Shown: one piece after another, positions 1-53,613 of the stretch
Position numbering within the stretch: the first letter of the stretch is position 1
Layout of the letters: the number at the start of each line of letters is the position of its first letter
Source: Bacilli bacterium
GTDB lineage: Bacteria; Bacillota_I; Bacilli_A; ML615J-28; CAG-698
Assembly: GCA_028691515.1 (NCBI GenBank)
Contig: JAQUZE010000001.1
Coordinates: forward strand, 1 to 53,613
DNA length: 53,613 bases
Reading direction: 5' to 3'
Position numbers and translations under genes: made by a program
The notes under the pieces: model-generated
What the model saw: only the letters and a program-made list of their open reading frames with translations
Told to the model about the DNA's origin: nothing
The model's database searches: none

Positions 1-61
1 GTATATTCTACTATATTGTAATATTTGTGTCAATATTAGATAATTTATAAATTAAAAATAT

Positions 62-91
62 AAAAAGATACTAATATACTAGTATCTTTTT
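62..91. terminator. Bidirectional intrinsic terminator after jag
   Basis: A 12-bp perfect stem (AAAAAGATACTA at 62-73, its complement at 80-91) encloses a 6-nt loop and is flanked by A and T runs. It lies 8 bp beyond the jag stop codon and ends the rpmH-rnpA-yidC-jag operon. The symmetry would also stop transcription from the left. Confidence 0.8.
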
Positions 92-98
92 TATTTTA

Positions 99-716
99 TT
101 ATTTAGGCTCAATAATTAAAAATCTATTTGGCTCTTCACCTTCTGAATAAGTTTTAATATCATCCCAAGTAGCCAATTTACTATGAACTATTTTTCTCTC
201 ATATGCATTAAGATAATCTAATTTAATTTTTTGTTTTGTTTTTGCAACTTGCTTGCCAAATTGAATAGCTAATCTTTCTAAATATCTTACTCTCTTTTTT
301 TTATATTCTCCTACATCAACTAAAACACTAATTTGTTTATCAGAATCAATAAAATATCTATTAACGTAGTGACTTACAAGTATTTGCATAGCAATTAAAC
401 TTCTAGATCTTTTTCCAATAAGATACCCGTTCTCATCACCAGCTTCAATATCATATTCTACTACATCATCTCTAACTTTTTTTTCTATAACTGCATTAAT
501 ATTATTTGCATCCAAAATAACTTGTAAATACTCTTTACCTTTTGTAAATGGGTCCACAGCCAAAGATGCTTGTACTTCTAATTTACTCCCAATACCTAAA
601 AATCCCTTTTTTTCACTTAATACTTCAAATTTCAATTCATCAATCGGAAAATGAAAATCATTTTTAGCAAGATCATAGGCTTCTTCTATAGTCTTTACTT
701 CATATATCTTGTTCAT
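99..716 (-). CDS. jag: Jag/KhpB-type RNA-binding protein
   Basis: The 205-aa protein has the Jag order of domains. The N-terminal Jag_N region (about 1-50) carries the KKGFLGIGSK motif, a KH-II domain spans about 70-145, and an R3H domain spans about 145-205 with an RKIVH (RxxxH) motif. Known Jag/KhpB proteins bind RNA with KhpA and affect cell envelope and division. The gene is 3 bp after yidC, the usual order. The KH loop reads GKRS where the family normally has GxxG, so the last glycine is replaced by serine. The R3H motif is intact, so RNA binding may rest more on that domain. ATG start at 716. Confidence 0.9.
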   Translation of the reverse strand: MNKIYEVKTIEEAYDLAKNDFHFPIDELKFEVLSEKKGFLGIGSKLEVQASLAVDPFTKGKEYLQVILDANNINAVIEKKVRDDVVEYDIEAGDENGYLIGKRSRSLIAMQILVSHYVNRYFIDSDKQISVLVDVGEYKKKRVRYLERLAIQFGKQVAKTKQKIKLDYLNAYERKIVHSKLATWDDIKTYSEGEEPNRFLIIEPK

Positions 717-719
717 AAT

Positions 720-1664
720 CTATTTATCACTCCCACCATTAAATTTAATTTTTAATTTATCTTTTCTCTTTGTACTTCCTCTAGAATTTATATAAGATTG
801 TAACATTGTATATAAATTTCCTATAAGCCAATATAATCCTAAAGCCGCTGGACTTCTAAGCACAAATAACGCCATCATAATTGACATTGAAAAAGCAAAA
901 ATATTCATCATCAAACCTTGAGATTTTTGTTGCTCTGTTTTTTTAGGTTGTCGATAATCAGGAACATCAACATACATTTCTGCTTGCTGTTTCTTTTGTC
1001 TTGCCATCATAATAATTTGTGAAATAATTTGTGATACAGCTACAATTATTGCTAAAGCCCATATCCCATATTTTTGAAAATTAGGATCTGTACCTGCAGC
1101 TAAAGCTGCTTCACTTAACTCTACGCCTTCAAATAAATCAATACCTAAAAATTTATGATTCATAATTCCAAAATTCAAAGTAAATTGTTCCCCAATTGTT
1201 GCTGGAACTCTTCTTAAAGTTTCATAAAAAGCAATAAACAATGGAAATTGTAAGATTGGTGTTAAACATCCACCTAACCCAACACCATACTTCTTATATA
1301 ACGCCATAGTTTCTGCTTGTTTTCTCTGCTTAGAATCTTGATCTTCTTTTCCTTCATATTTTGCTTCAATTTTTTGTAATTCTGGACCCATAATCTGCAT
1401 CTTTAATGACATATCATTAGTTTTTGCATATATTGGCCACGCAGCTGTTCTAATTAATAAAGTAGCAATAATAATTACAACACCATAACTAGGTATTACA
1501 TTACCAATTAACCACATCATTCCCGCAATTGGCCACACAAGAATATCTGTTATTCCTGAAAAGCCTTCAATTGGAGATGTATTAGTTGAGCCACAACCAG
1601 TCAAAATAATCAACAATCCAGCCATTAAGAAAATCATAAGTAAATTTTTGGATTTTCTACCCAT
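720..1664 (-). CDS. yidC: Membrane protein insertase YidC (lipoprotein form)
   Basis: The 314-aa YidC/OxaA/SpoIIIJ-family insertase integrates membrane proteins with or without SecYEG. It starts with a lipoprotein signal peptide, lipobox LTGC with the lipidated Cys at residue 24, as in Gram-positive YidC. Transmembrane segments follow around 55-75, 130-150, 200-220, 250-270 and 275-292. The charged hairpin after the first segment (about 85-122) and a basic C-terminal tail (KRKDKLKIKF) that can contact ribosomes are present. It overlaps rnpA by 8 bp and has a good AAGGAG upstream. Confidence 0.95.
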   Translation of the reverse strand: MGRKSKNLLMIFLMAGLLIILTGCGSTNTSPIEGFSGITDILVWPIAGMMWLIGNVIPSYGVVIIIATLLIRTAAWPIYAKTNDMSLKMQIMGPELQKIEAKYEGKEDQDSKQRKQAETMALYKKYGVGLGGCLTPILQFPLFIAFYETLRRVPATIGEQFTLNFGIMNHKFLGIDLFEGVELSEAALAAGTDPNFQKYGIWALAIIVAVSQIISQIIMMARQKKQQAEMYVDVPDYRQPKKTEQQKSQGLMMNIFAFSMSIMMALFVLRSPAALGLYWLIGNLYTMLQSYINSRGSTKRKDKLKIKFNGGSDK

Positions 1665-2007
1665 TATTAGTTTTCTCCTTGTTTTTAATAATTTTTTTCA
1701 ATAAATAAATAAGTTGTTCTTTCTTATATATATAGGATTTGTTTTCACAATCTTTTTTTATTACAATTAAACATTTTAAGTGCTCTAAATTGGGAAGAAA
1801 ATCGCGTATAATTTCTCTAACAACTCTTTTTTCATAATTACGAGCAACAGCATTTCCAAATTTTTTTGAAACTGATATCGCAATTTTACATTCAGCATCA
1901 TCTTGATAAGCGTAATAAACAGTATAACTCTTATTGCCTACACTTTGTCGTAACTTTACTAATTTTTCTATATCATGGTTTCTTTTTAAACTATATTTGC
2001 GATTCAT
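1657..2007 (-). CDS. rnpA: Ribonuclease P protein component
   Basis: The 116-aa protein subunit of RNase P assists the RNA subunit in 5' maturation of tRNAs. The family signature is clear: RNYEKRVVREIIRDF matches the RNxxKRxxRE RNA-binding motif, and the N-terminus SLKRNHDIEKL is typical. It lies downstream of rpmH in the conserved order and overlaps yidC by 8 bp. SD GGAG is 6 nt before the ATG at 2007. A hairpin between rpmH and this gene probably lowers its expression relative to L34. Confidence 0.95.
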   Translation of the reverse strand: MNRKYSLKRNHDIEKLVKLRQSVGNKSYTVYYAYQDDAECKIAISVSKKFGNAVARNYEKRVVREIIRDFLPNLEHLKCLIVIKKDCENKSYIYKKEQLIYLLKKIIKNKEKTNNG

Positions 2008-2032
2008 TGTTTCTCCATAACCTTAACCTTTA

Positions 2033-2075
2033 AAACAAAAAAAGACCCTTATGTATATTTTGACATGAGTGGTCT
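2033..2075 (-). terminator. Terminator/attenuator between rpmH and rnpA
   Basis: On the minus strand AGACC (2071-2075) pairs with GGTCT (2043-2047). An inner CATG/CAT pairing extends the stem, and a run of Ts follows (2042 and leftward). It begins 10 bp after the rpmH stop. Because rnpA has no other obvious promoter, I infer a leaky terminator that makes rpmH mRNA more abundant than rnpA-yidC-jag mRNA. Confidence 0.6.
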
Positions 2076-2085
2076 AAGTTTTTGT

Positions 2086-2223
2086 TTATGCAGTTAATTT
2101 TTTTCTACCTTTACGACGTCTGCTTGACAGTACACGTCTACCACCGACAGTTGCCATACGAGCACGAAATCCGTGGGTTTTACTGCGTTTACGTTTATTT
2201 GGTTGGTATGTTCTTTTTGACAT
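2086..2223 (-). CDS. rpmH: 50S ribosomal protein L34
   Basis: The 45-aa protein begins [20 protein letters not shown] and ends with the basic [11 protein letters not shown] tail of L34. It is too short for usual ORF cutoffs, but the reading frame and the family match are unambiguous. SD AGGAGGTG stands 8 nt before the ATG at 2223. G+C is visibly higher than in its surroundings, as expected for a highly expressed ribosomal gene. It is the first gene of the minus-strand operon next to dnaA. Confidence 0.98.
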
Positions 2224-2259
2224 ATAGAGCACCTCCTATACTTAAACCATGCTTTTGCT

Positions 2260-2288
2260 ATTATATCTTATCTTTGTTTATTTGTCAA
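2260..2288 (-). promoter_or_regulatory. Consensus sigma-A promoter of rpmH
   Basis: On the minus strand a perfect TTGACA (2283-2288) is followed by a 17-bp spacer and a perfect TATAAT (2260-2265). The rpmH start codon is about 35 bp downstream. It is one of two full-consensus promoters I saw in the window; the other is serS. Confidence 0.85.
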
Positions 2289-2322
2289 TAAATAAATAAC
2301 AGCTATTTATTTTCAAATATTA

Positions 2323-3237
2323 TTACTCAGATAAATTAGGAAAGGGAACATTATAAAGAAAAGTTGATAAACTATTTGTTGAATCATAATAATTTACTTT
2401 GAAATATACGTTTTCTGGATGCGATACTTGTGCAATCTTTTCGTTATCAGTTGAAGCAAATTTCTTTTCGTTGTTTTGTAAGTTATATACTCCATATAAA
2501 GGATAAATTCTTCCTTCAGCAGATTCAATCCATGATTGCATATCTAAATGATATTTTTCTGATGAATCTAAAACTTCGATTTCAACTTTATAATTATAAT
2601 TTAAAATATCAAAATATATTGGTTTAAAAGTAATCTTAAATATATCTTCAATAATAGTTGTATTAGTAAGTTTAGCTTCACTTATTTCTTTTGAAGATAA
2701 TTTTAATATTGGCTCACTATATTTTAAAATCTTATATTCTCCATCAACTTTATAATGAATTTCACCATTAATTTCTTTAATTTGTCTATCTGGAACTTTT
2801 GTTCTTGTTAACATTTGATATGTATGAGGAAAACCTGTTCTTTTATTTGTAGAAAAGTACTTAACGGAATTATCTCCATATACAGCGTTATAATATAATT
2901 CATAATTAGAAATTACGATATCACTTTTTTTATTAAGTGAAGCGCTAATAGAAAATTGGTTAAATAATTTATCTTCTTCTGTACTATATTCTTCTTTTTT
3001 AACTACATTAGTAACTTTTATAACTGCAGATATATCATCGTCAGATAGGACGTGTGGATAATCAGTTCTTACAATATATCCACTTGCTGTTAGAAATGTG
3101 CCCGGAAAAGAAACAAACAATATGGCTAATAATAATATTATATATCCTAAAATCATTAAAAATATAGTACTTATGTTTAATTGTTCTGGAAAATTCCAAA
3201 AATTACTTCTTGTAATGGTAGTTTTTTGTTTTTTCAT
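2323..3237 (-). CDS. Membrane-anchored protein of unknown function between rpmH and dnaA
   Basis: I do not recognise this 304-aa protein. It has a short basic cytoplasmic N-terminus, one hydrophobic segment at about 22-50, and a polar domain of about 250 aa rich in Asn, Lys, Tyr and beta-type patterns. By the positive-inside rule that domain is probably outside the membrane. No Cys residues or catalytic motifs stand out. SD AGGAG is 7 nt before the ATG. It is divergent from dnaA across the origin region, where most Bacilli have rpmH directly opposite dnaA, so it is an insertion into a conserved neighbourhood. Confidence 0.75.
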   Translation of the reverse strand: MKKQKTTITRSNFWNFPEQLNISTIFLMILGYIILLLAILFVSFPGTFLTASGYIVRTDYPHVLSDDDISAVIKVTNVVKKEEYSTEEDKLFNQFSISASLNKKSDIVISNYELYYNAVYGDNSVKYFSTNKRTGFPHTYQMLTRTKVPDRQIKEINGEIHYKVDGEYKILKYSEPILKLSSKEISEAKLTNTTIIEDIFKITFKPIYFDILNYNYKVEIEVLDSSEKYHLDMQSWIESAEGRIYPLYGVYNLQNNEKKFASTDNEKIAQVSHPENVYFKVNYYDSTNSLSTFLYNVPFPNLSE

Positions 3238-3356
3238 AATATTCTCCTGTTTAATGTTTTTATCTTACCATATTTTTTGTCTTTTGCAAAGAACATATAT
3301 TTAATATTTAATAGTAATATAACATCTTTTTTTACTTAAATAAGTTCTAACCATTT

Positions 3357-3431
3357 ATTTCCACATATCCACACAAAAAGAATTAACATTTTTTTCAACA
3401 AAATAACTTATTTTTTTCCACATGTTGAAAA
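3357..3431. other. DnaA-box cluster upstream of dnaA (origin sub-region 1)
   Basis: Several near-matches to the DnaA box TTATCCACA lie together: ATATCCACA at 3365-3373 (one mismatch), TTTTCCACA at 3414-3422 (one mismatch), and TTTTCAACA at 3392-3400 with its inverted copy at 3423-3431 (two mismatches each). ATTTCCACA at 3357-3365 is weaker. The region between the divergent genes (3238-3512) is otherwise T-rich and holds nothing else I can name. Confidence 0.65.
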
Positions 3432-3476
3432 GTTAAAATCATTTTTCTTTTTTCTGTTTATTATTCTATAATAATA

Positions 3477-3508
3477 TGGTATAATTATATAGTATTATAG
3501 AAAGGTGG
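3477..3508 (+). promoter_or_regulatory. dnaA promoter (-10) and Shine-Dalgarno
   Basis: An extended -10 (TGG then TATAAT at 3480-3485) lies about 30 bp before the start codon, with only a weak -35. AAAGGTGG at 3501-3508 is the Shine-Dalgarno sequence. Its 7-nt distance favours ATG at 3516 over the TTG at 3513. The DnaA boxes just upstream allow autoregulation. Confidence 0.6.
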
Positions 3509-3515
3509 ATTTTTG

Positions 3516-4904
3516 ATGAAAGAGTGTTTAGAGGTATGGAATAAAACTATTAATAGTTATAAAGAAACTATTAGTGAAGAATCCTTCAATGATTTGTTTC
3601 TTAATATAAACGAAATTTTTAAAATTGATAATGATACAATTTGGATAACTGTTCCTTCTACCTTTTCAAGATATAGAATAGAAAAGTTTCATCTTTCAAA
3701 TATTAATGAAATTGCTAAATCTTTTTCAAGATATTCATTTAAATTTATTGAAAAAAACTCCGCAGAGGAAGAAAATGAAACTAAAACTGACAATAAACTA
3801 GTGAATACTACCAAAGAAGATGTTGATAAATCATTAAATAAAAGAAAATTAATGAATGAATATACTTTTTCTAATTTTGTAACTGGTGAAAGTAATAGAT
3901 TTGCTTTTTTATCTTCAATGAAAGTTGCTGAAGATAAAGAAACGGTGTGGAATCCTTTGTATATCTTTGGAGATGTTGGTTTAGGTAAAACTCATCTTAT
4001 GAGTGCAATCGGAAATTACATGCTTGATAATAATAAAGACTTAAATATAGTGTACACTACATCACAGCAATACGCGCAAGATTATTACTTATCTACATCA
4101 CAAAGATCTAGAGAAAAAATCGAAGCTTTTTATAATTATTATCGACAAGCGGATGTTTTATTAGTTGATGATGTGCAATTTCTAGATAAAAAAATCGCTA
4201 CACAAGAAGAGTTTTTTAAATTGTTTGAATATTTATATCAAAACAACAAACAAATGGTAATTACTTCTGATTGTCCTGCCAATCAATTAAAAAACATCAT
4301 GCCTAGGTTAAAATCTCGTTTTGGTTTTGGTTTGTCTGTTGATATTCAAACGCCAAGCAGAGAATTAAGGTTAGATATTCTTCAAAAAAAGGTTCCTTAT
4401 ATGATTTCTAACCCTTCTGACATTCCAATTGAAGCGTTAGAACTAATAGCAGATACTTTTATTACAAATATAAGAGATTTAGAAGGTGCATTAAGGCGTT
4501 ATATCACATATTGTGTTACATTAGATATTCCATTTACTGTTGATAATGTTTATTTAGCTCTTGAGTGTTTAATTCCTGAAACAATATATACTGTTTCAAA
4601 AGAAAAATCTAATGTAAAAAAAATAAAAGATGTAAAAGAAACAGTTTCTGATTATTATAAAGTTCCAATTAAAGATATTGAATCAACAAGTAGAAAACAA
4701 AATATTACATTTGCAAGACAAATGGCAATATATTTAATTAGAACTGAATATAATTTACCTTTAAAAAGAATTGGGGAATTTTTTGGCAATAGAGACCACG
4801 CAACCATTTCTCATTCTTATGATAAAATTCTTGCTTTAACAAAATCTGATCCTTCAGTTAATCAAGATGTAGAAATTTTACTAAAAGTTATTAATAATTT
4901 TTAG
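3516..4904 (+). CDS. dnaA: Chromosomal replication initiator DnaA
   Basis: The 462-aa initiator ATPase has all four domains: an N-terminal interaction domain (1-80), an acidic linker, an AAA+ core, and a C-terminal DNA-binding domain. The core shows Walker A GDVGLGKTH near 152 and Walker B LLVDDVQFL near 215. The C-terminal domain carries the FFGNRDHATISHSYDKI signature that reads DnaA boxes. A TTG one codon upstream is in frame, but SD spacing favours this ATG. Its stop codon touches a DnaA box ahead of dnaN. Confidence 0.97.
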   Translation: MKECLEVWNKTINSYKETISEESFNDLFLNINEIFKIDNDTIWITVPSTFSRYRIEKFHLSNINEIAKSFSRYSFKFIEKNSAEEENETKTDNKLVNTTKEDVDKSLNKRKLMNEYTFSNFVTGESNRFAFLSSMKVAEDKETVWNPLYIFGDVGLGKTHLMSAIGNYMLDNNKDLNIVYTTSQQYAQDYYLSTSQRSREKIEAFYNYYRQADVLLVDDVQFLDKKIATQEEFFKLFEYLYQNNKQMVITSDCPANQLKNIMPRLKSRFGFGLSVDIQTPSRELRLDILQKKVPYMISNPSDIPIEALELIADTFITNIRDLEGALRRYITYCVTLDIPFTVDNVYLALECLIPETIYTVSKEKSNVKKIKDVKETVSDYYKVPIKDIESTSRKQNITFARQMAIYLIRTEYNLPLKRIGEFFGNRDHATISHSYDKILALTKSDPSVNQDVEILLKVINNF

Positions 4905-4943
4905 TTATCAACATTTGCACACTGACTAATAATAATATATAAT
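4905..4943 (+). promoter_or_regulatory. DnaA box and dnaN promoter in the dnaA-dnaN gap
   Basis: TTATCAACA at 4905-4913 is a one-mismatch DnaA box starting directly after the dnaA stop. It overlaps the approach to a promoter with TTGCAC (4915-4920), a 17-bp spacer and TATAAT (4938-4943). dnaN therefore has its own promoter that DnaA can probably modulate. Confidence 0.65.
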
Positions 4944-4977
4944 TAAGAATATAAAATAAATAAGGAGATTCGAAAAT

Positions 4978-6105
4978 ATGAATTTTAGTATTAACAGAGA
5001 TTTACTGCTTATGAATCTTACAAATGTAAGTAAAGCTTTATCTACCAAAACACCAATGCCTGTCTTAACAGGAATTAAGTTTGATTTAAAACAAGATTTC
5101 TTATTGTTAACAGCATCAAACAACGAAATTTCTATTCAAGCGATGATTAAAAATAAAAAACAATTAAAAATTGAAGGAGAAGGATCTTTTGTTGTTCCTG
5201 GTAAATTCTTAATTGATATTGTAAGAAAACTTGACGCAAAAACAATTGAATTTAATGCTGTTGAAGAAAATATTGTAAAAGTTTTTGCTGATAGAAGTGA
5301 TTTTACTTTAAACACTTTAGAAAAAATTAATTTCCCTTTAATTTCTTTTGCTGAATCTGATACTTTTATTAAATTAGATGTTGGATCATTGAAACAAATA
5401 ATCAGAAAAACAACATTTGCTACTTCTTTGTCAGAAGCAAGAGCAATACTTACTGGAGTTAGTTTTAATGTTTCTACAAATAAATTAGAAGCAATTGCTA
5501 CTGATAGTTATCGATTAGCAAAAAAATTTATTACTTTTGAGCAAAAAAACTCAAATGTAGGTGTGGTTATTCCATCTAGAAGTCTAGATGAATTAAATAA
5601 AATACTAAGTGATGATAACGATAGTGAAACTGAAATTCATTTTTCACCAACAAAAGCATTATTTAAATATAAAAACCTTTTATATCAAACAAGATTAATT
5701 GAAGGAACTTACCCAAATACAAATAGTTTAATTCCTACAGACTTTTTAACAAGTATAAAATTCAATAAAGCTGAATTGATGGCCGCAATTGATAGAGCTG
5801 CATTATTTACAAACGTTGAAAGTTCAAATATCATTCAATTACAACTTTCTGCAGACAAAACAGTAGAAATTTCAAGCACAACCAACGAAATTGGGGGAGT
5901 TATTGAAGAATTAACGCCACTAGAGTGTTCAAATGCTGTTCATTTTAAAATAGCTTTTACTGCAAAATACTTTTTAGAGGCGATAAAATCATTTGATTCA
6001 AGCGAAATAACAGTACATTTTACTGGTGAAATAAAACCATTCATTATTACTGGAGATTTTGATTATAATTTAACACAATTAATTTTACCTGTTAGGGTAT
6101 CATAA
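4978..6105 (+). CDS. dnaN: DNA polymerase III beta subunit (sliding clamp)
   Basis: The 375-aa protein has the normal length of the beta clamp, which dimerises as a ring on DNA to tether the polymerase. The N-terminus MNFSINRDLL and the C-terminal end QLILPVRVS match the family, where the terminal residues form part of the partner-binding pocket. SD AAGGAG is 9 nt before the ATG. It follows dnaA in the conserved order, but recF does not follow directly: a partition gene pair and a 2.2-kb non-coding tract intervene. Confidence 0.97.
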   Translation: MNFSINRDLLLMNLTNVSKALSTKTPMPVLTGIKFDLKQDFLLLTASNNEISIQAMIKNKKQLKIEGEGSFVVPGKFLIDIVRKLDAKTIEFNAVEENIVKVFADRSDFTLNTLEKINFPLISFAESDTFIKLDVGSLKQIIRKTTFATSLSEARAILTGVSFNVSTNKLEAIATDSYRLAKKFITFEQKNSNVGVVIPSRSLDELNKILSDDNDSETEIHFSPTKALFKYKNLLYQTRLIEGTYPNTNSLIPTDFLTSIKFNKAELMAAIDRAALFTNVESSNIIQLQLSADKTVEISSTTNEIGGVIEELTPLECSNAVHFKIAFTAKYFLEAIKSFDSSEITVHFTGEIKPFIITGDFDYNLTQLILPVRVS

Positions 6106-6106
6106 T

Positions 6107-6134
6107 AAAAAAGAGACTTTAAAGTCTCTTTTTT
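6107..6134. terminator. Bidirectional terminator between dnaN and parA
   Basis: A perfect 14-bp palindrome (AAAAAAGAGACTTT at 6107-6120 and its complement at 6121-6134) lies between the converging dnaN and parA genes and carries T runs in both directions. Confidence 0.85.
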
Positions 6135-6156
6135 TTATTATTTTTGTATAATAATA

Positions 6157-6945
6157 CTATTTATTTAAATCTATATGGTTGAAAATATCCAAAAGCTCGT
6201 CTTCAATCTTCTTTTTCTCTTTTAAATCGTATCTATCTAAAGGAACATCATCAAAAGGAGTAAGGCCTTTGTCTTGTAAATTCTTTACGGTAGATTTTTC
6301 ACTAAAATAAGGTAATAATGTTGACTTTGGTGTAAATTCTTGTGATTGTTTTCCTAGAGTTATGATTGATTTCTTAGGAGCTCTTCTGTTTTTTACATAT
6401 AAATTAGGCAAAACATACTTTATTTTACCTAATTCTAATTCATTATCAATAAAATACTGAATTGTATTTATAAATCCACCAAGACCTAAACTATCTAACC
6501 CTACAACAATCAATATAGTGTCACTCATGTCAAGTAAAACTTCAGTTATTCTACTGCTAGAAGGTGGAAAATCAATAAAAACATAATCAAAAGCATCATT
6601 ATAAGTATCAAAAATTTTTTTAATTACTTTTTCTTGGGATCTTTCTAAAATAAGACGTGTAGAAAGCTTATCAGTGTTTAAAGTCTTAATTAAATATAGA
6701 TTTTCGCGAACTTCAATTAAAATATCGCTAAAATCTTGCTTTCCTGCCATTAAAAACTCTAAATAATTATCAGTTGTATCAAATATTTTGTCATCTTCAC
6801 CAAAGATTTTAAAGATGCTATTTTGGTCATCTATACTAACAACAAGCACATTATTTCCTTTTGTTGCTAAATAATGGGCATAATATCCAACAAAAGTAGT
6901 CTTACCTACACCACCTTTTTTACAAAAAGCCGAAATTATAGGCAT
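6157..6945 (-). CDS. ParA-family partition ATPase paired with an RHH protein
   Basis: The 262-aa MinD/ParA-type ATPase has a deviant Walker A KGGVGKTT at residues 10-17, a SIDDQN switch region near 38 and Walker B DYVFIDFPPSSS. It has no N-terminal helix-turn-helix, so it belongs with the short plasmid type (ParF, delta) rather than P1-ParA. The start overlaps the stop of the RHH gene by 1 nt (TAATG), so the two are co-translated. In characterised systems such an ATPase moves DNA over the nucleoid when stimulated by its centromere-binding partner. The location between dnaN and recF is not a usual place for parA. Function as a partition motor is inferred. Confidence 0.85.
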   Translation of the reverse strand: MPIISAFCKKGGVGKTTFVGYYAHYLATKGNNVLVVSIDDQNSIFKIFGEDDKIFDTTDNYLEFLMAGKQDFSDILIEVRENLYLIKTLNTDKLSTRLILERSQEKVIKKIFDTYNDAFDYVFIDFPPSSSRITEVLLDMSDTILIVVGLDSLGLGGFINTIQYFIDNELELGKIKYVLPNLYVKNRRAPKKSIITLGKQSQEFTPKSTLLPYFSEKSTVKNLQDKGLTPFDDVPLDRYDLKEKKKIEDELLDIFNHIDLNK

Positions 6946-7184
6946 TAATCTCCCTCCCTTTCTAATTTTTGAAGAACAGCCTCTTCAATATACTCAGAAA
7001 GTTGTTTTCCTTTTTTCACAGCAGCGATTTTGATTCTCATTCGCAAGTTTTTATCCATTGTCGCAGTATATTTTTCTCGTTCTGCTACTTGGACTTTCAT
7101 TTTTGGTTTTGTCTCGGTTACTTTTGCGTTTAATTTGTCAAAAGGGTTCTCCCTTTTTTTAAAAGGTAAATCTTTTTCAGCCAT
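6945..7184 (-). CDS. Ribbon-helix-helix DNA-binding protein, likely centromere-binding adaptor
   Basis: The 79-aa protein has a basic, probably disordered N-terminus (1-38) and a C-terminal ribbon-helix-helix: a strand EKYTATMD, then helices around 47-57 and 62-78 (QLSEYIEEAVLQKLERE). Size and layout match plasmid ParG and omega proteins, whose flexible N-terminus stimulates ParA and whose RHH binds tandem short repeats. AGGAGGAG stands 5 nt before the ATG at 7184. Directly upstream is octad cluster A, so self-repression is likely. I infer that it binds all nine octad clusters in the tract behind it. Confidence 0.8.
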   Translation of the reverse strand: MAEKDLPFKKRENPFDKLNAKVTETKPKMKVQVAEREKYTATMDKNLRMRIKIAAVKKGKQLSEYIEEAVLQKLEREGD

Positions 7185-7210
7185 TTTATCTCCTCCTATT
7201 GGTTATTTTG

Positions 7211-7266
7211 TTACGTATATACATAAAAGAATATAAATGTATTTATTTTTTTATGTATATACATAA
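7211..7266. repeat. Octad cluster A (RHH/parA operator)
   Basis: Seven consecutive 8-bp steps carry the motif at 7211 (TTACGTAT), 7219, 7235, 7251 and 7259. The last two form a perfect 16-bp palindrome TTATGTATATACATAA at 7251-7266. It is 27-82 bp upstream of the RHH gene, where its promoter must lie. A 16-bp stretch at 7235-7250 recurs exactly in cluster B. Confidence 0.8.
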
Positions 7267-7593
7267 ATATTTAAGCTTTTTAATGCCTTTTTCGCCTTAA
7301 AATTAGACATTAAATTTAAAACTTAAGTTGCTATTAATTTCCCAAAATACCATTTCATGTAGATTTTACACAGCTTTTGGGATAGAACTTGAATTGTTGT
7401 GTTTGAGCCCTAAAATTACATAGTTTTTTTGCGCTACAATCAATTTTACTGTGTTTTGCATTTAATTATTAACCCCCCCGCCTAGAAATCGTTAAAAACG
7501 AAATTTCAGAATTGTGTTTTGTCCTTTTTTTAAGTACAAAAACACTGATTTTGAGAGTAAATTGATGCAAAAAAGCTTAAAAAGTGTATGGTT

Positions 7594-7641
7594 ATATGTA
7601 TATAAGTAAAAATGTATTTATTTTTATATGTATATATGTAT
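7594..7641. repeat. Octad cluster B
   Basis: Six consecutive 8-bp steps hold exact ATGTAT cores at 7594, 7610, 7626 and 7634, all in the same direction. The 16 bp at 7610-7625 (AAATGTATTTATTTTT) are identical to 7235-7250 in cluster A. Confidence 0.75.
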
Positions 7642-7804
7642 AAAATGACGCTTTTTTTAGGTGTATTAAAGCTTATTTATTTAATCTTTTGCTCAGATAA
7701 AATATTTAAATGTAAAATTAGTGTCTTCAAAAGAGAAAATTTAGTTCTATAGCGTTTATTATACATTAAATTTATCTTGTATGCAAGAGTAAAAGCGTAT
7801 TTAT

Positions 7805-7820
7805 TTATGTATTTATGTAT
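7805..7820. repeat. Octad cluster C
   Basis: Two direct copies of TTATGTAT stand head to tail at 7805-7812 and 7813-7820, flanked by degenerate octads (7797, 7821). Confidence 0.7.
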
Positions 7821-7898
7821 TTATTCCTTCTTGTATAACAAATTGGATCAGAAAAGAAGAAAAATTTTAAATAGAATTAGTATATTGTGTAGTTATTT

Positions 7899-7922
7899 AT
7901 ATGTATATACATAAATACATAT
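7899..7922. repeat. Octad cluster D
   Basis: Three contiguous octads lie at 7899 (forward), 7907 and 7915 (both reverse). Clusters D and G share the same forward-reverse-reverse layout. Confidence 0.75.
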
Positions 7923-7980
7923 AAATAAATTGCATATTTAAATTTTGGTTTAACTATATAATGATATAAATAAGAATAAT

Positions 7981-8004
7981 TTATGTATTTATGTATATAC
8001 ATAT
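7981..8004. repeat. Octad cluster E
   Basis: Three contiguous octads occur at 7981 and 7989 (forward, both TTATGTAT) and 7997 (reverse). The 17 bp from 7999 (ACATATAATTATAAATA) recur exactly after cluster G. Confidence 0.75.
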
Positions 8005-8126
8005 AATTATAAATAGAAAAATCATTAAAATATTTATAAATAAAGAAAAGATTGTAAAAATATTTAGTAAATTTACATTTTTTTCTAAAACATGCGTGTA
8101 AATAGTTAATTTGATGTGGAGAAACT

Positions 8127-8150
8127 ATACATATTTATGTATTTATGTAT
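8127..8150. repeat. Octad cluster F
   Basis: Three contiguous octads lie at 8127 (reverse), 8135 and 8143 (both TTATGTAT, forward). Confidence 0.75.
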
Positions 8151-8272
8151 TAACTTTATAAAGATTTCTTAATATTCTTTAAATTATTAGAATTTATTTT
8201 TAATTAAAGAGCTATTTTTGTATTCTGTAAGCATATGTAGTCATTTTTTAGCAAAAAACTAGCATAAAATAT

Positions 8273-8296
8273 ATAAGTATATACATAAATACATAT
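8273..8296. repeat. Octad cluster G
   Basis: A degenerate forward octad at 8273 (ATAAGTAT) is followed by reverse octads at 8281 and 8289. This is the same arrangement as cluster D, and the right flank is shared with cluster E. Confidence 0.75.
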
Positions 8297-8411
8297 AATT
8301 ATAAATAAATATCATTTTACAAACACATAATTTATCTATTTTAGGAGAAATTAAAACAAAAATCAAAATATTTCCCGTTTTTAATTATATTTTAAAACGT
8401 ATTATCAAATT

Positions 8412-8442
8412 AAATGTATGTATATATTTAAATACATACATT
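8412..8442. repeat. Octad cluster H (long inverted repeat)
   Basis: AATGTATGTAT at 8413-8423 and its exact complement at 8432-8442 form 11-bp arms around 8 bp. In octad terms a forward unit at 8416 and a reverse unit at 8432 are 16 bp apart. Confidence 0.75.
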
Positions 8443-8621
8443 ATTTATTTAATGAAAAAGATTTTTCTTATAAATTTTTAAAAAACACAGCATTTTAAAC
8501 AAAAAAATTAAAATTAAATACTGTTTATTATAATTATTGCTAGAATCTAACAAATGTTTGTTAGTAAATAAGAACTAGTCATTAGTATATTTTAAAAAAA
8601 ATTATAAAAACGATAAATTTT

Positions 8622-8645
8622 ATATTTATATACATAAATACATAC
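8622..8645. repeat. Octad cluster I
   Basis: Reverse octads lie at 8630 (ATACATAA) and 8638 (ATACATAC), preceded in register by a degenerate unit at 8622. It is the last cluster before the AT-rich tract. Confidence 0.7.
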
Positions 8646-9136
8646 ATTCTTGCCATAATTATTTTATATTAAATTAAATATATTAAGAATTTCTATTTAT
8701 AAGTAATTATATTATGATTTTAATTATTAAAAGTATGAAATTTGAACGTTATAAATATAATTTATAGCAAAATAAAGAAAAAAGCACACAAAATAAGAAT
8801 AAATAATATTCATAGATCAGTTTGATTGTTAAATATTTAAGTATATTGATATTTATTTTCAAATAAAATAAAAATATTATTTATTTTTTGTGTTAATCAA
8901 TAGAATTTAGTAATAAATGCATGAATAAAGCAAAGGGTTTATTTAATTCTTACTTATTATTATAAAAATATAAATAAATATAGAATATTTATGCATATTA
9001 AAAGTAATAAACTTCTTTTAAATGAATAAAAAGAATAATTTATTAAATATTTATAGAAAATATTGAGTATAAAAACTAAATATATGACAATAAATATTAT
9101 TACTAAATTAAATCTAAATATTAATTAAAGTAAAAC

Positions 9137-9194
9137 TTATCAACAAGTATAAATGCGGGAAACTATGGATAAAACAAGGAAAACATGTGGAAAA
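9137..9194. other. DnaA-box cluster before yaaA (origin sub-region 3)
   Basis: Three one-mismatch DnaA boxes occur within 58 bp: TTATCAACA at 9137-9145 on the plus strand, and TATGGATAA (9164-9172) and TGTGGAAAA (9186-9194), which read TTATCCATA and TTTTCCACA on the minus strand. They border an extremely AT-rich stretch to the left, the usual layout of boxes beside an unwinding element. Confidence 0.65.
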
Positions 9195-9364
9195 GTAATA
9201 AAATGTTATTTTGCGCTTAAATATGCCATTATTTTGATAATTAGAAGCATTTGCTTCAAAAATGTATAAAGGGGATAAAAAAATGCAAATTTAAGGCTTT
9301 TAAGGCCTTAATATTCAAATGTTTATTAAAACTTAAAGATTGCTAAAAAAATGGGCAAAAAGGC

Positions 9365-9393
9365 TTTAAAAATGAAAGAAAATGTGGTATAAT
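9365..9393 (+). promoter_or_regulatory. Promoter of the yaaA-recF-gyrB-gyrA operon
   Basis: An extended -10 (TGG then TATAAT at 9388-9393) stands 17 bp after a weak -35 TTTAAA (9365-9370), about 26 bp upstream of yaaA. No other strong promoter is seen before gyrA ends. Confidence 0.6.
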
Positions 9394-9418
9394 AAATATT
9401 ATAATTTTAGGGGTATTT

Positions 9419-9625
9419 ATGATTGAAATTAAAATAAGAACTGAATATATTACTTTAGGACAAATGTTAAAATATATTGGTGTTGTTGGCTCTGGATCAG
9501 AGGCAAGACTTTTTTTAGAGAATGAAAAAGTCTATGTAAATGATGAAGAAGAACACAGAAGAGGCAGAAAATTGTATCCTAATTATATTATAAAAATTTT
9601 TAATAATGAATATAAGGTTATATAG
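9419..9625 (+). CDS. yaaA: S4-domain protein YaaA/RlbA
   Basis: The 68-aa single S4-like domain protein matches the small RNA-binding protein that sits between dnaN and recF in Bacilli. The pattern ITLGQMLKYIGVVGSGSEARLFLENEKVYVNDEEEHRRGRKLY shows the S4 helix pair and the basic GRKLYPN turn. The position just before recF agrees. SD AGGGG is about 6 nt before the ATG. The exact role is not settled; ribosome-related RNA binding is likely. Confidence 0.85.
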   Translation: MIEIKIRTEYITLGQMLKYIGVVGSGSEARLFLENEKVYVNDEEEHRRGRKLYPNYIIKIFNNEYKVI

Positions 9626-9630
9626 AGCTT

Positions 9631-10716
9631 ATGTTTTATTTAGATAGTATTAAATTGATCAATTTTCGTTGTTATAATAATAATGATTTTACATTTTCGC
9701 CAACAATTAACATAATTATTGGCAAAAATGCGATTGGAAAGACGTCTTTGGTAGAGGGAATTTATTGTTTAGGTTTAATTAAGTCATATAAAACTTTTAA
9801 TGATGAATTGTTAGTTAAAGATGGAGATAATTTTTATAATTTAAAAGGGAGATTTATAGAAAGCAATCAAAATATAGATTTTATGATTGGTTATAATGAA
9901 AAGAAAAGAAAATTGGTTCGTAATAACCAAGTTATTAAGAAGCAAAGTGACTATATTGGGTATTTTCAAGTAGTTATGTTTTCTCCTGATGATATTGAAC
10001 TAGTAAAAGGTACGCCTTCAAACAGAAGAAGGTTTATGGATACTTATATTGGTCAGTTTGACAAGAAATATTTAGAAGATCTTTCTATATATAAAAAGAT
10101 TCTTAAATCTAGAAATGAAATATTAAAAGATTTCAACAATAATAATAAAAAAATAATATCTTTAATGAGTATATACACTGAAAAATTAGTAGAATATGCA
10201 AAAAAAATTGTGGAAAGAAGATTATTATTTTTTGAAGAACTTAATCCGTATATTGAAAGACAGTCTTTAGCAATATCAAAGCAAACTGAGCGATTAAATA
10301 TTGAATATGTTGCTAATGTTTCTGTAGATTGCATAGAAAAAGAAATAACAGAAAATTTAGTTAATGATATTTATGCAAAAACAACTACAAAAGGGCCGCA
10401 TAAAGATGATTTTGAATTTATGATTAATAATAGAAATGCTTGTGAATATGCTTCTCAGGGGCAACAAAGAACAGCAACACTTTCTTTAAAGTTAGGCTTA
10501 GCTGCAATGTTTAAAGATTATAATGATAAAGTTATTATAATTTTAGACGATGTATTTAGTGAATTGGATAAGAACCGAAAAAATAATGTTATGAAACTAC
10601 TTATTGATAAGGGGCAAATCTTTATTACCACGACATCAATTAAAGATATTGATATTAATATATTAAATAATAGTAAAGTAATAGAAATTAGCAAGGAGAA
10701 TAGAGACAATGAATAA
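9631..10716 (+). CDS. recF: DNA replication and repair protein RecF
   Basis: The 361-aa SMC-like ATPase loads RecA at gaps with RecO and RecR. Visible motifs are Walker [17 protein letters not shown] near 30, the ABC signature [17 protein letters not shown] near 275, and Walker [17 protein letters not shown] near 305. It starts 5 bp after yaaA with a weak SD and overlaps gyrB by 8 bp, suggesting translational coupling. Confidence 0.96.
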
Positions 10717-12622
10717 TACAAATACATATAAAGGTTCCAATATTCAGATTTTAGAAGGGTTAGAGGCTGTTAGAAAAAGACCAGGTATGTATATTGGGTC
10801 TACTGGACCTAGGGGATTACATCATTTAGTTTGGGAAATTGTAGATAATTCTATTGATGAGGCATTAGGTGGATATTGTACTCATATAGAAGTAACAATT
10901 CTTCCTGATGGAAGTATACAGGTTAATGATGATGGTAGAGGGATACCTATTGATATTCATCCGAAAACAGGAGAATCAGCAGCTGAAGCAGTGTTTACTA
11001 TTTTACACGCTGGAGGTAAGTTTGATGGATCTTCTTATAAAGTTTCTGGTGGATTACATGGGGTAGGAGCTTCAGTTGTGAATGCTTTAAGTGAACATTT
11101 ACTAGTAGAAATTCATAAAGATGGTTTAAAATATCAACAAGAATATATTAAAGGTGTGAGATTATATCCTTTAAAAGAAATTGGTGAAACCAATCTTCAC
11201 GGAACATATGTTACCTTTAAACCTGATCCTGAAATATTTATCGAAACAGTTAAATTTGATTATGAAACATTAAGACACCATCTTCAACAATCAGCATTTT
11301 TAAATAAAGGGTTAAAGATAAGTTTATATGATCAAAGAAATCCAGAAAGGCTAAGAGAAAATCATTATCAATATGATGGGGGTATTTCTGAATATGTTAC
11401 TTTTTTAAATAAAGGGAGAAAAACACTACACTCAGATGTTATTTATATAAGTGGTAAAGCCGAGAACATTGAAGTCGAAATTGCTATGCAATATACTGAA
11501 GATTATAATACTTATGTTTATTCATATGTAAATAATATTTATACCTTAGAGGGTGGTACTCATGAAGAAGGATTTAGAAATAGATTAACAACTACTCTTA
11601 ATCAATATGGTAAAGCTAATAATATATTTCGAAAGGATGAATCATTTACTGGAGACGACACTAGAGAAGGCATAACAACCGTTATTAGTGTAAGACATCC
11701 TAATCCTCAATTTGAGGGTCAAACAAAATCAAAATTAGGAAATACTGAAGTAAGGAGAATTACTTCACAAATTTTAGGTGAAGGATTAGATAGATATTTA
11801 GCTGAAAATCCTTCAACTGCTAGAACTATTATTGAAAAAGCGTTACTTTCTTCAAGGGCAAGAATAGCAGCTAAAAAAGCAAGGGACGCTACAAGAAGAA
11901 AAAGCCCACTTGAATCACTTGGGTTTGCATCAAAACTTGCAGATTGTAGAAGTAAAAATCCAGCAGTAAGTGAAATATATATTGTCGAGGGTGATTCTGC
12001 GGGAGGATCTGCAAAACAAGGAAGAAATGCGGAATTTCAAGCAATATTGCCTTTAAGAGGTAAAGTACTTAATGTTGAAAAAGCCAGAGTTGAACATGTC
12101 TTGGATAACAAAGAAATTATTTCTATGATTCAAGCTTTCGGAACAGGAATAGGTAAAGAGTTTAATATTAATAATGCAAGGTATCATAAAGTTATTATTA
12201 TGACAGATGCCGATGTAGATGGTGCCCATATTAGAACATTATTACTTACATTTTTCTATAGATATATGCGAGGATTATTTGAAAAAGGGTATATTTATAT
12301 TGCTCAACCTCCTTTATATAAAGTATCTCAAAATAGAAAAGTAGAATATGCCTATAGTGATGTTGAATTACAAAAAATTTTAGAAACTTTTCCTAAGACT
12401 AGTAAACCTAATATTCAAAGGTATAAAGGATTGGGAGAAATGAACGCAGGGCAATTATGGGAAACAACCATGGACCCTAAAAATAGAACACTATTACAAG
12501 TACAACTTGATGCATCAACAGAAGCAGATTCAGTTTTTAGTATGTTAATGGGTGACGATGTTGAGCCAAGAAGAGAATTTATTGAAGAAAATGCAGTTTA
12601 TGTTGAAAATCTGGATATTTAG
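10709..12622 (+). CDS. gyrB: DNA gyrase subunit B
   Basis: The 637-aa ATPase subunit of gyrase introduces negative supercoils with GyrA. The GHKL ATPase appears at the N-terminus ([25 protein letters not shown]). The TOPRIM domain has [14 protein letters not shown] near 428 and the metal-binding [14 protein letters not shown]. The C-terminal [21 protein letters not shown] ends the protein in normal fashion. SD AAGGAG is inside the end of recF. Confidence 0.98.
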
Positions 12623-12633
12623 GTGAGGTACAT

Positions 12634-15240
12634 ATGGACAATGATAATAAAAATATAAAAATCAGTAATAATAACTTAAAAATAAATAATATTGATGATG
12701 TGGTTGATGGGCATCATACAGGTGGAGTTAAGGAAATTGACTTAGCAAAAGAAATGAAAACATCATTTTTAAGTTATGCTATGAGTGTTATTGTTTCTAG
12801 AGCATTACCTGATGTCAGAGATGGAATGAAACCAGTTCATAGAAGAATTCTTTTTGCAATGAATGATTTAGGTATGTATTCTGATAAGGCTTTTAAAAAA
12901 TCAGCTAGAATTGTTGGTGAAGTTATGGGTAAGTATCATCCTCATGGTGATACTGCCATTTATGATTCAATGGTAAGAATGGCTCAAGATTTTAGTTATA
13001 GATATCCTTTAGTTGAAGGACAAGGTAATTTTGGTTCAATTGATGGTGATGGAGCTGCAGCAATGCGTTACACAGAAGCTAGAATGAGTAAAATGGCAAT
13101 GGAACTATTAAAAGATCTTGGGAAAAACACAGTAAATTTTCAAGAAAATTATGACGGATCTGAAAATGAACCTTCTGTATTCCCTTGTAGATTTCCGAAT
13201 ATATTAGTAAATGGTGCTACAGGAATAGCTGTTGGTATGGCAACAAATATTCCTCCTCATAATTTAAAAGAAGTAATTAATGGTTTATTAGCTTTAATTG
13301 AAGATCCAGATATATCTATAGAAGGTTTAATGAGTTTTGTTAAAGGTCCAGATTTTCCGACTGGAGGATTAATAATGGGATTGACTCAAGTTAGAAAAGC
13401 ATATCTTACAGGAAGTGGTGCTATTACAATTAGAGCTCAAGTTGAAGTTGTTGATAAAGAAAATAATAAGCAAGATTTAATTATTAGAGAAATACCATAT
13501 CAAATTAATAAAACAAAGCTTATTGAGAGAATTGCGGTTGTTGCTAAAAATAAAGTTATTGATGAAATTACAGATTTGCGTGATGAATCAACAAGGGAAG
13601 GAATTAGAATAGTTATAGAGTTAAAACGGGGAGCAAATAGCAATGTTGTTTTAAATAAATTATATAAACACACTCAATTACAATCAACTTTTGCAATTAA
13701 TACATTGGCTCTTGATAAAGGACAACCAAAAGTTTTAAATCTAAAAGAAGTACTTGTTTGTTATTTAGAACATCAAATTGATGTAATAACTCGTAGAACA
13801 CAATATGATTTAGATAAGGCAGAAGCAAGAGCTCATATATTAGAAGGGCTATTAATCGCCCTTGGTAGTATTGATCAAGTAATACAATTAATAAAAAAGA
13901 GTAAAAATACTGAAGATGCATTAAATGGTCTGATTACAATATTTAAGTTGTCAGAAGAACAAGCAAAAGCAATTTTGGATATGAAATTACAAAGATTAAC
14001 AGCTTTAGAAACTGATAAAATTAAAGAAGAATTGCTTACTTTAAAGAAATTTATTGCTGAATGTAAAGAAATATTAAGTAATCATCATAAAAAAATGAAT
14101 ATTATTATTAGTGAGTTAATTGAAATTAGAGATAAATTTGGTGATGATAGAAGAACTGAGATTACTTTAAGTGATGATTTAGATATTGAAGATGCTGATT
14201 TAATTCCTGTTGAAGATTCAATTATTACTTTAACTGAAAGAGGTTATATAAAAAGAATGAATGCAGATACCTATAGACCTCAACACAGAGGAGGAACTGG
14301 TATTACAGGAACTAAAATGGTTGAAGAAGATTTTGTTAATACGGTATTATTCACTTCTACTCATGATTCTTTATTGTTTTTCACAAATTTTGGGAAAATA
14401 TATAAATTAAAAGCTTTTCAAGTTCCTGAATCAAGTAGACTTGCAAAAGGATTACCAATTGTAAATTTACTTAATTTTGATACAGGAGAAGAGCTTGCTG
14501 CAGTATTAAATATTGAAGATGATATAGATTCTGAGCATTATTTAATTTTTGCTACTAAAAAAGGGATTATTAAAAAGACGGAGATATCTCAATTTAATAA
14601 TATTCGTACTAATGGAATAAGAGCATTGTTATTAAATGATGGCGATGAATTATTTAGAGTATCAGTTACTGATGGTGAAAAAGATATTATTTTAGGAACA
14701 TCTAATGGAAAAGCTATTCGATTTAGTGAATCTAATATTCGCCCTATGGGGAGAATTGCAGCAGGTGTAAGAGGTATTAAAGTAGAAAACGATGCAGAAG
14801 TTGTTGGAATGGCAATTGTGAGTACAGATGGTGATGAAGTAGTTATTGTCACAGAAAAAGGATACGGAAAAAGAACGAATGTTGATGCGTTTAGAGTTCA
14901 AGTTCGTGGAGGTAAAGGAGTTAAAGCTCTGAATATTACTGAGAAGAATGGGAAAATGGTATCTTTAAGGACAGTTCGTGGAGATGAAGATTTAATGGTT
15001 ATTACCGATAAAGGCATGGTTATTAGAACACCACTTGAACAAATACTTACTATAGGGCGCGATACTCAAGGTGTATGCATTATTAAATTAAAAAATTCTC
15101 AATTAGTAGCAAGTATTGCCATTGTTCCACATGAAGATGAAGATGATAACGATGAAGTTGATTATGATGAAAAATATGAATTTGATACTAGTTATACTTT
15201 CCTTGATGAAAATAAAGAAGAAGATGATTTAGATATATAA
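12634..15240 (+). CDS. gyrA: DNA gyrase subunit A
   Basis: The 868-aa DNA-cleaving subunit starts 11 bp after gyrB (SD AGGTGAGG). The active-site tyrosine lies in [10 protein letters not shown] near residue 151, and the quinolone-determining region shows [19 protein letters not shown]. The C-terminal beta-pinwheel carries the GyrA box QHRGGTG, with further repeats such as GRDTQGV. The N-terminus has an extra, poorly conserved 30-residue Asn/Lys/Asp-rich extension before the usual [17 protein letters not shown] start. The tail is highly acidic. Confidence 0.98.
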
Positions 15241-15244
15241 TTAA

Positions 15245-15273
15245 TTGACAATAAATAATATATGTATTATAAT
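15245..15273 (+). promoter_or_regulatory. Consensus promoter of serS
   Basis: A perfect TTGACA (15245-15250), a 17-bp spacer and a perfect TATAAT (15268-15273) start 4 bp after the gyrA stop and feed the serS T-box leader. Confidence 0.9.
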
Positions 15274-15284
15274 TATTTAACTGA

Positions 15285-15506
15285 ATAACCCGAGATAAAG
15301 AAATAGTAAAAAATAATCATCTATTAAGAGATTTAGTGGTTGGTGCAAACTAAAAAGATGAATTTTTGAATCTACCTTTGAGGCGAAGTTAAAATCTTCC
15401 GTTTAGGGGCGTTATACCCAATTGAGTGAGATATGTTCATATCTAACTAGGGTGGCACCGCGGATTTATTCGTCCCTTATTTATTAAAATAAGGGACTTT
15501 TTTTAT
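15285..15506 (+). ncRNA. T-box riboswitch controlling serS
   Basis: The conserved T-box AGGGTGGCACCGCGG is at 15449-15463. A terminator stem GTCCCTTATTT/AAATAAGGGAC (15472-15482, 15487-15497) with a T run follows. The upstream stem I carries the distal-loop motif GTTGGTGCAAAC near 15339. GAA-TCT-ACCTTTG at 15368-15380 places a probable specifier codon UCU (serine) at 15371-15373. Uncharged tRNA-Ser should stabilise the antiterminator and let transcription enter serS. Confidence 0.92.
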
Positions 15507-15523
15507 ATCATAAGGAGGGAAAT

Positions 15524-16801
15524 ATGTTAGATATTAAATTATTAAGAGAAAATTTGGAAGAAGTAATAAAAAGATTAAATACTAGAAATGGAGATTTTAG
15601 TTATTTAAGAGAAACAGTTTTTAATGACGAAAAAAGAAGAGAATTAATTACTGAAGTTGAAAAAATGAAAAAAACCAGAAATGAAAAAAGTAAAGAAATA
15701 GGTGTCTTAAAAAGAAATAAACAAGATGTAAGTGAAATTTTAAAGAGTGTTGCAAATATTGGTGAAGATATTGCAAAATTCGATAAAGAAATTAAATTAT
15801 TAGAAGATAAAATTAATTATTCTTTAATGAGCACACCTAATTTATTACATGAATCAGTGCCGATTGGTAAAGATGAAAATGATAATGTTGAAATTAAAAG
15901 ATATTTGGAACCAACTAAATTTACATTTACTCCCAAAGCACATTATGAATTAGGAGAAAAATTAAATATTTTAGATTTCGAAAGGGCAGCTAAAGTTACG
16001 GGAAGTAGATTTGTTATATGTAAAGGGTTAGGAGCAAGACTTGAACTTGCATTAATAAAATTCATGATGGATTTACATGCAAATAAGCATGGTTATGTTG
16101 AAATTATACCTCCATATATTGTTTCAAGGGAATCAATGTTAGCAACAGGTCAATTGCCTAAGTTTGAAAATGATTCATATAAAGTTATTGGTGGAGATAG
16201 TGAATGGTTCTTGAATCCTACTGCTGAGGTTCCAACAATTAATATGTATAGAGATGAAGTATTAGATATTAAAGAATTACCAATTAAACATTGTAGTTAT
16301 ACAACTGCTTTTAGATCAGAATCGGGAAGTGCAGGAAAAGATACTAGGGGAATAATACGATTACATCAATTTAATAAAGTTGAACTAATAAAATTGACTA
16401 GTTCAGATGATTCTTATGAAGAATTAGAAAAAATGTTAGTTGATTCTGAGGCTGTTTTAAAAACTCTAAATCTTCCTTATCGTGTTGTTTCTTTATGTAG
16501 TGGAGATATGGGTTTTGGCATGGCTAAAACTTATGATATTGAAGTTTGGATTCCTTCTCAAAACACATACAGAGAGATAGGAAGTATTAGTAATTCTGAA
16601 GATTATCAAGCTAGAAGAGCAAATATTAAAGTTAGAAGAAGCAAAGATGATAAATTAGAATTAGCACATATCTTAAATGGGTCTGGACTTGCAGTTGGTA
16701 GAACAATGGTAGCTATTATGGAAAATTATCAACAAGAAGATGGAAGTATTCTTATTCCTGAAGTGTTAAAACCATATATGGGAGTAGATGTAATAAAATA
16801 A
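15524..16801 (+). CDS. serS: Seryl-tRNA synthetase
   Basis: The 425-aa class II synthetase has the N-terminal coiled coil (about 30-100) that grips tRNA-Ser. The catalytic core shows motif 2 FRSESGSAGKDTRGIIRLHQF and motif 3 GSGLAVGRTMVAIMENYQ. Length is normal. SD AAGGAGGG is 6 nt before the ATG. Expression is under the T-box just upstream. Confidence 0.98.
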   Translation: MLDIKLLRENLEEVIKRLNTRNGDFSYLRETVFNDEKRRELITEVEKMKKTRNEKSKEIGVLKRNKQDVSEILKSVANIGEDIAKFDKEIKLLEDKINYSLMSTPNLLHESVPIGKDENDNVEIKRYLEPTKFTFTPKAHYELGEKLNILDFERAAKVTGSRFVICKGLGARLELALIKFMMDLHANKHGYVEIIPPYIVSRESMLATGQLPKFENDSYKVIGGDSEWFLNPTAEVPTINMYRDEVLDIKELPIKHCSYTTAFRSESGSAGKDTRGIIRLHQFNKVELIKLTSSDDSYEELEKMLVDSEAVLKTLNLPYRVVSLCSGDMGFGMAKTYDIEVWIPSQNTYREIGSISNSEDYQARRANIKVRRSKDDKLELAHILNGSGLAVGRTMVAIMENYQQEDGSILIPEVLKPYMGVDVIK

Positions 16802-16819
16802 GAGAAAGAGGAGAATGAC

Positions 16820-18244
16820 ATGTTAGAAATTATTAAAAATTACAAAGAATTAAATGAGTATCCACAAGTGTTTGGTTTGTTTCAAGATGAAAAAATTAAT
16901 GAGGCTAATGAGTATGTAAATAAATTAGTTGAAAAAAAGTTTGTTGAAAGTAAAGTGGGTATAATTACTAAGTTATATGATCCTCAAAATGAGAAGCAAA
17001 TTTTTGTTGTTGGGTTAGGTGAAAGAGATAATTATTCATTTGAAGTTTTTCGAAAAGCTATGATAGGAGTTAACTACAAATTAGGTAAAGAGTTATCTAT
17101 TAATGTAAAAAGTTTTTTATCATCTTTTGATGAAAAAGAATTAGTAAAAGAAATGGTTTTAGTTTTAGCTTATTATAATTATGTTTTTGATGAATTTAAG
17201 AGTGAGAAAATTGAAAATGATTTAAGTGTTCAGTTATTTACTAATATTGATATTGATAAGGAAATTGAAGAAGCATATAATATTGCAATTGCAATTGATA
17301 ATACTCGTGACCTTGTTAATAAACCATTTAATTTTATGGGGCCAAGTGAATTAGCAGAATATGCTTTTGATTTAATTGAAAGTTTAAAAAACGCAAATGT
17401 TAATATTAGTATTTTGGGAAAAAAAGAAATAGAAGCGATGAAAATGGGTGCTTTTTTAGGTGTTAATAAAGGTTCTACTGCAGAACCTAAATTAATTCAT
17501 TTGACATATAAAGGGAACCCAAGCTCTGAAGAAAAAATTGCACTAGTAGGTAAGGGTGTCATGTTTGATACCGGCGGATATAGTTTAAAAAGCAATATGG
17601 TAAACATGAAAGATGATATGGCTGGAGCTGCTACTGTTTTAGGAATATTTGAGGCTGTTGTTAAAAACAACATTAAAAGAAATATTGATGTTGTTATTTG
17701 TGCTACAGATAATAGAATTAATGGAGAAGCATTATTGCCAGATGATATTATTACTGCAATGAATGGTAAAACTATTGAAATAGTTTCTACTGATGCTGAG
17801 GGAAGATTAACTTTGGCTGATGCAGTTACATATGCACAACAGCAAGGAAATAATGAAATAATTGATTTTGCTACTTTAACTGGAGCAATTGTTGTTGCCT
17901 TGGGAGAAGATACAACTGGTTTGTTTGGAAACAATCAAGAAAACATTTCTAAGTTGATTCAATGTGGAAACGAACAAGGAGAGAGTATATGGCACATGCC
18001 TATTACTGATTTTACAAAAGAAAAAGTTAGAGGAAGTAAAGTAGCTGATTTAACAAATTCTACTGGCAGAGGAGCCGGAGCAAGTGGAGCCGCCGGATTT
18101 ATTTTAGAATTTATTAATGAAAATACAAAATGGATGCATTTAGATATCGCAGGCACTGCATTTAGTACAAGTCCTAAAAATGGCGCGTTTTATGGTGCAA
18201 GTGGTGCTACTATAAAAACTGTTTATAAATACTTAGAAAATTAA
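16820..18244 (+). CDS. pepA: M17 leucyl aminopeptidase
   Basis: The 474-aa M17-family enzyme releases N-terminal residues from peptides with a two-metal centre. The metal and catalytic motifs are present: GKGVMFDTGGYSLK near 246, MKDDMAGAATVL, and STDAEGRLTLADA near 331 (family NTDAEGR). The C-terminal catalytic domain is complete and the more variable N-terminal domain is short. It starts 18 bp after serS with SD AAAGAGGAG, so it can be read from the serS transcript. Confidence 0.95.
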   Translation: MLEIIKNYKELNEYPQVFGLFQDEKINEANEYVNKLVEKKFVESKVGIITKLYDPQNEKQIFVVGLGERDNYSFEVFRKAMIGVNYKLGKELSINVKSFLSSFDEKELVKEMVLVLAYYNYVFDEFKSEKIENDLSVQLFTNIDIDKEIEEAYNIAIAIDNTRDLVNKPFNFMGPSELAEYAFDLIESLKNANVNISILGKKEIEAMKMGAFLGVNKGSTAEPKLIHLTYKGNPSSEEKIALVGKGVMFDTGGYSLKSNMVNMKDDMAGAATVLGIFEAVVKNNIKRNIDVVICATDNRINGEALLPDDIITAMNGKTIEIVSTDAEGRLTLADAVTYAQQQGNNEIIDFATLTGAIVVALGEDTTGLFGNNQENISKLIQCGNEQGESIWHMPITDFTKEKVRGSKVADLTNSTGRGAGASGAAGFILEFINENTKWMHLDIAGTAFSTSPKNGAFYGASGATIKTVYKYLEN

Positions 18245-18323
18245 AATGTATTGTAATAGTTGTTATTTCTGGTATAGCATCTAATTTGTTTATATTATAT
18301 TTTTTTAGATTATATTTTAAATT

Positions 18324-18351
18324 AAAAGGCAAAGAATTTACTTTGCCTTTT
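18324..18351 (+). terminator. Probable terminator after pepA
   Basis: An 11-bp perfect stem AAAAGGCAAAG (18324-18334)/CTTTGCCTTTT (18341-18351) lies in the gap before the next operon. The trailing T run is short (TTTTAAAATT), so efficiency is uncertain. Confidence 0.55.
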
Positions 18352-18431
18352 AAAATTAAGCGTTATATTTTAATAAACAATAGATTTGAAGTATAATATA
18401 ATAATAAGAGATTTTTAATAAGGAGTAGAGA

Positions 18432-19400
18432 ATGTTTAATTTTACTTTAAATAAATTAAGTGAAGATGATTTATATTATAATAAATTATGGGATTTTGTT
18501 TCATTAGGAGCTGGGCCTGCTGGGATAAACGCTAGTTTATATGCTAAAAGAAAAGGTTTAGAAACATTAATTGTTGCTAAAGAAATTGGTGGGCAACTAA
18601 ATAATACGGAGGATGTTGATAATTATTTAGGATTTAAAATGATAAATGCAAATTCATTAATTGATAAATTCATAGCTCATATTGATTCATTAAATATAGA
18701 AAAATTAATTGGTTTTGATGTTATTTCCATTATTAAAGATAATGAAGTTTTCACAATAAAATTAAATAATGGTAAATATATAAAAGCCAAAACGCTATTA
18801 TATGCTTTGGGAGGAAACCCAAGAAAACTACAAATTGAGGGAGAAGATAAATATTCTGGTAAAGGAGTATCTTATTGTGTTACTTGTGATGGCCCTTTTT
18901 ACAAGGATAAAAAAGTTGTTGTGGCTGGTGGTGGCAATAGTGCTGTTGAGGCAGCAATTGATCTTTCAAAAGTTGCAAAAGAAGTTTATATAATACACAG
19001 AAGTCAATTTAGGGCAGATAAGATATTGTTGGATAGAATGTTTTCAAATAAGAATATTAAGGTGTATTTAGAAACTACAATTAAAAAAATTGTTGGTAAT
19101 GAAAAAATTGAGTATTTAGAGATAATTGATAATAAGACGTTGCAATCTTCTAAGTTTTATTTAGATGGATTGTTTGTTGAAATTGGGAATATACCAAATT
19201 CTTATTTAATAGAAGATATTGTTAAAACAAATGAAAGAAAAGAAATAATTGTAAACGAAGAACAAAGAACAAGTGTTGAAGGCTTGTTTGCTGCAGGGGA
19301 TGTTACAGCTGAACCTGAAAAACAAATTATAATTTCGGCAGCTGCTGGGGCAAAGGCAGCTTTGGCTGCAGCAAAATATATAAATAAAAGAGGAGAATGA
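18432..19400 (+). CDS. Thioredoxin-reductase-like flavoprotein (AhpF/TrxB type)
   Basis: The 322-aa FAD/NAD(P) disulfide reductase shows an FAD motif GAGPAG at 26-31, the redox pair CVTC at 149-152, an NAD(P)-binding GGGNSA at 166-171, and the C-terminal FAD motif GLFAAGDVT. A 20-residue N-terminal extension precedes the first strand. The next gene, overlapping by a few bases, encodes a protein with two thioredoxin folds, the equivalent of the AhpF N-terminal half. The pair therefore looks like a split AhpF. It is most likely a dedicated reductase for its neighbour rather than the only TrxB. Confidence 0.85.
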   Translation: MFNFTLNKLSEDDLYYNKLWDFVSLGAGPAGINASLYAKRKGLETLIVAKEIGGQLNNTEDVDNYLGFKMINANSLIDKFIAHIDSLNIEKLIGFDVISIIKDNEVFTIKLNNGKYIKAKTLLYALGGNPRKLQIEGEDKYSGKGVSYCVTCDGPFYKDKKVVVAGGGNSAVEAAIDLSKVAKEVYIIHRSQFRADKILLDRMFSNKNIKVYLETTIKKIVGNEKIEYLEIIDNKTLQSSKFYLDGLFVEIGNIPNSYLIEDIVKTNERKEIIVNEEQRTSVEGLFAAGDVTAEPEKQIIISAAAGAKAALAAAKYINKRGE

Positions 19401-19405
19401 TTATT

Positions 19406-20047
19406 ATGGAAAAATTATTTAATAACGAAGTAGAAAAACAATTAAAAGAGGTATTATCACATATGATAAAACCTATTACAATTATTATGTTTAGTAATGA
19501 AGATTGTCTTACATGTAAGGAAACAAAACAATTATTAAATGAAGTAGTGAGTTTAAATAATAAAATTTCTTTAGAAATTAAAGAAATAAAGAATTCAAAG
19601 AATGAAGTTGAAAAATATAATATTAAATTAGTTCCAAGCTTTGTACTTTTAGATGAAAATAAGCAATATAAAGGTGTAAAATTTAATGGTATTCCAGCAG
19701 GACATGAAATAAATTCCTTTATTTCTGCAGTTCTAGAAATGTCTGGTATACAAGCAGGTTTTAATGAAGACTTAATAACAAGGATTAAAAAAATTAGTAA
19801 ACCTGTTAATATTAAAGTGTTTATTACGCTTGCCTGTCCTCATTGTCCAGGAGCTGTACAAACAGCTCATAGATTAGCTATGCTAAATAAAAATATTACT
19901 GCGGAAATGATTGAAGCACAAACTTTTTCTGATGAATCAGTTAAATATAATGTTTCAGGAGTTCCAAAGATTATAATTAACGAAAACAAAGAACTTGTTG
20001 GGAATCATCCAATAGAAAATTTCTTGGAACAAATAGAAAGTATTTAA
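19406..20047 (+). CDS. Tandem-thioredoxin-fold protein (PDO/AhpF-N-like)
   Basis: The 213-aa protein has two thioredoxin folds. The first carries CLTC at 34-37 with a later cis-Pro (LVPSF), the second CPHC at 144-147 with GVPKI. Both active sites are intact. This resembles archaeal protein disulfide oxidoreductases more than the AhpF N-terminal half, where only the second fold is active. An ATG at 19397 overlaps the upstream stop but lies only 1 nt from the GAGGAG sequence, so I prefer 19406 (10 nt). It probably receives electrons from the preceding flavoprotein. Confidence 0.8.
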   Translation: MEKLFNNEVEKQLKEVLSHMIKPITIIMFSNEDCLTCKETKQLLNEVVSLNNKISLEIKEIKNSKNEVEKYNIKLVPSFVLLDENKQYKGVKFNGIPAGHEINSFISAVLEMSGIQAGFNEDLITRIKKISKPVNIKVFITLACPHCPGAVQTAHRLAMLNKNITAEMIEAQTFSDESVKYNVSGVPKIIINENKELVGNHPIENFLEQIESI

Positions 20048-20051
20048 TTAA

Positions 20052-20537
20052 ATGATTAAATTGGCTTTTAAAAAATTAAAAACAAAAAAATATATTATAC
20101 AAACAATAATTTTTGGAGTTGTTTTTGTTTTATTGTATACAGTTATAGATTTTTTAAATATGTCATATTCTGAAATGATAATGGAATATGGTTGGTATTT
20201 AGTTATAATTAATGTTTTACTGAATTTAATAATGGCAACTCTAAGTGGATTTTTAATGTCACTAAGTAGTATTATGGTAGAAATAAAAGGAAAAGAAGGT
20301 AAAGGTGCAAGCTTAGGATTTGTTTCAATTTTATTTGGCATGTTAACATATGGCTGTACAAGCTGTGTAATTGCTTTTTTTGCAAGTATTGGCATTGCCT
20401 TTTCGGTTGTTGCATTACCATTAGCTGGTCTTCCTTATAAATTGATATCACTATTACTTATTTTGCTTGGATTAGGATTTATTTTATATGAAATTAAACA
20501 AGGGAAATGTAAAATAAAAAAACAAAAAAATATTTAA
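20052..20537 (+). CDS. Four-helix membrane protein with intramembrane CTSC motif
   Basis: I do not recognise a named family. The 161-aa protein has hydrophobic segments at about 14-34, 47-76, 86-121 and 127-146, and a basic C-terminus. The third segment contains YGCTSC with Cys102 and Cys105, the spacing of a redox pair, followed by a small-residue-rich stretch. It starts 4 bp after the tandem-thioredoxin gene, so I infer it could pass reducing equivalents across the membrane as CcdA or DsbD do; metal handling is an alternative. No strong SD is visible before the ATG. Confidence 0.7.
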   Translation: MIKLAFKKLKTKKYIIQTIIFGVVFVLLYTVIDFLNMSYSEMIMEYGWYLVIINVLLNLIMATLSGFLMSLSSIMVEIKGKEGKGASLGFVSILFGMLTYGCTSCVIAFFASIGIAFSVVALPLAGLPYKLISLLLILLGLGFILYEIKQGKCKIKKQKNI

Positions 20538-20544
20538 CTAAAAA

Positions 20545-20570
20545 AACTGCCTTATTGGCAGTTATTTTTA
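20545..20570. terminator. Terminator overlapping the 3' end of the HIT gene
   Basis: AACTGCC (20545-20551) pairs with GGCAGTT (20557-20563) around TTATT, with a T-rich tail to the right and an A run to the left, so it works in both directions. The right arm and the loop lie inside the last codons and stop of the minus-strand HIT gene. Confidence 0.75.
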
Positions 20571-20959
20571 ATCGTATTTGCAATATTAATCATTTCATCT
20601 TTTGTTTTATTTTGATTATTAAATTTAATAATTACATCAGAATCATTGTATCTAGGAATTATATGAATATGAAAATGATTAACAGTTTGTCCAGCAAGGG
20701 GACCATAGTTGTTTAAAATATTGCAATTTTTAACATTTAGGTTTTTACATAATTGTAAAGCAATTTTTTTTGTAAGCACCGATATTTTTGCTAGGGTATC
20801 GTCGTCAACTTCAAAAATATTTGCAAAATGTTTTTTTGGAATTACAAGTACATGTCCATTAGTGGCTTGTGAGATATCTAAGAATGATAGAAACTCATTG
20901 TCCTCATAAATTTTATAAGAAGAAATATTGCCTTTTATAATTTCACAGAAAATACACAT
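20552..20959 (-). CDS. HIT-family nucleotide hydrolase
   Basis: The 135-aa histidine-triad protein ends its core with HFHIHIIPRY (HxHxH), the catalytic triad. It starts with CIFCEIIKG, a typical Hit-family N-terminus with a CxxC zinc-type pair. Members hydrolyse adenosine 5'-phosphoramidates or dinucleoside polyphosphates. A GTG nine bases upstream is in frame, but it is part of the Shine-Dalgarno AGAGAGGTG, which fits ATG at 20959. It is one of the few minus-strand genes in this half of the window. Confidence 0.92.
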   Translation of the reverse strand: MCIFCEIIKGNISSYKIYEDNEFLSFLDISQATNGHVLVIPKKHFANIFEVDDDTLAKISVLTKKIALQLCKNLNVKNCNILNNYGPLAGQTVNHFHIHIIPRYNDSDVIIKFNNQNKTKDEMINIANTIKNNCQ

Positions 20960-21051
20960 ATTATTCACCTCTCTATTGTTATTATATAAAAAAGTATGTA
21001 AAAAAACAATATTTTGTGTTAATATAAGGTATAATTTGGAGTAATGTTAGT

Positions 21052-21618
21052 ATGGTTAATTTTAAAACAACACAAACTATAAAAAATTTAACTCTTTCAG
21101 CAATTTTAGTTTCTTTAGGAGTGATTTTTTCTTTTATAGATATCATGATAAGTAGAACTGCTTTTCCGTTTTTGCCTACTGCCAAAATTGGAATCGCTAA
21201 TATTATAATATTAATAGGGGTTTATGCATTTGATTTTAAAATAAGTCTAAGTATGAGTATATTAAAAGCAGCATTAACAGGTTTAATTCTTGGTAATATG
21301 ATTAGTTTTATGATTTCTATGTCTGCAACTTTAGTTAGTTTTATTATTATGTTTTTAGCTCATAAAGGGTTTAAAAATAAAACTTCGATGGTTGGTGTAA
21401 GTGTATTGGGCGGCTTTGCTCATATTGTTACACAATTAATTGTTGTTAGTATTGTTTATAGATTGGGTGATTTAGTTATTTTATATGGTGCGTTATTAGT
21501 TTTTGTTTCTTTAATAACAAGTATAATAATAGGAATAGTTAGTAATAAGTTGTTTTCATATCTTAATGGTAGAAATTTAATGGGGAATACTATTAATGAC
21601 GAAATAAGTAGGAGATAA
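21052..21618 (+). CDS. Gx transporter / heptaprenyl diphosphate synthase component I family membrane protein
   Basis: The 188-aa, roughly five-helix membrane protein contains the family pattern AFPFLPTAKIGIANIIILIGVY and matches the Hpre_diP_synt_I family (PF07456) by eye. Members were named for heptaprenyl diphosphate synthase but look like S components of ECF-type transporters, so the name should be held loosely. The family pattern begins with polar TTQTIKNLTLSAIL. SD TTTGGAG lies about 10 nt before the ATG. It is 3 bp upstream of the first DHH gene. Confidence 0.75.
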   Translation: MVNFKTTQTIKNLTLSAILVSLGVIFSFIDIMISRTAFPFLPTAKIGIANIIILIGVYAFDFKISLSMSILKAALTGLILGNMISFMISMSATLVSFIIMFLAHKGFKNKTSMVGVSVLGGFAHIVTQLIVVSIVYRLGDLVILYGALLVFVSLITSIIIGIVSNKLFSYLNGRNLMGNTINDEISRR

Positions 21619-21621
21619 AAT

Positions 21622-22569
21622 ATGTTTAAAGAAATAAAAAAAATGATTGAAAAATATAATACTATAATTATAGAAAGACACGCTAGACCAGATGGGGATG
21701 CATTGGGGTCACAAATAGGGTTAAGAGAAGCTTTGTTAGAAACATACCCGGAAAAGAAAGTCTATGCTGTTGGTGATTGTAATTTTAGATATTCCTTTAT
21801 TGGTAAATTAGATTTAATTGATCCTAGTCTATATAAAGGGGCATTGGTTTTTGTGTTGGATTCAGCTGATCCGAAGTTATTATATAAAGAAACATATAAA
21901 TTAGGTGAATTTGTTATAAAAATTGATCATCATATATCTGTTTGTGATTTTGGTGATATTAACTACGTAGATACTAGCTTTGAAAGTTGTGCAGGCATTA
22001 TAGCTCATATGATTAAAACACTTGATTTTAAAATTAATCAAAAAAGTGCAAAAGCTTTGTTTACTGGAATTGTTACTGATAGTGGTAGATTTAGATATGA
22101 ACAAACAACTCCAAGGACATTTAGAACAGCAGGATGGTTACTGGATACGGGATTTAATTTAGATGATATTTATTCTAATCTATATATAGAAGAATTAGAG
22201 ATGGTTAAGCTTAAAGCTAAACTTATTAATAGTTTTAAAACAACTAAAAATAATGTTGCTTATTTAAAAAATACAGCAAGAGATGTTGTTAAATATGGTG
22301 TTGATGTTTATACTCTTTCAAGAGGCATGGTTAATATAATGGCCGGTATTAGAGATATATATATTTGGGTTAATTTTACGGAAGATGTAGAAAATAATAG
22401 AGTTTTATGTGAAATAAGATCAAGTAAATATAATATTAATACAATTGCAGTTAAATATGGTGGTGGTGGCCATAGGTTAGCTAGTGGAGCATCACTAGTT
22501 AGTTTTGAAGAAGCAGATAAAATGCTTCTGGATTTAGATAACCTGGTATTGGAGGGTAAAGATGAATAG
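21622..22569 (+). CDS. DHH/DHHA1 phosphoesterase (NrnA-like), copy 1
   Basis: The 315-aa protein has the DHH signature set: RHARPDGDALGSQ near 20, VLDSADP, IDHHISVCDFGDINYVD near 103 and GIVTDSGRFRYE. The DHHA1 substrate-binding domain ends in GGGGHRLASGA. NrnA-type enzymes degrade short RNA oligomers and 3'-phosphoadenosine phosphate. SD GGAG is 6 nt before the ATG. It overlaps a second DHH gene by 8 bp; the two are clear paralogues with diverged middles. Confidence 0.9.
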   Translation: MFKEIKKMIEKYNTIIIERHARPDGDALGSQIGLREALLETYPEKKVYAVGDCNFRYSFIGKLDLIDPSLYKGALVFVLDSADPKLLYKETYKLGEFVIKIDHHISVCDFGDINYVDTSFESCAGIIAHMIKTLDFKINQKSAKALFTGIVTDSGRFRYEQTTPRTFRTAGWLLDTGFNLDDIYSNLYIEELEMVKLKAKLINSFKTTKNNVAYLKNTARDVVKYGVDVYTLSRGMVNIMAGIRDIYIWVNFTEDVENNRVLCEIRSSKYNINTIAVKYGGGGHRLASGASLVSFEEADKMLLDLDNLVLEGKDE

Positions 22570-23545
22570 TATTGATATAAAAACACAAATTTTTAATAAA
22601 ATTAAAGAGTATGAACATATAATTATACTAAGACACCAAAGACCAGATGGAGATTGTATTGGTAGTGCTTTAGGTTTAAAAGCTTTATTAAGAGAGAGTT
22701 TTCCTAAAAAGAAAATATATAGTATAGCAGATGATTGGAGTGAATATTTGTCTTTTTTAGGAAATGATGATGCAGAAGTAAGCATAGAAATTTATAAAAA
22801 ATCATTGATAATTGTTTTAGATACAGCTACTAAAAATAGAATTAGTAATAATAATTATTCTTTTGGAAAAGAATTAATTAAAATTGATCATCATATTAAT
22901 GTTGAACCATATGGTGATATAAATTATGTAAGGGAAGATATGCCGGCTACAGCAGCAATGATTCTTGACTTTTATGATTCGTTTAGAGATGAATTAAAAA
23001 TGAATTATACTGCAGCAGTTTGTTTATTTACTGGAGTGGTGACTGACACAGGTAGATTTAAATATAGTAGTGTTAATTCTAATACAATGAAACTTGCTGG
23101 TGAAATGTTAGATTATGGTATTGATATTGAGAAAATATATGCAAGATTATATTTGAGAGATGAATCTTCTTTTAAACTAAAAGGGTATATATATAATAAA
23201 TTTAAGTCAACTGAAAATGGAGTTGCTTATATGTTTTTTTCTAGAAGAATTCAAAAAAGATTTGGTGTTTCAGCATCTGAAGCTAGTGCATTAGTTAATA
23301 GTTTGGATTCTATTAAAAATAAATTAATGTGGATTATTTTTGTTGAACAAGAAGATAAAACAATAAGGGTAAGATTAAGAAGTAGATTTGTAAGAGTTGT
23401 TGAAATAGCTCAAAAATATAATGGTGGCGGGCACGCTCAAGCGAGTGGGGCTACTGTTAATAATAAAAAAGAATTAAAAGCTTTGTTAAAGGAAGCAGAT
23501 CAAACATTAAAAGCTTTTAAAAAAGAACATCAGGATTTATTTTAA
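22562..23545 (+). CDS. DHH/DHHA1 phosphoesterase (NrnA-like), copy 2
   Basis: The 327-aa paralogue of the preceding gene keeps the motifs: RHQRPDGDCIGSALG near 24, VLDTATKNR, IDHHINVEPYGDINYV, GVVTDTGRFKYSS and GGGGHAQASGA. Sequence between motifs differs a good deal, so the copies may differ in substrate, for example nano-RNA versus pAp or cyclic-dinucleotide products. GGAGGG is 6 nt before the ATG, and translation is probably coupled to copy 1. Confidence 0.9.
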   Translation: MNSIDIKTQIFNKIKEYEHIIILRHQRPDGDCIGSALGLKALLRESFPKKKIYSIADDWSEYLSFLGNDDAEVSIEIYKKSLIIVLDTATKNRISNNNYSFGKELIKIDHHINVEPYGDINYVREDMPATAAMILDFYDSFRDELKMNYTAAVCLFTGVVTDTGRFKYSSVNSNTMKLAGEMLDYGIDIEKIYARLYLRDESSFKLKGYIYNKFKSTENGVAYMFFSRRIQKRFGVSASEASALVNSLDSIKNKLMWIIFVEQEDKTIRVRLRSRFVRVVEIAQKYNGGGHAQASGATVNNKKELKALLKEADQTLKAFKKEHQDLF

Positions 23546-24258
23546 TGAGAATATTAATAACTAATGATGATGGAATTGAAGCTGAAGGAATAAAAATACT
23601 AGTAGAACTTTCAAAAAAATATGGTGAAGTGTTTGTAGTAGCGCCTTATTCAAATCAATCAGCTACAAGTCATAAAATTAATATAAATGGTGGTTTTAAA
23701 GCCGAAGAATATTTTGGTTTTGAGGAAGTAAAAGCATACAAAATTGATTCTACTCCTGCTGATTGTGTTAGATTTGCTGAATATTATTTAAAAATTCCTT
23801 TTGATGTTGTTTTTTCTGGTATTAATAAAGGGTTTAATCTTGGTTTTGATATGTTTTATTCGGGAACTGTTGCTGGTGCAACTGAAGCAGCTTATTATGG
23901 TAAAAAAGGAATATCTTTTTCTTCATTTTATGGGAATTTTAGTGGGGTATTAGAAAACTTTGATGATCTTATGACTCTTTTATTAAAAGAGGAAATATGG
24001 AATTCATCACAATTATTTAATGTTAACTTTCCAGAAAGAAGCAAAGGTATAAAATTTACAATTCAAGGAGATACTCATTTTGAAACAACGTTTTTAGATA
24101 ATGATGGTCATTTCTATCAAAAAGGGAAACCTTGTTTTATAAAAGACGAAACAAATTTATTATCAGATGTTAATGCAATAATTAACAATTATATATCTGT
24201 AACCCCAATTATTGCTGATAAAACTAATTTTCAAGCATTAAAAAATATAAAAAGATAA
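23545..24258 (+). CDS. surE: 5'-nucleotidase SurE
   Basis: The 237-aa survival-protein family nucleotidase dephosphorylates nucleoside 5'- and 3'-monophosphates with a divalent metal. The N-terminal MRILITNDDGIEAEGI holds the metal-binding Asp pair; VVAPYSNQSATSH and GINKGFNLGFDMFYSGTVAGATEA follow as in the family. The start ATG shares a base with the DHH2 stop (TAATG), so it belongs to the same operon and would act on products of the DHH enzymes. Confidence 0.95.
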   Translation: MRILITNDDGIEAEGIKILVELSKKYGEVFVVAPYSNQSATSHKININGGFKAEEYFGFEEVKAYKIDSTPADCVRFAEYYLKIPFDVVFSGINKGFNLGFDMFYSGTVAGATEAAYYGKKGISFSSFYGNFSGVLENFDDLMTLLLKEEIWNSSQLFNVNFPERSKGIKFTIQGDTHFETTFLDNDGHFYQKGKPCFIKDETNLLSDVNAIINNYISVTPIIADKTNFQALKNIKR

Positions 24259-24315
24259 ATGTTGATTTAATAAATAATATAGGCTATATTATATATATAA
24301 ATTATGGAGGAATAA

Positions 24316-24804
24316 ATGAAAAACAAATTAAAAGATAAGTCATTAATAGAGGTAGCATTAGAATTAATGCAAAATGAAGAACAACCTCAAACACTAAACT
24401 ATATTGCTGAAGAAGTTTTTAAAAGAAAAAATATAAAAGATAAGCAAGAAGATATTCTCGTTCAGTTTGAAATGGATTTTATGCTAAGTGGTTTGTTTCT
24501 TCCTTGTGATGAGGGCAAATGGCATATTAAGCAAAAATTATCAGCAAAATATTTGGATAAGGATGGTTCAAAAATATACAGTACTAATGATGCATTTGAA
24601 GATGAAATAGAAGAAAACGAATTAAAAGATGAAAATTCATATGTTGGACAATTTTTAACAAATGATGATGACGAAGATGAAATTGAACATGATGAGATTG
24701 CTGAAGAGTTAGAAGAATTGGGAGAAACTAAGAAAGATAATGATGAAAAAGATGATGAAGAAGACAAAGATGATATTTTTGATGATGATGATTTTTTAGA
24801 TTAA
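24316..24804 (+). CDS. rpoE: RNA polymerase delta subunit
   Basis: The 162-aa protein has an N-terminal HARE-HTH winged-helix domain (1-90) and a very acidic, low-complexity tail of Asp/Glu (about 95-162), the hallmark of Bacillota RpoE delta. Delta increases promoter selectivity and RNA polymerase recycling. Its presence supports Bacillota origin. It precedes pyrG as in Bacillus. SD TGGAGG is 6 nt before the ATG. Confidence 0.95.
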   Translation: MKNKLKDKSLIEVALELMQNEEQPQTLNYIAEEVFKRKNIKDKQEDILVQFEMDFMLSGLFLPCDEGKWHIKQKLSAKYLDKDGSKIYSTNDAFEDEIEENELKDENSYVGQFLTNDDDEDEIEHDEIAEELEELGETKKDNDEKDDEEDKDDIFDDDDFLD

Positions 24805-24824
24805 AAAAGTTTTAAAATAATTCT

Positions 24825-24900
24825 TTGATTTTAACATCAATACTGTTATAATTATTAAGAGCCCTTGAGTTCTCTTTAGAAGAGAGCTCTTTTATTATTT
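24825..24900 (+). promoter_or_regulatory. Candidate pyrG leader: promoter followed by terminator hairpin
   Basis: TTGATT (24825-24830), a 16-bp spacer and an extended -10 TGT-TATAAT (24847-24852) lead directly into a hairpin. GAGTTCTCTT (24867-24876) pairs with AAGAGAGCTC (24880-24889), one G-U pair, and TTTT follows. The terminator ends rpoE transcripts, but the promoter would start RNA only about 10 nt before it. That fits a pyrG attenuator. The start region reads GAGCCC, not the GGGC of the Bacillus subtilis CTP-sensing leader, so the mechanism is open. Confidence 0.55.
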
Positions 24901-24994
24901 AATGACTCTTTGTGTTTTAAGCAAAAAAATATTAAACTTAAAGAAAGGAATAAATTTAATTAAGATAGTTAAGTTTATTAAGCAGGAAATTTGT

Positions 24995-26599
24995 ATGAAA
25001 CAAGCTAAGTTTATTTTTGTTACTGGAGGAGTTGTTTCCAGTTTAGGGAAAGGAATCAACGCATCTTGTATTGGTAGGTTATTAAAGTCTAGAGGACTAA
25101 AAGTATTTATGCAAAAATTTGATCCTTATATTAATGTTGATCCTAGTAATATGTCACCACTTCAACATGGTGAGGTTTTTGTAACTGAAGATGGAGCTGA
25201 GGCGGATTTAGATTTAGGTCATTATGAAAGATTCATAGATGAAAACTTAAATAAACACGCAACAATAACTACAGGGAAAATATATTTAAGAGTCATAGAA
25301 AAAGAAAGAAGCGGAGGATATGGAGGCCAAACAATTCAAGTAATTCCCCATATAACTAACGCAATTAAAAATGCAATTTATAATGGTGCAAGTTCTAGTG
25401 GAGCAGATGTTGTTATTACAGAAGTTGGAGGAACTGTTGGAGATATTGAATCATTACCTTTTTTAGAAGCCATTAGACAAGTAAGAAGAGAATTGGGTCA
25501 AAAAAATACTATTTATGTTCATACTACATTAGTACCTTATATTGCAGCAGCAAAAGAATTGAAAACAAAACCGACACAACATAGTGTTAAAGAGTTAAGA
25601 TCACTTGGAATTAATCCAGATATTATAATGCTTAGATCTGATAAAAGTATTGGGGTGGAGCAAAAGAAAAAAATAGCTTTATTTTGTGATGTTGAAGATA
25701 ATTGTGTAATTGAAGTAAAAGACAGAAAAAATATTTATGAAATTCCTGTTGTGTTAAAAGAGCAAAAAGTGGATGAAATAATATGTAATCATTTTGATTT
25801 ACCTTGTGGAGAAAGTGATTTAACTGATTGGAATTTTATGATTGATAAAGTTAATCATGCAAAAGGAGAAGTAAATATAGCTCTTGTGGGTAAATATGTT
25901 TCTTTGAAAGATGCTTATTTATCTGTTTATGAAGCTTTAAAACACGGAGGAATAGAAAATGGTATTAATGTAAAAATTGATCCTATTGATTCAGAGACAA
26001 TAACAAGAGGTAATGTAAAAAATATTTTAGGGAAATATAAAGGTATTATTGTTCCGGGAGGTTTTGGAGAAAGAGCAATTGAGGGTATTATTATTGCTAT
26101 TGAATATGCTAGATGTGAAAAAAAGCCTTTTTTAGGAATATGCTTAGGAATGCAGTTATCAATAATTGAGTTTACTAGAAATGTCTTGGGTTATAAAGAA
26201 GCATCATCTAGAGAATTAGATAATGATTGTTTAATGCCGGTTATAGATATTAACCAAAATCAGAATCATCCTTTAAGAATTGGAGCTCATGCAATATATT
26301 TAGAAGAAGGTTCATTGATAAGTAAAATATATAATAATAATGAAATAAGTGAAAGACATCGACATCGATATGAGTTTAGTAATTCTTATATTAATTTATA
26401 TGATAAAAGTGATTTAAAATTAACAGGTAAAAGTGATAAAAATATTATAGAAACGATAGAACTAAATAATCATCCTTTCTTTATAGCTGTTCAGTTTCAT
26501 CCTGAGTTTAAATCAAGACCAAATAGAGCTCATCCTCTTTTTGCACAATTTATTAAGATAATAAAAAATGGTAGTGAGGTACATAATGTTAAAATATGA
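24995..26599 (+). CDS. pyrG: CTP synthase
   Basis: The 534-aa enzyme makes CTP from UTP, ATP and glutamine. The synthetase domain begins KFIFVTGGVVSSLGKGINAS and contains EVGGTVGDIESLPFLEAIRQ. The glutaminase domain has the nucleophile elbow GICLGMQ and the terminal FHPEF. An upstream ATG at 24902 would add 31 unconserved residues and lies within the hairpin tail; ATG 24995 with AGGA 8 nt upstream gives the standard N-terminus MKQAKFIFVTGG. Confidence 0.97.
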   Translation: MKQAKFIFVTGGVVSSLGKGINASCIGRLLKSRGLKVFMQKFDPYINVDPSNMSPLQHGEVFVTEDGAEADLDLGHYERFIDENLNKHATITTGKIYLRVIEKERSGGYGGQTIQVIPHITNAIKNAIYNGASSSGADVVITEVGGTVGDIESLPFLEAIRQVRRELGQKNTIYVHTTLVPYIAAAKELKTKPTQHSVKELRSLGINPDIIMLRSDKSIGVEQKKKIALFCDVEDNCVIEVKDRKNIYEIPVVLKEQKVDEIICNHFDLPCGESDLTDWNFMIDKVNHAKGEVNIALVGKYVSLKDAYLSVYEALKHGGIENGINVKIDPIDSETITRGNVKNILGKYKGIIVPGGFGERAIEGIIIAIEYARCEKKPFLGICLGMQLSIIEFTRNVLGYKEASSRELDNDCLMPVIDINQNQNHPLRIGAHAIYLEEGSLISKIYNNNEISERHRHRYEFSNSYINLYDKSDLKLTGKSDKNIIETIELNNHPFFIAVQFHPEFKSRPNRAHPLFAQFIKIIKNGSEVHNVKI

Positions 26600-28004
26600 T
26601 GTAGTAATTGTAGGCGCAGGACCAATGGGAATTTATTGTGCTTATGAATTAATGATTAAAAATCCAAAGATTCAGGTTTTGCTTGTTGATAAGGGCCATG
26701 ATATTTACAATCGACGTTGTCCAATATTAGAACATAAAATCGATAAATGTCCAGTTGATAAAAGTGGATATTCTGGTTGTAAGCCAGGGTGCTCTATGAC
26801 TACGGGGTTTGGTGGCGCTGGAGCTTATTCAGATGGGAAATATAATATTACTAATGAATTTGGCGGTTGGTTAAATGAATATATGAGTAGTGAGGAATTG
26901 CTGGATTTAATTAAATATGTTGACAAGATAAATTTAGATCATGGAGCAAATGTGGAAATAACTGATCCTTATACGGAAGAAGTTAGAAATATAGAAAAAA
27001 GAGCAATTGCCGTTGGTTTAAAACTATTGAGAGGCAAAGTAAGACATTTAGGAACAGAAGAAAATTTGCAAATATTAAAAAATTTATATGAACATATGAA
27101 AGATAATATCAACTATATGTTTACAACAAAAGTAGATGAAATAATTGTTGAAGATGATATATGCAAAGGAATAATTTTAGCAAATGGAGAAAAAATTGAA
27201 GCAAATAATGTTGTTTTAGGTGTTGGAAGAGAAGGATCTGAATGGCTTGAAAAAGTTTTAATGAAACACAAAATAACTTTTAAAAATAATCCTGTTGATA
27301 TTGGTGTTAGAGTCGAAACAAACGATATTGTTATGGAAGAAATTAATAAAAATTTATATGAAGGAAAATTTGTTTTTCAATCAAGCGTTGGAACAACCGT
27401 CAGAACTTTTTGCGCTAATCCTAGTGGCCATGTTGTTGTAGAAAACCAAAACGGAACTATAATTTGTAATGGACACTCTTTTAGAGATTTGCGATTAGGA
27501 ACTCATAATACTAATTTTGCTTTACTAGTTTCTCATGAATTTCGTGAACCTTTTAATAATCCAAATCAATTTGCTCATTCAGTTGCTCAACTAGCAAATA
27601 TGTTAAGCGATGGTGGAGTTTTAGTTCAAAGATATGGAGATATTGTACGAGGTAGAAGATCAACAGCAAAAAGAATTAGAGAAGGATTTGTACAACCAAC
27701 TTTAACTGAAGCTGTACCAGGTGATTTGCAATTAGCACTTCCTTATAATACTATGAAATCTTTAATGGAAATGATGGAAGCATTAAATCATGTTACACCA
27801 GGTATTGCTAGTGATCATACGTTGTTTTATGGTGTTGAAGCAAAGTTTTATTCAGCAAGACCAGAAGTAGATAATAATTTTGAAACTAAAATAAAAAATT
27901 TATTTGTTGGTGGAGATGGCGCTGGTTTAACAAGAGGGCTTGCACAAGCAGGAGCAAATGGAGTTCATATTGCTAGAACAATTATTAAAAAAAATATAAT
28001 TTAA
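26586..28004 (+). CDS. FAD-dependent oxidoreductase of the COG2509 type
   Basis: The 472-aa flavoprotein starts MLKYDVVIVGAGPMGIYCAYEL, a Rossmann FAD motif. A Cys-rich segment near 47-68 (RRCPILEHKIDKCPVDKSG, then CKPGCSMTTGFGGAGAYSDGK) is typical of this uncharacterised family, and the C-terminus has the FAD-closing pattern GGDGAGLTRGLAQAGANG. Substrate is unknown. An in-frame ATG at 26568 is less likely because GTGAGGT, the Shine-Dalgarno, lies between the two. It overlaps pyrG by 14 bp. Confidence 0.85.
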   Translation: MLKYDVVIVGAGPMGIYCAYELMIKNPKIQVLLVDKGHDIYNRRCPILEHKIDKCPVDKSGYSGCKPGCSMTTGFGGAGAYSDGKYNITNEFGGWLNEYMSSEELLDLIKYVDKINLDHGANVEITDPYTEEVRNIEKRAIAVGLKLLRGKVRHLGTEENLQILKNLYEHMKDNINYMFTTKVDEIIVEDDICKGIILANGEKIEANNVVLGVGREGSEWLEKVLMKHKITFKNNPVDIGVRVETNDIVMEEINKNLYEGKFVFQSSVGTTVRTFCANPSGHVVVENQNGTIICNGHSFRDLRLGTHNTNFALLVSHEFREPFNNPNQFAHSVAQLANMLSDGGVLVQRYGDIVRGRRSTAKRIREGFVQPTLTEAVPGDLQLALPYNTMKSLMEMMEALNHVTPGIASDHTLFYGVEAKFYSARPEVDNNFETKIKNLFVGGDGAGLTRGLAQAGANGVHIARTIIKKNII

Positions 28005-28095
28005 AATAATGAAATCCTTTTCATCTTGTTGAATTATTTATTTTATAATATAATTAATCATAGTTTTGAAATGTATAATTTAATAAAGCACTTAT

Positions 28096-28232
28096 CGCCA
28101 ATATAATATGGATAATTTGGATCCAAAGTCTCTACCAAGTGACCTAATCACTTGACTATTGGTAATATGTAAAGTGCCTTTTTGGCGTTTTAATATATTG
28201 GCGAGTATTTTTTATAATACTTGCTTTTTTTT
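28096..28232 (+). ncRNA. Guanine riboswitch with transcription terminator
   Basis: P1 is CCAATA (28098-28103)/TATTGG (28157-28162). J2/3 reads GTCTCTACC, P3 is CAAGTG/CACTTG, and L2 (AATTTGG) and L3 (ACCTAAT) have the GG and CC that pair between loops. The base after GA in TTGACTA (28156) is C, the guanine/hypoxanthine determinant. The 10 nt CGCCAATATA (28096-28105) are complementary to TATATTGGCG (28194-28203), which overlaps the terminator stem GCGAGTATT/AATACTTGC (28201-28209, 28216-28224). Ligand binding should free the terminator and turn the permease gene off. Confidence 0.93.
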
Positions 28233-28304
28233 ATTTGCTCGACAAAACTAAATATTTTAGAAAGGTATATCTAAAAATTGAATGCAGTCACAATTTTATT
28301 TTCT

Positions 28305-28329
28305 CTTGAGAAAAAATTTAATTCTCAAG
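28305..28329 (+). other. Hairpin in the pbuG leader
   Basis: CTTGAGAA (28305-28312) and TTCTCAAG (28322-28329) form an 8-bp stem with a 9-nt loop, about 40 nt before the permease start. No T run follows, so it is not an obvious terminator. It may stabilise the message or mark a processing site. Confidence 0.4.
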
Positions 28330-28371
28330 TAGTTTTAAAAAAAGCATTTTAATTAAAAGAAAGAGGACAGA

Positions 28372-29694
28372 ATGACAAAAATTAGAAAATTCTTTAAAAT
28401 TGAAGAACGTCAATCAACAATCAAAAGAGAAATTGTTGGGGGTATTACTACATTTCTAGCTATGGCTTATATTTTATTTGTTAACCCGTCTATTTTATCA
28501 GCTACAGGAATGGATCCAAATGGAGTATTTTTAGCAACAGCACTAGCAGCAGCATTTGCAACATTTGCAATGGCATTGCTTGCTAATCTTCCAATAGCTT
28601 TAGCACCAGGAATGGGTTTAAATGCATTTTTTGCATTTACTTTAGTAATTGGAATGGGTCTTTCGTGGGAAAAAGCACTAGCTGCTGTTTTAGTATCGGG
28701 TGTTTTATATCTAATCATATCTTTGGTAGGATTAAGAAAATTAATAGTTAAAGCAATACCTCAGTCGCTTAAGTATGCAGTTGGCGCTGGAATTGGTTTC
28801 TTTATTGCTTTTATTGGTTTAACTGGAGCAGGAATTATTCAAGCTAATCCAGATACTTATGTTGCTCTTGGTGATTTAAGTAATCCAACAGTTTTGCTTG
28901 CATTATTTGGAATATTATTAACAGTTGCTTTATTATCATTAAAAGTTAAAGGTGCTATTTTATTTGGTATGTTAGGAACTGCAGTTTTAGGAATTATTAT
29001 CGGTTTATTTGACGTCCAAGGAATGCCCGAATTTGGTGGTATTTTAAGTGCTGATCTTGGATTTCATGGTTTATTTGGAAAAGCTTTTAGTGAGGTAGGT
29101 TGGGTATTAACTCATGGTGTTGGTTGGTTGGCTATTATTTCATTCTTATTTGTAGATTTCTTTGATACAGCAGGAACTCTTTTAAGTGTTACTAATCAAA
29201 TGGAATTTTTAACCGAAAAAGATATTGACAAAGCAAATTTAGTAGATGCAACATCTACAATTGCTGGAGCAGTTTTAGGAACTTCAACAACAACTTCATA
29301 TATTGAATCGTTATCAGGAACTGCAGCTGGTGCTCGTACTGGCCTTGCTTCAATTGTAACTGGGTTATTATTTGTTTTAGCAATTTTCTTTTCTCCGTTA
29401 TTAAGCGTAGTTACCTCAGCAGTTACAGCGTGTGCTATGGTAATTGTTGGTGTTATGATGACAAAATCTTTAGGAAAAATAGAATGGGATGTATGGCCAG
29501 TTGCTTTTTCGGCTTTCATTACAATAATTTTTATGATTTTAACTTACTCTATTTCTAATGGGATTGGATTTGGATTCATTGCTTATGTAGTAGCAATGCT
29601 ATGTAGCAAAAAAGCAAAAGAGATTCATTGGATGATGTATGTTGTATCAGGATTATTTGTTGTTTATTATATATTAACTACTTTATTTTTGTAA
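28372..29694 (+). CDS. pbuG: Guanine/hypoxanthine permease (AzgA/PbuG family)
   Basis: The 440-aa, 12 to 14-helix transporter of the NCS2/AzgA family has the characteristic start REIVGGITTFLAMAYILFVNPSIL, the ALAPGMGLNAFFAFT motif and DFFDTAGTL near 263. It imports guanine and hypoxanthine by proton symport in characterised relatives. SD AGAGGA is 5 nt before the ATG. The guanine riboswitch in its leader supports substrate and name. Confidence 0.93.
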   Translation: MTKIRKFFKIEERQSTIKREIVGGITTFLAMAYILFVNPSILSATGMDPNGVFLATALAAAFATFAMALLANLPIALAPGMGLNAFFAFTLVIGMGLSWEKALAAVLVSGVLYLIISLVGLRKLIVKAIPQSLKYAVGAGIGFFIAFIGLTGAGIIQANPDTYVALGDLSNPTVLLALFGILLTVALLSLKVKGAILFGMLGTAVLGIIIGLFDVQGMPEFGGILSADLGFHGLFGKAFSEVGWVLTHGVGWLAIISFLFVDFFDTAGTLLSVTNQMEFLTEKDIDKANLVDATSTIAGAVLGTSTTTSYIESLSGTAAGARTGLASIVTGLLFVLAIFFSPLLSVVTSAVTACAMVIVGVMMTKSLGKIEWDVWPVAFSAFITIIFMILTYSISNGIGFGFIAYVVAMLCSKKAKEIHWMMYVVSGLFVVYYILTTLFL

Positions 29695-29743
29695 AATATT
29701 TAGAATAAAAATTAACTGTTTTATTTAATATTAAATAAGAACT

Positions 29744-29778
29744 AAGCCTATTTTAGATTTTTTCTAATAGGCTTTTTT
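29744..29778 (+). terminator. Terminator after pbuG
   Basis: AAGCCTATT (29744-29752) and AATAGGCTT (29766-29774) form a 9-bp stem followed by a T run. Confidence 0.85.
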
Positions 29779-29827
29779 GATTATTTTTGACTGTTCTTAA
29801 AAATTAAAGTTAGTGTTGCCAAAATAG

Positions 29828-29855
29828 TTGACAGAATAAATATTTGTTTTATAAT
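29828..29855 (+). promoter_or_regulatory. clpB promoter
   Basis: A perfect TTGACA (29828-29833) and TATAAT (29850-29855) are 16 bp apart. I saw no CIRCE or CtsR-type direct repeat near it, so the usual heat-shock repressors leave no visible mark here. Confidence 0.75.
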
Positions 29856-29903
29856 AAATATGAGATAAATAATATTTATAATAGTAATTAGGAGGGTTAA
29901 TTT

Positions 29904-32027
29904 ATGCAAATGCAGCAAGTAGATGATTACAAAAATGATCCAGAAATATTAAAAAAATTTGGTCGTGATGTTTGTGAAGATGTAAGACTTGGAAAGGTTG
30001 ATCCAGTAATTGGAAGAGACGATGAAATTAGAAAAATTATTCAAATACTAGCAAGAAAAACAAAAAATAATGTAATTTTAATAGGGGAACCAGGAGTTGG
30101 AAAAACAGCAATTATTGAAGGGTTAGCAGAAAGAATTGTTAAGGATGATGTTCCTCTTAATTTAAGGAATAAAATAATTTTTGAACTTGATATGGGTGCA
30201 TTAGTGGCTGGAGCAAAATATCGTGGAGAATTTGAAGAAAGATTGAAGGCAGTTCTAAATAAAATAAAAGAAAGTGAAGGAAATATTATTCTTTTTATTG
30301 ATGAAATTCATTTAATTGTTGGTGCAGGGAGGGCTGAAGGAGCGATGGATGCATCCAATATGCTAAAACCTATGCTGGCAAGAGGAGAATTGTTTACAAT
30401 TGGGGCAACCACATTAAATGAATATCGTAAATATATAGAATCTGATCGTGCTCTTGAAAGAAGATTTCAAAAAGTTTTAATAACTGAACCAACAGTAGAA
30501 GATACTATAAGTATTTTGAGAGGATTAAAAGAAAAATTTGAATCATATCATGGAGTAAAAATAACCGATGGTGCTATTGTAAGTGCTTCTGTACTTGCAA
30601 ATAGATATATAACTGACAGATATTTACCAGATAAAGCTATTGATTTAATTGATGATGCTTGTTCATCAATAAGAATTGAAATTGATTCTATGCCAGTTGA
30701 ATTGGATGAAGTTACTAGAAAATTAGCACAATTAGAAATTGAAAAAATAGCGTTAGAAAAAGAAAAAGATGCAGCGAGCAAAGAAAGATTGAAAAAAATT
30801 AATGAAGAAATTAAATATGCAAAGGAAGAGGAAAAATCATTAACATTTAGATGGCAAACAAGAAAACAAGAAATAGAAAAATCTAAAAATTATAAAAAAC
30901 AACTTGAAAAGTTAAAATTTGAATTAGATCAAGTTTTTTCATCTGGAGATTATCAGAAAGCGTCAAAATTAAAATATTATGACATTCCTGAAATTGAAAA
31001 AAAACTTGTTGAATTAGATGAGATGAGTATTGCAGACGATATTCTAACAGAAACTGTAACTGAAGATGAAGTAGCAAAAATAATATCAAAGAATACTAAT
31101 ATACCTATTAGTAAAATTATGAAAGGTGAAAAAGAAAAAGTATTAGGATTAAGTGATTTATTGAAAAAAAGAGTTATCGGCCAAGATGAAGCAATTAAAC
31201 TGGTTTCAGATTCTATTGTTAGACAAAGAGCTGGAATTAAAGATGAAAACAGACCGATTGGATCATTTTTATTTTTGGGGCCAACTGGTGTTGGAAAAAC
31301 TGAAGTTGCTAAAACATTGGCGGAAGCCTTATTTGATGCTGAAGACCATATAATAAGAATTGATATGAGTGAATATATGGAAAAATTTTCAGTTTCAAGG
31401 CTTATTGGTGCGCCTCCTGGATATGTAGGCTATGAAGAAGGAGGTCAATTAACAGAGCAAGTAAGAAGAAGTCCATATAGTATTGTTTTATTTGATGAAA
31501 TTGAAAAAGCACACCAAGATGTAATTAATTTATTATTACAAATTATGGATGATGGTAGACTAACTGATTCTCAAGGAAGAATAGTAGATTTTAAAAACAC
31601 AATTATAATTATGACTAGTAATATAGGAAGTGAACACTTACTTAAAGGCGAAGGAACAAATATTGTAAAAGATATTTTAAGAAAACATTTTAAACCAGAA
31701 TTTTTGAATAGAATTGATGATATTGTTTTTTTCAATCCTTTAGATAGAAATACACAATATAAAATAGTTAATAAAATGTTAAACAACTTAAAAGAACGTT
31801 TAAAAGCACAAAATATTGATATTAGTTTTGATGACAGTGTGCAATATTATATTGTTGATTCAAGTTTTTCTTTTGAATATGGTGCAAGGCCGTTAAGAAG
31901 ATTTATTGAACATGAAATTGAAACGAAAATTGCCAGTTCTATAATTAATGAGGATGTTTTACCAAACGTTTCTTACATAATGCAATATATTGAAGGTGTG
32001 CTAAAAATTATTCAAATAAAAAATTAA
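29904..32027 (+). CDS. clpB: ClpB disaggregase lacking the N-terminal domain
   Basis: The 707-aa protein has two AAA+ modules. NBD1 carries [13 protein letters not shown] near 60 and NBD2 carries [14 protein letters not shown] near 457, with [12 protein letters not shown] before a ClpB-type coiled-coil middle domain (about 265-395, [14 protein letters not shown]). The middle domain separates it from ClpA/ClpC/ClpE, and no ClpP-docking loop is seen. Full-length ClpB is about 860 aa; the N-domain of about 150 aa is absent, as in Mycoplasma ClpB. It starts in place with SD AGGAGGG, so this is not a truncation by frameshift. Confidence 0.9.
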
Positions 32028-32085
32028 TAGAAAATAGAAGATTTTTATTGTATAATATTGGTAGAGAGAATATAGAGGTGGAAAT

Positions 32086-32916
32086 ATGCTTTTAGATGGA
32101 AAATTAATTTCCGAAGAAATTAAAAAAAGAGTTGCTGAAGAAGTTTATTCGCTTAATGATACTTTGACTCTTGCAATAATACTTGTTGGTAAAGATCCAG
32201 CTAGTGAAATATATGTGAATAGTAAAACAAAAGCATGTGAAAAAGCAGGAATTAAGACAAAAGATTATTTTCTTGATAATAAAATTCCTGAAAAAGAACT
32301 TATAGATTTAATACGTACATTAAATGAAGATCCATTAATTACAGGAATTTTAGTTCAAATGCCATTACCGTCTCATATTAGTGAAGACAATGTTGTTAAT
32401 TCGATTGATCCAGCTAAAGACGTTGATGGATTGAATATTATCAATCAAGGGAAACTTTTGAATAATGCAAATTGTATTGTCCCAGCAACACCGAAAGGAA
32501 TTTTATCATTATTAAAAAGATATTTTGTTGAAATAAGTGGTAAACATGCGGTAATTATTGGAAGAAGTAAATTAGTTGGAAAGCCAATGGCTCTATTATT
32601 GTTAAATAATAATGCAACTATTACTGTTTGTCATTCAAGGACTGAAAATTTAAAAGAAATTGTTAAAAGAGCAGATATTGTTATTGTAGCAATTGGGAAA
32701 CCGAAATTTTTAACTGCTGATATGGTTAAAAAAGATGCAGCTGTTATTGATGTTGGTATTAATAGAGTGCAAGGGAAAATTGTTGGAGATGTTGATTTTG
32801 AAGAAGTTTCAGAGGTAGCATCATATATTACTCCAGTACCTAGAGGTGTTGGTCCGATGACTATTGCTTCTTTACTAGAAAACGTTGTGAAATGCTATCA
32901 TATGCAAAATAAATAA
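32086..32916 (+). CDS. folD: Bifunctional methylene-THF dehydrogenase/cyclohydrolase FolD
   Basis: The 276-aa enzyme converts 5,10-methylene-THF to 10-formyl-THF. Motifs are VNSKTKACEKAGI with the catalytic YxxxK (YVNSK near 45), GILVQMPLPSHI, PAKDVDGLN, the NADP site GRSKLVGKPMA and the C-terminal PVPRGVGPMTIASLLENV. SD AGAGGTGG is 5 nt before the ATG, and a TATAAT at 32051-32056 gives its own promoter. Confidence 0.96.
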   Translation: MLLDGKLISEEIKKRVAEEVYSLNDTLTLAIILVGKDPASEIYVNSKTKACEKAGIKTKDYFLDNKIPEKELIDLIRTLNEDPLITGILVQMPLPSHISEDNVVNSIDPAKDVDGLNIINQGKLLNNANCIVPATPKGILSLLKRYFVEISGKHAVIIGRSKLVGKPMALLLLNNNATITVCHSRTENLKEIVKRADIVIVAIGKPKFLTADMVKKDAAVIDVGINRVQGKIVGDVDFEEVSEVASYITPVPRGVGPMTIASLLENVVKCYHMQNK

Positions 32917-32917
32917 C

Positions 32918-32959
32918 TTAAAAGTTTCCATAAATCATTAAGATTTATGGTCTTTTAAG
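32918..32959 (+). terminator. Long two-part hairpin between folD and pth
   Basis: An inner stem CCATAAATC (32928-32936)/GATTTATGG (32942-32950) and an outer stem CTTAAAAG (32918-32925)/CTTTTAAG (32952-32959) form one long hairpin right after the folD stop. The T run is inside the outer stem, so termination is probably partial. pth begins 18 bp later with no other clear promoter. Confidence 0.5.
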
Positions 32960-32977
32960 GTTAATGGGGTGAAAAAA

Positions 32978-33550
32978 ATGAAATTAATTGTTGGGTTAGG
33001 TAATCCAGGGAAAGAATATAGTGAAACAAGACACAATATTGGTTTTTTATTTGTTGATGAAGTTGTTGCTTCGTTTAATCAACAATTTAAACTAGAAAAG
33101 AAAATAAGATCTGAAATTGTTAGATTTAAAATTAATGAAGAAGAATATGTTTTTTTAAAACCAATTACATTTATGAATTTATCTGGAGAAGCTGTATCAC
33201 TCGCTATGAAATATTATAATATTGATATCAATGATGTAATTATTGTTCATGATGATTTGGATTTACCTGTGGGGAAAATTAGAATTAGACCACAAGGAGG
33301 TAGTGGAGGTCATAATGGAATAAAAAGCATTATACAACACTTAAAAACACAAGAATTTAAAAGAATTAGAATTGGTATTGATAAAAATCAATATGATACA
33401 GTTGATTATGTTTTGGGGAAGTTTTCTAAAAGAGATCAAGATATTATTAATGATGTGATTAGTTATGCTCCAAAAATAATTTGGTTTCTATCAACACATA
33501 ATTTTGACGAATTAATGAGTGAGTATAATAGAGAAAAAAATGATGAATAA
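32978..33550 (+). CDS. pth: Peptidyl-tRNA hydrolase
   Basis: The 190-aa enzyme frees tRNA from stalled peptidyl-tRNA. The N-terminus MKLIVGLGNPGKEYSETRHNIGF contains the catalytic His in the RHN motif. FMNLSGEAV and IVHDDLDLPVGKIRIRPQGGSGGHNGIKS complete the active site. A GTG three codons upstream is part of the Shine-Dalgarno GGGGTG, so I take ATG at 32978. It overlaps mfd by 11 bp, the Bacillus order pth-mfd. Confidence 0.97.
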   Translation: MKLIVGLGNPGKEYSETRHNIGFLFVDEVVASFNQQFKLEKKIRSEIVRFKINEEEYVFLKPITFMNLSGEAVSLAMKYYNIDINDVIIVHDDLDLPVGKIRIRPQGGSGGHNGIKSIIQHLKTQEFKRIRIGIDKNQYDTVDYVLGKFSKRDQDIINDVISYAPKIIWFLSTHNFDELMSEYNREKNDE

Positions 33551-36500
33551 TATTATAGATTTATTTAAAAGAAGCAAAGCAAATATTCAATTTGAAGAAC
33601 ATATTAAAAAAAAGCAATATAGTATTTTTGCTTATAATACTTCAATAAATGTTAAATATTTGCTTGCATATAATACTTTTTTAGAAACAAAAGAACCAGT
33701 TATATATGTTACAACTAATTTATATAAAGCAAATTTAGCATATGAAGGTATTTCAAAAATTGCAGGTTATGAAAATGTGAGTTTTTATGCGGTGGATGAG
33801 TTAATTTCCGAGGACTTATTAGCTGTAAGTAATGATTTGAAAACTGAAAGAATTAATACTATTGCCTCAATTATTAATAATAAACCTAAAATTATAATAA
33901 CTCACTTACAAGCTTTATTAAAGCCTTTAATATCTAAAGATATTTTTTCAAATTATATTATTAATCTTAGTGTTGGAAAAGAAATTAATAGGAATAAATT
34001 TATACAAAATTTAATATTTAATGGTTATATAAAGACCCCCATGACAAGTTCAACGGGGGATTTTAGTGTGCGCGGAGAAGTTATTGATATTTTTCCTGTG
34101 TTTTCTGAAAAGCCTATAAGAATTAATTTTTTTGATGAAGAAATAGAAAAATTAAGATATTTTGATTCTTTAACACAAATTAGTAATAATGATATAAAAG
34201 ATATTGATATTTATCCTTTAAATGAATTAGTCTACGATAACTACATCAAGGAACAAGCCATTAACAATATTAAAGGTATTGCGCAAGAAAAAGTTCTTGA
34301 ATCTATATATGAAGATATAGAAAACCACGAAAACGACGAAAGAATAAATAAATTTATTAATTATTTTTATTCTGATGTTTGTAATATTTTAGATTATATT
34401 GAAGATTTTACTATAATGTATGATGAATTTTCCAAGATTAATGAAGTTTATGAAAAATTACAAATAGATATTAATTATTTAAAAGAAGAAAGAAAAAATG
34501 TTAAGAACAATAAAATATTATATTTACTTGATATTAATAATATTTTTAATAAATATCAAAAAGAAATATATCTTTCTGATATTTTACAAAATTTAAAAGG
34601 AGTAAAATTAGATGTTTTAATTAATATTAATAGTTATTTAGTTATTGATTATCGTAATGATATTAAAAATTTTATAAATGACATAAAAGCAAACCCAAGC
34701 AAAACATTTATTCTTGCTTTTTCGGATGAAAAAAAAGTTAGTTTAATTAAAGAAGTTTTTCTAGGTGAAATTAAATATCAAGAGTGTGATGATTATAATG
34801 ATATTGTAAAACAAAAAGTTAATATTATTAAATCAGATATTTCTTTAGGATATGGAATGTTTGATGAAAATTATGAAGTGTTTACTGAAAAAGAACTTTT
34901 TAGAGATTTTAAATTTAAGCAAACAAAATATAGAAGTAGTTATCAAAATACTATAAGTATAGAATCAAAAGAAGAATTAGAAATTGGGGATTATGTAGTC
35001 CATTATGATCATGGAATTGGTAAATATAAAGGAATTAAAACTGTACAAGTTCATGATGTTAGGAATGATTATATTTGGATTGAATATTCTAATATGGAAA
35101 TTTATATTCCTGTTGAGAATATTTCTTTGCTAGATAAATATCAAGGAAGTGAAGGTTCAATTCCAAAATTAACAAAATTAGGAACTAAGGAATGGGATAA
35201 GAGAAAAAAAGTAATTAGCGAAAAACTAGAAGATATTGCAAAAGAGTTAATTGATACACAAGTCATTAGAGAGCAAAATATAGGTTACGTTTATCCCAAA
35301 GACGATGAATTTCAAAAATTAATTGAGGATGAGTTTCCTCACGATGAGACTAGTGATCAAATAAAAGCAATTAAAGATATTAAAAGAGATATGGAACAAG
35401 GTAAAATAATTGATAGGTTGATATGTGGAGATGTTGGATATGGTAAAACAGAGATAGCATTACGTGCAGCAGTTAAAACTGTTTTGGGACAAAAACAAGT
35501 TGCTTATCTTGCCCCTACAACAATTCTTTCACGTCAACATTACTATACATTTAAAGAACGACTTGATAAATATGGTATAAGAGTTGAACTATTAAACAGA
35601 TTAATTCCCCCCAAAAAACAAAAAGAAATAATTAATGGTTTAAAAAGCGGATTAGTAGATATTATTATAGGTACCCATAGAATATTAAGTGAAGATATCA
35701 AATTTATTGATTTAGGTCTTTTAATTGTTGATGAAGAACAAAGATTTGGTGTTATTCACAAAGAGCAAATTAAAAAATTAAAAAGTGTAGTTAATGTTTT
35801 AACATTAACTGCAACACCAATTCCAAGAACTTTGCAAATGGCTATTACTGGTATAAGACAACTTAGCTTGATATCAACTCCTCCTAAAGATAGATATCCT
35901 GTACAAACATATGTAGTTGAAGAAAATGATATTGTTATTAAAGAAGCAATTTATAGAGAATTAAGCCGTGGCGGACAAGTATTTTATTTGCATAATAAAG
36001 TTGTTGATTTAGAAAGAATATATCGGAAAATACAAAGATTAGTTCCTGAAGCTAAAATAATTATTGCTCATGGCCAAATGAATAAAGAACAATTAGAAGA
36101 TTCAATTACAAAATTTGTTGATGGGGAATACAATGTTTTACTATGTACTACTATTATTGAAACGGGTATAGATATTCCTAATACAAATACTTTAATAATT
36201 GATAATGCTGATCAATTGGGATTATCACAAATTTATCAAATTAGGGGAAGAGTTGGAAGAAGCAATAAAATAGCATATGCTTATTTAACATATAAAAAAA
36301 ATAAAGTATTAACTCAAACAGCAGCAAAACGGTTAAATGCAATTAAAGAGTTTACAAGTCTGGGTAGTGGCTATAGAATAGCAATTAAAGATTTAGCAAT
36401 TAGAGGAGCGGGAGATATATTAGGAAGAGAACAATCTGGGTTTATTGATTCTGTGGGTATTGATATGTATATGAGAATGTTAGATGAAGCAATTAATAAA

Positions 36501-36968
36501 ATTAAAGGATTAAAAACGAAAGAGAAACCATATTATGATATTGAAGTATCAAAACATGTTGATGATAAATATGTTAGTGATGATACAATTAAAATTTATA
36601 TTCATAAAGAAATTAGTAAAATAGAATCACAAAAAGAAAAAGAAAGAATAATTAATGAATTTATTGATAGATTTGGAAAGTTAAATGAAGAAATTTTACT
36701 TTATATTGAAAAAAAATATTTAGAGTCTTTACTTATTAAAAATAATATTAACAAAATTAATGAAACAAATAATATGGTTATTATTATTTTGTCTAGTGAA
36801 TTATTAAACAAAATTAATATTGAAAATTTATTTATGAAAGCTTATGAAATTAGTTCTAGATTTAGTTTTGAATCTAAACGGAAACTATTAATAATGAAAA
36901 TTGAGAAAACACAGGATGAAAAAAATTGGATTTATCTTTTAACTAGATTTTTTGAAGATTTAGCATAA
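33540..36968 (+). CDS. mfd: Transcription-repair coupling factor Mfd
   Basis: The 1142-aa DNA translocase removes RNA polymerase stalled at lesions and recruits UvrA. A UvrB-like N-terminal region (1-450, with TGDFSVRGEVIDIFP) is followed by the polymerase-interacting domain (EIGDYVVHYDHGIGKYKGI near 487). The motor has GDVGYGKTEIALRA near 628 and DEEQRFGV, and a C-terminal TRCF domain ends the protein. Codons are richer in AT than in the neighbouring pth. The SD is weak (AGAGAAA) and translation is likely coupled to pth. An alternative GTG at 33519 would add seven unconserved residues. Confidence 0.97.
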   Translation: MMNNIIDLFKRSKANIQFEEHIKKKQYSIFAYNTSINVKYLLAYNTFLETKEPVIYVTTNLYKANLAYEGISKIAGYENVSFYAVDELISEDLLAVSNDLKTERINTIASIINNKPKIIITHLQALLKPLISKDIFSNYIINLSVGKEINRNKFIQNLIFNGYIKTPMTSSTGDFSVRGEVIDIFPVFSEKPIRINFFDEEIEKLRYFDSLTQISNNDIKDIDIYPLNELVYDNYIKEQAINNIKGIAQEKVLESIYEDIENHENDERINKFINYFYSDVCNILDYIEDFTIMYDEFSKINEVYEKLQIDINYLKEERKNVKNNKILYLLDINNIFNKYQKEIYLSDILQNLKGVKLDVLININSYLVIDYRNDIKNFINDIKANPSKTFILAFSDEKKVSLIKEVFLGEIKYQECDDYNDIVKQKVNIIKSDISLGYGMFDENYEVFTEKELFRDFKFKQTKYRSSYQNTISIESKEELEIGDYVVHYDHGIGKYKGIKTVQVHDVRNDYIWIEYSNMEIYIPVENISLLDKYQGSEGSIPKLTKLGTKEWDKRKKVISEKLEDIAKELIDTQVIREQNIGYVYPKDDEFQKLIEDEFPHDETSDQIKAIKDIKRDMEQGKIIDRLICGDVGYGKTEIALRAAVKTVLGQKQVAYLAPTTILSRQHYYTFKERLDKYGIRVELLNRLIPPKKQKEIINGLKSGLVDIIIGTHRILSEDIKFIDLGLLIVDEEQRFGVIHKEQIKKLKSVVNVLTLTATPIPRTLQMAITGIRQLSLISTPPKDRYPVQTYVVEENDIVIKEAIYRELSRGGQVFYLHNKVVDLERIYRKIQRLVPEAKIIIAHGQMNKEQLEDSITKFVDGEYNVLLCTTIIETGIDIPNTNTLIIDNADQLGLSQIYQIRGRVGRSNKIAYAYLTYKKNKVLTQTAAKRLNAIKEFTSLGSGYRIAIKDLAIRGAGDILGREQSGFIDSVGIDMYMRMLDEAINKIKGLKTKEKPYYDIEVSKHVDDKYVSDDTIKIYIHKEISKIESQKEKERIINEFIDRFGKLNEEILLYIEKKYLESLLIKNNINKINETNNMVIIILSSELLNKINIENLFMKAYEISSRFSFESKRKLLIMKIEKTQDEKNWIYLLTRFFEDLA

Positions 36969-36998
36969 AACTGAATACTTATAAGTGTTCAGTTTTTT
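36967..36998 (+). terminator. Terminator after mfd
   Basis: AAAACTGAA pairs with TTCAGTTTT around an ACTTATAAGT core, and seven Ts end the structure. It overlaps the mfd stop codon. Confidence 0.85.
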
Positions 36999-37019
36999 TA
37001 ATATCTCATAAATACTATA

Positions 37020-37048
37020 TTGGTTTTGAAAACGTTTTATGTTATAAT
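37020..37048 (+). promoter_or_regulatory. Promoter with cre-like operator for the proline-oxidation operon
   Basis: A weak -35 TTGGTT (37020-37025), a 17-bp spacer and TATAAT (37043-37048) form the promoter. The spacer contains TTGAAAACGTTTTATG (37026-37041), which matches the CcpA cre consensus WTGAAARCGYTTTCAW at 13 of 16 positions with a perfect left half. A repressor there would block RNA polymerase. This suggests carbon catabolite repression of amino-acid oxidation. Confidence 0.6.
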
Positions 37049-37073
37049 AATGATGTTTGAAGAGGTGATAAAC

Positions 37074-37388
37074 TTGCGAATTGAAAAACATCCTATTTTA
37101 AATTTTCCTCAAGACAGAAAAATTATTTTTTTTACTTTTAATGGAACTTTGGTCCAGGGATATGAAGGAGATACCGTTGCTTCAGCATTATATGCTTTAG
37201 GTATTTTAAAACTAAGTGAAAGTATTATACTTAAAAGACCAAGAGGCCTTTATTGTAGTATTGGTAATTGTTCTTCTTGTCATATGATTGTTGATGGAGT
37301 CCCTAATGTAAAAACATGTATTACTTTATTAAAAGAAGGAATGGTTGTAAAAACACAAACCAATAAAGGAGAAATCAATGCTTTATAA
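37074..37388 (+). CDS. [2Fe-2S] small subunit of a multi-subunit amino-acid dehydrogenase
   Basis: The 104-aa ferredoxin-like protein (Fer2_4 type) has the cluster ligands CSIGNCSSCHMIVDGVPNVK followed by C (C-x4-C-x2-C-x13-C). It resembles HcnA, sarcosine oxidase and archaeal dye-linked proline dehydrogenase small subunits. The frame extends upstream to 37020, inside the promoter. The TTG at 37074 has SD AGAGGTG 6 nt before it and gives the family-like start RIEKHPILNF, so I use it. It overlaps the next gene by 11 bp. Confidence 0.82.
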   Translation: MRIEKHPILNFPQDRKIIFFTFNGTLVQGYEGDTVASALYALGILKLSESIILKRPRGLYCSIGNCSSCHMIVDGVPNVKTCITLLKEGMVVKTQTNKGEINAL

Positions 37389-38466
37389 AGATTTAGTAAT
37401 TATTGGTGGGGGTCCAGCTGGATTAAAAGCAGCAGCTGTAGCAGCTAAAGCCGGACAAAAAGCATTGATAATTGATCGGTTTTGGTGTCTTGGAGGCCAA
37501 TTAATTAAGCAAACACATATGTTTTTTGGTAGTGAAAAGCAATATGCAAAAACTAGAGGTTTTGATATTGCTAATACTTTAATTGATGATATTAATCAGT
37601 ATAGAGAGTTAGTTGATGTTTGGGTGAACGCTACAGTTTTAGCTTTATATTCTGATAAAGTGATATCTATATATAAAGATAATGAATATATTAAAATAAA
37701 AGCTAAAATAATTATAGTTGCTACAGGAGCAAGTGAAAGAGTTCTTGCTTTTGAGAATAACGATCTACCAGGAATTTATGGAGCTGGCTCTGTACAAACT
37801 TTAATGAATGTTTATGGAATAAAACCAGGGAATAAACTTTTAATGGTTGGAAGTGGAAATATTGGGTTAATTGTAAGTTATCAATTAATGCAAGCTGGCG
37901 TAGAAGTGGTTGGTATTGTTGAAGCAAGTGATAAGATCTCGGGATATAAAGTTCATGCTTCAAAGATTAAAAGATTGGGTGTTGATATTCTTACTTCAAC
38001 AACTATAAAAAAAGCAATTGGTATTGATAAAGTAGAGGAAGTAATTTTAATTAATTTAGATAATGAGTGGAATGAAATTCAGAATACAGAAAGAAAAATT
38101 AAAGTTGATGGTGTGTGTATTGCTGTCGGGCTAATTCCACTTACAAATTTATTAAGCATGGCTGGTGTTGAAATGAAATATATAAGTGAACTTGGAGGCA
38201 TGGTTGCAGTTACTAATGATTTGTTTGAAACAAGTGTTGAAAATGTTTTTGTTTGTGGAGATGCATCAGGTATTGAAGAAGCAAGTAGTGCAATGGTTGA
38301 AGGGATGATCGTTGGTTTAGTTGCTACAAAAAAATTAGGAAACGAAATAATTGATTATGAATCACAGTTAAGTGATTTTAAAAATCAATTACATGTTTTA
38401 AGAAACGGACCTTACGGTTCTAAAATAAGGAATGGATTAAAAAAGCTGGAGAATAAACTATGTTAG
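37378..38466 (+). CDS. NAD(P)/FAD oxidoreductase subunit (HcnB/PDH-alpha-like)
   Basis: The 362-aa pyridine-nucleotide-disulfide-type flavoprotein has an FAD motif GGGPAGLKAAAVAAKAGQ near 9, an ATGASER central strand motif, an NAD-binding GSGNIGLIVSYQLMQAG near 160, and a C-terminal GDASGIEEASSAMVEG. It likely transfers electrons between the amine-oxidising subunit and NAD(P) through the Fe-S subunits. The C-terminal BFD domain found fused in many relatives is a separate gene here (38938). Confidence 0.85.
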   Translation: MLYKDLVIIGGGPAGLKAAAVAAKAGQKALIIDRFWCLGGQLIKQTHMFFGSEKQYAKTRGFDIANTLIDDINQYRELVDVWVNATVLALYSDKVISIYKDNEYIKIKAKIIIVATGASERVLAFENNDLPGIYGAGSVQTLMNVYGIKPGNKLLMVGSGNIGLIVSYQLMQAGVEVVGIVEASDKISGYKVHASKIKRLGVDILTSTTIKKAIGIDKVEEVILINLDNEWNEIQNTERKIKVDGVCIAVGLIPLTNLLSMAGVEMKYISELGGMVAVTNDLFETSVENVFVCGDASGIEEASSAMVEGMIVGLVATKKLGNEIIDYESQLSDFKNQLHVLRNGPYGSKIRNGLKKLENKLC

Positions 38467-38945
38467 AGAAAAAAGGATTCCCAACAAAAGAACAAATTCA
38501 GTCTTGTTTTCCAGAAAAAACTGTAATTTTAAATCCAAAAGCAATAATTGAGTGTTATGAAAAAATACCTTGCAATCCTTGTAGTACATCATGTCCTTTT
38601 AATGCTATTTATATTGGAGATGATATTAATCAAATTCCTGTGATTGATTTTAATAAATGTACTGGTTGTGGAGTATGTGTTTTTAGTTGTCCTGGATTAG
38701 CAATAAAAGTCGTTCAAACTGATGGAAAAAAAGCAACATTTAAAATACCATATGAATTTATACCATATCCGAAAAAAAATGAAATTTGGAATGCTATAGA
38801 TCACGCCGGTGAAGTCATCGGAAAAGCAAAAATAGCAAATGTGATTATAGGCAAAAAACAAAATAAAACAGCTTTAGTTGAAGTTATTGTTGATGATAAA
38901 ATTATTTATGATTTTGCTACAATTCGGAGACAAGTATATGAATAA
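38460..38945 (+). CDS. 4Fe-4S ferredoxin-type subunit
   Basis: The 161-aa protein has two cluster-binding sets: CNPCSTSCPFNAI near 38-50 and CTGCGVCVFSCPGLAIKV near 61-78. An accessory domain without Cys follows (about 85-161). It overlaps both neighbours slightly, so it is a stoichiometric part of the complex. Equivalent ferredoxin subunits occur in the archaeal multi-subunit proline dehydrogenase. Confidence 0.82.
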   Translation: MLEKKGFPTKEQIQSCFPEKTVILNPKAIIECYEKIPCNPCSTSCPFNAIYIGDDINQIPVIDFNKCTGCGVCVFSCPGLAIKVVQTDGKKATFKIPYEFIPYPKKNEIWNAIDHAGEVIGKAKIANVIIGKKQNKTALVEVIVDDKIIYDFATIRRQVYE

Positions 38946-39219
38946 AAAAGATATTATTATTTGTCGATGCGAAGACGTAACATTAGAAATGATTCATGAA
39001 TATCTAAATAAAGGATATACAGATGTTGAAGAATTAAAAAGATTATTAAGAATTGGGATGGGGCCTTGCCAAGGTAATAATTGTATGCAATTACTTCAAA
39101 AAGAAGTAGCTAAATTTATTAATAAAAAAACTGAAGATATCAAAACAGCAAAAGCAAGGCCATTAACAATGGGTATTCAGATAGAGAAAATTAAGGAGAA
39201 TTTTGAGAATGAAAGCTGA
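38938..39219 (+). CDS. BFD-type [2Fe-2S] subunit
   Basis: The 93-aa protein is a stand-alone Fer2_BFD domain: CRCEDVTLEM at 9-18 and GMGPCQGNNC near 39-48 provide four Cys. The family normally appears as the tail of the HcnB/NirB-like flavoprotein. The longer frame to 38878 overlaps the previous gene by 68 bp with no SD; ATG at 38938 overlaps by 8 bp and begins MNKKDIIICRCED, so I choose it. It ends in TGA, evidence for the standard code. Confidence 0.82.
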   Translation: MNKKDIIICRCEDVTLEMIHEYLNKGYTDVEELKRLLRIGMGPCQGNNCMQLLQKEVAKFINKKTEDIKTAKARPLTMGIQIEKIKENFENES

Positions 39220-40351
39220 TTATGTTGTTATTGGTGCTGGGATTAGTGGTTGTAGTATTGCATATAATCTAGCTAAAAAAAATCAAAAAAATATTATTGT
39301 AATTGATAAAGGATATTTGACGTCTGGAGCTACAGGAAGATGTGGAGCTGGAATTAGACAACAATGGGGAACAAAGATGAATTGCTTACTAGCAAAAGCA
39401 AGTATAGAATTTTTTGAACATGCTCAAGAAATATTAAAATATGATAAAGATCTAGAGTTTAAACAAAAAGGATATTTAATATTAGCTGTTACAGAGGAGG
39501 AAGATAAAGATTTCTCTAAGAATGTAAAATTGCAAAATTCGTTAGGTATTCCTTCTGTAAAATTAAATAAAGAGGAGGCAAAGCAAATTGTTCCTCATCT
39601 GAATACAAATGCGTTTATTAGTGCTACTTTTTGTAAAACTGATGGGCATTTAAATCCCTTTTTAATTACTGATGCTTTTTATCAAGCTGCGAAGAATTTA
39701 GGGGTAGAATTTTATTTTCACGAAGAAGTTTTAGATATTATTATTAAAGAGGGAATTATTGAAAAAGTTATAACTAATAAAAGAGAAATTTATACTTCTA
39801 ATGTTATTAATGCAGCTGGAGGGTACGCTAATGAAATTGCTGAAATGGTGGGAATAAATGCTTATGTTTATCCAGAAAGACATGAAATTTTAGTTACTGA
39901 GCCTGTAGAAAATATGCAAGGTCCAATGGTTATGTCTTTTGGAAAAAATCTTTATTGTCAACAAGTTCCACACGGGAGTTTTCTAATGGGAAGAACAACT
40001 CTTAATGAAAAAAAGGGGCATAATATTGAATCTAGTTGGCAATTTTTAGATGAAATGAGCAAAACTGTATGTGAATTATTACCAGCAATTGGAAAATTGA
40101 GAGTAATAAGGCAATGGGCAGGTTTGTATACAGTTTCACCAGATAGACAACCTATAATTAGTAAAACTAATATTAAAGGTTTTTATTTAGCTTGTGGATT
40201 TAGTGGGCATGGTTTTATGTTTGCCCCAATGACAGGATTGTTGTTATCAGAAATAATCTTAGGAGAAGAATTATCTATTGATATAAATGAACTTAGTATT
40301 GATAGATTTGAAAAACAAAATACATTTGTTTATGAAAAATCAGTTGTATAA
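39209..40351 (+). CDS. FAD-dependent amino-acid dehydrogenase subunit (DAO family, probable proline dehydrogenase)
   Basis: The 380-aa D-amino-acid-oxidase-fold flavoprotein shows [16 protein letters not shown] at the N-terminus, [14 protein letters not shown] near 45 and a C-terminal [20 protein letters not shown]. It is the catalytic, amine-oxidising subunit of HcnC, sarcosine oxidase beta and archaeal PDH-beta type. The following gene is rocA, so L-proline is the best guess; sarcosine, glycine or D-proline cannot be excluded. TTG at 39203 is possible, but ATG at 39209 keeps MKADYVVIG and a 10-nt distance to AAGGAG. Confidence 0.82.
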
Positions 40352-40364
40352 AAAGGAGAGTAAA

Positions 40365-41921
40365 ATGGCAATATATTCATATAAAACAGAAGAATTAACA
40401 AATTTTAAGTGTGAAGAAAATAGGAAAAAATATCTTGAAGGTATTAATATTGTAAAAAAATATTTAGGAAGAACATATCCTTTGATTATTGATGGAAAAG
40501 AAATAGAGACTAAAAAGATTGTGAAGTCAATAAATCCAGCTAATTTTAATGAAATTGTTGGCTATATTCATCAAGCAAGTATTGATGAAGCTGAAAAAGC
40601 AATGCAGGCAGCTTTAGAAAGATTTTCTACTTGGAGACTTACTGATCCTCAAATGAGAGCTGATGTTTTATTTAAAGCAGCAAGTATTTTTAGAAGAAGA
40701 AAATTTGAGTTAAACGCACTGTTAACAATTGAAGCAGGAAAGCCTTGGGTTGAAGCTGATGCTGATGTTGCAGAGGCTATTGATTTTTTAGAATACTATG
40801 GAAGACAAATTTTAGAATTGCAAAAAATCGACGATAAAATTTTAAGTAGAGATAAAATGGAGAGAAATGAATATAGATATATACCTCTTGGAGTTGGAGC
40901 TATTATTACACCATGGAATTTCCCTATCGCAATTTTAACAGGAATGAGTTCTGCTGCAATAGTATCAGGTAATACTATTCTTTTAAAACCATCATCAAAT
41001 ACCCAGGTTATAGCTTATAAATTTGTTGAAATAATGAAAGAAGCGGGACTTCCTGATGGTGTTATTAATTATATTCCTGGTAAAGGTTCAGAGGTTGGTG
41101 ATTATATTGTAAATCATCCAAAAACAAGATTTATTTCATTTACAGGTTCTAAAGAAGTTGGTATTTCTATTTATGAAAAGGCTGCTAAAGTTCAAAAAGG
41201 ACAAATATGGTTAAAAAGAGTAATTGCTGAAATGGGTGGGAAAGATGCAATGATAATTGACGATGGCGTTGATGTTGATTTTGCAGCAGAAGAAATTGTC
41301 AAAGCGGCATTTGGATTTAGTGGCCAAAAATGTAGTGCGTGTTCAAGGGCAATTATTCATAAGAACATTTATGATGAATTAATGGAAAAGATTATTGAAA
41401 AAACAGAGAAAATAGACATGGGAGATCCACTTGAATATAACAACCAAATGGGGCCAGTAATTGATAAAGCAGCATTTGATAAGATTTCAGAATATATAAA
41501 TATTGGAAAAAAAGAAGGAAAGATAGTGGCTGGTGGGCAATTTGATGATATTAGAGGATATTTTATTAGACCAACAGTAATTGCTGATCTTTCATTTAAA
41601 GCAAGAGTTATGAATGAGGAGATATTTGGACCAGTTTTATCTTGTTGTAAGGTAGAAAGTTTTGACGAAGCAATTAAAATTGCAAATAGTACTGAATATG
41701 GTTTAACAGGAGGAGTAATTTCCTCTAGTAGAATAAATTTAGAAAAAGCAAAAAAAGAATTTCATGTGGGAAATATGTATTTAAATAGAAAATGCACTGG
41801 AGCAATTGTAGGTTATCAACCATTTGGTGGTTTTAATATGAGCGGTACGGATTCTAAAGCTGGAGGACCAGATTATTTAGTATTACATATGCAAGGACAA
41901 AGCATATCGGAAAACTTTTAA
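40365..41921 (+). CDS. rocA: L-glutamate gamma-semialdehyde (P5C) dehydrogenase
   Basis: The 518-aa aldehyde dehydrogenase is close to RocA along its whole length ([36 protein letters not shown] with the catalytic Cys, [25 protein letters not shown], the end [19 protein letters not shown]). It oxidises glutamate semialdehyde/P5C to glutamate with NAD. The frame extends upstream to 40287, but AAGGAGA 7 nt before ATG 40365 and the family start decide. It is last in the operon and gives the strongest clue that the upstream complex oxidises proline. Confidence 0.93.
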
Positions 41922-41942
41922 AAGGGCAAAAGCCCTTTTTTT
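41921..41942 (+). terminator. Terminator after rocA
   Basis: AAAGGGC (41921-41927), a loop of four As and GCCCTTT (41932-41938) form a GC-rich stem followed by a T run. It abuts the rocA stop. Confidence 0.9.
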
Positions 41943-41953
41943 ATTTCTTTCCA

Positions 41954-41982
41954 TTGTATAAATATAATAAAAGTGCTATAAT
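41954..41982 (+). promoter_or_regulatory. degV-fba promoter
   Basis: TTGTAT (41954-41959), 17 bp, then an extended -10 TGC-TATAAT (41977-41982), 27 bp before degV. Confidence 0.65.
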
Positions 41983-42009
41983 AACAATTGGTATATAGGA
42001 GGACTTTAA

Positions 42010-42879
42010 ATGGCAAAAATTGCAATAGTATCTGATGTTAATGCTGGACTTGATTATTTGGGCTATGATCCCCAAATACCTGTTTTACGTTCAGTAATAA
42101 ATTTCGGTGAAGAACATTTTGTCGATGGTGTTGATATTAAAGCAGATGAATTTTATGAAAAACTTTCTAAGATTACATCATCAATAGATATTCCATCAAC
42201 TTCGGCTCCAACAGTTGGAGAAACTATGGAATTAATTGAAGACTTAATAAGTAAAGGTTATAGTGATATAATTATGTACGCGATATCTTATGAATTAAGT
42301 TCTATTGGGTCAACATTTGAAAGCATGAAACAAGAATATGAAGAAAAAATCAATATTCATGTTGTTAATACGAAGCTTGCTACATATTTACAAGGATATT
42401 TAGCAATAGAAGCTAAAAGAATGGTTGAAGAAGAAAAAACAGTTGAAGAAATATTGGCTTATTCAGATTATCTTATAAAAAATTGTCACGCATATTTTGT
42501 TGTAGATGATTTATCATATTTAGTAAAAAATGGTAGATTAAGTGGTGTAAGCGGATTTTTAGGTGGTTTATTAAAGATTAAACCGGTTCTAGAAATAACA
42601 GAAGAAGGAAAGATTGTTTCAAAAGAAAAAGTTAAAACACACAGAAAAGCAGTTGAAAGAGTAATTAGTATTGTTGAAGAAGAGATTAAGGATTCAAAAA
42701 AAGTAAAGATATTTGTTTTTCATACTTTAAGAGAAGAAGACGCTAAACAAATTTTGGATTACTTTCAATTAAAGTATAAGGATGTTGCAGAGTGTGAATT
42801 ACATATGGTAACACCAGCTGTTGGGGCTCATATAGGGACAAAAATATTAGGTGTTGGTTATTTTATATTAGATAATTAA
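42010..42879 (+). CDS. DegV-family fatty-acid-binding protein
   Basis: The 289-aa DegV protein begins with the strand-loop [12 protein letters not shown], has the lipid-headgroup motif STSAPTVGE near 60-68 (family TSxPS), and VKNGRLSG near 178-185. Members present fatty acids to FakA kinase. I see no FakA gene here. SD AGGAGG is 7 nt before the ATG; it is 22 bp upstream of fba and likely co-transcribed. Confidence 0.9.
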
Positions 42880-42901
42880 AAGTCAAAGGAGGATATATAT
42901 T

Positions 42902-43762
42902 ATGGCTTTAGTAAATATGGTAGATATGCTTAACAAAGCAAAAGATGAAAAATATGCAGTTGGTCAATTCAATATTAATAATTTGGAATGGACTAAAACT
43001 ATTTTAAAAGTATCGGAAGAATTAAATTCACCAGTAATTTTAGGAGTTTCAGAAGGAGCTGCTAAATATATGGGAGGGTTTAATACTGTTGTAGGTATGG
43101 TCAAAGGAATGATTAAAGATTTAAAAATTAATGTTGATGTTGCTATTCATTTAGATCATGGTACAACATTTGAAAGTTGTAAAGCTTCTATTGATGCTGG
43201 ATTCACTTCAGTGATGATTGATGGATCTCATCATCCAATTGATGAAAATATTAGACTTACAAAACAAGTTGTAGATTATGCACGTCCAAGGGGCGTTTCA
43301 GTTGAAGCAGAAGTTGGAACTGTTGGTGGAACAGAGGATGGAATTACTGGTGGAATTAATTATGCTGATAAAGATGAATGTGTAAGATTAGTTAATGAAA
43401 CAAAAGTAGATTGCCTTGCTCCAGCTTTAGGTAGTGTTCATGGTATATATCAAGGAGAACCAAAACTTGGTTTTAAAGAAATGCTTGAAATTAAAGAAGC
43501 TACAAATAAGCCTTTAGTTCTTCATGGTGGGACAGGAATTCCAGATGAACAAATTAAAAAAGCGATTGAAAGAGGAACAAGTAAGATTAATGTAAATACT
43601 GAATGTCAATTAGCATTTGCAAGAGAATTAAGAGCTTTACTGGCTACCAATAACGAAGTTTATGACCCTAGAAAAATTTTGGGACCAGCATCAGTAGGAA
43701 TTAAAATTGCAGTAGAAACAAAAATGAAATTGTTTGGATCTGTTGGGAAGGCTGTAAAGTAA
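42902..43762 (+). CDS. fba: Class II fructose-bisphosphate aldolase
   Basis: The 286-aa zinc aldolase of glycolysis has the catalytic/zinc motif HLDHGTTFE near 82, [26 protein letters not shown] near 133, [12 protein letters not shown] near 208 (zinc His) and SKINVNTE near 227. Length is normal for the short class IIB form. SD AAAGGAGG is 9 nt before the ATG. Confidence 0.96.
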
Positions 43763-43771
43763 AAAATTTAA

Positions 43772-43800
43772 AAGCACTATTTATTAATAGTGCTTATTTT
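43772..43800 (+). terminator. Terminator after fba
   Basis: AAGCACTATT (43772-43781) and AATAGTGCTT (43786-43795) form a 10-bp stem with a TATT loop and a T-rich tail. Confidence 0.85.
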
Positions 43801-43815
43801 TTATAAAAATATAAT

Positions 43816-44319
43816 ATGATTAAAATAATATTGGAAAATAATAAAGAAATAGATATAGAATTAATGGAACAATATGCTCCTAATACTGTTAATAATTTTT
43901 TAAATTTAGTGAGACAGAAGTATTTTGATAATTTAATCTTTCACAGAATTATATCAAATTTTATGGTACAAGGGGGAGGTTATTATTTTGAAAACGGAAA
44001 AGTTCGTCTTAAAAAACCTATTCCTTCTATTAGGGGAGAGTTTTTAAGTAATGGATTTAATAATCATTTAAAACACACGCCAGGAGTAATTTCGATGGCA
44101 AGAACAAATGATAAAAATAGTGCAAGTAATCAGTTCTTTATATGTACAGCACAATGTCCTCATTTAGATGGTAATTATGCAGCTTTTGGGAAAGTAATAA
44201 ATCAAGATAGTATGGATGTTTTAATGGAACTAGATTGTGTTAAGACTATTACTTATGAAGAAGGATTACAAGATTTTCCTTATCCAATTATTAGAATTAA
44301 AACAATTAAAGAGGTTTAG
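43816..44319 (+). CDS. Cyclophilin-type peptidyl-prolyl isomerase
   Basis: The 167-aa cyclophilin shows FHRIISNFMVQGGG near 37-50, the catalytic Arg in FHR, MARTNDKNSASNQFFI near 95 and LDGNYAAFGKV near 115. It lacks a signal peptide, so it works in the cytoplasm. The start MIKIILENNKEIDIEL is family-like. No Shine-Dalgarno sequence is visible, and a TATAAT (43810-43815) abuts the ATG, 20 bp after the fba terminator. How it is translated is unclear. Confidence 0.93.
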   Translation: MIKIILENNKEIDIELMEQYAPNTVNNFLNLVRQKYFDNLIFHRIISNFMVQGGGYYFENGKVRLKKPIPSIRGEFLSNGFNNHLKHTPGVISMARTNDKNSASNQFFICTAQCPHLDGNYAAFGKVINQDSMDVLMELDCVKTITYEEGLQDFPYPIIRIKTIKEV

Positions 44320-44336
44320 TTTATAAGGGGTTTGTT

Positions 44337-45410
44337 ATGAATAAACTAGAATTAGTAATTAATCTTGATACATTAAGTGATATTGAAAAAGGTAATAATG
44401 TTTTGCAAAAACAAGGACGGAAGTATTTTTATAATGGTGAATGTTTTTCTAGAAAACAATGGCTTTTAAAATTAAATACATTTAGAATGTTTTCTAAAGA
44501 TAAAATTATATCTTCATATATACCTAATGTTCATCCTGTGTATCAGAAGATAGCGTTTATAGAAAATATTAAGAACGCTACAAATGTGGTTTTAATTTTC
44601 CCATCAATTTTCTTTATGGTTATTGCTTTGTTAGTTGTTTCGTTTGTATTGTTAATAAATAAATTAAATTTAACTGTTTCTGAATCTCTTAATTTAAAGG
44701 TTTATTTTATTTTTTTAGCAATGTTACTAGTTGTGTTTAGCTTTTCACTTATTATTAAATACTTAATAGGTTATAGAATGTTTTATTCTTTAAAAAATGG
44801 AAAAGTTACATTTAATCATTTACATAAAGATGAGTATAGAATTATGATTAAATGTTTTGATGATTATATAAGCAAATATAAAGATAATAATTATTTAGCA
44901 AAATATGAAAATATTGCAATTAGAAAGATATCATCTTTTGATCTTTTTGAATATTATGAAATGTTATCTAATAAAAATGTTATAAAATATTTACTAAATA
45001 ATGTTGCTAAGTCTTATCTAGAAGTATTGGAAAAAATTAATACTACTTTAGAAGAATATCGAAAAGAGATGTATTATCGTTTAGCAATAGTAAATGCGAA
45101 AAACGAAATGATAGGATATATAGGTATATCAAAAGTCGGATTAACAAAAAAACAATGTGAAATAATATATGGATTAAATCAAAAATATTGGTATCAAGGG
45201 TTGGCTGTTAAAGCTGTAAAAGCATTTATACCTTTGTTGATTGATAAAGGATATAGTAAGATTATAGCAACACATATTGATAAGAATATAAATTCTGGTA
45301 AAGTGTTATTAAAAAGTGGGTTTGTTTTAAATAAAAAATTGAATAGAACTATGCAATTCAAGAATAAAAAGTACAATCTTATTGGATATGAGTATAAGGA
45401 GAATATATGA
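44337..45410 (+). CDS. Membrane protein with C-terminal GNAT acetyltransferase domain
   Basis: The 357-aa protein has a soluble N-terminal part (1-80, with YFYNGECFSRKQW), two membrane helices (about 83-107 and 121-145) and a RimI/RimJ-like GNAT domain (about 190-350). The GNAT core shows a beta strand AIVNAKNEMIGYIGI, the acetyl-CoA loop YWYQGLAVKAVKAFI near 284-298, and NINSGKVLLKSGFV near 317-330. Both termini are probably cytoplasmic. I know no named protein with this layout; the acetylated target is unknown. It is followed by a lipoprotein gene with 4-bp overlap. Confidence 0.75.
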   Translation: MNKLELVINLDTLSDIEKGNNVLQKQGRKYFYNGECFSRKQWLLKLNTFRMFSKDKIISSYIPNVHPVYQKIAFIENIKNATNVVLIFPSIFFMVIALLVVSFVLLINKLNLTVSESLNLKVYFIFLAMLLVVFSFSLIIKYLIGYRMFYSLKNGKVTFNHLHKDEYRIMIKCFDDYISKYKDNNYLAKYENIAIRKISSFDLFEYYEMLSNKNVIKYLLNNVAKSYLEVLEKINTTLEEYRKEMYYRLAIVNAKNEMIGYIGISKVGLTKKQCEIIYGLNQKYWYQGLAVKAVKAFIPLLIDKGYSKIIATHIDKNINSGKVLLKSGFVLNKKLNRTMQFKNKKYNLIGYEYKENI

Positions 45411-45877
45411 GAAAAATATTTGGGAGTGTCTTATTATTATTATTTAGTTTTCTTTTGATGGGTTGTAACAGTTACAGTGTAAAAAATTTAAAAGGAAGTG
45501 AATTGTTTGATCAAGAAGGAAAGTATTTAATTTTTGTTCATAAAGAAAATTGTGTTGGCTGTGATGAAGCCATGGAAGTAGTTATTCAGTATAATAATGT
45601 ATTAAAAGAAGATAGGTTTAAAGATAAAAGAAAGGTTTATGGGTTTGATGTTAGTAAAGGAGAAGAATCATTAGTATATAGAAGTTATTCTGGTGTAGAT
45701 GGTCAAGGAACTAATGGCGCTTTTTATGTTAATAATGTTACTAAATGGAATGATCTTTATATCGGCTCTACTCCTGCGCTTTTATCTGTTGATAATACAG
45801 GAGAAACATTTATTGTTAGATATGTATCACAAGGTGCTGAAGCAATTATTGAATCTTTAACTTCTTTTTTAGAATAA
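45407..45877 (+). CDS. Thioredoxin-like lipoprotein with CVGC motif
   Basis: The 156-aa protein has a lipoprotein signal (LMGC, lipidated Cys20). A thioredoxin-like domain carries HKENCVGCDEA (Cys49, Cys52) after a hydrophobic strand YLIFV, and the later TPAL provides the cis-Pro. It is therefore a membrane-anchored extracytoplasmic thiol protein. It overlaps the membrane-GNAT gene by 4 bp (ATGA). It could be an end acceptor of reducing power exported by the trio at 18432-20537; this is inference. Confidence 0.8.
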   Translation: MRKIFGSVLLLLFSFLLMGCNSYSVKNLKGSELFDQEGKYLIFVHKENCVGCDEAMEVVIQYNNVLKEDRFKDKRKVYGFDVSKGEESLVYRSYSGVDGQGTNGAFYVNNVTKWNDLYIGSTPALLSVDNTGETFIVRYVSQGAEAIIESLTSFLE

Positions 45878-45902
45878 TATATTAAAAAGGTTTTTAAATA
45901 AT

Positions 45903-45943
45903 AAGAACTAGTTTATTTTAATTATAAATTTAGTTCTTTTTTT
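45903..45943 (+). terminator. Terminator after the thioredoxin-like lipoprotein gene
   Basis: AAGAACTA (45903-45910) pairs with TAGTTCTT (45931-45938) around an AT-rich inner stem and a T run follows. Confidence 0.75.
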
Positions 45944-45958
45944 GCTGATAAATAATAC

Positions 45959-45987
45959 TTAACAAAAAAACCTCTTTATGATATAAT
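45959..45987 (+). promoter_or_regulatory. Promoter of the Ig-domain lipoprotein gene
   Basis: TTAACA (45959-45964), 17 bp, and an extended -10 TGA-TATAAT (45982-45987). The 13 bp TTTATGATATAAT recur exactly at the dipeptidase promoter (52544-52556). Confidence 0.75.
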
Positions 45988-46023
45988 AAAACATGTAATT
46001 AAATAGTAAATAAACACTTTTAG

Positions 46024-46062
46024 AAAGGAGAAATATAAGATATCTTATATTAAAACTAAATG
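46024..46062 (+). promoter_or_regulatory. Split translation start: Shine-Dalgarno, hairpin, then ATG
   Basis: AAAGGAG at 46024-46030 is 29 nt from the ATG at 46060, too far for normal use. Between them lies a perfect 20-bp palindrome (AATATAAGAT at 46032-46041, ATCTTATATT at 46042-46051). An in-frame TAA directly precedes the ATG, so no earlier start exists. If the palindrome folds in the mRNA, the effective spacing becomes about 9 nt. Confidence 0.6.
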
Positions 46063-47982
46063 AAAAAAATAAAATTTATATTTATAATTGTGTTGTTAGT
46101 TGTTTTAGGAGGATGTGCTAAAAAGGGAACAACAGATATTTTTCGATTTGAAAATCATCAAGTTACCGTAGAGGTTGGAGATACAAAACCATTATCAGTA
46201 ACTGGTAATTTTGAAAAAGGGGACGATATCACATATGAGTTAATTGATTCCGAAGATGATATTGTCTTTATGAACGTTGATTCTAATGATGGATTGTCAG
46301 TTTTGGCAATTAAGCCAGGAGAGGTAACTATTAGAGCATCTATTGTTGAAAGAAATGTTGCTGCTACTGTTATTGTTGAAGTTATTATGCCTAAAACATC
46401 TGCAATTAAAATAATCGCTCCAGAAGATATTGTTGCTCCAACAGACGAAAATCCAAGATATCAAATTAAATTAAATACTCCTGTAGATTTTGATTTTATT
46501 CTTAGCCCAGAAACTGAAATTAATAATAAAGTAATATGGAGTGTTGAAGACATAAATCACAAAAAAATAGTTTCTGATAAAATTATTATTAGAGATGATG
46601 GAGTTTTTACAGCTTTTGTTGGTGGTGATATGTTCGTTGTTGCTACTTCATTAGATGGTAAAACAACCGCAAAATTGGCAATTCATGTTGAATATACACC
46701 AATTACTAGTTTGACTGTAGAGATAGAAGAAAATAATTCTAAAGCTGCAGAAGTAAATATTAGAAATGCTTATTTAAGAGAATCTATTAAATTAAAAGTT
46801 AATGTTTCTCCAAGCACTTCTAATCCAGAAGTTGTTTGGAGTTCTAATACAACAAATGTAACAGTGGACGCAAAAACTGGGTTAGTATATTGTAATTCTG
46901 TTGGCTCAGGAAATGTTAGTGCTATTATTACAGCAACATCTGTAGCTGATGGAAGTGTGAAAGGTTCAATTACTTTAAATTTCACTTATGCTCCAGCAGA
47001 ATCTATAAATTTAATAACTGCTGATTTAGTTGCTGTTACTGCTGGCCAAAGTACTACTTTAAATGCTGAAGTAAGTCCAGCAAATGCCAATCCAAGTTTA
47101 GTTTGGAATATAATAAGTCAAGATATAGTTCCTGTATTTGATGTTGTAACAAATACGGAAATTAAAGATTTAGGATCATTAACTCAAGCTGGAAATATAG
47201 CTACATTAAAAACTATATATCATGGAGAGATTGTAGTTAGGGTAGTTTCCAGTGCTGATAATACAGTATTTACAGATGTCACTGTAAAAATCACAGCAAG
47301 ACCTATACCTACAAATATTTCAATTGTTTCTGCCCCTTCGGTTTTAAAACAGACTGTTAATTTTTATGACGATAGTCAAATTAAAACTGTAACAGAGTAT
47401 AATACTGGAAATAAATATTTAGCGTTTGGAAGTGAAATTGTTATTACTGCAAAAGTGATACCACTTCAAGCTTATCAAGATTTGGAATTTATTGTTGGAG
47501 ATCCAAGTGTTGCAATTATTACTAACATCTCGCAACCGAGCAGTACTGGAGAAACACAAATAAGATTAATACCTATAAAACCAGGTAGCACTGATTTATT
47601 TATTACTCATAAATACTCAAGTTCTTATCCGGATTTGCAGTCAGTTGTTTTAACTTTAAATATTTCTGAGCAGTCAGTAACTCTTGATAAAACATTAGGT
47701 AGTGAAGTCATAAAAATAGATGAGCAAGATTATGAATATTATTTCCGTGGGAATTTAACAAATTTTGATTATGAATTTGAAACTGCGTATAATATTACAG
47801 ATTTTTCTTGGAGAGTTATTGTTGGTGATGGCGGAGTTGTAGATGGAGCTAAAGTACACACCATTTATGGGGATTTCGTTGATACTTTCTTATATGTTGC
47901 TGAGACAGGAATATATCATTTAGAAGCTGTTGATAATGATAATAATCAAGTATTCTTTACTACAAAGATTGTTGTAAATTAA
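46060..47982 (+). CDS. Surface lipoprotein with bacterial Ig-like (Big_2) domains
   Basis: The 640-aa protein begins with a lipoprotein signal (LGGC, Cys19). Repeated Ig-like units follow: about 30-110, 115-210, 215-310 and 315-405 show Big_2 patterns such as NPEVVWSSNTTNVTVDAKTG and VTIRASIVE. A longer C-terminal part (about 410-640) has one more Ig-like unit and a terminal beta domain. It is probably an envelope structural or adhesion protein; no ligand can be named. Translation start is unusual (see the split start region). Confidence 0.82.
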   Translation: MKKIKFIFIIVLLVVLGGCAKKGTTDIFRFENHQVTVEVGDTKPLSVTGNFEKGDDITYELIDSEDDIVFMNVDSNDGLSVLAIKPGEVTIRASIVERNVAATVIVEVIMPKTSAIKIIAPEDIVAPTDENPRYQIKLNTPVDFDFILSPETEINNKVIWSVEDINHKKIVSDKIIIRDDGVFTAFVGGDMFVVATSLDGKTTAKLAIHVEYTPITSLTVEIEENNSKAAEVNIRNAYLRESIKLKVNVSPSTSNPEVVWSSNTTNVTVDAKTGLVYCNSVGSGNVSAIITATSVADGSVKGSITLNFTYAPAESINLITADLVAVTAGQSTTLNAEVSPANANPSLVWNIISQDIVPVFDVVTNTEIKDLGSLTQAGNIATLKTIYHGEIVVRVVSSADNTVFTDVTVKITARPIPTNISIVSAPSVLKQTVNFYDDSQIKTVTEYNTGNKYLAFGSEIVITAKVIPLQAYQDLEFIVGDPSVAIITNISQPSSTGETQIRLIPIKPGSTDLFITHKYSSSYPDLQSVVLTLNISEQSVTLDKTLGSEVIKIDEQDYEYYFRGNLTNFDYEFETAYNITDFSWRVIVGDGGVVDGAKVHTIYGDFVDTFLYVAETGIYHLEAVDNDNNQVFFTTKIVVN

Positions 47983-47994
47983 ATAAATATAAGT

Positions 47995-48021
47995 AGAAGC
48001 TGTTCAGGCAGCTTCTTTTTT
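47995..48021 (+). terminator. Terminator after the Ig-domain lipoprotein gene
   Basis: AGAAGCTG (47995-48002) and CAGCTTCT (48009-48016) with a 6-nt loop and a T run. Confidence 0.88.
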
Positions 48022-48089
48022 AACAAGAAAACAAAAAATTAATTAATAAATTAGTGATTATATGTTAAAATATGAAAAAGGTGACGATT

Positions 48090-49958
48090 ATGTATGATAT
48101 TATAATAATTGGAGGAGGACATGCAGGAGTTGAAGCAGCTCTTGCTTGTGCAAGATTAAATAATAAAACTTTATTGATTTCAGGAAATTTCAAGATGATT
48201 GCAACTATGGCATGCAATCCATCAATGGGAGGACCTGCTAAGGGAGTTGTTGTTCGTGAAATTGATGCTTTAGGTGGAGAAATGGGCCGAGCTATTGATA
48301 AGGAACTAATTCAAATTAAAATGCTTAATATGAGTAAGGGCCCTGCTGTGAGAGCTCTTAGGGCTCAAGTTGATAAAGTTCAATACCCTAAATATATGCA
48401 AAATTTAATTTTAGAACAAGAACACTTAGATTTTAAGGAAGCGTATGTTGAAAAATTAATTACTGAAAGTAAAAAAGTTAAAGGTGTCATGTTAGAAAAT
48501 GGAGAATTAATATATTCTAAAATTGTAATTATTGCAACAGGTGTATATATGTCTTCTAAAATATTAGTTGGTCATACTTATCGAAAAGAAGGTCCAGATC
48601 AACAAAGAACTAGTTCAGGGTTGAGTAATTCATTAAGAGAATTAGGATTTCAAACAATTAGGCTTAAAACAGGAACTCCACCAAGAATAAAAAAAGATAC
48701 GATTAATTTTGAAAATTTACAAATTCAGCCAGGAGATAATGAATTTTGGAAATTTAGTGAAGAAACAAAAGATAATGATGTAATTAAATATGAAAATCAA
48801 CAACCTTGTTATCTTACTTATACAACAAGCGAAACTAAAGAAATTATCATGAAAAATTTAAATAAATCAAGTATGTATTCAGGATTAGTGGAAGGAGTTG
48901 GACCAAGGTATTGTCCTTCTATTGAAGACAAAGTAGTTAGATTTAACACTAAAGATAGACACCAAGTATTTTTAGAACCAGAATCACTATATATTGATGA
49001 AATCTATATTCAAGGTTTGTCTACTTCATTTCCTAATGATATTCAGGATAGGCTAGTTAAGAGTTTGCCTGGACTAGAAAATGCTGTAATTGCTAAATAT
49101 GCGTATGCTATTGAATATGATGCGATAGATCCTACTCAATTAAATGCATCTTTAGAATCAAAAGATATAGAAAATTTATTTTTTGCAGGACAAGTTAATG
49201 GAACTAGTGGTTATGAAGAAGCGGCTTGTCAAGGCTTAATTGCTGCCATTAATGCATCTAATAAAATCAACAATAAAAACCCACTAATATTAAGAAGAGA
49301 CGAAGCTTACATTGGAGTTTTAATTGATGATTTAATTACTAAAGGAATTAAAGATCCATATAGGTTATTAACGTCTAGAGCAGAATTTAGGTTGTTATTA
49401 AGACATGATAATTCTGAAGAAAGATTAATAGAATATGGATATAATTCAGGTTTAATATCCAAAGAAAGATATGATAGATATTTAAAAAAGAAAAATGATA
49501 TTAATAATTTAATTGAATTAATTGATAAGGTATATATAACTGCAAAACCAGAAATTAATGAATACTTAACCAAAAATAATAAATCAGTTATAAATGTAAA
49601 AATATCAGGAAAAGAATTTTTACGAAGACCAGATAGTAATTTTGCTGATTTAGTTAATATTTTAGGACTTAATTTAGAATATTCAAAGGATGTATTTGAA
49701 AAAGCTTTAATTCAAATTAAATATGCAGGTTATATTGAAAAAGAATATAAAGAAGCTAGTAAGCTTAAGTCTTTGCAAAGCAAAATTATTCCTAGAAAAA
49801 TAAACTATGACAATATTGTAAATCTTGCGAGTGAAGCACGAGAAAAATTAAAAAAAGTGCGTCCAGAAAATATTTCGCAAGCTACAAGAATTAGTGGTGT
49901 TAATCCAAGTGATATATCTATATTGCTAATATATTTGGAGGGTAATAAGTTTGAATAG
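48090..49958 (+). CDS. mnmG: tRNA uridine 5-carboxymethylaminomethyl modification enzyme MnmG
   Basis: The 622-aa FAD enzyme modifies wobble U34 of tRNAs together with MnmE. It shows IIGGGHAGVEAALA at the N-terminus, MATNPS-type loop MACNPSMGGPAKG near 45, GTYMSS-like ATGVYMSSKI and a C-terminal helical domain (ISGVNPSDISILLIYL). The frame reaches 48072, but AAAGGTGA ends 6 nt before ATG 48090 and gives the family start MYDIIIIGGG. In Bacillus it sits on the other side of the origin after jag-mnmE; here it is about 45 kb into the right arm. Confidence 0.96.
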   Translation: MYDIIIIGGGHAGVEAALACARLNNKTLLISGNFKMIATMACNPSMGGPAKGVVVREIDALGGEMGRAIDKELIQIKMLNMSKGPAVRALRAQVDKVQYPKYMQNLILEQEHLDFKEAYVEKLITESKKVKGVMLENGELIYSKIVIIATGVYMSSKILVGHTYRKEGPDQQRTSSGLSNSLRELGFQTIRLKTGTPPRIKKDTINFENLQIQPGDNEFWKFSEETKDNDVIKYENQQPCYLTYTTSETKEIIMKNLNKSSMYSGLVEGVGPRYCPSIEDKVVRFNTKDRHQVFLEPESLYIDEIYIQGLSTSFPNDIQDRLVKSLPGLENAVIAKYAYAIEYDAIDPTQLNASLESKDIENLFFAGQVNGTSGYEEAACQGLIAAINASNKINNKNPLILRRDEAYIGVLIDDLITKGIKDPYRLLTSRAEFRLLLRHDNSEERLIEYGYNSGLISKERYDRYLKKKNDINNLIELIDKVYITAKPEINEYLTKNNKSVINVKISGKEFLRRPDSNFADLVNILGLNLEYSKDVFEKALIQIKYAGYIEKEYKEASKLKSLQSKIIPRKINYDNIVNLASEAREKLKKVRPENISQATRISGVNPSDISILLIYLEGNKFE

Positions 49959-50640
49959 TTATTTAGAAAAATATGAACTTGATATAATTCAATTAAAACA
50001 GTTTGAAAAATATTATGAATTATTAATTGCTGAAAACAGAAAATATAATCTTACAAGTATTGTTGAAAAAAAAGAAGTTTATATTAAACATTTTTGTGAT
50101 TCTTTAGAGATTATTAATGTGATGGATTTTAGTAAAATTGTTAATATTTGTGATATTGGTAGTGGCGCAGGATTTCCAGGTTTACCTTTAAAAATTAAAT
50201 ATCCACATCTTAAATTAGTTATAGTTGAGTCAAATAGAAAAAAAACTATGTTTTTGAAAATGGTTGTAGATATGTTAAAATTAGATGATGTGTATATATT
50301 AAATGAAAGAGTTGAAGAAATAGATATTAAATATAAAGATTATTTTGATTTAGTTGTAGCTAGAGCTGTTTCAACACTCCCTATCTTAATGGAATTATGC
50401 ATTCCTTATGTTAAAGTCGAAGGCAATTTTGTTGCCATGAAAGGCATTAATTATGAGGATGAAATTGAAAAAGCACAAACAGGGCTTAAAAAATTAAAAA
50501 GTTCTATTTTTGCCATTAAGTTGTATAATTTAGATGAAGATATGGGAAATAGAGCATTGATAATAATTAACAAAAAAAATAAAACGTCCAGTGATTATCC
50601 GCGAAGATATGCTATAATAAAAAAAAGTCCATTGAAGTAG
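49951..50640 (+). CDS. rsmG: 16S rRNA (guanine-527-N7) methyltransferase RsmG
   Basis: The 229-aa SAM-dependent methyltransferase (GidB) has the family start (NRKYNLTSIVEKKEVYIKHFCDSL), the SAM motif CDIGSGAGFPGLPLKIKYP near 70-88 and VVARAVSTLPIL near 130. It starts with TTG and overlaps mnmG by 8 bp; GGAGGG is 8 nt before the start, which supports TTG. Confidence 0.95.
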   Translation: MNSYLEKYELDIIQLKQFEKYYELLIAENRKYNLTSIVEKKEVYIKHFCDSLEIINVMDFSKIVNICDIGSGAGFPGLPLKIKYPHLKLVIVESNRKKTMFLKMVVDMLKLDDVYILNERVEEIDIKYKDYFDLVVARAVSTLPILMELCIPYVKVEGNFVAMKGINYEDEIEKAQTGLKKLKSSIFAIKLYNLDEDMGNRALIIINKKNKTSSDYPRRYAIIKKSPLK

Positions 50641-50649
50641 GTAGATAAT

Positions 50650-51423
50650 ATGAGTAAAATAATTTCAATAGCATCTCAAAAAGGAGGAGTTGGTAAAACA
50701 ACGACTGCAATTAATCTTGCGGCAGCAATTGCGCGTAATGATTTTAAAGTTTTGTTAATTGATTTAGATAAAAAAGCAAATGCCGCAGTGGGGCTTGGTT
50801 TTACTCGTGAAGATGTTAAAAAATCTTCTGCAAATTTATTTTTTGAAGATAATATTGAAAGTTGTAGATACATTACAAAAAATAAGAATTTAGATATTAT
50901 TCCGGGATCAATAAAACTTAATGAAGTAGAAAAAACTATAATGTGTAATGGAGAAAGTATTTTCATGTTGCATAATAAATTAGAAAACACTGCTTATGAT
51001 TATATTATAATTGATTGTCCTCCTAGTTTAAGCTTATTGGTAGATGTTGCACTTTATGCAAGTGATTCTGTTCTTATACCAACAGAATGTGAATTTTTTT
51101 CATATGATGATTTAATTGCTATGATTCAAAAAATTAATGAAATTCAAACAATTAAAAAGAAATCTAAAAAAACATTAGTGGTAGAAGGAATATTATTGAC
51201 TAAATTTGATAATAGAAATGTTTTTTCTTATAAGATAGCAGAAAAAGTTAGGGAAATGTTTCCTGAAAAATCTTTTAAGACAGTAATTAACAGATCAAGT
51301 CATTTACAAGAAGCTCAATATTATGGAAAAGATGTTATAAGTTTTGCTTATAATTCTAGGGGTAGTAGAGAATATCGTAAACTTGCACTTGAGTTGCTAG
51401 GATTAGATAAAGAAAAAAAATAG
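50650..51423 (+). CDS. soj: Soj/ParA-type ATPase without an adjacent parB
   Basis: The 257-aa ParA shows the chromosomal Soj pattern: IISIASQKGGVGKTTTAINLAA at the N-terminus (deviant Walker A at 11-18), LLIDLDKKANAAVGLG near 37, DYIIIDCPPSLSLL near 120 and NRSSHLQEAQYYGKDV near 217. It directly follows rsmG as soj does elsewhere. The next gene is mscS, not spo0J. The switch region reads DLDKKANA where the family usually has DLDPQGNA, a shift in conserved residues. The role without a ParB is uncertain; control of DnaA activity is possible. Confidence 0.88.
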   Translation: MSKIISIASQKGGVGKTTTAINLAAAIARNDFKVLLIDLDKKANAAVGLGFTREDVKKSSANLFFEDNIESCRYITKNKNLDIIPGSIKLNEVEKTIMCNGESIFMLHNKLENTAYDYIIIDCPPSLSLLVDVALYASDSVLIPTECEFFSYDDLIAMIQKINEIQTIKKKSKKTLVVEGILLTKFDNRNVFSYKIAEKVREMFPEKSFKTVINRSSHLQEAQYYGKDVISFAYNSRGSREYRKLALELLGLDKEKK

Positions 51424-51473
51424 AAAGGAATATATAGATATAAGAAACAAATTCTATATGAAAAAATTATATG
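51422..51473 (+). promoter_or_regulatory. Split translation start upstream of mscS
   Basis: AGAAAGGA at 51422-51429 overlaps the soj stop and is 41 nt from the only usable ATG (51471). ATATAGA (51432-51438) and TCTATAT (51453-51459) can form a 7-bp hairpin with a 14-nt loop between them, leaving about 13 nt effective spacing. An out-of-frame ATG at 51458 would encode a six-residue peptide ending in TAG at 51476. Confidence 0.45.
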
Positions 51474-52316
51474 AATAGTTTGATTTTTTTAACAATATGG
51501 CAAGATATCGGAGATTTTTTTATAAATAGAATTACTCCTTTGATTGTTACAGGTATTATATTATTAGTTTTAATTATTGTTTTATTTATTAACAGATGGT
51601 TTTTTAGCAAATATGAAAAATCTAAAAGTTTTAATCAAAGAAAAAAGGCAACAATTGCCAGATTATTAAAAAGTATTTTTAAAGTGATATTTGTTTTTAT
51701 TGGTGTTGCTGCAATCTTATCACAATGGGGAATTGATTTAGGACCAATTATTGCTGGTGCTGGAATTATAGGACTGGCAGTCGGATTTGGTGCTCAAACT
51801 TTAGTTAAAGATTTAATTGCAGGAATATCAATGGTTTTTGATAATCAATTCGATGTTGGTGATGTTGTTGAAGTAAGAGGATTTAAGGGACGCGTTATTG
51901 AGGTTGGTATTCGTTCAACAAGAATTATTAATTGGAAAGGTAGTGTAGCAGTATTTTCTAATGGTACAATAGATCAATCAATTAATTTTTCAAAAAATCC
52001 ATCAATTGCAATTGTTGAAGTAGATGTTGCATATGAAGAGAATATTAGTAAAGTAATTAGTTTGCTTGATGATAAATTAAGAAATATGAAAGAAGAATTT
52101 CCTCAAATTATTGAAGGTCCTAATGTTTTAGGCGTTATATCGCTTGGGGAAAGTGGAGTAAGTATTAGAATTACTTCTAAAACATTACCTGAAGAACATT
52201 ATGCTGTTGAAAGAGCAATTACAAAATTTGTAAAAGAAGTATTTGATGATAATAATATTGAGATCCCATATAATCATTTGGTTGTAGTAGATGGAAAAGC
52301 AAATAAAAAATTATAA
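51471..52316 (+). CDS. MscS-family mechanosensitive channel
   Basis: The 281-aa channel releases solutes on hypo-osmotic shock. Membrane helices lie at about 17-41 and 63-88, and the pore helix at about 90-125 has the small-residue pattern GAGIIGLAVGFGAQTLVKDL. The beta domain FDVGDVVEVRGFKGRVIEVGIRSTRI follows. The length matches the YkuT-like short form. The in-frame TGA at 51459-51461 limits the start to this ATG. Confidence 0.93.
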   Translation: MNSLIFLTIWQDIGDFFINRITPLIVTGIILLVLIIVLFINRWFFSKYEKSKSFNQRKKATIARLLKSIFKVIFVFIGVAAILSQWGIDLGPIIAGAGIIGLAVGFGAQTLVKDLIAGISMVFDNQFDVGDVVEVRGFKGRVIEVGIRSTRIINWKGSVAVFSNGTIDQSINFSKNPSIAIVEVDVAYEENISKVISLLDDKLRNMKEEFPQIIEGPNVLGVISLGESGVSIRITSKTLPEEHYAVERAITKFVKEVFDDNNIEIPYNHLVVVDGKANKKL

Positions 52317-52485
52317 TATAGATGACATTTTAGAGTTTAAAAAATTACATCCTTGTGGTGGAAAAACATGGAAAGTTATTAGGGTTGGTGTAGATTATAA
52401 GTTGGAATGCACGACATGTAAAAGAATTATAATTATTCCAAGAATTGATTTGAGAAAAAAAGTAAAAAGAAAAATTGAAGATTAA
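52291..52485 (+). CDS. DUF951-family small protein
   Basis: The 64-aa protein matches DUF951 (PF06107) by eye: ILEFKKLHPCGGKTWKVIRVG, LECTTCKRIIIIPRIDLRKKVK. Three Cys (HPCGG and CTTC) suggest metal or nucleic-acid binding, but function is unknown. It overlaps mscS by 26 bp, more than its neighbours, so translation may be coupled. ATG at 52291 gives the usual family N-terminus MEKQIKNYNIDDILE. Confidence 0.85.
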   Translation: MEKQIKNYNIDDILEFKKLHPCGGKTWKVIRVGVDYKLECTTCKRIIIIPRIDLRKKVKRKIED

Positions 52486-52492
52486 TTTTTTA

Positions 52493-52524
52493 AAAGAAAT
52501 AGTGAAAGGACTATTTCTTTTTTT
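52493..52524 (+). terminator. Terminator after the DUF951 gene
   Basis: AAAGAAATAG (52493-52502) and CTATTTCTTT (52511-52520) with an 8-nt loop and a T run. Confidence 0.85.
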
Positions 52525-52543
52525 ATTTATTATATTAATTTCA

Positions 52544-52556
52544 TTTATGATATAAT
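52544..52556 (+). promoter_or_regulatory. Dipeptidase promoter (-10)
   Basis: An extended -10 TGA-TATAAT ends at 52556; the -35 region is weak. The 13 bp up to 52556 equal those before the Ig-lipoprotein gene. Confidence 0.6.
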
Positions 52557-52612
52557 CAAACCATAAACTAAAATACTTAATAAATATATTAAGTAATTAT
52601 AAAGGAGAAATT

Positions 52613-53602
52613 ATGGCTATTTTAGATTTGCATTGTGACACGATAAGTGTTATAGATCGTTTAAAAAGAAAAGAAGGTATTGATATATCATTAAATGAAA
52701 ACAAGTTACAAGTTGATCAAAAAAAGCTTTTGAGTGGTAATTATTTTGCTCAATGCTTTGCTATGTTTGTTTTTTTTGATTGTGAGAATCCTTTCGAAGC
52801 TTGTATTAATTTAATTGATACTTTTTATGAAAAAATTTGTGAATGTAAACATATTAAACTTGCATTGAATTATGATGATTTAATTAAAAATAATAAAGAT
52901 AATAAGATTTCAGCAATTCTTACAATAGAAGAAGGCGGTGTTTGTAAAAACAATTTGTCATTTTTAAATACATTTTATCGTTTGGGTGTAAGAATGATAT
53001 GTTTAAATTGGAATTTTGTTAATGGTGTTGGATATCCTAATTATGGTAAATATATTGATGATAAGCCAGATTTTATAACACCAAATACAAAAGATGGTTT
53101 AACTGAATTCGGTTTTAGTATGGTAAAAAGGATGAATGAACTGGGAATGGTAATAGATGTTTCACATTTGTCGGATAAAGGGTTTTGGGATGTTATTAAT
53201 ACTTCAACTAAACCAATTGTTGCATCTCATTCTAATGCTAGAGCTGTTTGTAAATTTGTTAGAAATTTAACTGATGATATGATTATTGCTTTACACCAAA
53301 ATGGGGGTGTTATGGGTATGAATTATTGTGCAGCTTTTTTGAATGATGATGAAAATATTGGTAAAAATACAATTGATTGGGTAATTGAACATATTAAACA
53401 TATTAAGGATTTAGTCGGCGTTGATGTTATATCTCTTGGTAGTGATTTTGATGGTATTAATCCAGATATTGAATTAAAGGATGCTTCTTATATGACTATG
53501 CTTGTTGAAAGATTAAAAATTGAAGGATTTAATGAAGAAGAAATTGATAAAATGTGCTATAAAAATGCATTAAGAGTTTTTAAGGAAGTATTAAAAAAAT
53601 AA
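52613..53602 (+). CDS. M19 membrane-dipeptidase-family peptidase
   Basis: The 329-aa zinc dipeptidase (renal dipeptidase family) shows DLHCDT at 5-10 (metal ligands), the bridging Glu in TIEEGG near 106, DVSHLSDKGFWDV near 182, ASHSNARAV near 206 and GSDFDGI near 284. It hydrolyses dipeptides, including D-residue forms. No signal peptide is seen, so it is cytoplasmic. SD AAAGGAG is 7 nt before the ATG. The gene is complete. Confidence 0.94.
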   Translation: MAILDLHCDTISVIDRLKRKEGIDISLNENKLQVDQKKLLSGNYFAQCFAMFVFFDCENPFEACINLIDTFYEKICECKHIKLALNYDDLIKNNKDNKISAILTIEEGGVCKNNLSFLNTFYRLGVRMICLNWNFVNGVGYPNYGKYIDDKPDFITPNTKDGLTEFGFSMVKRMNELGMVIDVSHLSDKGFWDVINTSTKPIVASHSNARAVCKFVRNLTDDMIIALHQNGGVMGMNYCAAFLNDDENIGKNTIDWVIEHIKHIKDLVGVDVISLGSDFDGINPDIELKDASYMTMLVERLKIEGFNEEEIDKMCYKNALRVFKEVLKK

Positions 53603-53613
53603 AATATTATTAA

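Follow-up and report, generated by a model that had tools for sequence, protein, structure and literature searches.

Which DNA does the ParA ATPase encoded beside the replication origin of this Bacilli bacterium act upon, and could the array of 8-bp units in the adjoining non-coding DNA be its centromere? The initial annotation of the window (the whole 53,613-bp stretch analysed) had proposed that these units, hereafter octads, form nine clusters in strict register and constitute the partition site of a ribbon-helix-helix (RHH) protein and ParA encoded by the neighbouring operon. As judged from sequence comparisons, the octad clusters are probably (we would put it at roughly 0.83) the centromere of a chromosomal type-Ib-like ParA/RHH system, which would replace HTH-ParB/parS in the order to which the bacterium belongs, with the rhh-proximal cluster acting also as operator. 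The features of the locus, unstranded unless a strand is given, are as follows.

6157–6945, minus strand: parA, a 262-aa ParA/MinD-type ATPase with a deviant Walker A motif, KKGGVGKTT (Pfam AAA_31, E = 1.8e-25; PDB matches including Soj and ParA; kept in all fetched loci)
6945–7184, minus strand: rhh, a 79-aa RHH protein, proposed centromere-binding protein and autorepressor (family conservation, profile, predicted fold)
7211–7274: octad cluster A, immediately upstream of rhh, proposed to be both operator and centromere (core scan; most relatives have an equivalent 20–110 bp upstream of rhh)
7416–7423: isolated octad core (core scan)
7428–7509, plus strand: second conserved element, about 95 bp long, present once in the interval from cluster A to cluster B and unlike the octads (nhmmer profile)
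7594–7641: octad cluster B (core scan; most relatives have an equivalent about 400–510 bp upstream of rhh)
7797–7820: triple octad module (core scan)
7899–7922: triple octad module, orientations +,-,- (core scan)
7981–8004: triple octad module, orientations +,+,- (core scan)
8127–8150: triple octad module, orientations -,+,+ (core scan)
8233–8240: isolated octad core (core scan)
8273–8296: triple octad module (core scan)
8416–8439: triple octad module, middle octad degenerate (core scan)
8622–8645: triple octad module (core scan)
9137–9194: three near-consensus DnaA boxes, putative DnaA-binding region of oriC adjoining yaaA-recF (box scan; GC skew turns positive across the interval)

The gap between rhh and yaaA-recF (7185–9418) consists of 2.2 kb of non-coding DNA with 25 TATGTA/TACATA cores, compared with a mean of 4.3 and a maximum of 12 in 2000 dinucleotide shuffles of the gap sequence. 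All 17 pairs of close cores (no more than 34 bp apart) are separated by exact multiples of 8 bp (8, 16, 24 or 32 bp) and none is out of register, while the same shuffles gave a mean of 0.03 such pairs and never more than three. The unit had originally been described as an ATGTAT octad, counted 25 times and spaced by multiples of 8 bp inside each cluster. This number fits TATGTA/TACATA, whereas ATGTAT/ATACAT itself has 29 matches at 7219–8642 (vs about one per 1.5 kb in the remaining window). Similarly, the spacing holds for TATGTA/TACATA, a better-centred unit for which the distance between neighbours, direct or inverted, is exactly 8k bp, but ATGTATGTAT overlaps generate a few 4-bp offsets for ATGTAT. 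The nine clusters reported within 1.4 kb are confirmed. The seven that start at 7797, 7899, 7981, 8127, 8273, 8416 and 8622 are 24-bp modules, each with three octads, of which one is degenerate in some modules; the other two (A and B) are longer, and the register is kept within clusters and not between them. One cluster, for example, reads TTATGTAT TTATGTAT ATACATAT in blocks of 8 bp. In the 1.23-Mb genome of the bacterium, matches to the pattern TAYRTANNTAYRTA in which both sides are TATGTA or TACATA are confined to C5:7252-8644, every other match having at least one TATATA, and a genome scan revealed no exact-core pair at octad spacing elsewhere; equal 8-bp phasing is thus not seen in the rest of this genome.

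That the neighbouring operon encodes an RHH protein and ParA was borne out by profile, fold and AAA_31 match. AAA_31 covers residues 3–166 of the parA product, the Walker A motif starts near residue 9, and Soj and plasmid ParA are among its solved relatives (PDB matches); as type Ib requires, this ATPase has no N-terminal HTH domain. The product of the adjacent rhh gene, a candidate centromere-binding protein found in 37 of 60 relatives, belongs to a family whose profile matches the solved RHH protein 56B (2kel) with E = 9e-8. The window protein has no match above the curated Pfam cut-offs (E = 0.64 for the Omega repressor family PF07764, for which the best family member reaches 0.00098), and individual members match the RHH_3, ParG and Omega models weakly, the ParG match being marginal (best E = 0.016, two members). 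Its AlphaFold model displays two confident helices (pLDDT about 90), and the best structural matches are nearly all RHH proteins (Arc, CopASO, AmrZ and MatP), none with E ≤ 0.001, as expected for a domain so small. Invariant residues are found in the basic N-terminus PFKKRENP (R11 and P14) and in the putative DNA-contact β-strand KYTATM (K38, Y39, T40 and M43); R11 and the near-invariant K10 lie within the low-confidence N-terminus of the model. No close phage relatives of the RHH protein were found, and the search for close plasmid relatives gave one marginal Thermus match. Recent integration of the module from a plasmid was considered and rejected, since the plasmid relatives of ParA are only 23–29% identical among the matches listed.

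The initial annotation had called for a count against shuffled sequence, where the 25 cores and 17 pairs exceed maxima of 12 and three, and for a comparison across related genomes, in which the octads and their register do recur. Thirty-six relative loci were fetched from two families, that of the window (f1) and a second one (f2), and all 36 share the gene order dnaA-dnaN, convergent parA-rhh, non-coding gap and yaaA-recF-gyrBA, the order of yaaA/recF and gyrBA being judged where the contig reaches that far. Elsewhere in the window, a conserved but fast-evolving gene between rnpA and dnaA (2323–3237; 22–40% identity in f1) encodes a 304-aa protein with no clear family, probably a membrane protein. 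In the 25 f1 loci (window included), TATGTA/TACATA rank with the top enriched hexamers of most gaps and 324 of the 389 close core pairs are at 8-bp multiples. In f1 the register is alike for direct, inverted and everted arrangements, and repeated hexamers number 520 at lag 8 vs about 16–46 at odd lags. In f2 the register is the same but weaker, lag 8 being the strongest (48 vs roughly 7–16 at most odd lags), and strict octad pairs are present in only some loci, several having none. Octads in register surround each core in both families, and these flanking units define the consensus TAYRTAWW. A typical f1 gap has one or two clusters 20–110 bp upstream of rhh, a set about 400–510 bp upstream and then modules towards yaaA. 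In genus g8 (L065 and L066), TACATA alternates with ACCATA in the same 8-bp register and the KYTATM strand is unchanged; the octad variant of this genus occurs as TTATACATAAAACCATA modules together with a 32-bp repeat.

Strict octad pairs number 167 in 40 kb of gap vs 13 in 409 kb outside, and most of these 13 lie between parA and dnaN, which is the other flank of the par operon, so that several relatives have octads on both its sides. The parA-dnaN pairs are at L032:8503, L033:8334, L042:8693-8825, L044:8921-8954, L047:9277, L049:11030 and L050:10704. Whole-genome scans of 28 family members mapped most direct repeats to the same contig position. The second conserved element (7428–7509) was detected in both families, in 31 of 37 gap sequences (nhmmer, E ≤ 1.3e-9), and its core includes AAATCRNTTTTT, GGTAAANTTATT and CCCCCGGGGG/CGAAATTT parts; an Rfam scan of the gap, this element included, gave no match, and the element has no consensus RNA pairs or structure.

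In a profile search, the RHH family was found in 37 of 395 genomes of the class, all from one order and with one copy each, and in no further lineage of the phylum sample. Named records with the family are MAGs labelled Acholeplasmatales, Acholeplasmataceae, Tenericutes or Bacilli. ParA distances correlate with those of GyrB (r = 0.92) and DnaN (r = 0.75), and the fact that ParA tracks GyrB argues for vertical inheritance of the module with the chromosome. One f2 genome (G028), in which the parA end is present and the DNA beyond it is N, was left out of the judgement on rhh. In the five other genomes of the order with no RHH match (G008, G038 and G040-G042) there is no dnaN match either, so these assemblies probably do not include the locus.

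PF02195 (ParB_N) has no match in the bacterium's own genome and, in the order, only matches weaker than 1e-11, none of chromosomal strength or type; in most other sampled families of the class it matches at 1e-28 or better. The 16-bp parS is absent from the own genome with zero or one mismatch, and two sites have two mismatches (C5:92966 and C17:91468). Neither SMC nor ScpB was found over the cut-off in any of the 43 genomes of the order searched (own genome and 42 relatives, G000-G042), and both are present in many class relatives; the SMC search scores the nine best candidates per genome, ScpB being the cleaner test. These genomes are incomplete MAGs, for which absence from a single genome is weak, but all 43 agree. 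The order seems to be without standard condensin as well as ParB. Other class families also have neither SMC nor ScpB over the cut-off (G044, G047, G050, G053, G056 and G059), some of them having no strong ParB matches as well.

Type Ib systems are characterized by an RHH centromere protein, an unstructured arginine-finger tail, direct or inverted repeats upstream of the operon and autorepression (PMC5016525), and such repeats are present here upstream of the par operon. In delta/omega/parS of pSM19035, as in this locus, a ParA ATPase and a small RHH protein go together with short direct and inverted units packed gap-free, in clusters that overlap the promoters of par genes. Omega binds as one dimer per 7-bp unit (WATCACW, 7–10 per site) in either orientation, and full activation of its ParA takes four contiguous repeats (PMC9499535). 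Here, however, the unit is the 8-bp TAYRTAWW, mostly three per module, the modules are many, chromosomal and beside oriC, and the protein is weakly similar to Omega_Repress. ParF/ParG/parH of TP228 also has an RHH protein with a basic N-terminal tail (unstructured in ParG) and, upstream of the operon, repeats separated by AT-rich spacers, but its unit sequence differs and the ParG Pfam match is marginal here. Plasmid type Ib operons such as parF-parG run parA-parB, and the rhh-parA order is the reverse. MetJ, whose RHH dimers stack on tandem 8-bp met boxes, differs in being a SAM-dependent metabolic repressor with no ParA. Chromosomal ParABS (Soj/Spo0J/parS) has in common with this locus a ParA ATPase and, among dnaA-dnaN-recF-gyr, a centromere by oriC (proposed here), but instead of HTH ParB and 16-bp parS, which were not found, there are an RHH protein and octads. 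In archaeal SegAB, a chromosomal ParA-like ATPase is likewise associated with an RHH DNA-binding protein, but SegB recognizes a 13-bp palindrome whose sites, some 40 in number, are scattered and lie mostly inside genes (PMC12284271), whereas the octads are in tandem at one locus by oriC, in bacteria. The assertion that the layout is not known from described systems is therefore fair: it resembles plasmid type Ib centromeres (omega heptads and ParG boxes), from which it differs in its 8-bp unit, its triplet modules, the order of the genes and its location on a chromosome. A review assigns every chromosomal centromere-binding protein of bacteria to the HTH ParBs (PMC5002424), and no earlier account of a bacterial (including Mollicutes-like) chromosomal RHH partition protein was found in the open-access literature.

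The interpretation of the octads as a centromere beside oriC, already put forward from the window alone, has gained strong comparative support from the fixed synteny of 36 loci, the confinement of octads to the DNA on either side of the par operon, the single RHH gene per genome in one order only and the lack of a chromosomal-type ParB, in addition to a register beyond that of shuffles, exact-core pairs unique in the genome, the ParA-GyrB correlation and the precedents of type Ib (PMC5016525) and of omega with its units in either orientation (PMC9499535). It is weakened by octads that are weak in f2 and altered in g8, by the reversed gene order and by omega's need for four repeats, given that modules here mostly number three octads. 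Binding of octads by the RHH protein is suggested by position, co-distribution and the precedents within its family, and we infer that with ParA this protein would achieve ATPase stimulation, autoregulation and segregation. In the proposed model, RHH dimers would insert their KYTATM β-ribbon into octads and line up next to one another at 8-bp steps, whichever way the octads point, so that many modules near oriC would each carry a nucleoprotein patch of about three dimers. ParA-ATP bound to the nucleoid would be stimulated by the basic N-terminal tails of these dimers (PFKKRxNP) and would then move sister origins apart, and the cluster next to rhh would also repress the rhh-parA operon. This system would take the place of HTH-ParB/parS. 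It is likely, if with less assurance than the centromere itself, that the order swapped ParB(HTH)-parS/SMC for an RHH-ParA-octad centromere, the first bacterial chromosomal one of the RHH class, operating with neither ParB spreading nor SMC-ScpAB.

A different and rather unlikely scenario is that the RHH protein binds octads only as a region for autoregulation, local transcription control or origin organization, ParA acting elsewhere, e.g. on DnaA, and that there is no centromere. This would be in accord with the cluster found at the rhh promoter in most loci, with the dual role of plasmid RHH partition proteins, which are also repressors (PMC5016525), and with the regulation of DnaA by ParA/Soj in B. 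subtilis (PMC7022226). However, autoregulation needs one cluster, whereas gaps have 2–28 multi-octad clusters reaching up to 2.6 kb from rhh, and no ParB would be left for origin segregation. Still less probable is that octads are sites for another origin protein (DnaA or a nucleoid protein) or an unwinding element, with RHH and ParA as mere neighbours. Although the gap also has DnaA-box-like sites and very AT-rich DNA, and RHH-octad binding is itself deduced, DnaA boxes in the window are mainly at the yaaA end, apart from octads, which are also found at the far end of the par operon and not around dnaA; in addition, origin loci with no rhh from the same class have no octad pair. A functionless low-complexity expansion is hardly credible: the units are A/T-rich and alternating TA steps give some periodicity, but shuffles and genome-wide scans argue against it, as do the 197 runs of at least three octads (one mismatch allowed) vs about five and 54 expected in the same gaps from order-3 and order-5 Markov models, the latter a strict control because it already encodes the hexamer, and octads occur in both orientations and are kept over genera while flanking sequence is not. 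Finally, the notion that the RHH protein is a RelB-like antitoxin, prompted by a weak NCBIfam match (E = 0.018, below cut-off), was rejected, its operon partner being ParA in all loci, with no toxin gene adjacent.

If octads are indeed the centromere of a ParA/RHH system, ParA-driven origin segregation would be separable from ParB-CTP clamp spreading and SMC loading, and a plasmid-like module could become the sole chromosomal partition module. The octad rule would make this centromere recognizable in related genomes and directly testable. Throughout the order, chromosome sorting seems to rely on an RHH protein and on centromere rules of another kind, a design otherwise known in bacteria mainly from plasmids.
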